32,975 nt of DNA, taken from a virus. Every line of letters starts with the position of its first letter. The stretch's first letter is position 1. Positions 1-32,975 of the stretch are shown here, one piece after another. A model generated the notes under the pieces. The model had not been told where the DNA came from, ran no database searches, and saw only the letters and a list, made by a program, of their open reading frames with translations. The position numbers were made by a program, and so were the translations under genes. The stretch spans positions 1-32,975 of the IMG/VR virus record IMGVR_UViG_3300006163_000011; one strand, 5' to 3'.

Positions 1-123
1 CTTGTCGATGCCGGTGTATTCCAGGGCGGTGAGTGGGGAGTTGATGTTGTAGGTGCTGATGTCGTTGGACAGCACGTAGCCGCCCGCGTATAAGGCGTCT
101 CCGAGGCCGGTTTCTTTCGCCAC
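1..123 (-). CDS. Phage tail protein, N-terminal part (runs off left edge)
   Basis: Forty-one codons are visible, starting at a GTG (123-121) that shares one base with the stop of the gene before it. The product begins VAKETGLGDALYAGGYVLSN, which resembles the N-terminus of tail proteins encoded just after the head-tail joining genes in actinophages; that resemblance is from memory, not a search. Its place after two neck/tail-completion-type genes fits a tail tube or tail-associated protein. Codon 11 is TTA (93-91), one of the rare leucine codons found only in late genes here. The C-terminal part lies outside the window. Confidence 0.7.
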   Translation of the reverse strand, partial: MAKETGLGDALYAGGYVLSNDISTYNINSPLTALEYTGIDK

Positions 124-581
124 TACGCCACCTCATTCCACAAGTCGTTGATGATGAGCGGCAACGTCACGTCTATGACGCGGAACAGTTTGGAGTCCTG
201 GTTCAGGTAGCCGGGCACCGCCGACAGCGGTGTGCCGTGCTGGCCGAGCAGGTCCACGTCACGGACCAGGCCGCCCAGCTCGAAGTCGCCCGCGTACGCG
301 GCGAACAGGGCGTCGACCGCGTCCAGGACGGTCGGGTCGACGTCGTCCTCGGGCTTTTGCAGCATCGGGTTGTAGACGCGGATCATCAGTTCCATCCGGG
401 CCGACACCGACGCGAGCCCCGACGCGGCGGCGACCGCGCGCAGCGGGCCGGCCCAGATGGCGCAGGATAAGCCGTTGCCGGGCGCGCTCTTCGGCTCGTG
501 CTTCCCGACCCGGTCGAAGATTGCCAGGGTCTCAGCGTGGTCCTGGACGGCGGTGAAGATGGCGCGGGAGTTGAGGGTCAC
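123..581 (-). CDS. Tail completion / head-tail joining-type protein
   Basis: The 152-residue product begins VTLNSRAIFTAVQDHAETLA. GTG at 581-579 was chosen because it overlaps the upstream stop (TGA 580-578) as GTGA, the usual junction in this operon; the in-frame extension upstream is Arg/Pro-rich and looks non-coding. Size, the motif LMIRVYNPM and position between the gp10-like gene and the tail gene fit the small proteins that cap the tail tube or join it to the head in siphoviruses. No catalytic motif is seen. Codon 38 is TTA (470-468). The structural role is inferred mainly from position. Confidence 0.65.
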   Translation of the reverse strand: MTLNSRAIFTAVQDHAETLAIFDRVGKHEPKSAPGNGLSCAIWAGPLRAVAAASGLASVSARMELMIRVYNPMLQKPEDDVDPTVLDAVDALFAAYAGDFELGGLVRDVDLLGQHGTPLSAVPGYLNQDSKLFRVIDVTLPLIINDLWNEVA

Positions 582-958
582 CGGCTCACCGCCTCGATGA
601 AGTGCATCAGCGCCGGCTGCACGATGACGGGGACCCGCTGCTCGATGTCCTGGTGTGCGCGCCGGAACGAGGAGTAGCCCTTGAAACGGGTGGTGGCGTT
701 GCGGGAGCCGACGCCTTCCAGCCACGGGCCGTAGATCACGCCGTTGTCGTTGATGACGCGGTCGAGGCCGTCGTGGCGGATGTTGATCTGCGACTGGTAG
801 CGCGGCGGCGAGGACGGGTGGCGGATGGAGGCGGCGAGGTTCCGGTCGACGGCCTCTTCGGCCGCGGCGGCGACCAGGTCGACGGCTTCGTCGAGGAACA
901 CGCTCAGTTGGGTGATCGCGCGGCCGTCGAATAGCGGCCCGTCGGCGATCACCTTCAC
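578..958 (-). CDS. HK97 gp10-like neck/tail-completion protein
   Basis: The product is about 126 residues. The N-terminal half is helical and Ala/Glu-rich (LDEAVDLVAAAAEEAVDRNL); the C-terminal half contains YGPWLEGVGSRN and an Arg-rich FKGYSSFRRAHQ segment, a layout common in gp10-like siphovirus neck proteins. The start is uncertain: GTGs at 967, 958 and 952 are all in frame. I use 958, while 952 has the better-placed GAGG. A gap of about 120 bases separates it from the preceding gene, unusual for this operon. The stop overlaps the next start as GTGA. Confidence 0.65.
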   Translation of the reverse strand: MKVIADGPLFDGRAITQLSVFLDEAVDLVAAAAEEAVDRNLAASIRHPSSPPRYQSQINIRHDGLDRVINDNGVIYGPWLEGVGSRNATTRFKGYSSFRRAHQDIEQRVPVIVQPALMHFIEAVSR

Positions 959-1079
959 CTCATCCACTCGTTGACTCGCATTCTGTCCTAGCCGCCAGGG
1001 GCGGCCGAGAAGACTTCGGAAGGGTCCTTTATGAAGTTGTCTGTCCACATCATGGCAGGTAGCCGCCTACCCGCCTAGC

Positions 1080-2150
1080 TCACACGACCCGCGTCCTCGC
1101 CTGACGGCCGAACGCCCGGACAGCGTCACACTCCAGCTCCTTCACCGACCGGCCCAGATTCGACGCCGACCCGCCGCCCTCGCCCCACACCTTCGCCCAC
1201 CCCGACGACTCCGACGTGAGCGTCACCGACGCGTACGCCACCGCCAACTCCCGCACCAGCCCCGGCACCAGATGCACCGCCACCGCCGCACCCGACGAAT
1301 GCGCCGCCGCGGTCGTGCCCTGGACGCCGCGGGTCACCGTCAGCAGCCGGCTGGCGTAGATGGTCGCGCCGGAATGGGTCGCAAGCACGGTGCCGTCCCA
1401 GGCACGCTGCACCGTCACGTTGTTGCCGGTCACGTCGAGCGCGAGCATCCGTTCGGCGTCGAGGGTGAGCACCTCCCCGGCGAAGATGCTCGTCCCGTCC
1501 GTCACGGCCAGCACGTTGTCGGCGCTGCTGTTCGTGCTCACCCCGGCCCCCTGCTGGGTTTGCCCGGTCGTGGTGTTGGCGCGGCCGGTGACCAGAAGCC
1601 GCTCGGTGCCGATCAGCAGGCCGTTGCCGATGCCGACCTGGCTGCCGTCGGTCACCGTGCACGTCGTCGCCGTCGTGGTCGTGATGTCGGCGGCGAGCGT
1701 CCCGGCCGGCCGGGTGGCGGCCGAATACCCGAACGTGCCGGTGATGTGCACGTCCCGCTGCGGCGTCAAACCCTGCCCGAACGTCGCGGACGTTGACCGG
1801 TCGAGCTCCATGTAGGTGTACGGCGGCGAGTAGTTGGGGTGGCCCCAGAAGATGCTGCTCGCCGCGATGATGTTCCCGCCGGAGGTGACGACGGGCACGT
1901 TGGTGGTGATGTCGGCGAGCTCGGCGGCGTCGAACCAGATCCGCCACGGGTAGGCGCCTTGGAAGTTCGGCCAGTCGAACATGCGGGTCGTGTCGGTGGT
2001 GTAGAACACGCGGTGCAGTAGCCCGTCGACCGCGTCGGACGCGGACTCGATGGCCCGGTCGACCTGGACGTTGTTGCGGGCCGTCTCCTTGTAGTCGAGA
2101 GCGGTTTTCACGTCTTCCCGGGTGCAGTACGTCAACCGGCTGATGGCCAT
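1080..2150 (-). CDS. Head-tail connector with inserted repeat/adhesion-like domain
   Basis: The 356-residue product starts MAISRLTYCTREDVKTALDY. Residues 1-50 look like the helical start of a gp6-type head-tail connector, and the end (about 300-356, with GLVRELAVAYASVTL and ECDAVRAFGRQ) looks like the matching C-terminal helices. Between them lie about 200 residues rich in Thr, Ala, Gly and Val, with two related segments built on VTDGSQVGIGNGLLIGTERL and VTDGTSIFAGEVLTLDAERM and two V-x-R-x-x-x-GT-x-x-x-H-SGA motifs. Typical connectors are 100-200 residues, so this one is enlarged by a repeated beta-type insert. Connector identity rests on termini and gene order. Confidence 0.6.
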   Translation of the reverse strand: MAISRLTYCTREDVKTALDYKETARNNVQVDRAIESASDAVDGLLHRVFYTTDTTRMFDWPNFQGAYPWRIWFDAAELADITTNVPVVTSGGNIIAASSIFWGHPNYSPPYTYMELDRSTSATFGQGLTPQRDVHITGTFGYSAATRPAGTLAADITTTTATTCTVTDGSQVGIGNGLLIGTERLLVTGRANTTTGQTQQGAGVSTNSSADNVLAVTDGTSIFAGEVLTLDAERMLALDVTGNNVTVQRAWDGTVLATHSGATIYASRLLTVTRGVQGTTAAAHSSGAAVAVHLVPGLVRELAVAYASVTLTSESSGWAKVWGEGGGSASNLGRSVKELECDAVRAFGRQARTRVV

Positions 2151-2153
2151 CGG

Positions 2154-3401
2154 TCACATCCCTCCGTGCACTTCGGGGTCGTAGTCCCGCGGGTACTGCC
2201 AGCCATCGAACGGGCAGTACAGGACACCCGGCGTCGACGACGGGCCCAGCCGCAGCGGCTCACCATCATTCGGGCAGGCGACGGGCGGCACGGATCGGTA
2301 GTAGTCGATGTAGGAGGCCTGCTGCGCCAGCGTCGAATACAGGTCCCAGCCCATGACGCCGGTCCGCGGCTGCCCGGCCGCCCGGGTGACGGTCGCCGCG
2401 GCCGTGATCGTCACTGCCGGGGACACGGACGCCACCGACCCGACCGTTGCCGACACGGTGATCGCCGAAGTCGTAGTGGTCGCGTTCGCGGCGCCGACGG
2501 CGCTGTTCGTGCCGGTCGCGGTGATCCCGGCGGTCACGGTGTCGGATACGCCGCCGACGGCGGCGTTGGTTCCGGAGGCCGTCAGCGTCGCCGTGGTCGT
2601 CTCGGAGACGGCACCGACCGCATTGTTCGTGCCTGCGGCGGTGAGGGTCGCTGTGGTCGTCTCAGTGGCCGCGCCGACCGCACTGTTCGTTCCGGTGGCG
2701 GTCAGGGTGGCGGTGATGGTCTTGCTGACGTCGCCGGTGATGCTCGCGGCGGCGGCCCGCACTTCGACGCCGACCGCGGTCCAGGCGAACGAGCTCGCGC
2801 CCGTGATCCCGAACGTCTGGCTGCCGGCGGTCGCCGCGTCCTGGTAGGCGAAGTAGTGCACCGAGTTGGAGCCGACGTGCCCATCGAACAGGCCGTCCTG
2901 CGTCGGCGTCCCCGACGTCGCCACATACGTCGACCCCGCAGGGTCACGGGACTGCTCGTCGACCATGCACCAGCTGACGAAGCTGTTCGCCGACACGGTC
3001 GTCAGCGTCGTCGTCGCTGTCGTGCCGGTGCCGGACTTGGTCGCGTTCGTCGCCGGCGTCGCGTCGACCTGCGCGGACGACCAGCGCTCGACGACCATGG
3101 AGTGGCGGGTGTTGACCGCGGTCGCGACCGTGGAGGAGATGGTCATCGACCCGGGCGACCCGGACACGGTCGCGACGTACACCGCGCACCAGCCGTTGAA
3201 GCCGCCCGGCGCGGCGGTCCCGACGAGGGTGTAGCTCTGGGCGCCGCCGGTCGGCGCGTTCATCCCGTCCGTGGACGACCAGGTCGTCAGCTTGACGACG
3301 ATGACCTCGCCGTTGGACGGGGTGAACGACGGGGTGGTGAGCGTGGTCTGGTCCGCGGCTGCGGAGTACACCTCATAGTGGGTGATCAGCGACGGCGCCA
3401 C
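2154..3401 (-). CDS. Virion surface/tail-associated protein with 20-residue repeats and C-terminal zinc ribbon
   Basis: A 415-residue product with a GTG start and a strong upstream GAGGGGG. Three parts are visible. Residues 1-228 are Thr/Ser/Gly-rich, probably beta-sandwich. Residues about 231-330 are five imperfect 20-residue repeats of the type TATLTAxGTNxAVGAxxETT. The last about 65 residues contain GWDLYSTLAQQASYIDYY, then two C-P-x-D-G motifs (ACPNDGEP and YCPFDGWQ) that would form a zinc ribbon. From memory, short proteins like the last part occur alone in actinophage head-tail regions, so this looks like a fusion. Exposure on the virion is inference. Confidence 0.55.
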   Translation of the reverse strand: MAPSLITHYEVYSAAADQTTLTTPSFTPSNGEVIVVKLTTWSSTDGMNAPTGGAQSYTLVGTAAPGGFNGWCAVYVATVSGSPGSMTISSTVATAVNTRHSMVVERWSSAQVDATPATNATKSGTGTTATTTLTTVSANSFVSWCMVDEQSRDPAGSTYVATSGTPTQDGLFDGHVGSNSVHYFAYQDAATAGSQTFGITGASSFAWTAVGVEVRAAAASITGDVSKTITATLTATGTNSAVGAATETTTATLTAAGTNNAVGAVSETTTATLTASGTNAAVGGVSDTVTAGITATGTNSAVGAANATTTTSAITVSATVGSVASVSPAVTITAAATVTRAAGQPRTGVMGWDLYSTLAQQASYIDYYRSVPPVACPNDGEPLRLGPSSTPGVLYCPFDGWQYPRDYDPEVHGGM

Positions 3402-3420
3402 GGTTCACCCCCTCGTCTGG

Positions 3421-3798
3421 TCAGGCGGCGATCGGGGTCAGCGCCACCGTCAGCGTCGAGATGGTCAGGGTGTCGCCGTTGGTGACGTTCTTGGAGGCGG
3501 TCAACGCCGCGGAGGCGAGGAAGTTGCCGGCCGACGAGGCGTCCCAGATGGAGATGTGGGTGATCGTCTCGGTCGCCGTCATCGAGAAGCCGGACAGCGA
3601 CGACAGGCTCATCGACCCGGCCGACGCCGCCGACCAGGTGATGGCGTTCCTCGTGGTGACCGTGGACGCGTTCGCCGTGCCGGCGCTGCCGGGGTCGCCG
3701 GTGTGGAGCTTGCAGAACGCGTTGACGCCCGTGTACGTGGTGTTCCGCCACACGTTGAGCTTGGCGTTGGCGTCGGCCGCCGCTAAACCGGCGGTCAC
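3421..3798 (-). CDS. Small virion-associated protein, function unknown
   Basis: The 125-residue product begins with GTG, and the upstream stop overlaps as GTGA. It contains the motif FCKLHTGDPGSAGTAN near residue 30, then Ser/Thr-rich beta-type sequence ending TLTVALTPIAA. LHTGDPG-type proteins are, from memory, common in actinophage structural clusters, but I know no firm function. The position between the zinc-ribbon genes suggests a head, neck or fibre accessory. Codon 5 is TTA (3786-3784), very early in the gene, where a decoding limit would act strongly. Confidence 0.55.
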   Translation of the reverse strand: MTAGLAAADANAKLNVWRNTTYTGVNAFCKLHTGDPGSAGTANASTVTTRNAITWSAASAGSMSLSSLSGFSMTATETITHISIWDASSAGNFLASAALTASKNVTNGDTLTISTLTVALTPIAA

Positions 3799-4271
3799 TC
3801 GCCCTGCTCCTCAGGCTCGCCGCGGGTCACCGTCGCCTCAGCGGTGATGGTCAGCTCAGCGCCGAGGTCGCCGGGCGCCGGCGGCTCCCACGCGGCCAGT
3901 TCCTTCTTCGTCATCCGCGCCGCCTCCGCCTCACCCAGGCCGGCCGCGACGACGTAGGCGACCCACTCATCCTTCGGCGCCGAGGAAGCCGGCCGCGCCG
4001 GCGCGTCCTCCTCGGCGCCCGCGCCGCCTGGTTCCGCGTCCGCAATAGCTTCCGCATGTGCATCGGCACTGTCGTTCGCCGGGGGCGCGGCTGGCTCCTC
4101 GGCGATGTGGCCGACTTCACCGGGCGCCGCGTCCGCGTTCGACGGGCCGCCAAGAGTCGTCTTCGGCACGATCGATCCCTCCTCCAGATATTCGAAAGCC
4201 CGGCACCGCGGGCAGCGCAGCAACCCGACCGCGTACTGCGTGCTGCAATTCGTGCACTGCCACAGCACCAC
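3795..4271 (-). CDS. N-terminal zinc-ribbon protein with acidic Ala-rich linker
   Basis: The 158-residue product begins VVLWQCTNCSTQYAVGLLRC, continuing PRC: two C-x-x-C pairs near residues 6 and 20 that should bind one zinc. The middle is a long Ala/Pro/Glu/Asp linker. Residues about 105-130 (EWVAYVVAAGLGEAEAARMT, then KKEL) resemble the short helical SAP/HeH-like segment often found at the ends of phage structural accessory proteins. GTG at 4271 or 4268 could start it. It lies in the head-gene cluster. Role unknown; metal binding is inferred from cysteine spacing only. Confidence 0.55.
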   Translation of the reverse strand: MVLWQCTNCSTQYAVGLLRCPRCRAFEYLEEGSIVPKTTLGGPSNADAAPGEVGHIAEEPAAPPANDSADAHAEAIADAEPGGAGAEEDAPARPASSAPKDEWVAYVVAAGLGEAEAARMTKKELAAWEPPAPGDLGAELTITAEATVTRGEPEEQGE

Positions 4272-4285
4272 TCAGACCAGCCCCT

Positions 4286-4756
4286 TCACGCCGCCGCCAC
4301 CACACCGGCGTCCTCGAACGGGATGTAGGTGATCGACCACTTCACCGAGCCGGTCACGCTGCCGGTCGTTGTCACCGTCACCGACCCGACGTCCACTAGC
4401 AGCCCGAACGCCGGGAGCGCTACCCCGGCTTGTGTGGCCAGGTCGACGAACGGGTCCCCGCCGGGGTTCGCGGCGATGTGGGTGCCGACGGGCGCGGTGA
4501 GCAGACTCACCGCGCCCCTGCCGAGCACCGTCGCGTCCCCCACACCGACCGTCGGCGCATACCCCAGCGTCAGGCTGTTGGCGCCGGAGCCGAGGACGGT
4601 CGTGACCTCCCCGACCAGACTGGTGATGACGACCCGGCCGCCCGACACGGTGAAGATGGTGCCGGTCGTGGTCTGCGGCAGCGCCGCAGTCGTCCGGTCC
4701 ACCTTCAAGCCGAGCAGCGCGACGCGCACACCCATCGGGTTCGGGATGTAGGTCAC
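4286..4756 (-). CDS. Capsid decoration-like protein, copy B of a tandem pair
   Basis: A 156-residue Thr/Val/Gly-rich product beginning with GTG. It is clearly related to its upstream neighbour (4759-5229) and has the same length: both have TxxxFTVxGGxxxITSxxGxVTT near residue 35, a similar glycine-rich middle, and end with I-T-(Y)-IP-x-x-D-(A/G) followed by VAA. The sequence is beta-type with no cysteine cluster or catalytic motif. Two similar beta proteins directly downstream of the major capsid gene suggest head decoration, fibre or stabilising proteins; that role is inferred from context. Only two bases separate the pair. Confidence 0.55.
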   Translation of the reverse strand: MTYIPNPMGVRVALLGLKVDRTTAALPQTTTGTIFTVSGGRVVITSLVGEVTTVLGSGANSLTLGYAPTVGVGDATVLGRGAVSLLTAPVGTHIAANPGGDPFVDLATQAGVALPAFGLLVDVGSVTVTTTGSVTGSVKWSITYIPFEDAGVVAAA

Positions 4757-4758
4757 GG

Positions 4759-5229
4759 TCAGGCCGCCACGATCGTCGCGCCGTCAGTCAGCGGAATGTA
4801 GGTGAGCACCCACGTGATCGCCCCGTCGGTGCCGGCCGACACGTCCTGAATGTTGCCGGTGGTGACGACGGTGGACAGGGCCTGCCCGTACCCGCCGGCC
4901 GCGGTCGACGCCGACATCAGCTTCGGCGGTGCGGTCGCCGTCGACGCCCCGAACGTCAGCAGGCTGCCGGCGGTGGTGTCGGTGGTGCCGATGTCGAGCG
5001 CCGTGCACAGCTGCGCGGTCTGCCCGGTCGTCGGCGCCAACTGAAGGTAGTAGGAGTTGGCGACGGTGATGGACGTGGTGACCAGCCCGTACATGGACGT
5101 GATCAGGCACTCGCCGCCCGCCACCGTGAACCGGGTCACGGTCGCCGCGGTCAGCGTGCCGGTGGCCTTGCTGACACGGGTCCCCAGCAGCAGCTCACGC
5201 AGCTGCACACCCTTGATGAAGTTCGCCAT
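4759..5229 (-). CDS. Capsid decoration-like protein, copy A of a tandem pair
   Basis: A 156-residue product starting MANFIKGVQLRELLLGTRVS with an ATG one base after the stop of the preceding gene. The shared core (RFTVAGGECLITSMYGLVTT) and C-terminus (WVLTYIPLTDGATIVAA) match copy B at 4286-4756, so the two arose by duplication. Divergence is strong enough that nucleotide identity is patchy, so the event is not recent. Position shortly after the major capsid gene favours a head-surface role. Nothing suggests an enzyme. Confidence 0.55.
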   Translation of the reverse strand: MANFIKGVQLRELLLGTRVSKATGTLTAATVTRFTVAGGECLITSMYGLVTTSITVANSYYLQLAPTTGQTAQLCTALDIGTTDTTAGSLLTFGASTATAPPKLMSASTAAGGYGQALSTVVTTGNIQDVSAGTDGAITWVLTYIPLTDGATIVAA

Positions 5230-5230
5230 G

Positions 5231-5686
5231 TCAGGCCCCCACGATGGTGAGGTTGGCCGGCTTCCGCTGCACCGTCAGGTCGTAGATGACCGCCGTCAGC
5301 GACGCGTTGGTGGCGTCGCAGTTGATGTACTTGTACCCGTCGGCGAAATGCGACCCGAAGATGTGCACCACCGACACATAGCCGCTGGTGGCACCGATGG
5401 TGAGAACCTGCGACGACCACGACGCGGTCTGCTTGGTCCACGCGACGGTGCCGTCACCGACGGTCTGCTGGTACCAGTGGTCCGGCTGGGCGAACGAGTT
5501 CGCGGTGGTCCAGTTGGTGTAGCTGCCGGAGAACGTGGTGGCCGCGGTGAACGTGAGGCTGGTCGTCGCGGTGGAGCTGGCCACTGCGACGAACATGACG
5601 CCCGAGTTCAGGTCCACGCGGAACGGCTTGTTGTCGGCCGAGGCGACGACGTTGCAGACGCGGCCGAGCGCTTCCATACCAGCCAT
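5231..5686 (-). CDS. Head-associated beta-rich protein, function unknown
   Basis: A 151-residue product starting MAGMEALGRVCNVVASADNK. ATG at 5686 was chosen because the protein-like sequence begins there and the upstream leader is an intergenic hairpin region; the Shine-Dalgarno is a weak AGAGAGA run. It is rich in Thr, Ser, Trp and Tyr with a beta pattern and lacks known catalytic motifs. It is the first gene after the major capsid gene, where decoration or stabilising proteins commonly sit. It shares no evident similarity with the 156-residue pair that follows. Confidence 0.55.
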   Translation of the reverse strand: MAGMEALGRVCNVVASADNKPFRVDLNSGVMFVAVASSTATTSLTFTAATTFSGSYTNWTTANSFAQPDHWYQQTVGDGTVAWTKQTASWSSQVLTIGATSGYVSVVHIFGSHFADGYKYINCDATNASLTAVIYDLTVQRKPANLTIVGA

Positions 5687-5752
5687 GCTGGTCTCTCTCT
5701 CTGCTGCGGCTCGGTCTTGGGCCGAGGGTGCCACTGCTCGGCTTGCTGATTC

Positions 5753-5776
5753 GGTGCCGGCGCAGGGGCCGGCACC
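5753..5776 (-). terminator. GC-rich hairpin just downstream of the capsid gene
   Basis: A perfect nine-base inverted repeat (GGTGCCGGC at 5753-5761 and GCCGGCACC at 5768-5776) with a six-base loop lies seven bases after the capsid stop. There is no U-run, so it may be a partial terminator, an RNA-stabilising 3' end, or an attenuator that lowers expression of genes beyond the capsid gene. A weaker hairpin (CTCGG/CCGAG, 5710-5726) follows in the same 97-base gap. Confidence 0.5.
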
Positions 5777-5783
5777 TACACGG

Positions 5784-7220
5784 TCAGCGGGTCTGGAGCT
5801 GCACGAACGGCGACAGGGTCGAGGAGCTGTTGTTGTGGGGGGTGAGCGCCGACTGGAGCCACGGCCGGCCGTCGACGCGGGAGATGATCCGGTAGGCGAC
5901 CTGGTTGTTGGCGAAAAGGAAGTGCTCGCTGGAGTCGACGCGGACCTGCTGCCGGTCGCCGATCAGGTAGTAGCTCAAGTCCACGAAGTTGATGTCGCCG
6001 GTCGTGGACAGCTTCGGGACCTTCTCGGTGAAGATGACCGGCCGGCCGAGGATCGTCATCGGAGGCATGTCGGAGCCGGGCTGGGACCAGCCGCCGATCC
6101 AGACGGGGCCGCCGCCAGTCCCGACGCTCAGAGCCATCGTCGCCAGCTGCGGGAACGTGTCGTGGGAGCAGATCCACACCGCGCTGTCCAGCGAGGTCGG
6201 CAGCATGCGGCTGTACATGTTGACGATGTTTTCCCAGACGATCGTGCCCGTGGCCTGCCCGGACTCCTTCGTCACCGACACCGACGCGGGGCAAGAGATG
6301 AAGCCCTGCGGGGTGCCGTTGCCGGTCTCGGTCATGAACGCGACGTCTTCCGACCACGCGAATCCCATCGGAACACGCTCGTCGAACCACGCCGCGAACG
6401 CCGGAGCGTCAGCCAGCAATTCGGCAGGGACCTTGAAGAACCCGGTCAGCTTCTTCGCGTCCAGCACGACCTTCCCGAACGTCGCCGCGGATTCGGTGAG
6501 CTGCGCGGCCTCCTCCGTCCAGTAGAAGGTGACGCCGCCGAAGATGCTGGAGACGTGGCTGGTGTCGTCGACGGTCGGGATCGGCACCCGCAGCGTCGAC
6601 ATCGGGATGACCGTGGCCCGGCTGCGGACGATCGACTTCTCCAGCGCCAGCTGTAACAGCTCGGACCGCATGATCTCCGGGATCAGGAACCCGCCCGCGC
6701 CCGGCTCCTCCGAAGAGAAGCTGTTCTGGAAGTCCTTCACCCGCGTGAGCTTCGCGATCAGCTCGTCCCGGTCCGGCCGGGTCGACGGAGACCGCAGCTC
6801 GAAGATCGCCTTGCAGTACTCGCCGATGCTGTTCAGCCGGTCCTGCGGCTTGTACGCCCGCTCCAGCGCGGCACCAGCGGCCGTCTTGTTGTAGATGGCG
6901 CCGCGGCCACGCGACACCGCCGCGGTCCCGTCGACGGTGAGCTGCGGCTGACCGCCCGAAGCGGTGACGCCGAGCTTGGGGCCGCGCCGGGACCCGTTGT
7001 CGCGGATCATGTCGAACAGCACCGACTGGACCTGGTCGCGGACGTCGTCGACGGTGTCGGGGTTCCGCTTCAGGTAGTCCTTGGCGTAGGCGTCCATGAA
7101 CGCCTTGTTGTCGCCGTTGGCAACCGCTTCGGGGCTGAAGTACTCCGTCAGCCGCTTGTGGTCGTTCAGCAGCTCCATGATTCCGGCGCTGTCGGTCGGG
7201 ACCTTCGTCTTGCTGGTCAC
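5784..7220 (-). CDS. HK97-fold major capsid protein
   Basis: The 478-residue product begins with GTG, preceded by GGGAGG and overlapping the protease stop as GTGA. The first about 130 residues are charged and helical, like the delta/scaffold domain removed by the prohead protease. The rest fits phage capsid family proteins: GGFLIPEIMRSELL near residue 180, a stretch after GTIVWENIVNMYSRM, WICSHDTFPQLATMAL, GRPVIFTEKVPKL, and DLSYYLIGDRQQVRVDSSEH near the end. Order portal, protease, capsid is canonical. No separate scaffold gene is seen. Codon 189 is TTA (6656-6654), notable in a gene needing heavy expression. Confidence 0.9.
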   Translation of the reverse strand: MTSKTKVPTDSAGIMELLNDHKRLTEYFSPEAVANGDNKAFMDAYAKDYLKRNPDTVDDVRDQVQSVLFDMIRDNGSRRGPKLGVTASGGQPQLTVDGTAAVSRGRGAIYNKTAAGAALERAYKPQDRLNSIGEYCKAIFELRSPSTRPDRDELIAKLTRVKDFQNSFSSEEPGAGGFLIPEIMRSELLQLALEKSIVRSRATVIPMSTLRVPIPTVDDTSHVSSIFGGVTFYWTEEAAQLTESAATFGKVVLDAKKLTGFFKVPAELLADAPAFAAWFDERVPMGFAWSEDVAFMTETGNGTPQGFISCPASVSVTKESGQATGTIVWENIVNMYSRMLPTSLDSAVWICSHDTFPQLATMALSVGTGGGPVWIGGWSQPGSDMPPMTILGRPVIFTEKVPKLSTTGDINFVDLSYYLIGDRQQVRVDSSEHFLFANNQVAYRIISRVDGRPWLQSALTPHNNSSSTLSPFVQLQTR

Positions 7221-8479
7221 TTAGTGCCTCCCATCAGGCCTTGGCTCAGCACTGCCGACAGCAGGCCGGGGTCTATGTGGTCGCCCGGCACGTAGTCCGG
7301 GTTGATCTTCTTCATTGCGGCTTCGAGGGTTTCCCGCGCCTCGGCCTTGTTGATCAGGCCCTGCGTGGAGGAGAGCCTGGCCAGGGCGGCGCGGACACCG
7401 TTGGCGTTGGGCGGGTCGTCGGGGTGGTACTTGTACGGCAGCGCCCACGCCGCTTGCGTGTCGGGGTCGCCGGTGCGCTTCCCGGCGCAGATCCCGGCGT
7501 AGAACGTCTCGGGGTCGTCGGCCTGGGTGCCGTTGTGCCACGCCTTGGATGCGTCCCACGCCGAGTTATCAACGGCCGCGTCGGTCTCAGCGGTCGGCCG
7601 GGGAGCGGGTGCGGTGGCGTGGATCGTGACGGTTTCGCGGGCGGCCGTCTTGCTGCCCGGCATCGGCGGGATCGGCTTGATCTGCTTCCCGTCGGCGTCG
7701 AAGTAGTCGTTGTCGGTGTCGCCTTCGGGGGTGGCGTCGTCGTCGCCGTCACCGTCGGGGTCGAAGCGGGGCTTGCCGTCGGCGCCCATCACCCACCCGT
7801 CACCGATCGGCTTGTCACCGTCGGCGGCTACGGGCCGGGTGGCGTTGAGGACCGACAGATCCCACGCGTCCTTCACCGACCCGTCCTGGCCCCGCACCCG
7901 GTCCGCCAGCCCGTCAGCGACCGCCTCATGGTCCTTGTACCAGGTGGTGGCCCGCATCTTGTTCCGCCAGTACTCGGCGGTTTTCCCGGTGCGCTCTGCG
8001 TAGATCCCGGCGATGTTGTCGGACGCGTCGTCGAGCTGCTGCGCCAGGTCCCGCATGTCGGCGGCGTTCCCGATCCCGGCCGCGAACCCGTCGTGGATCA
8101 TCATCGTGGAGAACGGCGCCATCTCCAGGTGGCCGGGGCTGGCGGCCTGCGCGATGAACGACGCGGCGGAGGCGGCCAGGCCGTCGACGGTGATGGCGAC
8201 GATGCCGCGCCGCGCCTTCAAGCTGTTGTAGATGGCGATGGCGTCGAACACGTCGCCGCCCGGCGAGTTGAGGTGCAGGTCGATGTCACCGTCGATGCCG
8301 GATAACTCGGCGAGGAACCCGCCGGCGGACACGCCGAAGAACCCGATCTCGTCGAAGATGGAGACCAAGGTGGGTTCGCCGACGTCGGCCTTGTTGGTGA
8401 TCGACCACCAGCGCGGCTGGCCGCCCTGGGCGTTCTGTAGCCGGCGGGTGGACCGCATCGGCCGTGCTCCGCGCTCCAT
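7217..8479 (-). CDS. ClpP-like (S14) prohead protease
   Basis: The 420-residue product has an S14 serine-protease domain in residues about 35-200. DLHLNSPGGDVFDAIAIYNS is the ClpP strand-helix region, DGLAASAAS holds the probable nucleophile Ser104, and MMIHDG holds the probable catalytic His129. After residue 210 comes an acidic low-complexity segment and a second about 150-residue domain with no motif I recognise, perhaps scaffolding. The enzyme should cleave capsid protein N-termini during head maturation. ATG at 8479 has GGGAG eight bases upstream; ATG 8458 is an alternative. Codon 59 is TTA. Confidence 0.88.
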   Translation of the reverse strand: MERGARPMRSTRRLQNAQGGQPRWWSITNKADVGEPTLVSIFDEIGFFGVSAGGFLAELSGIDGDIDLHLNSPGGDVFDAIAIYNSLKARRGIVAITVDGLAASAASFIAQAASPGHLEMAPFSTMMIHDGFAAGIGNAADMRDLAQQLDDASDNIAGIYAERTGKTAEYWRNKMRATTWYKDHEAVADGLADRVRGQDGSVKDAWDLSVLNATRPVAADGDKPIGDGWVMGADGKPRFDPDGDGDDDATPEGDTDNDYFDADGKQIKPIPPMPGSKTAARETVTIHATAPAPRPTAETDAAVDNSAWDASKAWHNGTQADDPETFYAGICAGKRTGDPDTQAAWALPYKYHPDDPPNANGVRAALARLSSTQGLINKAEARETLEAAMKKINPDYVPGDHIDPGLLSAVLSQGLMGGTK

Positions 8480-8480
8480 A

Positions 8481-9920
8481 TCAGCGGCTCCCTAGTTCTA
8501 CCGGCTGGTATCCATCGCTGAGTACGCGCCGTACCAGCGCCTTCATGTCGTCGGGGTCCGCGGTGCGGGCGCGGATGGTGATGGACTCCCGGGCTGCCGC
8601 GGGCGGTCCGGCCGGTGTCGGCTCGGTGGCGGGCGCTTCGGGCGGCGACGGCACCCACGCGGGCGGCAGCGCCGGAGCTTGGGTGGCCTTCTCAACCACG
8701 TCCATGTCGGGCAGGCCGACCGTCTCCAGCACGTCGTGGGGGTCGTATCCGGCGTTGACGAGAGCCTGCGCCGCCTTCGCCTTCTCCGACAGCTCCAGAG
8801 CGGCTGTTTCGGCGTTTTCCGGCGACGGGTCCTGGTAGTCGAACTCGGCGACCTTCTCTGCCCCGCCGAATAACGGCAGGAGCTTGGAGTTGAGCGTGTC
8901 GCGGCGCCGGTTCAACCTGGGGATGACCTGCCAGGCGACGAACACCTCCTGCGCCGTCTGCGAGTTGGCCCGGTTGACGTCATCCGAGGTGCCCATCATG
9001 GCCTTGTGGATCCGCCACGCCTCCCGCAGCTCGTCCCGGTTCGCCAGCCGTAGTTCCCCGTACTCCATGTCCTTGTTGGAATGCGCGGACGGCATCCACT
9101 GCATCCCGTCCTCAAGCACACCGACATGCCCCGCCCGGGCCACGCCACGGTGAGACTCGCGCCACCGGTCGATCAGCTCATCGAACTGGACGTCGGTCAG
9201 CCGGTTCGGGACGGTGATGACACCGCCCGGATCGGCCCCGTTCAGGAACAGGTTCCGCTGGTATTCGGTCGCGTACCGCTGCTGCTGAATGTTCGGCATG
9301 ATCGACGCGACCGGGCCGGCACCCCGGTACGGGTCGAGCGGGTCCGGCCGCTTTTCGAGGATGACCTCGTCGCGGCGGAGCGGCACCTGCTCACCGCTGG
9401 GCCCGGTGTAGATCCAGCCGACCAGGTAGTCGTCCGGGTCGGGCACGGGTTCGAACCGGTCTGGGCGGACGTACCACATGGAGGTCGGGAAACCGGCTTC
9501 CATGTCCAGGACCCAGAACGTCTCCCCCGTCAGTTCCTCGTGCTGCTGGGACCCTTCGAAGAACTCGAACCGGGAGTGGAAGTCGTTCGGGTTGTTGATC
9601 AGCTGGATCGCGGCGTGCTGCACGATCTCTGTGCGTTCGTCGCTGCCTCGGTCGCCGGTGGTGTACCGGACCCGGCCGTCTTGCGGCGGTTTGCGGTACA
9701 GCTTCCAGGTGGGTGTTGCTGCTGATTCGGCCAGCAGGCTGACGATGCCGTAGAGGGTGCCGGACACGCCGTACTGGCGGAGGTGGTTCTCCCGGTCCTG
9801 GCGGCCCGCGCCGAGGTTGAACGATAAGCCGCGCTGGTAGCGGTAGCTCTCGGATAAGGGGACGGGCGGGCGGGTCTGGTTGCGGACGGCGGCGGTCAAC
9901 GTCCGTAACGGCGACCTCAT
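8481..9920 (-). CDS. Portal protein (HK97 type)
   Basis: A 479-residue product. ATG 9920 was chosen because it overlaps the upstream TGA as ATGA; the in-frame extension further upstream is Arg/Pro-rich shadow. Typical features: SGTLYGIVSLLAESAATPTW near the start, EELTGETFWVLDMEAG, VPLRRDEVILEKRPDPLDPY followed by RG, and MGTSDDVNRANSQTAQEVFV near residue 310, the conserved portal segment. It would form the dodecameric DNA channel at the capsid vertex. It carries four TTA codons (5, 22, 32 and 350), the most of any gene in the window, three within the first 32 codons. Confidence 0.9.
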   Translation of the reverse strand: MRSPLRTLTAAVRNQTRPPVPLSESYRYQRGLSFNLGAGRQDRENHLRQYGVSGTLYGIVSLLAESAATPTWKLYRKPPQDGRVRYTTGDRGSDERTEIVQHAAIQLINNPNDFHSRFEFFEGSQQHEELTGETFWVLDMEAGFPTSMWYVRPDRFEPVPDPDDYLVGWIYTGPSGEQVPLRRDEVILEKRPDPLDPYRGAGPVASIMPNIQQQRYATEYQRNLFLNGADPGGVITVPNRLTDVQFDELIDRWRESHRGVARAGHVGVLEDGMQWMPSAHSNKDMEYGELRLANRDELREAWRIHKAMMGTSDDVNRANSQTAQEVFVAWQVIPRLNRRRDTLNSKLLPLFGGAEKVAEFDYQDPSPENAETAALELSEKAKAAQALVNAGYDPHDVLETVGLPDMDVVEKATQAPALPPAWVPSPPEAPATEPTPAGPPAAARESITIRARTADPDDMKALVRRVLSDGYQPVELGSR

Positions 9921-10210
9921 TGAGGCGCCTGGGTGTCGCTGCCGGTGAGCGCTTCGAGGGCAAGCAGCGACAGGCCTGCGACGAGGTAGCCGACGATGTG
10001 GTGCCACTGCCAGGCGGCGTAGTCGATGAGCGCGAAGCCGGCCAACGTCAGAGCGAGGGTGCGGAGCGCGGCCCAGCCGATCGAGAGGCGTCCGGCGGCG
10101 CGGCCGAGGGCCTGCGCGGCGAGGACCAGGAGCGGACGGCGGGTGCGCTTGGGGCGGTCGGCGGCGCGCTCAGCGGTGTAGCTGGTGCGCAAGGTGCCGA
10201 TGAACGCCAT
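9917..10210 (-). CDS. Small two-helix membrane protein upstream of portal
   Basis: The 97-residue product has a basic N-terminus (residues 12-28), then hydrophobic segments at about 47-62 and 70-88. Its stop overlaps the portal start as ATGA, so the genes are coupled. No holin-specific motif is recognised; two membrane segments and position at the head of the structural operon would also fit an unrelated membrane accessory. No good Shine-Dalgarno is seen before ATG 10210, so the true start may lie elsewhere or the message may be leaderless. Confidence 0.5.
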   Translation of the reverse strand: MAFIGTLRTSYTAERAADRPKRTRRPLLVLAAQALGRAAGRLSIGWAALRTLALTLAGFALIDYAAWQWHHIVGYLVAGLSLLALEALTGSDTQAPQ

Positions 10211-10230
10211 GTCACGGAGGATACCGCGTA

Positions 10231-10251
10231 GGTGTTACCACCGGTAGCACC
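10231..10251. promoter_or_regulatory. Imperfect palindrome upstream of the portal operon
   Basis: The 21-base segment from GGTGTTACC to GGTAGCACC is an interrupted dyad (outer arms GGTG/CACC and inner TACC/GGTA). It sits 20 bases upstream of the leftward membrane-protein gene and 25 bases before the rightward tRNA. It may be an operator for the late head operon. No convincing -35/-10 pair was found with it. Confidence 0.3.
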
Positions 10252-10275
10252 CTCTGACTAGCATGAATGCGGCCA

Positions 10276-10351
10276 GCCCCCGTGGCCCAACGGCAGAGGC
10301 ACCCGCCTTAAAAGCGGACTGATCCGGGTTCGAATCCCGGCGGAGGCACCA
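10276..10351 (+). tRNA. tRNA with UAA anticodon (reads UUA, Leu), short variable loop
   Basis: A 76-base cloverleaf can be drawn. The acceptor arm is GCCCCCG (10276-10282) with CGGAGGC (10341-10347), with one C-A mismatch. The anticodon arm has loop CTTAAAA (10307-10313) and anticodon TAA at 10309-10311. The T arm is CCGGG-TTCGAAT-CCCGG (10324-10340), and the discriminator A plus CCA are encoded. The anticodon predicts decoding of UUA leucine. Bacterial tRNA-Leu normally has a long variable arm, but here the variable loop is five bases (10319-10323). There is also a C-A mismatch at the top of the anticodon stem. Function and charging are therefore uncertain. Confidence 0.8.
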
Positions 10352-10421
10352 GAGCCGTAAACCAGCTGGCCGGTTGGCGCGTCTCAGTGTCGCCCTACCC
10401 GCCTATCCCCCGGGGTGTGTC

Positions 10422-10898
10422 GTGTACCAGCAGCCTGCACCTGCGGCCCCATGGTGGCGACGTGTCCCGTGGTGGGCGTGGCCGGCCGGCGCGGTGGGGG
10501 CTGTGGGTGTGGTGGCGGTGGCGTTGACACCGGACACGGGCCAGCACACGGCAGCAGCCCCGACAGCCCGGGCGACGCACGCGACGGTGTCCCCGGCTGC
10601 GAAGGCGAAGGCGGGGCCGCCGACGTCGGCTCACGTCACGAAGGCGCAGTACGGGGCACGCTGGCCGTTCGTGCACGTGAAGGCGGGGACGGTGCGGTGT
10701 GTCCTGTCGCCTGCGGGGATCGGCGAGGTGACGTTCACGGCGGATGGCGGCCCGACGTGGGCGTTGAACGGGACCGCGCTCGATCATGGGGTGCCGGATA
10801 TTCCGAAGCGGGAGTGGCGGAAGGACCCGGCGATTCCGGGGGCGCGGATCGATGTTGCGCCGTTGCGGGAGCCCGTCGCGAGAGCATGCGGCCTGTAG
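10422..10898 (+). CDS. Membrane-anchored DUF2511-like protein
   Basis: The product is about 158 residues from GTG 10422; an upstream TTG at 10374 is possible. Residues about 8-35 hold WWRRVPWWAWPAGAVGAVGV, a basic-then-hydrophobic anchor or uncleaved signal. An Ala/Thr/Pro linker follows, then a C-terminal domain beginning YGARWPFVHVKAGTVRC and ending CGL, the WPF-x(n)-C pattern I associate with DUF2511 (YebY-like) exported proteins. It is oriented opposite to the neighbouring late genes, next to a tRNA, as expected of a moron gene that could be expressed in the lysogen. The domain name is from memory; the biochemical role is unknown. Confidence 0.6.
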   Translation: MYQQPAPAAPWWRRVPWWAWPAGAVGAVGVVAVALTPDTGQHTAAAPTARATHATVSPAAKAKAGPPTSAHVTKAQYGARWPFVHVKAGTVRCVLSPAGIGEVTFTADGGPTWALNGTALDHGVPDIPKREWRKDPAIPGARIDVAPLREPVARACGL

Positions 10899-10899
10899 A

Positions 10900-11100
10900 T
10901 CAGTCCCACAGTTCGGCGATGAGGGCTCGTTCCGTCGCGGTCAGGTCTTCGCCGAACAGGTACGCCGTGTTGAGTGTCACGGCCTGCTGTGATGGCTGGT
11001 TCTGGCGGTGTGTGCGGATCGGCTGGTCGGCGTCGTGGCCGCGCGGTAGGTCACATGCGCTGTGGCCCCAGTAGACACGGCAGGTCTCCGCATCGCTCAC
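10900..11100 (-). CDS. Small hypothetical protein
   Basis: A 66-residue product from GTG 11100, which overlaps the upstream stop as GTGA. It begins VSDAETCRVYWGHSACDLPR with two cysteines and a histidine, and ends in an acidic helix (GEDLTATERALIAELWD). It is the last gene of a leftward five-gene accessory run that starts at the Phd-type antitoxin, and it converges with the DUF2511-like gene one base away. No function recognised. Confidence 0.5.
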   Translation of the reverse strand: MSDAETCRVYWGHSACDLPRGHDADQPIRTHRQNQPSQQAVTLNTAYLFGEDLTATERALIAELWD

Positions 11101-11387
11101 GGCAGCTCGATCCCGTCGAGGCGGTCTGCCGCCAGATCCAGCGCCACGGCCACTCCCTGCGCTGTGATCACGTCGCCGGGATGGGCGCGCAGCTGCTCGG
11201 CGCAGTACCGGATCTGTTCGGGGAGGGTACGGCGCTTCACCGCGAAGAACAGCGACTCGGCCTGCGGGCCGACCGGCCAATCCATCGGCGGCTTAGGTGT
11301 GCGCTCCGGCTCCGGTTCGAAGATCTTGGCGACGCTCACGGGCTCGGACGATGACCAGTCGACGTCACCCTTCGGATACTCAGGCAT
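11097..11387 (-). CDS. Small hypothetical protein
   Basis: A 96-residue product starting MPEYPKGDVDWSSSEPVSVA. It is Pro/Glu-rich in the first 40 residues, followed by helices (PEQIRYCAEQLRAHPGDVIT and AVALDLAADRLDGIEL). It overlaps both neighbours by 4-8 bases, so it is translationally coupled. The last helices are typical of small actinophage accessory proteins, but no family is recognised. Confidence 0.5.
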   Translation of the reverse strand: MPEYPKGDVDWSSSEPVSVAKIFEPEPERTPKPPMDWPVGPQAESLFFAVKRRTLPEQIRYCAEQLRAHPGDVITAQGVAVALDLAADRLDGIELP

Positions 11388-11847
11388 CGGCCAGCCCCAG
11401 TTCCTCGCGCACAGCGGCGATCACATCGGCCCTGTGCTGGCAATAGGCGTCGTCGTCGAGTGAGCCATCCGGGAACCGGCAGGCATCCTGTACGGCGTCG
11501 ACGGCAGCCTCCCAGATTCGTTCCAGGGCGAATGCGATCCGGTCGGTCGGCATCGGGTCACCATCGCGGGGTCCCCGGGCCTGCCGGACCGCCAGGAGGA
11601 GCTGCCATGCGGCATCGACGGTGATCGGGGTGCTGACCTTCGTGGACATCAGGCCGTTGGTGTGGCTGATCGACAAGAGGGCGTCCTCAGCGTGGAACGG
11701 CTCCACTTCGATCGCGTTGGAGTAGTGGTAGGGCGCGTGCTGCCAAATCGGTCGATCGCTCGCCTTTCGATCTTCGATTTCCTGATCGAGGGCTTCCGCG
11801 ATCTCGTCGGCGGTCATGCCGTGCGAGTGCCAGGTCGGTTCAGACAT
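11380..11847 (-). CDS. Hypothetical accessory protein
   Basis: A 155-residue product starting MSEPTWHSHGMTADEIAEAL. It is mainly helical and acidic with no metal-binding cluster, membrane segment or catalytic motif that I can identify. Its start lies 8 bases inside the upstream gene and its stop 8 bases inside the next one, so it belongs to the same coupled accessory operon. Function unknown. Confidence 0.5.
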   Translation of the reverse strand: MSEPTWHSHGMTADEIAEALDQEIEDRKASDRPIWQHAPYHYSNAIEVEPFHAEDALLSISHTNGLMSTKVSTPITVDAAWQLLLAVRQARGPRDGDPMPTDRIAFALERIWEAAVDAVQDACRFPDGSLDDDAYCQHRADVIAAVREELGLADA

Positions 11848-12046
11848 CGGTGCTCACCGCCCTGAACTCGTACGGATCGCTGGGGTCATTCACGGGCCAG
11901 AAGTCGGTCACCCCGTCGTCGAACTCAACCAGGTAGCAATCGCGCTCGGGACCAGGGACGACACATCGAAGAATGGCCCATTGGCCGCTGCGGAATCCGT
12001 AGGGGTGTGTGGCTCGGATGAGTGTGATGCCAGGCTGTTCAGGCAT
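11840..12046 (-). CDS. Small hypothetical protein next to the Phd-type antitoxin
   Basis: A 68-residue product starting MPEQPGITLIRATHPYGFRS. ATG 12046 lies 8 bases inside the end of the antitoxin gene. It appears as a small beta-barrel-like sequence (RSGQWAILRCVVPGPERDCY, then LVEFDDGVTDFWPV) rather than a RelE/YoeB, Doc or PIN toxin: the basic catalytic pattern of RelE-type toxins is absent and it is acidic. A toxin role is thus unlikely, though this is the position a toxin would occupy. Confidence 0.5.
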   Translation of the reverse strand: MPEQPGITLIRATHPYGFRSGQWAILRCVVPGPERDCYLVEFDDGVTDFWPVNDPSDPYEFRAVSTDV

Positions 12047-12251
12047 CGGCGTCCTTCCTGAGTGCGGCGCGTGCGGCGTCGAGGCCGCCAGCTGCGTCGA
12101 TGAGGTCGAGCACGTCCACGGGTACGACGGCGGCCTGCGGTGCGCCGCGCCGGGTGAGGCGTACGGCGCGGTCTTGGAGGCGTACGGCGTTGACGACTTC
12201 GGTGAGGTTGGCTCGGGCCTCGCTGACCGGCATCTCGTCTGCGATGTCCAT
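12039..12251 (-). CDS. Phd/YefM-type antitoxin or repressor without visible toxin
   Basis: A 70-residue product. MPVSEARANLTEVVNAVRLQ followed by RLTRRGAPQAAVVPVDVLDLI is the classic Phd/YefM DNA-binding N-terminal fold. The C-terminal toxin-binding tail is short (about residues 55-70). ATG 12251 is preceded by TTGTAC (12285-12280) and TACGAT (12263-12258) on the same strand, 16 bases apart, placing transcription start near the ATG, so the message may be leaderless. TGTACA motifs, the known core of YefM operators, lie just upstream. No toxin gene follows, so it may act as a stand-alone repressor. Confidence 0.75.
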   Translation of the reverse strand: MDIADEMPVSEARANLTEVVNAVRLQDRAVRLTRRGAPQAAVVPVDVLDLIDAAGGLDAARAALRKDADA

Positions 12252-12257
12252 GCGTAC

Positions 12258-12320
12258 ATCGTAGCTTACGCGTCTTCTTGTACAAAACTCTTGATTGTAC
12301 GAAGCGACGCGTTGTACAAT
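12258..12320. promoter_or_regulatory. Divergent promoters with three TGTACA-type operator boxes
   Basis: TTGTACAA at 12278-12285, TTGTACGA at 12295-12302 and TTGTACAA at 12312-12319 form a direct array with an exact 17-base step. On the + strand TTGATT (12291-12296) and TACAAT (12315-12320), 18 bases apart, form a promoter ending right at the ATG of the zinc-finger gene. On the - strand TTGTAC/TACGAT serves the antitoxin. TGTACA is the published core of E. coli YefM-YoeB operators, so binding by the adjacent Phd/YefM-type protein is a reasonable inference. One occupied array could shut both genes. Confidence 0.6.
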
Positions 12321-12326
12321 TCAGGT

Positions 12327-12665
12327 ATGACGAAGACGCAGACCACCGCCACCTGCCGCCGCTGCCGGGCCACCCTCCGCTCGGCCAAAAGCATCGCTGC
12401 CGGCATCGGCCCCGTCTGCGCCAAGCGCGAGCGCCAGGAGAACGCCGCCAAGGCCGCCGGCTTCAAGCCCGCCGCCATCGTCAAGGCCCGCGAACTCATC
12501 GCCGACAAAGCGATCCTGCCCCTGCGTGGCCGCCGCGTCTTCCAGGTCATCGGCTCGGGCGGCGACCGGTACCTGACCGCCCCGGCCTCCTGCAACTGCC
12601 CGGCTGGGCTCAAGGGCCGGTACGCCTGCTACCACCGGGCGGCGGCCGTCATCCTCGCCGCCTGA
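12327..12665 (+). CDS. DUF6011-like and SWIM-type zinc-finger protein
   Basis: A 112-residue product starting MTKTQTTATCRRCRATLRSA. The first 35 residues, C-x-x-C ... GPVC, match the short zinc finger called DUF6011 (name from memory). Residues 89-103 hold C-N-C-P-A-G followed by CYH, the SWIM zinc-finger spacing. Both often occur together in actinophages and actinomycete elements, probably as DNA- or protein-binding modules. It is rightward in a leftward region, and its stop abuts the stop of the large terminase gene exactly (TGATCA). The promoter appears to place the transcript start at or next to the ATG. Confidence 0.7.
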   Translation: MTKTQTTATCRRCRATLRSAKSIAAGIGPVCAKRERQENAAKAAGFKPAAIVKARELIADKAILPLRGRRVFQVIGSGGDRYLTAPASCNCPAGLKGRYACYHRAAAVILAA

Positions 12666-14000
12666 TCAATACCGGAACGACCTGTACCGCGGCTGGCGGC
12701 CGAAGTCCCGCTCAGCCACCACATACCGCAACGCATCCAGGCCGTGGTCATCAGCCTTCACCGGCTCCTCCTTCAACCCCCCAGCGCCACCCGGCTTCAC
12801 CGCCCACACATACCCCGGCACCTCCTCAGCCGTACACGTAGGCCGCTTCGCCTCCACCAGCTCCGGATCACGAGCCACCAGCGAATCCCGCATCACGAAC
12901 AGCCGCGGCCTGCCGTCCCCCGCCGGCCGCAACCGGGTCTGCACCGCCTGGATTCCCTCGGTGACTGCCTTGTGCGCCGCGGTCGTGGATACCCCAAGTT
13001 CCCGCTCCAGCACCGCGCGGCCTTCCGCGTCGTGGTCACACACGATCGCGCGCGGCCTGGGCTCGATCCACCGGCCTCCAGGGGCGACAACGCGGAGGAT
13101 GTCGGCGGCGTGCTGATCCACTGTCTTACGGGTGTGGTACCACTCCCGATACAGGTACAGGCGACCGTCCGGATCTTCAGCGAAACACTGGGTGACCTGC
13201 GGATTGGTGTACCCGAAGTCGATACCCCACCACCTGTCCCACTGCGGCGGCGGCGAGAAGTGGTCGATCAGGTGCACCGCGGGGTCCCAGCCGTCATAGA
13301 TGATGCCCTCGGCTGCAGCCCACTTCCCGTCATACAGCCGCAGACGCCGCACCCCGGTGAGCGACTGCAGCTTCGCCATGTAGTCGACACCGCGCGGCGT
13401 GAAGCTGCCGTCGCTGTTGACGTAGGCGGGGTTGTCGACGTGCCGGGAGATCAGTCGGGTCATGTGGCCGGCGTCGGCGCGTTCGTTCATCCAATGCTGC
13501 GGGTGGGCTGGGTTGCATGCGGCGATCTGCTGCTGCCAGGGGAGACGGGAGTGGCGTAGCCGGGTGCCGAGCGTTTCCCAGTCGGTGATGGTCAGCTCGG
13601 TGGCCTCATCACAGAAGATCAAGTCGTATTCGGAGGAGAGGACTTTCTCGGGTTTGTCGAGGCCGCCGACGACGATCCGGGATCCGTTGCTGTACCGGTA
13701 GCAGGGCGCTTCTTTGGGGGACCCGCCGAACCAGCGGACCACATGCTCGGCCAGCGCGGCGGCGGCGACCTGTTCCTCGAAGGTGACCAGTGTCGTGGAG
13801 CCGAGGGACACGCCGGTTTTCCGGGCGATGAGGCACCGGATCTTCGGGTACTTCAGCGCGGCCAGGTGCAGCCGGTATAAGGCGGCGAGGCTCTTGCCGG
13901 TGCCGGCGGGCCCGTCGAGGAGGACTTCGCTGGCGCGGGTGGCGAACAGGTCACGGGCTGCGCCGCGCGGCTCGTACCGGACGACGGTCGGAGTGGTCAT
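12666..14000 (-). CDS. terL: Terminase large subunit (TerL)
   Basis: A 444-residue product from ATG 14000, which shares a base with the upstream stop (TGATG). The N-terminal ATPase has Walker A GPAGTGKS (residues 30-37) and Walker B LIFCDEATE (about 127-135). The C-terminal RNase H-like nuclease has GIDFGYTN (Asp about 261), IVCDHDAE (Asp about 322/324) and DDHGLDALRY near 417-426, giving the expected acidic metal-binding set. It would translocate DNA into proheads and cut the concatemer. Codon 41 is TTA. The portal gene is not directly next: an accessory block of about 2.7 kb separates them. Confidence 0.93.
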   Translation of the reverse strand: MTTPTVVRYEPRGAARDLFATRASEVLLDGPAGTGKSLAALYRLHLAALKYPKIRCLIARKTGVSLGSTTLVTFEEQVAAAALAEHVVRWFGGSPKEAPCYRYSNGSRIVVGGLDKPEKVLSSEYDLIFCDEATELTITDWETLGTRLRHSRLPWQQQIAACNPAHPQHWMNERADAGHMTRLISRHVDNPAYVNSDGSFTPRGVDYMAKLQSLTGVRRLRLYDGKWAAAEGIIYDGWDPAVHLIDHFSPPPQWDRWWGIDFGYTNPQVTQCFAEDPDGRLYLYREWYHTRKTVDQHAADILRVVAPGGRWIEPRPRAIVCDHDAEGRAVLERELGVSTTAAHKAVTEGIQAVQTRLRPAGDGRPRLFVMRDSLVARDPELVEAKRPTCTAEEVPGYVWAVKPGGAGGLKEEPVKADDHGLDALRYVVAERDFGRQPRYRSFRY

Positions 14001-14314
14001 CAGTCGGGCCACTCGGCGACGTACACATACGACTGAGGCCAGCGGTCCACGATCCGGTAGATCACCGTCTGGTTATCCGCTTCGATCTTCACCACGGGCC
14101 CGGTCGGGGTGTCGTAGGTGGTCGTCCCGATCATCTGCCCGGCGATGATCTCTTCCATGATCACGCCAGAGATGAGGATGCGCGGGTCGGCACGGTTGAT
14201 GGTGATCCATTCGGCGGGGTGGGTGTCGTCTGGCTGGTGCCGCTGCATCCACAGTTCGCCGATGTCGGGCGGGTGGATGGGGCTGCCGAAAGTCGTGAGG
14301 AGATCGGGGCTCAC
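14000..14314 (-). CDS. Hypothetical protein between terminase subunits
   Basis: A 104-residue product beginning with GTG (MSPDLLTTFGSPIHPPDIGE). It is coupled on both sides (GTGA upstream, TGATG downstream). The last 50 residues are beta-type (GTTTYDTPTGPVVKIEADNQ then VIYRIVDRW). Its position suggests a packaging accessory, but no known family is recognised and no catalytic residues stand out. Confidence 0.5.
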   Translation of the reverse strand: MSPDLLTTFGSPIHPPDIGELWMQRHQPDDTHPAEWITINRADPRILISGVIMEEIIAGQMIGTTTYDTPTGPVVKIEADNQTVIYRIVDRWPQSYVYVAEWPD

Positions 14315-14592
14315 GGCAGCACGTCCGTGATGGTGATATGTCGCATCCGGATCTCCTGCTGCACGAACCGGAGGAACCAGGGCGCGCGGGCTCGGGCTTC
14401 CTGGTGGAGGAAGCGGCGCAGGGTTTCGGGGTGCCGGTCGAGGTAGGCGCGGATCTGCTCGTCGGTCGGCTCGGTGCTCTTGGCGAGCGGAGGCCCAGCG
14501 GGGACCACTGTGGCGCGGGGCACAATGGGCGTGGGCTCGCCGATCGCAGCCTTCATGTCCTCAACGATCTTGGTCCAGGCGTCAGCGTCCAT
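14311..14592 (-). CDS. Small helical protein between terminase subunits
   Basis: A 93-residue product starting MDADAWTKIVEDMKAAIGEP. Two helical ends are joined by a Pro/Val-rich linker. The C-terminal part (EQIRAYLDRHPETLRRFLHQ) is amphipathic and basic, followed by RMRHITITDVLP. ATG 14592 shares a base with the small terminase stop (TGATG). It may be a packaging accessory judging from position; no family recognised. Confidence 0.5.
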   Translation of the reverse strand: MDADAWTKIVEDMKAAIGEPTPIVPRATVVPAGPPLAKSTEPTDEQIRAYLDRHPETLRRFLHQEARARAPWFLRFVQQEIRMRHITITDVLP

Positions 14593-15095
14593 CACAGTTC
14601 CTCCGCCGGTATCCCGATGATCTCGTACTTGACGCCGCCGGACACGTTCACCTTCTGCTCCGCGTCCAACCCCAGCAGCTTCCGCCGGGACTCGGAGATC
14701 TTCACCAGCCGGTCCACCGCAGCCAGCACCGGCCCCCAATCAGGCAGCGGATCCTCCCCCAGATAGATGAGCCGCCCCTGGTTCACCGTGAAATGCTTCG
14801 CCTCAAGAGCCCGCATCACCGCGGCCTGCGCCATGTCGAGACGTTCCAGCTCCAGCGTGCGCGCTTCGGCGGCCCCTTCGGCGCGGATGGCCTGTAGCGC
14901 ACGCTGGACGGCGTCGTGGGCGGTGTGCACGTCGATGCCCAGCTCGGCGGCGATCTGCCGGTACCCCAGGCCTCGGCCGCGTAGACGGGCCGCTTCGGCG
15001 TCGCGGGCAGCGGTGTCGGGGCTGGCCACGAAGGCACCGTCGGGGCCCTTGGTTGGGCCGCGTTGCTGTTGGGGCTGCTCGTCCATGTGTCTCAT
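14592..15095 (-). CDS. terS: Terminase small subunit (HTH protein)
   Basis: The product is about 167 residues from ATG 15095, which overlaps the stop of a 30-codon gene as ATGA; ATG 15086 is an alternative. Residues about 30-65 form a helix-turn-helix (RGLGYRQIAAELGIDVHTAH). A long helical region (LELERLDMAQAAVMRALEAK) suggests oligomerisation, and the C-terminus VNVSGGVKYEIIGIPAEEL is typical of small terminases. It should recognise the packaging site and present DNA to the large subunit. Two small genes lie between the subunits. Confidence 0.75.
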   Translation of the reverse strand: MRHMDEQPQQQRGPTKGPDGAFVASPDTAARDAEAARLRGRGLGYRQIAAELGIDVHTAHDAVQRALQAIRAEGAAEARTLELERLDMAQAAVMRALEAKHFTVNQGRLIYLGEDPLPDWGPVLAAVDRLVKISESRRKLLGLDAEQKVNVSGGVKYEIIGIPAEEL

Positions 15096-15184
15096 TGTCC
15101 GCTGAAGGTGCCGATGGCCCATAGGAGCGCGGCGGTGGTGAAGCCGGCGGTGAACCCGATCCACAGGTACATGCGGTCGGTCAT
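15092..15184 (-). CDS. 30-residue single-helix membrane microprotein
   Basis: The product is MTDRMYLWIGFTAGFTTAAL plus ten residues ending IGTFSGQ. Residues 6-24 form one hydrophobic helix. ATG 15184 lies five bases after the preceding stop, and its TGA overlaps the small terminase start as ATGA. A non-coding gap would not be expected to hold an open frame joined so neatly at both ends. Function unknown. Confidence 0.5.
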   Translation of the reverse strand: MTDRMYLWIGFTAGFTTAALLWAIGTFSGQ

Positions 15185-15189
15185 GGCGC

Positions 15190-15537
15190 TCAGACTTCCG
15201 GGTCTTCGTGGTTGGTGATGACGATCTTGATGCCGAAGATCCTGCCCCATACGCCCCGGGGTGGTGGCTCGCCGGGTGGTGGTGGGATGTCGATCGTGTC
15301 GATGGCCGGGGATAGGTCATCTCCGTCCGGCCATTCCCGGATCGTCAACCGCGCTCGGTTGATCGCACGCCGCCGATCTTCGTGGTCCTGCTTCATCGCG
15401 CGTTGGAAGCGCACCGCGTCCTCATAGCGCATCAGGAACGCGAAGTTGGTCTCCAGATCGCTGCTGTTGGCGTAGGCCCGCATGAGCGCTTCGCGCATCC
15501 GCAGGAGCTTCGCGTAGTAGGGATCGGCGATGGTCAT
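15190..15537 (-). CDS. Hypothetical helical protein
   Basis: A 115-residue product starting MTIADPYYAKLLRMREALMR, with ATG 15537 overlapping the upstream stop as ATGA. Residues 1-75 are charged helix (DAVRFQRAMKQDHEDRRRAI); the tail is Pro-rich (IPPPPGEPPPRGVWGRIFGI). The terminal hydrophobic stretch may contact membrane or a partner. No family recognised. Confidence 0.5.
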   Translation of the reverse strand: MTIADPYYAKLLRMREALMRAYANSSDLETNFAFLMRYEDAVRFQRAMKQDHEDRRRAINRARLTIREWPDGDDLSPAIDTIDIPPPPGEPPPRGVWGRIFGIKIVITNHEDPEV

Positions 15538-15740
15538 TTGTTCCCCATCCAATGCAGGAACTGCGAGGTCACGTCGATAACGGGCGGCGCGATCTGGCAC
15601 ACCCACAGGTAGACGATCCCGGCCCACGCCAGGTATTTCAGCGCGGTCCACAGCTGGTCGAGGCGGCTGGCCTGCCGGATCTCGCGGTGCGGCGGCAGGC
15701 TGGCGTTGATGAGCCGTTCGAATTCGCCGAGGTCATCCAT
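15534..15740 (-). CDS. Small single-span membrane protein
   Basis: A 68-residue product starting MDDLGEFERLINASLPPHRE. ATG 15740 was chosen for its GGAAGGGA eight bases upstream; an upstream in-frame ATG at 15812 lies inside the neighbour. A membrane helix at about 36-52 (ALKYLAWAGIVYLWVCQIAP) is followed by a short tail. It overlaps the previous gene by eight bases. One of several small membrane proteins in this operon; role unknown. Confidence 0.5.
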   Translation of the reverse strand: MDDLGEFERLINASLPPHREIRQASRLDQLWTALKYLAWAGIVYLWVCQIAPPVIDVTSQFLHWMGNK

Positions 15741-15909
15741 GGTCGTTCCCTTCCGTTGCTCCGCGTTGCCCGTGCTCGCAGGCGCATCCGTGCGGCTGGG
15801 CTGCTGCGTCACGGCAAATGGCGGGGTCGTGTTTGACGGGCCAGTCGGGAAGGCTGGCGCGGCGTTGCATGTCGGCGTCGGCGGCTTCGCGGCAGGGTGG
15901 GCAGATCAC
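15733..15909 (-). CDS. Small Cys-rich protein
   Basis: A 58-residue product beginning VICPPCREAADADMQRRASL from GTG 15909, which overlaps the upstream stop as GTGA. It has C-x-x-C at residues 3-6 and a later C ... H-G-C-A-C-E-H cluster (32-46), consistent with one or two zinc sites. Such small zinc proteins are abundant in this early region. No specific function recognised. Confidence 0.5.
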   Translation of the reverse strand: MICPPCREAADADMQRRASLPDWPVKHDPAICRDAAAQPHGCACEHGQRGATEGNDHG

Positions 15910-16436
15910 TGGCCACCTCGGAGGTCCTCGTCGAGGATGTTGGCGAACTCGTTGAGCGCATGGCAGGCGATGCGGCTGATGCCCTTCATGGCGGCCGCCC
16001 GGGCGCGCGCTTCTTCGGCGACCTTGGTCCGGATGGCTGCCTCGAACTCGGCGAGCCGGGTCGTCATCTGCTGTTCGGCGGCCTCTTCGGCGAGCTTGGC
16101 GATCATTTCGCCGCATTGCTCGACGGTGATCGCCCGCAGCACCATGGCCTCGTGGGCGGGCAGCGCGATGGCGAGGATGGTCCGTACCTGCTCGTAGGTC
16201 TTCCGGCACGTGTGGCAGTCGCGCCACGAGTCGCCGAAGTCGCAGTAGACGACGTGCTGGCTGATGACTTTGACGGTCTGGTCCACAAGCTCCTCAGGCA
16301 CGTTCTGCGCGTCCATGTCTGCTGTCCCTTGGTCGGATGCCGGTTCGGGGCTTGTGGGGCCGCTGGGGCCTGCTGAGGGCCGTGCGGCGGGTGCTGCGCC
16401 GAGTCGCCACATGGCGGTCGAGTCGGGGCCGATCAT
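15906..16436 (-). CDS. Hypothetical helical protein with CxxC motif
   Basis: A 176-residue product. ATG 16436 overlaps the upstream stop as ATGA and gives a Pro/Ala-rich N-terminal 40 residues. ATG 16316 (MDAQNVPEELVDQTVKVISQ) has a better AAGGGA site and may be the true start. Cys/His residues (YCDFGDSWRDCHTCRKTYEQ) suggest a metal site; the rest is a long charged helix (AKLAEEAAEQQMTTRLAEFE). No family recognised. Confidence 0.5.
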   Translation of the reverse strand: MIGPDSTAMWRLGAAPAARPSAGPSGPTSPEPASDQGTADMDAQNVPEELVDQTVKVISQHVVYCDFGDSWRDCHTCRKTYEQVRTILAIALPAHEAMVLRAITVEQCGEMIAKLAEEAAEQQMTTRLAEFEAAIRTKVAEEARARAAAMKGISRIACHALNEFANILDEDLRGGQ

Positions 16437-16567
16437 CGGCGGCCTCGCTTGACGGTCGGCGTGTAGCCCTTCCGGATGCCGACCAGCCGCTGGAGCCAGG
16501 ACGTCCAGGTGGCCCGGCACTCCCAGCAGGACAGCTCGTGGCGGGCGGCTCGCAGTCGGGCGCTCAC
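16433..16567 (-). CDS. 44-residue basic CxxC protein
   Basis: The product begins VSARLRAARHELSCWECRAT and ends TPTVKRGRR. It is strongly basic, with a single C-x-x-C at 14-17. GTG 16567 overlaps the upstream stop as GTGA and its own stop overlaps the next start as ATGA, supporting a real gene despite its size. It might bind nucleic acid; that is inferred from charge only. Confidence 0.45.
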   Translation of the reverse strand: MSARLRAARHELSCWECRATWTSWLQRLVGIRKGYTPTVKRGRR

Positions 16568-16965
16568 GTCCCGCTCGCTTCCTCGACCAGGCCCCGGCCG
16601 AGGGCGGCGGCGCGTCGCCATTCCGCGACGGTGGCCTCGTCGATCCAGCAGGTGCGGACGGACTCCCTGCCGGGGTGCCCGCGTTCGTGGAAGTGGGTGA
16701 GGATCTCGGTGGCCAGCTCGCGCAGCCGGTCCCGCTCGGCCCCCATCTTTTCGAGCGCGTAGGCCTTGAGCACGCCGTGATCGGCCAGCTTCGCGTTCTC
16801 GGCCTCCAGCTCGGCGATGCGCGCGTCCTTGGCGTCGAGCTCGGCCTGTACCTCGGCCGTCACGGCGTCGGCCGCGAGGTCGAGGCGGGGCGGCGTCTGC
16901 CACCAAGCGCTGACGGTGGCCCCGAGTGCCTTCGCGATCCGCTCGCGCAGGTCGCTGCCGCTCAC
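16564..16965 (-). CDS. Coiled-coil hypothetical protein
   Basis: A 133-residue product from GTG 16965 (GTGA junction). Residues about 37-90 form a clear heptad coiled coil (AELDAKDARIAELEAENAKL), flanked by an N-terminal helix (LRERIAKALGATVSAWWQTP) and a C-terminal EATVAEWRRAAALGRGLVEE. The pattern is typical of small actinophage early proteins that dimerise. No function recognised. Confidence 0.5.
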   Translation of the reverse strand: MSGSDLRERIAKALGATVSAWWQTPPRLDLAADAVTAEVQAELDAKDARIAELEAENAKLADHGVLKAYALEKMGAERDRLRELATEILTHFHERGHPGRESVRTCWIDEATVAEWRRAAALGRGLVEEASGT

Positions 16966-17276
16966 CGGGCGGCCCCTGCGGTCTTCAGCGCCTTGATCGC
17001 GCGACGGATCAGCTCGTCGGCCTTCGTCTTGTCGACGTCTTCGAGGTAGCCGTCATCGTCGAAGGTTCCGGGCAGTTGACCGGCCTTCACGAGCGCCTCG
17101 TACAGGTCCCAGTGCCACCCGGAGTTGCCGAACGGACGCTTCCCGGAGAAACCTTCGCCTTCGGCCCACAGGGTGGCGAGCAGGGCGACGAGGTATTCGC
17201 GGATGGTGCTGGCATCGGCGTCGTTGCCCTCCATCGGGGTGGCGAGGATCTCGGCGCCGGTCTTCTCGGTGGTCAC
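16962..17276 (-). CDS. Hypothetical early protein
   Basis: A 104-residue product beginning VTTEKTGAEILATPMEGNDA. GTG 17276 has AAGGAG at an ideal distance and overlaps the upstream stop as GTGA. It contains GFSGKRPFGNSGWHWDLYEA and ends in a basic helix (RRAIKALKTAGAAR). From memory, proteins with the GKRPFGNSGW motif are frequent in actinophages with no known function. Confidence 0.55.
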   Translation of the reverse strand: MTTEKTGAEILATPMEGNDADASTIREYLVALLATLWAEGEGFSGKRPFGNSGWHWDLYEALVKAGQLPGTFDDDGYLEDVDKTKADELIRRAIKALKTAGAAR

Positions 17277-17512
17277 GTTCGTGCTCCTTGTCGTGTGGGG
17301 TTGCGCAGTCGCCAGGTGGCGAGCGCGTCGTCCAGCTCGTACAGCTCCCGGCCGCCGGTCCACAGCCAGTGGTCGACCAGGGACCACAGGGCGGGCCAGG
17401 GGACGCCGGCGTCGAGGTGGCCTCGGAGCCAGCCGTTGAGCCGGTCGCCGTCGATTCCGGCGGTACGTTCGGCGAGGGCGGTCAGCTCCAGCGGGGCGGG
17501 CGTCAGGGTCAT
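17273..17512 (-). CDS. Small hypothetical protein
   Basis: A 79-residue product starting MTLTPAPLELTALAERTAGI, rich in Trp and Leu (VPWPALWSLVDHWLWTGGRE), probably a compact helical protein. ATG 17512 overlaps the HNH endonuclease stop as ATGA, and its stop overlaps the next gene as GTGA. Function unknown. Confidence 0.5.
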   Translation of the reverse strand: MTLTPAPLELTALAERTAGIDGDRLNGWLRGHLDAGVPWPALWSLVDHWLWTGGRELYELDDALATWRLRNPTRQGART

Positions 17513-17871
17513 GGCTGGTCCTCCCACAGCGGTTCCATGCCTGCGGTCTGTGCGGCCATCCGGGTGCGGCGGGCGGTCTCGGCGTGGTGGTCGCGGTCGT
17601 AGTGCAGATGGCATCCCTGGCACATGGCGCGCAGGTTGTCCGGGTCGCAGTTCTCCGGGGTGTGGTCGAGGTGGGCGACGGTGAGGACGACTTTCGAGCC
17701 GGTGCCGTACGCCTTGCCGCCGTTGGCGTTCGGGCAGCGGCCGGTGTGGGTGCCGCGCCCGCATTCGCCGTGGCATTCGCAGCGACCTCCAGCGCGGTAG
17801 AAGCGGATCACTTGGCTGATCGCTGCCCAGTCGGCCGGGTAGCGGTCGCGGTTCTCTGGTCGGATCGGCAT
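17509..17871 (-). CDS. HNH endonuclease
   Basis: A 120-residue product. CECHGECG ... GRCPNANG supplies zinc-type cysteines, and LTVAHLDHTPENCDPDNLRA followed by MCQGCHLHYD is the HNH core, with AHLDH the first His pair, Asn the middle residue and the last His in CHLHYD. Such phage HNH enzymes nick or cut DNA and often aid packaging near cos or pac sites; here the gene sits about 2.8 kb upstream of the small terminase. ATG 17871 shares a base with the upstream stop. Confidence 0.85.
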   Translation of the reverse strand: MPIRPENRDRYPADWAAISQVIRFYRAGGRCECHGECGRGTHTGRCPNANGGKAYGTGSKVVLTVAHLDHTPENCDPDNLRAMCQGCHLHYDRDHHAETARRTRMAAQTAGMEPLWEDQP

Positions 17872-18134
17872 CAGGCGCTCGCTTCATGGGCTGCGGCGAG
17901 GATCTCCAGCAGCGCGGCGCGGCGGGCCGAGTCGTTGTGCGCGCCGTTCCACAGCTCGGGCGGGACGTAGCCGTTCCACTGCTCGGGCTTGGCGTAGTTC
18001 AGCGGTTCGGCGGTCAGCCGCTTGGCGGCCTCGGGGTTGGCGAGCACCAGGTCGCGGTTCCGGGTCATCTCGGCGCGGTGCTCGGCCTGCTCGGCGGCGA
18101 GTTGCTTGGCGATGCCCTCCCAGTCGGTGGTCAT
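17871..18134 (-). CDS. Small hypothetical helical protein
   Basis: An 87-residue product starting MTTDWEGIAKQLAAEQAEHR. Charged helices with a central LNYAKPEQWNGYVPPELWNG segment and an Ala-rich C-terminal helix. ATG 18134 overlaps the upstream stop as ATGA. It lies between the putative helicase-loader-like gene and the HNH gene. No family recognised. Confidence 0.5.
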   Translation of the reverse strand: MTTDWEGIAKQLAAEQAEHRAEMTRNRDLVLANPEAAKRLTAEPLNYAKPEQWNGYVPPELWNGAHNDSARRAALLEILAAAHEASA

Positions 18135-18538
18135 CGGGGCCGCCGGAAGGCCGGGGCGCACACCGCGCGGACGGCGGCGGCCTGCTCGGGGCTGGCTTCG
18201 ATCGCGGCCGGGTCCGCTGCCCGCTGGCCGGACGCGACGGCTTCGATCTGGGCGCGGCGGGCCGCGAGGTAGACCTTCGGGTCGTCGTCCCCGTCCACAG
18301 GGACGTACTGGAAGCCGTCGAGGCGCTCTGACCTGATCCGCTTGACGATGGTGCGGACGTGGGCGGCCATCAGCCACTCGCTGGACTCGCGGAAGTGGCG
18401 GCTGACGGCTTCGGCCGCGTCGGTGTAGTCGAGGTCGCCGATGTCCGCGCCCCAGGCGATCGCGTCGGCCTTGCCAACGGTGCGCCGGTCGCGGGCGGCG
18501 ATGAGGTTCAGCAGGTCGAAGACCTGGTCGGGGGTCAT
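18131..18538 (-). CDS. Hypothetical replication-module protein
   Basis: A 135-residue product starting MTPDQVFDLLNLIAARDRRT. The N-terminal about 75 residues (ADIGDLDYTDAAEAVSRHFR then WLMAAHVRTIVKRIRSERL) resemble a small helical module often encoded after actinophage replication initiators, perhaps a helicase-loader or primase partner; that resemblance is from memory. ATG 18538 overlaps the initiator stop as ATGA, so the two are co-translated. Confidence 0.55.
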   Translation of the reverse strand: MTPDQVFDLLNLIAARDRRTVGKADAIAWGADIGDLDYTDAAEAVSRHFRESSEWLMAAHVRTIVKRIRSERLDGFQYVPVDGDDDPKVYLAARRAQIEAVASGQRAADPAAIEASPEQAAAVRAVCAPAFRRPR

Positions 18539-19488
18539 GCGAGTTCTCCTCGGACGATGTTGAGCGAGGGGCGGCCGGGGTCGCCGAGCATTTCGAGGCG
18601 GAGGGCTTCGATGTCGGCGACGCGTTGGTCTGCCGTAGAGGGGCGGCGGGGCTGGCTCGGCGCGGCGGCGGGCTCTGGCTCGTCGTCCCACCGTTCGGCG
18701 TTGAGCCAGGTGGCCGGGTGCGCGGTGTACTGAATGTCGGCCTCGGCCCGGCGCGGGCTGTTGGCGTAGGCGCGTGCGCCCCAGATCACCTCATCCGGGT
18801 CGGCCCCGTTCTTGAGCGCCTTGGCCCACGCTTTGCGCGCTGCGCCCTTGCCGACCCTGCGGGGATAGGCGGACCAGAACTCGTCAAAGCGATCCGAGGC
18901 GCGGTTACGCGCCGTGTTCGTTTTTTTCTCTTGATCGTTCTTCTCGTCAGAGGGCGAAGCCACGACGGCAGCGTCAGCGGATTCGCTCTGCTCTGCGTGT
19001 GTATATGTAGTGGGGGGACGCCTGTCGTCACCCTTTCTCGGCCTTTGGGTGACGCCTGTCGTCCCCCTATCGCTAGAAAGGGTGCTAGTCGGCGTCACCC
19101 TTTCCTCTGGAGAAAGGGTGCTAGTCGGCGTCACCCTTTCTCCCCGATTGGGTGACGCCTGTCGTCCCCCTATCGGCACGGATTGGGTGACGCCTGTCGT
19201 CCCCCTATCGGTGCCGGGGATCTCGGCCTGAAACTCCGCTGTGTGACCGCGATGCCCGACCGAGGCCCGCGAGAGGTAGCCCGCGTCGATGGCCGCCTTC
19301 TGCTTGCTGGTCACTCTGCGCTCCGAGCAGTCCAGCATCGCGGCTACCTCTTCCCGCAGCACCGAGAACCGGCCCGCCTCGTCCATGTGGACGGCCATGG
19401 CGAGCAGCAGAACCTTGACCTCGGCCGATAGGTGCGGAGTCCGGAAGACCTCGCTCATCCATCGGCCTCTGAAGGTCCCGTCACTCAC
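18535..19488 (-). CDS. Replication initiator (O/DnaD-like) carrying internal iterons
   Basis: About 317 residues from GTG 19488; in-frame ATGs at 19539 and 19569 lie upstream but would place the operator palindrome inside the gene. Three parts are visible. The N-terminal winged-helix domain contains LREEVAAMLDCSERRVTSKQ. A low-complexity linker is encoded by iteron DNA (19,012-19,210). The C-terminal segment FDEFWSAYPRRVGKGAARKA ... HPATWLNAERWDDE is a hallmark of phage replication proteins. It probably binds the origin inside its own gene, as lambda O does, and recruits helicase. Initiator identity is inferred from domain layout. Confidence 0.75.
   Translation of the reverse strand: MSDGTFRGRWMSEVFRTPHLSAEVKVLLLAMAVHMDEAGRFSVLREEVAAMLDCSERRVTSKQKAAIDAGYLSRASVGHRGHTAEFQAEIPGTDRGTTGVTQSVPIGGRQASPNRGERVTPTSTLSPEERVTPTSTLSSDRGTTGVTQRPRKGDDRRPPTTYTHAEQSESADAAVVASPSDEKNDQEKKTNTARNRASDRFDEFWSAYPRRVGKGAARKAWAKALKNGADPDEVIWGARAYANSPRRAEADIQYTAHPATWLNAERWDDEPEPAAAPSQPRRPSTADQRVADIEALRLEMLGDPGRPSLNIVRGELA
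19012..19210. repeat. Iteron array, probable replication origin inside the initiator gene
   Basis: Three 26-base copies of a unit starting GGGTGACGCCTGTCGTCCCC lie at 19047-19072, 19150-19175 and 19185-19210, with a degenerate copy near 19012-19035. Two 29-base copies of a second unit lie at 19076-19104 and 19112-19140. The second unit contains the inverse core GGCGTCACCC and is bounded by GAAAGGGTG/CACCCTTTC arms. The copy at 19150 is read in a different frame from the other two of its type (as IGGRQASP rather than DRGTTGVT), so conservation is at DNA level. Lambda O contains origin iterons in the same way. Confidence 0.7.
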
Positions 19489-19525
19489 CCAGTCACCGTC
19501 CCTGTCTGCCGTGCTTACGGGATCT

Positions 19526-19562
19526 ATCCTAACGGACATAGTGTCCGTACGTCGTGTCCGTA
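19526..19562. promoter_or_regulatory. Operator/promoter region between initiator and a rightward HTH gene
   Basis: CGGACATAGTGTCCG (19533-19547) is a perfect dyad with three central bases, and GTGTCCGTA recurs at 19541-19549 and 19554-19562. On the - strand TAGGAT (19531-19526) could be a -10 for the initiator gene. The short HTH gene starting at 19612 faces away and is a candidate for the binding protein. No clear -35 was found. Confidence 0.45.
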
Positions 19563-19578
19563 TGGTCATTCCAGACCA

Positions 19579-19926
19579 CTAGTCCGGACGCGCGTGTGGG
19601 ACGATGTGTCCATGAGCGACGAACTCCGGGCCCGCCTCACGACCAAGAGCCGGATCTTCGGCCGGGCCGACAAAGCCCGTGAGCGTGCGCGTCAGGACCT
19701 CGGAGAGACCATCCGGGAGGCCGCGCAGGGCGGCATGGGGCCAGCCGAGATCACGCGGCTGATCGAACACCGGCTCACCGAGAAGACCGTCATCCGCATC
19801 GCCAAGGGCGAGGCATAGCTCGGCCAGCGCGGTGCGCGGTATCCCGGTGACCGGGCCCGGCGGCGGAGGGACCGGCCGTAGCCGCTCGGCCTCCAGCAGC
19901 CGCACCCGGGCGTCCAGCTCGTCCAT
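19579..19926 (-). CDS. Possible coupled gene antisense to the HTH gene
   Basis: A 115-codon frame starting MDELDARVRLLEAERLRPVP. ATG 19926 shares a base with the upstream stop (TGATG), like true genes here, and residues 1-17 form a credible coiled coil. Beyond residue 36, however, it is the exact complement of the rightward HTH gene, and its sequence becomes Gly/Pro/Arg-rich and unconvincing. It may be real only in its first part, or be a shadow that happens to begin well. Confidence 0.3.
   Translation of the reverse strand: MDELDARVRLLEAERLRPVPPPPGPVTGIPRTALAELCLALGDADDGLLGEPVFDQPRDLGWPHAALRGLPDGLSEVLTRTLTGFVGPAEDPALGREAGPEFVAHGHIVPHARPD
19612..19818 (+). CDS. Small HTH DNA-binding protein
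   Basis: A 68-residue, strongly charged product starting MSDELRARLTTKSRIFGRAD. GMGPAEITRLIEHRLTEKTV followed by IRIAKG fits a helix-turn-helix. It is rightward in a leftward early operon and next to a tight palindrome, as expected of a local regulator. GGGA lies about 10 bases before ATG 19612. A leftward open frame (19579-19926) covers it completely on the other strand, so one of the two may be untranslated or both are expressed. Confidence 0.55.
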   Translation: MSDELRARLTTKSRIFGRADKARERARQDLGETIREAAQGGMGPAEITRLIEHRLTEKTVIRIAKGEA

Positions 19927-20150
19927 CAGCCCCACCAGCCCAGCGACAGGTGCAGGGTCAGCGCGATACAGATGACCAGCGCGACGGCGTGCAGGACGAG
20001 CGTGAACGGCCGGGGACGGCGGTCCTTGATGCGGAACAGCCGCCACAGGTTCTCCGACAGGGTGCCACCCGGGCGCGGGTCGAGGAGGGCGACGCCTTCG
20101 ATGCCGAAGAACACAAGGCCCCACCCGGCCCACAGGATCGTGTAGATCAC
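19926..20150 (-). CDS. Small two-helix membrane protein
   Basis: A 74-residue product starting VIYTILWAGWGLVFFGIEGV. GTG 20150 has GGAGG five bases upstream and overlaps the preceding stop as GTGA. Hydrophobic helices lie at about 2-22 and 51-72, with a basic middle (FRIKDRRPRP). The hairpin shape with a charged loop is frequent in small actinophage membrane proteins. Role unknown. Confidence 0.55.
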   Translation of the reverse strand: MIYTILWAGWGLVFFGIEGVALLDPRPGGTLSENLWRLFRIKDRRPRPFTLVLHAVALVICIALTLHLSLGWWG

Positions 20151-20827
20151 GAGTCCTCCAAAGGATCGCCTTCGATGGGGTTGCCCCAGCCGCCGAGGCG
20201 CAGGAGCCGGACCATGTGGGCGAGGGTGAGGCGTACGGGGATGTCGCTGGTCCAGTAGGCGCCGAGCAGCGCCCAGGTCGAGCCGAGCTCCGCGCCGCCG
20301 TGGATGTGGAACAGGTCCATGGCGGTGCTGATGGCCCACCAGGATCCGGCGTTGGCCGGGCCGTGGCCGGGCCGCCTGATGACCAGGATTCCGACGTCGG
20401 CGTGTGCGTTCGCGGCCTCGGAGAACGTCTCTCGGAGCCAGGCGTCCACCTGCTTGTCGGTGACGGGCCGGTTGCGGCTCTTGACCTCCCAGGCCACGCC
20501 GGGTGTCCCGGTGATGTCTCCGGCGTCGCTGGTGCCGCGCAGGGCCCGCCGTTCCGCGCCGGGCCAGCCGTTGGCCTGGAGGTAGCGGACTACGGCCCGC
20601 TCGGCATCTGTCCCAATGTCTTTGGGACGGCGCTTGCGTTTGGTCGCCAGCGGGTCCCGGCTCCCTTCCCGTGGACGGGAGCCGCTGACGTCTGGCCCGG
20701 CCGCCGCGCCGCGCAGTGCGGCGGCCGGAGTTGGTGAGACCGGCCCGGCCGGGGCAACCGGGCCGGTCTCGGGCAGCGGGACGGCGACGGGGGCATGCCC
20801 GTCCCGCTGCCGGTCTGTGGAGGTCAC
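20147..20827 (-). CDS. PD-(D/E)XK nuclease, Holliday-junction-resolvase-like
   Basis: A 226-residue product from GTG 20827 (GTGA junction). Residues 1-65 are a Pro/Ala-rich disordered lead. Then GTDAERAVVRYLQANGWPGA, DAGDITGTPGVAWEVKSRNR and VTDKQVDAWLRETFSEAANA give the E ... D ... E-x-K pattern of Hjc-like PD-(D/E)XK enzymes: early Glu, GDITG Asp and WEVKS Glu/Lys. It would cleave branched recombination or replication intermediates. The last about 60 residues (STAMDLFHIHGGAELG on) are a tail I do not recognise. Confidence 0.7.
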   Translation of the reverse strand: MTSTDRQRDGHAPVAVPLPETGPVAPAGPVSPTPAAALRGAAAGPDVSGSRPREGSRDPLATKRKRRPKDIGTDAERAVVRYLQANGWPGAERRALRGTSDAGDITGTPGVAWEVKSRNRPVTDKQVDAWLRETFSEAANAHADVGILVIRRPGHGPANAGSWWAISTAMDLFHIHGGAELGSTWALLGAYWTSDIPVRLTLAHMVRLLRLGGWGNPIEGDPLEDS

Positions 20828-21252
20828 GAGGCGACCTTGCGTGGCCGGGTCTTCATCTCGCCGCGCTCCCATAGGTAGGTGCTGGTGATGGGCGAGCCGA
20901 GCAGCTCGGCGGCTTTCTTGCGGCTGTGACCCTCTTGGCGAAGCCGCAGATACTCGGCCTTCTTGGGTCTGCGCGGCTCATAACCTTCGTAGGCCCTTCG
21001 GAGGCGGAGCCGGGTTCCCTCGGATGCCGGGGACACTCCGATCCGGTCGCAGGCGGTGTCGTGGGTTTCGCCGCTGTCGCGCAGGAACCGGTACTCGTCG
21101 GCGAAACCGGCGGAGCTAATGGGCGCGGGCGGCGGCCCCTCGGGAGGGAAGCCGGCACGGCGCCAGCGGTGATAGCAGGCGGTGATGTAGCCGTTGCCTT
21201 GGTGCTGGCCTTCGACGCCGCAGCAGGCGCATTCGACGATGGGCCGGCTCAC
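20824..21252 (-). CDS. Zinc-binding HTH protein
   Basis: A 142-residue product from GTG 21252 (GTGA junction). The N-terminus VSRPIVECACCGVEGQHQGN ... ACYHRWRRAGF supplies Cys/His ligands of a zinc site. The remainder is basic and helical, with two HTH-like segments (GETHDTACDRIGVSPASEGT and EGHSRKKAAELLGSPITSTY). It probably binds DNA; from memory it resembles actinophage proteins predicted as HTH regulators. Its target is unknown. Confidence 0.6.
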   Translation of the reverse strand: MSRPIVECACCGVEGQHQGNGYITACYHRWRRAGFPPEGPPPAPISSAGFADEYRFLRDSGETHDTACDRIGVSPASEGTRLRLRRAYEGYEPRRPKKAEYLRLRQEGHSRKKAAELLGSPITSTYLWERGEMKTRPRKVAS

Positions 21253-21377
21253 CAGGCACCTACCGGCAGCCCGTAGTCGTCGGCTTCGTCCTCGTCGCCT
21301 GCCGCGGCGATGACGAGGCCAACGGCGGCGGCGAGTGGCGTGGAGATGATGGCGAGCACCCACCAGATCCAGGTCAC
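21249..21377 (-). CDS. 42-residue membrane microprotein
   Basis: The product starts VTWIWWVLAIISTPLAAAVG with one hydrophobic span (about 2-26) and an acidic tail (GDEDEADDYGLPVG). It has GTGA junctions on both sides (GTG 21377 and stop 21249). The tail should face the cytoplasm if the Trp-rich end leads. No function recognised. Confidence 0.5.
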   Translation of the reverse strand: MTWIWWVLAIISTPLAAAVGLVIAAAGDEDEADDYGLPVGAW

Positions 21378-21721
21378 GGCGTCACCTGCTCGGCCTGCTC
21401 GGCCTTGAGCCGCTCCACCTCGGCGACGAGCCATTCCACGGCGGGCGCGATCGTCGGCCCCAGCTCGAAGGGGACCTTCCGCTCTTCACCGGACGGCGAC
21501 AGGATGCCGCGCATGTTCAGGTCGTCGCTGCGCCTGTCGCGCAACTCTTCGTGGATATGGGCGTCACGCTCGCGGAGCCGCTCCACCTCGCCGAGCAGTG
21601 CGGGCACGTCCTCCTTAATGATCTGCTTGGCTGCTTGCTCATGGCTCAGCAGGTGAGGGCTGGTGGTCGCGGCGCGCTCCTTGATGGCCTGGAGCTGCTC
21701 GTCGGTCAGCGGGGTGCTCAT
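21374..21721 (-). CDS. Coiled-coil hypothetical protein
   Basis: A 115-residue product starting MSTPLTDEQLQAIKERAATT with ATG 21721 (ATGA junction). Long charged helices (VPALLGEVERLRERDAHIHE and VEWLVAEVERLKAEQAEQV) suggest dimerisation. From memory, TDEQLQAIKERAA-type proteins are common in Streptomyces phages and genomes, without known role. Confidence 0.55.
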   Translation of the reverse strand: MSTPLTDEQLQAIKERAATTSPHLLSHEQAAKQIIKEDVPALLGEVERLRERDAHIHEELRDRRSDDLNMRGILSPSGEERKVPFELGPTIAPAVEWLVAEVERLKAEQAEQVTP

Positions 21722-21975
21722 GCGCTGGCCTCGCTCTCGGCCTGCTCGGGCGTGCCGGTGCCGTGGCAGTGCGGGCAGACCTCGTCGCCGGGCAGGATCA
21801 CAGTGACCATGGCGTCGTCGATCAGGTCGTAGATCTCGTCCTTGAGTGCGTCGAAGCCGCCGGCCGACAGCTCGTCGGCGCCCTCTTCGCTGGACAGGAA
21901 GTCGCCCACGCCGTCGGCGTCCGCGCCGTTTTCGCGGATGTACTTCCGGGCGACGTCCTTGGCGTTGATGCTCAT
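21718..21975 (-). CDS. Small acidic protein with CxxCxG motif
   Basis: An 85-residue product starting MSINAKDVARKYIRENGADA. Acidic helices are followed by VCPHCHGTGTPEQ, a single CPHCHGTG knuckle like half of a DnaJ-type zinc repeat. ATG 21975 overlaps the upstream stop as ATGA. The knuckle could pair with another chain for metal binding. Function unknown. Confidence 0.5.
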   Translation of the reverse strand: MSINAKDVARKYIRENGADADGVGDFLSSEEGADELSAGGFDALKDEIYDLIDDAMVTVILPGDEVCPHCHGTGTPEQAESEASA

Positions 21976-22157
21976 GCGGTTCTCCGGTGGAGTGGTCGGT
22001 GGTAGGCGTGGATGACGGGCCGGTGGTAGCGGGCGGACCACCGGCGCTCGGCCCACGCGGTGAGGGCAGTCCGCCGTTCGAACAGGCGGAGGGCGACGCC
22101 TCCGGCGAGCGCGGCCAGGACGAGGGGGGCGACGGTGAGGGCGTAGGAGGCGGTCAT
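21972..22157 (-). CDS. Small single-span membrane protein with basic tail
   Basis: A 61-residue product starting MTASYALTVAPLVLAALAGG: one hydrophobic span (about 4-24) then a strongly basic, Arg/His/Tyr-rich tail (RRWSARYHRPVIHAYHRPLH). ATG 22157 overlaps a 25-codon gene's stop as ATGA. A membrane-bound nucleic-acid-binding tail is possible, but only from composition. Confidence 0.45.
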   Translation of the reverse strand: MTASYALTVAPLVLAALAGGVALRLFERRTALTAWAERRWSARYHRPVIHAYHRPLHRRTA

Positions 22158-22231
22158 GAGTCGTTTCCGATCCGGACCGCGACGATCACTGCGAACACGA
22201 ACACGAGGCAGCCGTTAGTGAGGTCACTCAT
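22154..22231 (-). CDS. 25-residue hydrophobic microprotein
   Basis: The product starts MSDLTNGCLVFVFAVIVAVR and ends IGNDS: one hydrophobic span with short polar ends. ATG 22231 lies eight bases inside the previous gene, and the TGA overlaps the next ATG as ATGA. Without it a 66-base gap would remain in an operon that otherwise has almost none. Evidence is junction structure and composition only. Confidence 0.4.
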   Translation of the reverse strand: MSDLTNGCLVFVFAVIVAVRIGNDS

Positions 22232-22832
22232 CGGCCTGTCCCGCCTCTTGCACGGCCGGGGTCGCGGTCACCTGGTCGGACACCTCGGCGGGCTCGACCC
22301 GCACGACGTCACCGGCGGCGAAGTCGTAGACGGCCTCTCCGGCCGTGACGATGAACGTGTCCGGCCGTACCGTGTCGACGATCCCTCGGATGATGCCGCC
22401 GCCCTCGCAGTGCACGATGACGTGCTGGCCACCGTGGACGTGTGCCCAGGGGTTCGCGGGCACGGCCGGGATGACCTGCGTTGCACCGTCCGGCGATACC
22501 TGCGGGAGCTGGGCGGTCTGGTCGAGCGGCGCGGCGACCGGCCCGGAGTGGCCCGGGTAGCAGGCCGGGGAGCCGCTGCGGTCGTGGACGAGACCGACCT
22601 CGGTCCGCACGAGCGGGCCGCCGCAGTGCCTGCACTGCTCGTACTCGACACCGACCGTCGGGGAGTAGCGGGACACCAGGCCCGCGATCGCGGCGTCCAG
22701 CTCGGCGAGGTTCTTCTCGTGCCGCCTTGTCGTCGCCTCGAACTTGGCGATCAGGTTGGTGCGGTACTTGACGAGCTCGTCGTAGATCTCGCTGCGGGTG
22801 CCGGTACCCTGGCTGTTGGGAGTTCCGGTCAT
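22224..22832 (-). CDS. Hypothetical zinc-knuckle protein
   Basis: A 202-residue product starting MTGTPNSQGTGTRSEIYDEL. Residues 15-55 form a charged helix. CRHCGGPLVRTEVGLVHDRS ... ACYPGH (about 67-95) looks like a zinc site. A Pro-rich linker is followed by a beta-type C-terminal domain (HVIVHCEGGGIIRGIVDTVR) suggestive of a small SH3-like barrel. ATG 22832 overlaps the upstream stop as ATGA. Role unknown. Confidence 0.55.
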   Translation of the reverse strand: MTGTPNSQGTGTRSEIYDELVKYRTNLIAKFEATTRRHEKNLAELDAAIAGLVSRYSPTVGVEYEQCRHCGGPLVRTEVGLVHDRSGSPACYPGHSGPVAAPLDQTAQLPQVSPDGATQVIPAVPANPWAHVHGGQHVIVHCEGGGIIRGIVDTVRPDTFIVTAGEAVYDFAAGDVVRVEPAEVSDQVTATPAVQEAGQADE

Positions 22833-23047
22833 TGGTGTGGCCTTTCGATAGATGTGGAGCCTCCGGCGAGTGGATGCGCCGGGGGCTTCGTCGTGTCGTG
22901 GGTGGTCATGTGGCAGACCAGGGCCTCCAGCGCGTCGTTGGCCCGCTGGGCGATCAGCGCCATCACCCGGGCCCGCTCCCGGGCCTTGTGCAGCTCGGCC
23001 CGCAGGATCGCGTTCTCGGCCAGCGCCTCGGCGTGCGTCGGCGGCAT
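22829..23047 (-). CDS. Small helical hypothetical protein
   Basis: A 72-residue product starting MPPTHAEALAENAILRAELH: one long heptad helix to about residue 48, then a Pro/Ser tail. ATG 23047 shares a base with the ERF stop (TGATG). It probably forms a coiled-coil dimer. It may assist the annealing protein it is coupled to, but that is inference from position. Confidence 0.5.
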   Translation of the reverse strand: MPPTHAEALAENAILRAELHKARERARVMALIAQRANDALEALVCHMTTHDTTKPPAHPLAGGSTSIERPHQ

Positions 23048-23829
23048 CAGGCGCCGCCTTCCCGGGCCTGCAACTCGTCCAGCAGCTCGGTCAGCTGCGT
23101 GGCTGGGTCGTCGGAGTCGGAGATGACCATCTCCAGCGCCTTGATCAGCTCGTGCGCCTCGTGCTTGGTCAGGTCCTTGGCTGAGCCGAGCGGCCGGCCG
23201 ACGATCGTCGAGGCGGCCCGTAGCTTGTCGGCCCGGTCGGTCCACCCGATCGATGTGAGCGTCGCCTGGATCTTCGTGAGCTGCGGCGCGGTCACCATTT
23301 CCGGCGGCTGTTCCTGCTCGCCGGGCAGCGGCGGCCGGGCGGCCGGGCGTGCCCGCTGGGCGGTGCCGTTGCCGTCCGTTTCCGCCTGTTGCCGTGGTCG
23401 CCGCTGGGCGGTGCGCGGCGCGCTGTCGTCGCCGAGCCGGGATTCGTTGTCCTCGTCGGCGGCGATGCCGACCACTGCGGCCAGGCAGTAGCGGCGGACG
23501 TAGGTGATCCGGCCGCCGAGCGCCTGGATACCGCCCTCGGCCGACAGCGGGAATTCGCCGGTCAGGGCCTCGCCGGACTCGTGCATGAGGCTGTAGCGGA
23601 CGGCCATCTTCCCGTCGTTGCCGATGCCGGGCATGGCTATGAACGACAGGCCGTTCGCGGCGAGGAGCGGGAGGACGGCTTCGGACAGGTTGGCCAGGGT
23701 GGCGTAGCTGTAGGAGTAGGTGTCGCCACTCTTCTGCTTCACCTCGACGGTGCGGTCGCGCTCGAGCTTGGGGAGGTTGGCCTGCACCTTGGCGAGGGCG
23801 GCGGCGAGGGCCGGAGTCTGATCGCTCAT
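23047..23829 (-). CDS. erf: ERF-family single-strand annealing protein
   Basis: A 260-residue product from ATG 23829 (ATGA with the upstream gene). Residues 1-140 match the ERF recombinase pattern: ALAKVQANLPKLERDRTVEV, SYSYATLANLSEAVLPLLAA, GLSFIAMPG, VRYSLMHESGEALTGEFPL and YVRRYCLAAVVGIAADEDNE. A disordered linker and a helical C-terminal domain follow (QLTKIQATLTSIGWTDRADK). It anneals complementary single strands in phage recombination, working with the nuclease encoded at 24209-24973. Confidence 0.87.
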   Translation of the reverse strand: MSDQTPALAAALAKVQANLPKLERDRTVEVKQKSGDTYSYSYATLANLSEAVLPLLAANGLSFIAMPGIGNDGKMAVRYSLMHESGEALTGEFPLSAEGGIQALGGRITYVRRYCLAAVVGIAADEDNESRLGDDSAPRTAQRRPRQQAETDGNGTAQRARPAARPPLPGEQEQPPEMVTAPQLTKIQATLTSIGWTDRADKLRAASTIVGRPLGSAKDLTKHEAHELIKALEMVISDSDDPATQLTELLDELQAREGGA

Positions 23830-24212
23830 TCGCTGGCCTCGCTTTCGGCGAGATGCTTGCGGTTGGCCTCGGACAGTTCGGCGAGCACGGAGTCGAGGGT
23901 GGGGCCGACCTTCCACCAGGCGTCCGCTTGGCAGCCCCAGCCGGTGGTGTCGGCCCATGCCTCGCTGACCGCGTACCGGCCGTCAGTGAGCTTGACGACG
24001 GCGAAGAAGTCCACGTCGCCGTACCCGTCGTACGACACAGCCCAGAAGTGCACGACCTCGCCGATCGCCTCGGCCGTGACGTCCTCGATCCGCGCGCCGC
24101 CGAGGCCGACGTCGAAGGTCCCGGAGTAGTCGCCGCTGCCTCCGTCGGGGAAGACCTGACGCCAGTCGTCTTCGGTCCAGTCGCCATTGGTCGGCAGGTC
24201 TTCGATGTTCAT
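23826..24212 (-). CDS. Hypothetical protein within the recombination module
   Basis: A 128-residue product starting MNIEDLPTNGDWTEDDWRQV. It is acidic and aromatic-rich with a beta pattern (VVHFWAVSYDGYGDVDFFAV), ending in a helix. It is coupled to the nuclease gene upstream and ERF downstream by ATGA junctions. The acidic, DNA-mimic-like composition is noted but no family is recognised. Confidence 0.5.
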   Translation of the reverse strand: MNIEDLPTNGDWTEDDWRQVFPDGGSGDYSGTFDVGLGGARIEDVTAEAIGEVVHFWAVSYDGYGDVDFFAVVKLTDGRYAVSEAWADTTGWGCQADAWWKVGPTLDSVLAELSEANRKHLAESEASE

Positions 24213-24973
24213 CGGCTGCTCATCTCGATCTCGGGGAGCAGCGGCTCACCGAGGTAGTCACGGCACCGCCCGGCCGCGCGGGCCACCTCGGCGATGTACA
24301 GGAACTCGCGGAACACCTCAGGCCCGGAGTCGACAGGGACCAGGTCGTAGCCGTCGGCGCGCAGCCACACCACGCCGCCCTCATCGGTCTCCGGCATGTC
24401 GACCTCGTCGCCGTCGTCGTCGAGGCAGAACTCGGCGTGCCGGTAGGCGGCGAGCTGGAACGCCATGTCGCCGCGCGGGCCCTTGGAGTTGGTCTTCCAG
24501 TCCAGGAGCCAGGTGCGGCCGTCGCGGAGCTGAGCGACCAGATCAGGGCTTCCCGCGTAGGAGTGCGCGCGGGAGAACACCGGCCGCTCGGTCAGCAGCG
24601 GTTCCGCGTCCCACTCGTCCAGGAAGCGGACGCAGGCGGCGACGTGGCCGGCTAGCTCGACCGGGACGTCGACCTTCTCGCCGTGCACGAGCTTGTGCGC
24701 GAGGGTGTGCACGCGAGTGCCACGCAGGCCGGCAGAGTCCCGTACGACGTTGTGGGCCTTCTCCAGCGTCTTGAGACGTTCGGAGACGGGCAGTAGGGCC
24801 AGCTCGTCCCACTCGTCTACGGCCTTGGCGGCGACGGTGCCGGCTGCCCAGTTGATGAGTCCGCTCTTGGGGAAGCCCTTGTTGATGAGGGTGGTGACGC
24901 CGTCGACCTTGTCGCCGTCGAGGAGGTAGGAGTGGCCGCGCCCGTGGTTGCGTCGTGCGGTCTCGCCGCTCAC
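24209..24973 (-). CDS. RecB/Cas4-like PD-(D/E)XK exonuclease
   Basis: A 254-residue product beginning VSGETARRNHGRGHSYLLDG from GTG 24973 (GTGA junction). GTRVHTLAHKLVHGE is motif I (His), SPDLVAQLRDGRTWLLDWKT holds the Asp and D-x-K catalytic core, and FQLAAYRHAEF is the RecB-type Q-x-x-x-Y motif. It should resect double-strand ends to expose single strands for the ERF protein two genes downstream. The pairing resembles lambda Exo/Beta in logic, with different families. Confidence 0.83.
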   Translation of the reverse strand: MSGETARRNHGRGHSYLLDGDKVDGVTTLINKGFPKSGLINWAAGTVAAKAVDEWDELALLPVSERLKTLEKAHNVVRDSAGLRGTRVHTLAHKLVHGEKVDVPVELAGHVAACVRFLDEWDAEPLLTERPVFSRAHSYAGSPDLVAQLRDGRTWLLDWKTNSKGPRGDMAFQLAAYRHAEFCLDDDGDEVDMPETDEGGVVWLRADGYDLVPVDSGPEVFREFLYIAEVARAAGRCRDYLGEPLLPEIEMSSR

Positions 24974-25059
24974 GACAGCCCCCGCCATGCCGCGTAGGTG
25001 CCAACCGCGATGACCAGGGCGTCGAGGCCGAGGATGAGAGCCGGGATGACGCGCTTCAC
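24970..25059 (-). CDS. 29-residue membrane microprotein
   Basis: The product starts VKRVIPALILGLDALVIAVG and ends TYAAWRGLS: a single hydrophobic helix with basic ends. GTG 25059 overlaps the upstream stop as GTGA, and its own TGA overlaps the nuclease start as GTGA. The double coupling argues for translation. Function unknown. Confidence 0.45.
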   Translation of the reverse strand: MKRVIPALILGLDALVIAVGTYAAWRGLS

Positions 25060-25202
25060 GACTCACCGCCCGAGGTGATCTCGTCGAGCACCGCCCAGTA
25101 CGCGGCCTCCTCTTCGTCGGTGTAGCCGTCGTCGGTGTCCGGCGGCTCGTCCGGCGGGTTGAGGAAGTCGTCCAGTGAGCCGATGAAGACGTCGCGGGCC
25201 AT
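25056..25202 (-). CDS. 48-residue acidic protein
   Basis: The product starts MARDVFIGSLDDFLNPPDEP and continues with an acidic run (DTDDGYTDEEEAAYW), with about one third Asp/Glu. ATG 25202 shares a base with the upstream stop (TGATG), and its TGA overlaps the next GTG. Very acidic small phage proteins can mimic DNA or inhibit host enzymes; here that is only a possibility. Confidence 0.5.
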   Translation of the reverse strand: MARDVFIGSLDDFLNPPDEPPDTDDGYTDEEEAAYWAVLDEITSGGES

Positions 25203-25510
25203 CAGCTGTCACCACCCGGAGTGATCCGGTCCAGTTCGTCGGCGGCCTTGCGCAGCGCCTTGGCGACGGGCTCGATGGTGATGGTGGCGAGCATCCGTGC
25301 CGTGCCGGAGTCCAGGTGCAGGAGCGGCGCGTCGTCCAGGGTCGAGATCAGGACGTCCGGCTGTGTGTCCGGGTGCTGGATCACGACCACGTAGGCGCCG
25401 GAGCCCTGGGCGGCGAAGTTGGCGGTGCAGTGGGAGAGGCGGGTCACGGTCGAGGTGTGCAGGCGGGCGCACCAGGTGGGGCAGCGCTCTGGAGTCTGCG
25501 GGGCGCTCAT
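25202..25510 (-). CDS. DUF6907-like protein (CPxWC motif)
   Basis: A 102-residue product starting MSAPQTPERCPTWCARLHTS. The C-P-x-W-C-x-x-x-H opening, a following beta sheet and the final helix (VAKALRKAADELDRI) match a small family common in actinomycetes and their phages that I recall as DUF6907. ATG 25510 overlaps the upstream stop as ATGA. The motif likely binds metal. No known role. Confidence 0.6.
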   Translation of the reverse strand: MSAPQTPERCPTWCARLHTSTVTRLSHCTANFAAQGSGAYVVVIQHPDTQPDVLISTLDDAPLLHLDSGTARMLATITIEPVAKALRKAADELDRITPGGDS

Positions 25511-25710
25511 CGGGCGCCGCCTTCGACCAGCCGGACGCGCTTCATGAGCTCGCTGATGTTCTCGCCGTGGTGGCTGCGTCGGAGGTGCCCAACCATCTCC
25601 GACAGGCTGGCGTCTTGGTCCTCGGGGCTGACCCACACGGTGTGGTCGCAGAGCGGGCATTCCAGCTCGTCGCCGGGCTCGTCGTCGAAGTCGTCGTCGA
25701 AGAGGCTCAT
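25507..25710 (-). CDS. C2H2-like zinc-finger small protein
   Basis: A 67-residue product starting MSLFDDDFDDEPGDELECPL. C-P-L-C, then H-L-R-R-S-H-H at about residues 43-49, gives a classical C2H2 spacing; the N-terminal 17 residues are very acidic. ATG 25710 overlaps the upstream stop as ATGA. It could bind DNA or a protein partner. No family beyond the finger is recognised. Confidence 0.6.
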   Translation of the reverse strand: MSLFDDDFDDEPGDELECPLCDHTVWVSPEDQDASLSEMVGHLRRSHHGENISELMKRVRLVEGGAR

Positions 25711-25907
25711 GCCGCACCTGCCTTCGTCGGGCGCGTCGCGGCCAGCCATGCCTCGTTCAGGTCGCCGGGCAGAGCGGTCGCGGCGGCCAGGGCCCCGGTC
25801 ATGTAGACCTGGGCCTGGGCGAGTGTGAACATCGCGTGGTCGAGCTCCTGGCCCTCGGCCATCTTGGCCAGCGCGAGCGCCTTCTGGAGCATCTCCGGGC
25901 CGCTCAT
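25707..25907 (-). CDS. Small helical hypothetical protein
   Basis: A 66-residue product starting MSGPEMLQKALALAKMAEGQ, almost entirely amphipathic helix, Ala- and Leu-rich. ATG 25907 overlaps the upstream stop as ATGA. Hydrophobic faces suggest a helical bundle or oligomer rather than a membrane span. Function unknown. Confidence 0.5.
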   Translation of the reverse strand: MSGPEMLQKALALAKMAEGQELDHAMFTLAQAQVYMTGALAAATALPGDLNEAWLAATRPTKAGAA

Positions 25908-26209
25908 CGGGCACCAGCAGGGGTGACCAGGAAGCACACGGCCTCGTAGACCTGGAATTCGAGCCGGAGCTTGGCGCTCTCCTCGTCGGCCGTCTGCGGG
26001 TTGATCTCGTTCCACTGCTGCCAGGTCTCGATGATGTGCTCGATGTGGGCGCCGGGGTTGTCGCACATGGCGTGCTGGTCGAGGCGCTTGCGGAGCTCGG
26101 CGGGGGTCAGGTCGGCGTCGTTGAGGAGCCGTTCGGCCATGCGGGCGCGGGACCTGCGGGTCTCGTCCATGGCAGAGCCGGTGATGAGGCCCGGGGTGGT
26201 GGTGGTCAT
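25904..26209 (-). CDS. Small helical hypothetical protein
   Basis: A 101-residue product starting MTTTTPGLITGSAMDETRRS, helical and charged throughout (LTPAELRKRLDQHAMCDNPG). ATG 26209 has GAGGGAG about six bases upstream and overlaps a 30-codon gene's stop as ATGA. Position in the first part of the early operon suggests very early expression. No family recognised. Confidence 0.5.
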   Translation of the reverse strand: MTTTTPGLITGSAMDETRRSRARMAERLLNDADLTPAELRKRLDQHAMCDNPGAHIEHIIETWQQWNEINPQTADEESAKLRLEFQVYEAVCFLVTPAGAR

Positions 26210-26298
26210 GTGCTGCTCCCTCGTAGGATCGGAAGCGCGGAAGCTGCTGCTCCCGCACTGGGCTCGGCCGGGGCATCGGCCGGGCCCGCTTGCGTCAT
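26206..26298 (-). CDS. 30-residue Ala/Pro-rich microprotein (candidate)
   Basis: The frame starts MTQAGPADAPAEPSAGAAAS. Its ATG (26298) overlaps the excisionase-like gene's stop as ATGA and its TGA overlaps the next ATG in the same manner, so it fills the gap exactly. The composition is low-complexity. It may simply couple translation across the gap while carrying the next gene's ribosome site. Confidence 0.35.
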   Translation of the reverse strand: MTQAGPADAPAEPSAGAAASALPILRGSST

Positions 26299-26486
26299 TG
26301 GGTTTGCGCGTCGAGCCAGGTGTCGAGGTCGGCCCAGCGGTAGCGGACGCCGTGGCCGGTGCCGTTCCAGCGGGGGCCGATGCCCATGGCTCGCCAGTTG
26401 CGGAGTGTTTTGGGGCTGCGGCGCAGGTAGGTGGCGGCTTCGCGGATGGTGGCGTTGCCGGTGCGTGCCGCGGTCTTGGCGGCCAT
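26295..26486 (-). CDS. Excisionase-like MerR-type HTH protein
   Basis: A 63-residue product starting MAAKTAARTGNATIREAATY. TIREAATYLRRSPKTLRNWR plus GVRYRWADLDTWL is the winged HTH of helix_turn_helix_17/AlpA-type excisionases. ATG 26486 shares a base with the upstream stop (TGATG). It may direct excision with the integrase at 27738-29006, or act as an early regulator. It is the second of two similar small HTH genes in a row. Confidence 0.65.
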   Translation of the reverse strand: MAAKTAARTGNATIREAATYLRRSPKTLRNWRAMGIGPRWNGTGHGVRYRWADLDTWLDAQTQ

Positions 26487-26680
26487 CAGGCGGAGGCGGT
26501 CTCGACGCGGGCGCCCTTGCCGCACTCGATGTACCGGGCGAGTTCCTCGTCCTCGATGCGGACGGAGCCGTTCGTCCCAGGTGCCTTCGTGGCCACGATG
26601 TGGCCGGCCTTGATCAGCCTGTCGACGGTGCCGACGTGAACCCTGAGCTTCGCGGCTACCTCGGCGCGAGTGAGAAGCAT
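26486..26680 (-). CDS. Excisionase-like HTH protein, first gene of the early operon
   Basis: A 64-residue product starting MLLTRAEVAAKLRVHVGTVD. TRAEVAAKLRVHVGTVDRLI is the recognition HTH; SVRIEDEELARYIECGKGAR completes the fold. ATG 26680 has GGAAGG eight bases upstream; longer in-frame starts would run into the operator. As the promoter-proximal gene it could be Xis or a Cro-like regulator; the fold favours excisionase (inference). Confidence 0.65.
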   Translation of the reverse strand: MLLTRAEVAAKLRVHVGTVDRLIKAGHIVATKAPGTNGSVRIEDEELARYIECGKGARVETASA

Positions 26681-26693
26681 GAGGTGCCTTCCG

Positions 26694-26748
26694 TGCGGAG
26701 AGTTGTTGACTAGTGAGGAGAGACTATAACTCTCGGCAGCTCTCCGCA
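26694..26748. promoter_or_regulatory. Early leftward promoter with repeated operator half-sites
   Basis: On the - strand CTTGCG (26750-26745) and TATAGT (26728-26723) with 16 bases between form a promoter reading into the early operon. GGAGAG half-sites and their complements recur: TGCGGAGAG (26694-26702) mirrors CTCTCCGCA (26740-26748), and GAGAG-ACTATAA-CTCTC (26718-26734) is a dyad over the -10. This is a plausible lytic-switch operator for the XRE repressor gene starting 76 bases further on. Confidence 0.55.
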
Positions 26749-26776
26749 AGAGTCCGCGCGGAAATCAGGAATTTAC

Positions 26777-26806
26777 TTGTCCGGGGTCTCGCTTGAAACC
26801 GGACAA
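26777..26806. promoter_or_regulatory. Inverted repeat upstream of the repressor gene
   Basis: TTGTCCGG (26777-26784) and CCGGACAA (26799-26806) are perfect eight-base arms 14 bases apart, ending 18 bases before the repressor ATG. It probably includes the autoregulatory operator or repressor promoter. Its sequence is unrelated to the GGAGAG half-sites nearby, so two different proteins may share the region. Confidence 0.5.
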
Positions 26807-26824
26807 CGTGCGACACTGCACCAC

Positions 26825-27253
26825 ATGAGTCAGCAAGAGTCAGCAGAGTCGGCTCCTGCCCGACCCCTCTACGAACGCGTCGAAGAGATCCGGATGACCC
26901 GAGGCTGGACGAAAGTCCGGCTCGCCCGCGAACTTGGGCTCGACCGGACCACCATCGAGAACTGGAAGAAGCAGCCGCAGCCGCCGCAGGCACCGACGAT
27001 CAGGAACGTGGCCGACACCCTTGGGATCGACCACGCTGAGGCTCTGCGGCTCGCCGGACTCACGCCGCCCAGCGAGCCGCTAGCGTCCCTCGCCGACGAT
27101 CCGCGCCGAATCGACGAACAGCTCGACCGAAACGAAGCCATGGTCGCCGAGATCAGCGATCTACTGCGCCGAGCCAGCCCCAAACAGTCAAAGGCGATCC
27201 TTGAGCTGCTCAGGGCGCTGAATGGCGAGGAAGGGCGGGCATCCGCAGGGTGA
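26825..27253 (+). CDS. XRE-family repressor (probable prophage immunity repressor)
   Basis: A 142-residue product from ATG 26825. Residues about 15-75 form an XRE HTH (RGWTKVRLARELGLDRTTIE, IRNVADTLGIDHAEALRLAG). The C-terminal part is a charged helix (EQLDRNEAMVAEISDLLRRA) likely for dimerisation. There is no LexA-type Ser/Lys autocleavage domain, so induction would not be by RecA-stimulated self-cleavage. It is divergent from the early operon, with operator-like repeats between. Its stop is immediately followed by a hairpin. Confidence 0.8.
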   Translation: MSQQESAESAPARPLYERVEEIRMTRGWTKVRLARELGLDRTTIENWKKQPQPPQAPTIRNVADTLGIDHAEALRLAGLTPPSEPLASLADDPRRIDEQLDRNEAMVAEISDLLRRASPKQSKAILELLRALNGEEGRASAG

Positions 27254-27278
27254 CGGATTTTCAGATGGTGAGAATCCG
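27254..27278 (+). terminator. Hairpin directly after the repressor gene
   Basis: CGGATTTTCA (27254-27263) pairs with TGAGAATCCG (27269-27278) over ten bases with one G-T pair and a five-base loop (GATGG). It starts at the base after the repressor stop. No T-run follows, typical for actinomycete terminators. It should separate the repressor from the integrase transcript. Confidence 0.6.
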
Positions 27279-27432
27279 ACTAGATGGCCTACGTCATATG
27301 CACGATTGCCCAGCGCCCGCCTTATCGCACAGGATGTCCAATAAAGCACCAATCGTAGGGACGTTTTGACTGTCAGAAATCCCGCCACGCAAGAAATTGT
27401 CAACGTCCCCCACACCAAGGTGGGGAGCCTTC
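27279..27432. other. Intergenic region before the integrase pair
   Basis: No gene is seen. It contains TTGACT (27367-27372) and a loose inverted repeat, GACGTTTTGAC (27360-27370) against GTCAACGTC (27399-27407), plus GGGGAG before the next ATG. The local base composition is less GC-rich than the surroundings. It could hold the integrase promoter; an attachment site here cannot be shown. Confidence 0.35.
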
Positions 27433-27741
27433 ATGCCAGACCGCCGACAGCCTCCAACCCGCTGGATCCTCGGCGCCGGAATCATCCTGTCCGCCATCAC
27501 AGCCATCACCCTCAACCTCGGCGACCTACGCCGCCTCGCCGGAAACCTGTCCCTCGGCGCCTGCGTCGTCCTGTCCAGCTGGCTCATCAACCACTGCTCC
27601 ACCCGCCGCACCGACCGGCGCCTCCTACGCGTCGCCGAACTCGAAGCCACCCAGCTCCAGCAACTGCGAACAGTCGCCCGCCGCCTCATCGAGGACACTG
27701 AAGACAACACCACCCCCCAACCGCTGAGGCGCGTCAAATGA
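27433..27741 (+). CDS. Small membrane protein coupled to the integrase
   Basis: A 102-residue product starting MPDRRQPPTRWILGAGIILS. Hydrophobic segments lie at about 12-27 and 38-53, then a charged coiled-coil tail (LLRVAELEATQLQQLRTVAR). ATG 27433 has GGGGAG upstream, and its TGA overlaps the integrase ATG as ATGA. Transcription with the integrase suggests expression at establishment or in the lysogen, so superinfection exclusion is one possible role (inference). No family recognised. Confidence 0.55.
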   Translation: MPDRRQPPTRWILGAGIILSAITAITLNLGDLRRLAGNLSLGACVVLSSWLINHCSTRRTDRRLLRVAELEATQLQQLRTVARRLIEDTEDNTTPQPLRRVK

Positions 27742-29006
27742 GCGTGTACGACCGCTGGCACCTGACCCACCCACCCGCAGGCACACAGCCGTGCAAATGC
27801 GGGCGTGGCCGCAACAAGCTGTACCCGAGCGCCGACCACGAGCAGGGCAAACGGTGGCAGGTCCGCTACCGCGACGACACCGGCCGGCAGAAGAAAGCCA
27901 ACTTCGCCGACCGGTACGGCGACAACCCGGCCGTCCACGCCGAGGCGTTCGACGCCGACAACACCGCCAAACTCAACTCCGGCGGCTGGACCGACCCGGC
28001 CGCAGGGAAGGTCAGCCTGTCCGACTACGCGCGGCAGTGGCGGGCCGGGCAGACCGCCGACCCGGCGACCCTGCGCGTCTACGACGGCCGCCTCAAGCAC
28101 ATCCATGGGACGGCGTTCGGGCAGCAGCCGATGAGCCTGCTGGCCAAGCGGCCCAGCATGGTCCAGCAGTGGGTGAAGGGCCTGGATCTGGCTCCGGCGA
28201 CGGTCCGGCACGCCGTCGGCGTCCTGTCCATGATCTTCAACGCGGCGATCCAGGACGGGATCGTGGCCCGCAACCCGGTGCACGCCACCTCGGTCGTCAA
28301 GCCGCCGAAGGTCGTCCGCCGGTCGATCGTGCCGTGGACGCTGGAGCAGGTCGAGGCGGCGCGGGCCGCCATGGACGACCGGTACCGGGCCACCGTCGAC
28401 CTCGGCGCCGGATGCGGGATGCGGCAGGGCGAGATCTTCGCGGTCGAGCAGTCCGCGGTCGACTTCCTGCACCGGGAGGTGCACGTCCGTTTGCAGGTCC
28501 GGATCATCGACAACCAGCTGGTGTTCAGCCTGCCCAAGGGCGGCAAGGAGCGGACGGTGCCGCTGGACGAGCAGGTGCAGATGGCGCTGGCCGCGCACAT
28601 CGCCGCGTGCCCGCCGGTCGAGGTGACGCTGCCGTGGGTGGGGCCGGGGAAGGCCAAGAGCAGGACGGCGCTGCTGCTGTTCACCCGCCCGGGCGGGCAG
28701 GCGCTGCACCAGGCGCTGTTCAACGACCAGCAGTGGCGGCCGGCCCGCCGCGCCGCAGGGGTGGCGCAGGGCCGGGAGAACGGCATGCACGGGCTGCGGC
28801 ACACCTTCGCGTCGGCGTGCCTGGCGGGGGGTGTGGACATCCGGACTCTGGCCGACTGGCTGGGGCACAGCGACCCGGGGTTCACGCTCCGGACGTACAC
28901 GCATCTGATGCCGTCGGCGGCGGATCGGGGCCGCCAGGCGCTGGCCGCGTTCTGGTCCGGCGGTGCCGCCAGTGCCCTCGATGTGCCCTCTAGGAAGGCG
29001 AAATAG
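27738..29006 (+). CDS. int: Tyrosine site-specific integrase
   Basis: A 422-residue product. The N-terminal about 60 residues hold KCGRGRNK and KRWQVRYRDDTGRQKKANF, the arm-binding type domain; about 90-190 is a SAM-like core-binding domain (VSLSDYARQWRAGQTADPAT). The catalytic domain shows Arg229 in GCGMRQGEI, a beta-hairpin Lys near 267-270 (LPKGGKERTVPL), His351-x-x-Arg354 in HGLRHTF, His377 in DWLGHSDP and Tyr387 in RTYTHLMP, a full set. It should recombine attP with the host attB; excision would need one of the small HTH proteins. A stem-loop follows it. Confidence 0.93.
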   Translation: MSVYDRWHLTHPPAGTQPCKCGRGRNKLYPSADHEQGKRWQVRYRDDTGRQKKANFADRYGDNPAVHAEAFDADNTAKLNSGGWTDPAAGKVSLSDYARQWRAGQTADPATLRVYDGRLKHIHGTAFGQQPMSLLAKRPSMVQQWVKGLDLAPATVRHAVGVLSMIFNAAIQDGIVARNPVHATSVVKPPKVVRRSIVPWTLEQVEAARAAMDDRYRATVDLGAGCGMRQGEIFAVEQSAVDFLHREVHVRLQVRIIDNQLVFSLPKGGKERTVPLDEQVQMALAAHIAACPPVEVTLPWVGPGKAKSRTALLLFTRPGGQALHQALFNDQQWRPARRAAGVAQGRENGMHGLRHTFASACLAGGVDIRTLADWLGHSDPGFTLRTYTHLMPSAADRGRQALAAFWSGGAASALDVPSRKAK

Positions 29007-29009
29007 GCT

Positions 29010-29261
29010 GTGACCTGCGGTTCCGCGAGTAGACGTCATACTAATCGTGCCCTGGACGCCACCTGCCATGATCCTGCGGCAGGTGGTTTGACGTGCGACG
29101 ACAGCGTCCCTCAGGGTCCCGTATCGTCCCGCATAGGCCCATGCGCGTGTGCCCGCGATGTGCCCTGCCCCCAGCATCCCCGCGGCCCGCACCATGAACG
29201 GCTGCTCGCCGACGCGATCCGCCGCCGCGACCGGCGCCGGGCACGGCGGGCCGCGCAGTGA
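29010..29261 (+). CDS. Short open frame after the integrase, start uncertain
   Basis: The frame ends GPHHERLLADAIRRRDRRRA plus RRAAQ, a believable charged helix with a preceding Cys/His cluster (PCACARDVPCPQHP), and its TGA overlaps the next GTG. The first half crosses the integrase terminator and is not convincing; a start at TTG 29088 or further downstream is more likely. If real, it is the first gene of the right-hand module. Confidence 0.35.
   Translation: MTCGSASRRHTNRALDATCHDPAAGGLTCDDSVPQGPVSSRIGPCACARDVPCPQHPRGPHHERLLADAIRRRDRRRARRAAQ
29059..29086 (+). terminator. Hairpin terminator after the integrase
   Basis: CCACCTGCC (29059-29067) and GGCAGGTGG (29078-29086) form a perfect nine-base stem with a ten-base loop, followed by TTTG. 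It lies 53 bases past the integrase stop and would end that transcript. It may equally be part of the attachment region. Confidence 0.6.
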
Positions 29262-29425
29262 TCGACCTGTGGACCGTCTACGGCTACGACCCGTTCATCC
29301 TGTGCCTCTCGGCCGGGTGGCTGATCTGGCACGCCTACGAGGCCGTTCAGGACACGCGGGCGCTGGTCCGCCACATCCGGCGGTACCGCCGCTTCCCCGT
29401 CCCCTGGGACACCGGGAAGTCCTAA
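29258..29425 (+). CDS. 55-residue single-span membrane protein
   Basis: The product starts VIDLWTVYGYDPFILCLSAG, with a hydrophobic span at about 11-25 and a basic tail (RALVRHIRRYRRFPVPW). GTG 29258 overlaps the previous stop as GTGA. Its TAA overlaps by four bases the stop of the convergent GntR gene. Small membrane proteins like this accompany actinomycete conjugation genes, but no named family is recognised. Confidence 0.5.
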   Translation: MIDLWTVYGYDPFILCLSAGWLIWHAYEAVQDTRALVRHIRRYRRFPVPWDTGKS

Positions 29426-29664
29426 GCCTCGTCCGCCAGGACGACGAACATGCCCCGGCCCGGCCGGGCGACGATCAGCCCCTCGGCCTTCAACAGGTCG
29501 AGCCCCTTCTTCACCGTGTTCCGGGACAACCCGGACGCCTCCTCCAGCTCCATGTGGCTGGGCAGCTTCCGGTCGATCTTCCCGGCGGCGATGGCGGTAC
29601 GGAGCTGGTCGGCGAGCTGCACGTACGGGGCGTCATCTCCGTCCGGGTCGATGCTGATGTCCAT
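29422..29664 (-). CDS. GntR-type HTH repressor without effector domain (copy 1)
   Basis: An 80-residue product starting MDISIDPDGDDAPYVQLADQ. YVQLADQLRTAIAAGKIDRK, SHMELEEASGLSRNTVKKGL and GLIVARPGRGMFVV are a full GntR winged HTH; the usual C-terminal ligand domain is missing. Short GntR proteins such as KorSA control transfer genes in pSAM2-like elements. It faces away from a small rightward gene set across a repeat-rich operator (29671-29737) that it probably binds. It is similar to copy 2 at 30624-30881. Confidence 0.75.
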   Translation of the reverse strand: MDISIDPDGDDAPYVQLADQLRTAIAAGKIDRKLPSHMELEEASGLSRNTVKKGLDLLKAEGLIVARPGRGMFVVLADEA

Positions 29665-29670
29665 GATCGA

Positions 29671-29737
29671 AACCCTAGTTGAGCAGGGCAAACCCTAGAA
29701 AGGCAGGGCTGGGTATGGCCAACCCTGCCCAGCCAGA
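29671..29737. promoter_or_regulatory. Tandem operator repeats between GntR copy 1 and the rightward genes
   Basis: Two adjacent 20-base units start AACCCTAG (29671, 29691) and contain GCAGGGC (29683, 29703); a third AACCCT lies at 29721. Nested perfect dyads follow: GGCAGGG (29702-29708) with CCCTGCC (29723-29729), and GGCTGGG (29707-29713) with CCCAGCC (29728-29734). The density and the neighbouring GntR gene indicate an autoregulated operator. Confidence 0.55.
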
Positions 29738-29752
29738 GGTAGCGTGCCGTGC

Positions 29753-30037
29753 ATGACTGTGCACTCACCCGCCAGAGCTCCGCACGTCAACGGCTGGGTC
29801 ACCAGCGTCCGCGACGACGGCACCTACACCGCCGAGCCGCTGGAGCCACTCAGCCACTACCAGCTTGACAAGGGCTGTGTCGATCACGTCGAGGCCAGCA
29901 CCCCGCAGGAACTCGACTGGCTGTGCGCCGCCGCCCGGATGCACGCCGAGATCGTTTCCCGGGCCGAGAAGGAAACCGAGACTGCTGCGGCCGGATTGCC
30001 TGGCGGGAGCCCGGCCGCAGCACACGACCGGCTGTGA
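29753..30037 (+). CDS. Hypothetical protein of the element module
   Basis: A 94-residue product starting MTVHSPARAPHVNGWVTSVR. A compact beta-type first half is followed by a helix (ELDWLCAAARMHAEIVSRAE) and a disordered tail. ATG 29753 follows the operator region. First of three coupled rightward genes. No family recognised; similar short genes accompany KorSA/TraSA-type loci. Confidence 0.5.
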   Translation: MTVHSPARAPHVNGWVTSVRDDGTYTAEPLEPLSHYQLDKGCVDHVEASTPQELDWLCAAARMHAEIVSRAEKETETAAAGLPGGSPAAAHDRL

Positions 30038-30219
30038 AGCCTCGGCCGCCGTTCACCTCCGCCGGGGAGTTGCTGCTGGCGTGGCTGGACGAGATTCCGA
30101 CTGAGGCGCACGGCGGGTACGGGCCGTGGAAGGCCGAGCGTGAGCAGCGCGAGGCGAAGGCCGCTCCGATCGCCGAGGCGCTGCTGAACGAGGTAGCGCC
30201 AGCCGAGGAGGACCGGTGA
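30034..30219 (+). CDS. Small hypothetical protein
   Basis: A 61-residue product starting VKPRPPFTSAGELLLAWLDE from GTG 30034, overlapping the previous stop as GTGA. It is an acidic helical protein (GPWKAEREQREAKAAPIAEA). The preceding gene and the next one are coupled to it, so all three should be made from one message controlled by the GntR operator. Function unknown. Confidence 0.5.
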   Translation: MKPRPPFTSAGELLLAWLDEIPTEAHGGYGPWKAEREQREAKAAPIAEALLNEVAPAEEDR

Positions 30220-30350
30220 CTTCGGAAGATCCCGAAGTGAGCCCCGAGGTGGCCGAGCTGCCGCTGCTGCCGTACCTGCTCCCGCCGGGCGAGGATCAGG
30301 ACCGGCCACAAGACGACGGCGGGGACGTGCCGCACAACGCGGACGGCTGA
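30216..30350 (+). CDS. 44-residue acidic protein
   Basis: The product starts VTSEDPEVSPEVAELPLLPY; it is acidic and Pro-rich, probably disordered. GTG 30216 overlaps the previous stop as GTGA. It is the last of the three-gene set and converges with the gene at 30358-30627. Function unknown. Confidence 0.4.
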   Translation: MTSEDPEVSPEVAELPLLPYLLPPGEDQDRPQDDGGDVPHNADG

Positions 30351-30357
30351 GCTCAGG

Positions 30358-30627
30358 TCACCTGGCTTCAAAGATGTGGCATCCGTCGTCGGTGACCTCG
30401 CCAGTCGGCCAGTACGTGATGGTCAAGGACTCTGCGGTGGGTATGACCTCAGGATCCGGCGGTATGACGAGCGACAGCGGCGGGACGTCCGGCGCCCGCC
30501 ACATCCGGGGAAGCGTCCGGGTGGTGAATCGCTGACCGTCCGCGCGCCCGCCGCGTAGCTGGATGGTGAACGGCTGATCGGCCCACTCCTGCCGGTTGAA
30601 CTCGGCCAGCGGGTCAGTCACGATCAC
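30358..30627 (-). CDS. Hypothetical protein coupled to GntR copy 2
   Basis: An 89-residue product beginning with GTG (MIVTDPLAEFNRQEWADQPF), beta-rich and Pro-rich (APDVPPLSLVIPPDPEVIPT). GTG 30627 overlaps the GntR stop as GTGA, so it is co-expressed with that repressor. It might modulate the repressor, in place of the missing effector domain; this is inference from coupling only. Confidence 0.5.
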   Translation of the reverse strand: MIVTDPLAEFNRQEWADQPFTIQLRGGRADGQRFTTRTLPRMWRAPDVPPLSLVIPPDPEVIPTAESLTITYWPTGEVTDDGCHIFEAR

Positions 30628-30881
30628 TGCGCCTTCTCGGCGGCCGGCAGCGGGTCCACGACGAACACGCCGCGCCCCTGCACGCCCTCAAGCAGCCCCT
30701 CGTCCTTCAGCTGACTGATCGCGCGCTTGACGGTGTTCTGGCTCAGCCCGGACTCGTCCGTGAGCGCCATCAGGCTGGGGATCTTCCGGCCGGGCCGGTA
30801 CTCGCCAGCGGTGATCCTCTCGCGCAGGATCTGGGCGAGCTGCTCCCATGTGGCGGTGCGCGCGTCGGGGTCGATGTCCAC
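30624..30881 (-). CDS. GntR-type HTH repressor without effector domain (copy 2)
   Basis: An 85-residue product starting MDIDPDARTATWEQLAQILR. WEQLAQILRERITAGEYRPG, ALTDESGLSQNTVKRAISQL and EGLLEGVQGRGVFVVDP give a GntR winged HTH with no ligand domain. It faces away from the DUF2637-FtsK genes, with a 22-base near-palindrome between. This matches the KorSA-type control of transfer genes in AICEs, preventing harmful constitutive FtsK-type activity. Related to copy 1, but the two operators differ. Confidence 0.75.
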   Translation of the reverse strand: MDIDPDARTATWEQLAQILRERITAGEYRPGRKIPSLMALTDESGLSQNTVKRAISQLKDEGLLEGVQGRGVFVVDPLPAAEKAQ

Positions 30882-30930
30882 GGGATCACCTTAGTTGACC
30901 CGGGCTAGGCCCACATAGCCTCGCTTTGTC

Positions 30931-30952
30931 TTGGCTAGGTCAGCCTAGGCAA
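30931..30952. promoter_or_regulatory. Near-palindromic operator before the transfer genes
   Basis: TTGGCTAGG (30931-30939), TCAG, then CCTAGGCAA (30944-30952) match at eight of nine arm positions. Related CTAGGC and TAGCCT words occur at 30905 and 30916. It ends 14 bases before the ATG of the DUF2637 gene, where repressor binding would block transcription. GntR copy 2 is the likely binder. Confidence 0.55.
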
Positions 30953-30966
30953 GTAGCCTGTCCCCC

Positions 30967-31665
30967 ATGACCCCCCGCAGTTGGGCCACCGCCCGCGTCA
31001 CCCGGACCGTCGCCCGCGGCGCCACCGTCGTCCTCATGGGCGCCGCCGTGCTCATCGCCACCGGCGACGGCTTCGCCCAGTCCTACGCGGGCCTGCTCGG
31101 CTGGGCGCACGAACACCGGCTGCACGGCTGGCGCGCCGACTCGTTCCCGCTGCTGGTCGACCTGTTCGTCGCCATCGGCGAAATGGGGCTGTTCCTGCTC
31201 GCGATCGACGGCTTTCAGCTGGCCCGGCGCCGCGCCCTCTCATGGCTGGATTTGGCACTCCCGGCAGCGACCGCAACCGCCGGGTGGGGTGTGTCGCTGG
31301 CATTCAACGTCGGCCGCATCAGAGGCGGGTCGCTGGCCGACCAGGTGACGGCCGCCGTCGCACCCGTCGCGGCGATGGTGGGGCTGCTGATCCTGCTGCG
31401 GACCCTCCACCGCTACGTCACCCGCCCCGACGCGCCCTCCGACACCATTTCCGACACCGCTCAGGACCATGTCGACGCAGGTCAGGCCACTGATCACAGT
31501 CTCGCGTCGGCAGTGCGTTCAGCAGTCGCCGCGGGCCTGACCAAGACCGCCGTGGCCGAGGAATACGGGATCAGCCGGTACCGGCTCGGGCAGCTCCTGG
31601 CCGACACCCCCACCGACAGCCCAGCGGCACTCAACGGAGCTTCGCCGGACGCGGAGGTTCCGTGA
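30967..31665 (+). CDS. DUF2637-type membrane protein with C-terminal HTH
   Basis: A 232-residue product. Hydrophobic helices at about 20-36, 61-80, 94-112 and 128-146 and the motif SYAGLLGWAHEH plus FPLLVDLFVAIGEMGLFLLA are the pattern I know as DUF2637, found beside FtsK-type transfer genes in actinomycetes. Residues about 175-215 carry a small HTH (GLTKTAVAEEYGISRYRLGQ). It may be a spread or pore component that also binds DNA. Its stop overlaps the FtsK-like start (TGATG). Confidence 0.75.
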   Translation: MTPRSWATARVTRTVARGATVVLMGAAVLIATGDGFAQSYAGLLGWAHEHRLHGWRADSFPLLVDLFVAIGEMGLFLLAIDGFQLARRRALSWLDLALPAATATAGWGVSLAFNVGRIRGGSLADQVTAAVAPVAAMVGLLILLRTLHRYVTRPDAPSDTISDTAQDHVDAGQATDHSLASAVRSAVAAGLTKTAVAEEYGISRYRLGQLLADTPTDSPAALNGASPDAEVP

Positions 31666-32975
31666 TGGGCGAGCCGACACGCGACCGCCAGGACGCGCCG
31701 CCTCTCTTCCACGGCGAACTGGCCGTGCCGGAAGACCTGCCGCCCGAGCGAATCATCGACGGCGAAGTGGTCGAACGGCAGCCCGAACCCATCCGGCCGC
31801 GCGCCGCGGTGGCCACCGTCCGCGCCGTCGTCACAGACGTCGCCACCCACCCGCACGCCAAGACCGCCGCCCGCCACGTCGTCTACGTCGGCGCCGGCGC
31901 CGCCATCACCGTCCGCCGCGCCTGGGACGGCCGCACCAGTGCACGCCTCAAACGCTCCATCCGGGCAGCCGAAGCGCTCGGCAACACCGAGCTGATGCTG
32001 CAACTCGAAGACCGGCTCGCCGCGCACCGGGCCGCCCGCCACCAACGCATGATCGCCATCGTCGAACTGCCCGGCCGGGCCGCCGCCGCCGCACCGAAGA
32101 TCGGGTGGAGCATCCTGGGCCTGCTGTCCGGCTCCGGTGTCCTGATCGCCTGCGCCGACCAGAACATCCGCGGCATCGCCGTCCCGTTCCGCGCGGCCGG
32201 GAATATCCTGAAGTGGATCGGCGTGACCGTAACGGTCGCTTGGGGGCCGCTGATCCTCATCACCCCGTGGGTTGTCGTGTGCGGGACCCTGGCCGTGCTG
32301 TGGCAGGTAGGCCGGTCGCAGTCCACACTCCCCACCTGGGTGCGGCCGGCCGGGCAGGAGCAGCCAGCCGGGGACGACCCGATCACCCCGTCCGTCGTGG
32401 TCGTAGCGCTCCGCGACCTCGGTATCCCCGCGCTCCGCAAAGCCATCAAGGACATGGGCGACGCCGGCGCCGCCATGCTCGGCCCGATCCGCATCGCCGG
32501 GTGCGGCGACGAGGTCGACGTGAAGCTGCCGTCAGGGGTGTCGACCCTGGAGGTGCAGGACCGGCGCCGGAAACTCGCCGAGAACCTTGGCCGGCACGAG
32601 CACGAGCTGCACATCACCATCCCGAAGGAGGCGCGGACCGTCCGGCTGTGGATCGCCCATTCCGGGGCGCTGGATGAGCCGATCGGCCCGTCCCCGCTCA
32701 CCTACGACGTGGAGCTGGTCGCGGACTTCTACACCGGGCACGCGCCGTGGGGCATGGATCTGCGGGGTGACCCGGCGCCGGTGTCGGTGTTTCAGCGGCA
32801 TGTGCTGGTCACCGGCAAGTCTAACCAGGGCAAGACGGCCAGTCTGCGGGCGCTCGCGCTGTGGCTGGCCCTGGACCCGACGGTGGAGTTCCGCATCGGC
32901 GACCTGAAAGGCGTCGGCGACTGGCGGCCGTTCGACGGGCTGGCGACGGTGCTGATCCAAGGCCCGACCGACGAG
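31665..32975 (+). CDS. FtsK/TraSA-type DNA translocase, N-terminal part (runs off right edge)
   Basis: 437 codons are visible, open to the window end. A soluble lead (1-140) is followed by two membrane segments (about 146-163 and 184-215), a linker domain with EVDVKLPSGVSTLEVQDRRR, and the start of the motor with Walker A GKSNQGKT (384-391) and FRIGDLKGVGDWRPF downstream. This matches the layout of TraSA/TraB translocases that move double-stranded DNA between mycelial cells, rather than chromosomal FtsK. Walker B and the DNA-recognition domain lie beyond the edge. Confidence 0.82.
   Translation, partial: MGEPTRDRQDAPPLFHGELAVPEDLPPERIIDGEVVERQPEPIRPRAAVATVRAVVTDVATHPHAKTAARHVVYVGAGAAITVRRAWDGRTSARLKRSIRAAEALGNTELMLQLEDRLAAHRAARHQRMIAIVELPGRAAAAAPKIGWSILGLLSGSGVLIACADQNIRGIAVPFRAAGNILKWIGVTVTVAWGPLILITPWVVVCGTLAVLWQVGRSQSTLPTWVRPAGQEQPAGDDPITPSVVVVALRDLGIPALRKAIKDMGDAGAAMLGPIRIAGCGDEVDVKLPSGVSTLEVQDRRRKLAENLGRHEHELHITIPKEARTVRLWIAHSGALDEPIGPSPLTYDVELVADFYTGHAPWGMDLRGDPAPVSVFQRHVLVTGKSNQGKTASLRALALWLALDPTVEFRIGDLKGVGDWRPFDGLATVLIQGPTDE

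Follow-up and report, generated by a model that had tools for sequence, protein, structure and literature searches.

The window analysed here, the whole 32,975-base stretch of an IMG/VR virus record (IMGVR_UViG_3300006163_000011), carries at positions 10276-10351 (+) a tRNA gene that we regard, on balance, as a functional short-loop tRNA-Leu(UAA) of the actinomycete type, acquired by a soil-actinomycete phage and decoding UUA for its late genes. The tRNA is probably of an ordinary actinomycete kind, borne by a phage for codon compensation, and the case for this lies in one codon that is nearly absent from about 90 relatives and is used in the carriers of the tRNA. On this account the gene would probably derive from the chromosome of an actinomycete or from a mobile element, its product would be charged with leucine by the host leucyl-tRNA synthetase (LeuRS) and, presumably expressed during infection, would decode UUA in the late messages for head, portal and terminase proteins. 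As UUA would be decoded by its own tRNA, the phage could keep the late-gene TTA codons avoided by relatives that lack the tRNA, with a likely benefit during infection.

ARAGORN identified the gene as Leu(taa), the sole tRNA found in the window, and it matched Rfam RF00005 over its full length at 53.5 bits (E = 5.4e-9; gathering cut-off 29 bits). The linear numbering of the molecule coincides with Sprinzl numbering. The features on which the first-pass annotation had drawn were all recovered from the sequence and ARAGORN, namely the anticodon UAA (10309-10311), a variable loop of 5 nt (CTGAT, 10319-10323), the mismatches C4-A69 in the acceptor stem (10279/10344) and C27-A43 in the anticodon stem (10302/10318), and an encoded CCA (10349-10351). 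The third mismatch, C13-A22, is part of a 3-bp D stem with 13-22 unpaired, which is normal among short-loop leucine tRNAs of the phage and actinomycete kind. With its leucine anticodon, loop within 4-6 nt, 3-bp D stem and A73, the tRNA belongs with the short-variable-loop tRNA-Leu, among 155 of which the 3-bp D stem was present in 118 and A73 in 135; the class II or bldA type has a variable arm of at least 10 nt with a stem, against the 5-nt loop found here.

Among the 26 viral relatives found through the portal protein, two (L125 and L122) have the tRNA at the same place and most lack it. L125 matches the window at 99.7% identity, and the portal of L122/L180 is 93% identical to that of the window. 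Between the window and L180 the tRNA is unchanged (75/75 identical) and the flanks differ at 51 of 337 positions; at the flank substitution rate, zero changes in 75 has a chance of about 5e-6. Because of this contrast the tRNA is probably kept by selection, and the sequence comparison makes it very probable that it is functional; a pseudo-tRNA is unlikely given the same conservation. The mismatches C4-A69 and C27-A43 are conserved too in L122/L180, and could weaken the tRNA. Homology between L122 and the window stops exactly at the 3' end of the tRNA, which therefore lies at a module border. The stretch 10210-11380, about 1.2 kb from the portal gene to the next late gene, carries the tRNA on the other strand, contains no recognised protein family and is missing beyond the tRNA in L122.

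The tRNA lies between the portal gene (8481-10007, -; PHROG portal, E = 3.8e-59) and the terminase large subunit gene (12666-14012, -; E = 1.7e-37), on the strand opposite to the late genes. According to the codon table, TTA occurs at codons 34, 51, 61 and 379 of the portal gene and codon 45 of the terminase gene, as well as at codon 59 of the head maturation protease gene (7217-8479, -; E = 4.6e-64) and codon 189 of the major head protein gene (5784-7220, -; E = 9.4e-53). Besides these, a small late ORF (3421-3798, -) has TTA at codon 5, with TTA in L122 too, and another late ORF (123-725, -), for which no relative was matched, has it at codon 86.

In the four late proteins, TTA makes up 13 of the 242 leucine codons in the window and L180 (5.4%) and 17 of 9443 (0.18%) in 89 tRNA-less high-GC relatives, among which 85 show no TTA in these proteins at all (Fisher p ~9e-14, a value that overstates independence as the carriers form one clade). 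The other leucine codons change by no more than about twofold between carriers and non-carriers. The codon read by the tRNA is hence enriched in its carriers, which represent a single clade. Within the window, TTA accounts for 9 of 271 leucine codons in the late genes and 1 of 289 in the early genes (p = 0.009), although third codon positions are more often A or T in the early genes. The description of the late genes as TTA-rich, made at first pass, thus holds as a relative statement, by comparison with close relatives that have practically none. The accompanying idea of a UUA decoder supplied by the phage agrees with these data, as the tRNA is conserved and its presence accompanies late-gene TTA codons.

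Some observations count against codon compensation. TTA is frequent in the late genes of two relatives, L194 (8/131) and L196 (6/75), and no tRNA was found in either record, both of which are fragmentary contigs. Furthermore, neither a consensus promoter nor a terminator was found at the tRNA gene, which runs opposite to the late genes. For the fragments with TTA-rich late genes (L194/L136 and L196), we predict that the missing parts of these phages hold a UUA-reading tRNA; when closer relatives of L194 were sought, the best match was no nearer than 76% identity.

The short loop, which had been taken as anomalous and as implying a new kind of tRNA, proved to be widespread in actinomycete chromosomes and phages. 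The tRNA of the window is 82% identical to a chromosomal tRNA of Nonomuraea. In two Nonomuraea species and Thermoactinospora the short-loop tRNA sits between the peptide deformylase and Bax-inhibitor genes, and is therefore a core gene. In 121 genomes of the order of Nonomuraea and Thermoactinospora the UAA tRNA that recurs has the short loop, and no clear long-arm form was seen. In a class-wide sample of actinomycetes, 135 genomes had a recognisable UAA tRNA, of which 82 had only loops of 5-6 nt, 7 had loops of 7-9 nt and 46 had loops of 13-17 nt, as recovered by a pattern that may miss tRNAs with unusual arms; the Streptomyces and Kitasatospora genomes examined had the long-loop form. These counts suggest that the 5-6-nt loop is the usual form of tRNA-Leu(UAA) in most of the actinomycetes sampled and the long-arm bldA form a minority, which would bear on the evolution of UUA-based control. 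The chromosomal tRNA-Leu(UAA) of Nonomuraea, Thermoactinospora and Amycolatopsis resembles that of the window in anticodon, 5-nt loop, 3-bp D stem, A73, A15-U48 and the 5' acceptor strand GCCCCCG; the window tRNA differs in being phage-borne, in A replacing G69, in the C27-A43 mismatch and in its encoded CCA. As a rule, the chromosomal short-loop gene is present in single copy in the actinomycetes sampled (loci L312, L295, L288 and L313-L333).

A search for homologues in phages, with a pattern that couples a UAA anticodon loop to a class I variable loop, matched at least 120 viral contigs, and nearly all of those scanned were called tRNA-Leu(UAA). Among the loci examined, 41 leucine tRNAs with other anticodons are likewise short-looped. 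When the anticodon was masked, the nearest neighbour was a short-loop leucine tRNA of another anticodon for 100 of 113 short-loop Leu(UAA) tRNAs, in a neighbour pool where leucine made up 50 of 566. This backbone, common to UAA, CAA, UAG, GAG, CAG and AAG anticodons, points to LeuRS. The short-loop tRNA-Leu of phages and phage-derived clusters, such as those of Bixzunavirus and Corynebacterium phage, shares with the window tRNA a leucine anticodon, a 5-6-nt loop and the D-arm motif; it often lies in multi-tRNA arrays, whereas that of the window is a lone gene in the late region. A systematic account of short-loop tRNA-Leu was not found in the mostly open-access literature searched, and the one explicit mention concerns a short-loop, phage-derived tRNA-Leu(TAG) in Mycobacterium mucogenicum (PMC6582537).

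The short loop had also led to the proposal that another synthetase charges the tRNA and that UUA stands for another amino acid in late proteins, which we consider extremely improbable. In E. coli the LeuRS determinants are A73, A15-U48, G18G19 and A20a, and the long variable arm is dispensable, as variants without it stay active (PMC9976931). The window tRNA has every element of this list, so its charging with leucine by the host LeuRS is very probable from its sequence. The human mitochondrial tRNA-Leu(UUR), which also lacks the arm and is charged by LeuRS via A73 and A14 (PMC9976931), is a comparable case of a leucine tRNA without a long arm in an unrelated lineage. Recoding should place non-leucine residues opposite UUA in relatives; at the seven TTA codons of the portal, protease, head protein and terminase genes, leucine instead occupies 67% of 572 residues in relatives outside the clade, against 69.5% at their other leucine columns, and the recoding candidate was rejected. 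Leucine is the best-fitting residue class at these columns by 376 log units. UUA is most likely leucine in this phage because the TTA columns behave as leucine columns, and the backbone common to other leucine anticodons and the normality of the short loop in actinomycete tRNA-Leu(UAA) argue in the same direction. Relatives were also viewed for stop-codon recoding: in-frame stops in tblastn stretches were few, several of them lay opposite gaps, and they followed no consistent pattern.

Other explanations of the tRNA were weighed against codon compensation. The tRNA might stand in for a host tRNA-Leu(UAA) that an anti-phage nuclease or toxin has cleaved or inactivated, with the late TTA codons as a by-product. 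There are documented cases of phage tRNAs that withstand or outnumber host nucleases (eLife 2023, PMC10264068; for Septu and tRNA-Tyr, PMC13096335), and conservation as a lone gene outside any array suits such a role, but counter-defence alone does not predict a TTA enrichment limited to carriers and late genes, and we judge it unlikely. That the tRNA is a passenger, recently captured from a mobile element, of little function and with stem mismatches due to drift, accords with its two mismatches, the lack of a consensus promoter, the end of L180 homology exactly at its 3' end and its rarity among relatives; a decaying gene is, however, hard to reconcile with 0/75 substitutions against 51/337 in the flanks, with the Rfam score and with the TTA enrichment in carriers, which makes this reading quite unlikely. 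Lastly, the tRNA might complement a host tRNA disrupted when a prophage integrates, as in mycobacteriophage Fionnbharth. Actinophages provide precedents for such tRNA-dependent lysogeny, with phage Gaia as a Leu-CAA example (PMC10865867), but the tRNA here is located among late genes and the window proteins searched yielded no integrase and a single weak excisionase-like match (30967-31665), so we consider it very unlikely; the label of prophage given at first pass is likewise not borne out, the window being a whole virus record.

Codon compensation, the reading preferred here, raises the question of host. Named genomes with portal relatives mostly belong to Streptomyces, Kitasatospora, Nonomuraea, Thermoactinospora and Amycolatopsis (41-52% identity), and the closest cultured phage by portal is Streptomyces phage Dagobah (40%); the host is an actinomycete. 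The Streptomyces bldA tRNA-Leu(UAA) reads UUA and would serve the same codons, but it is of another structural type, with a long variable arm, a gene of 84-85 nt and developmental regulation. To call the window tRNA a bldA substitute presupposes a Streptomyces-like host with a scarce long-arm tRNA-Leu(UAA), whereas the chromosomal UUA reader of the Nonomuraea type is itself short-form, and outside Streptomycineae bldA may not have its developmental role (PMC4255298). It is unlikely, though conceivable, that the tRNA gives late genes a translational licence in mycelium poor in UUA decoding, a phage version of bldA-type control; if so, virion production would hinge, through the TTA codons confined to the genes for portal, protease, capsid and terminase, on the tRNA that the phage itself supplies.

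Related tRNAs were also observed on plasmids and in other loci. Short-loop tRNA-Leu(UAA) genes occur on the Streptomyces plasmids NZ_CP134214 and NZ_CP108868 (L148, 58-132; L150, 2001-2077), are absent from the PLSDB gene table, and might provide a way round the long-arm bldA tRNA of Streptomyces. The nearest non-UAA neighbour of the window tRNA, on a plasmid of Streptomyces sp. T12 (L149, 3001-3077), is Thr(AGT) according to ARAGORN; with a backbone near that of the window tRNA, C33 and a CAG close by, it is perhaps a degenerate Leu(CAG). In Nonomuraea thailandensis, a seven-tRNA array that looks acquired (L269, 4030-4589) includes a short-loop tRNA-Leu(AAG) with A34. Upstream of the portal gene of one relative lies an odd tRNA (L123, 3631-3702, -; L181, 7631-7702, -) with an Rfam score of 44.7 bits and an anticodon loop of 6 or 8 nt (GTTCGA or CGTTCGAG), to which ARAGORN gives no assignment. 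In several relatives (L126, L128, L133, L134 and L147) the portal-matching ORF is much longer, at 760-1311 codons, and may encode a portal-protease fusion.
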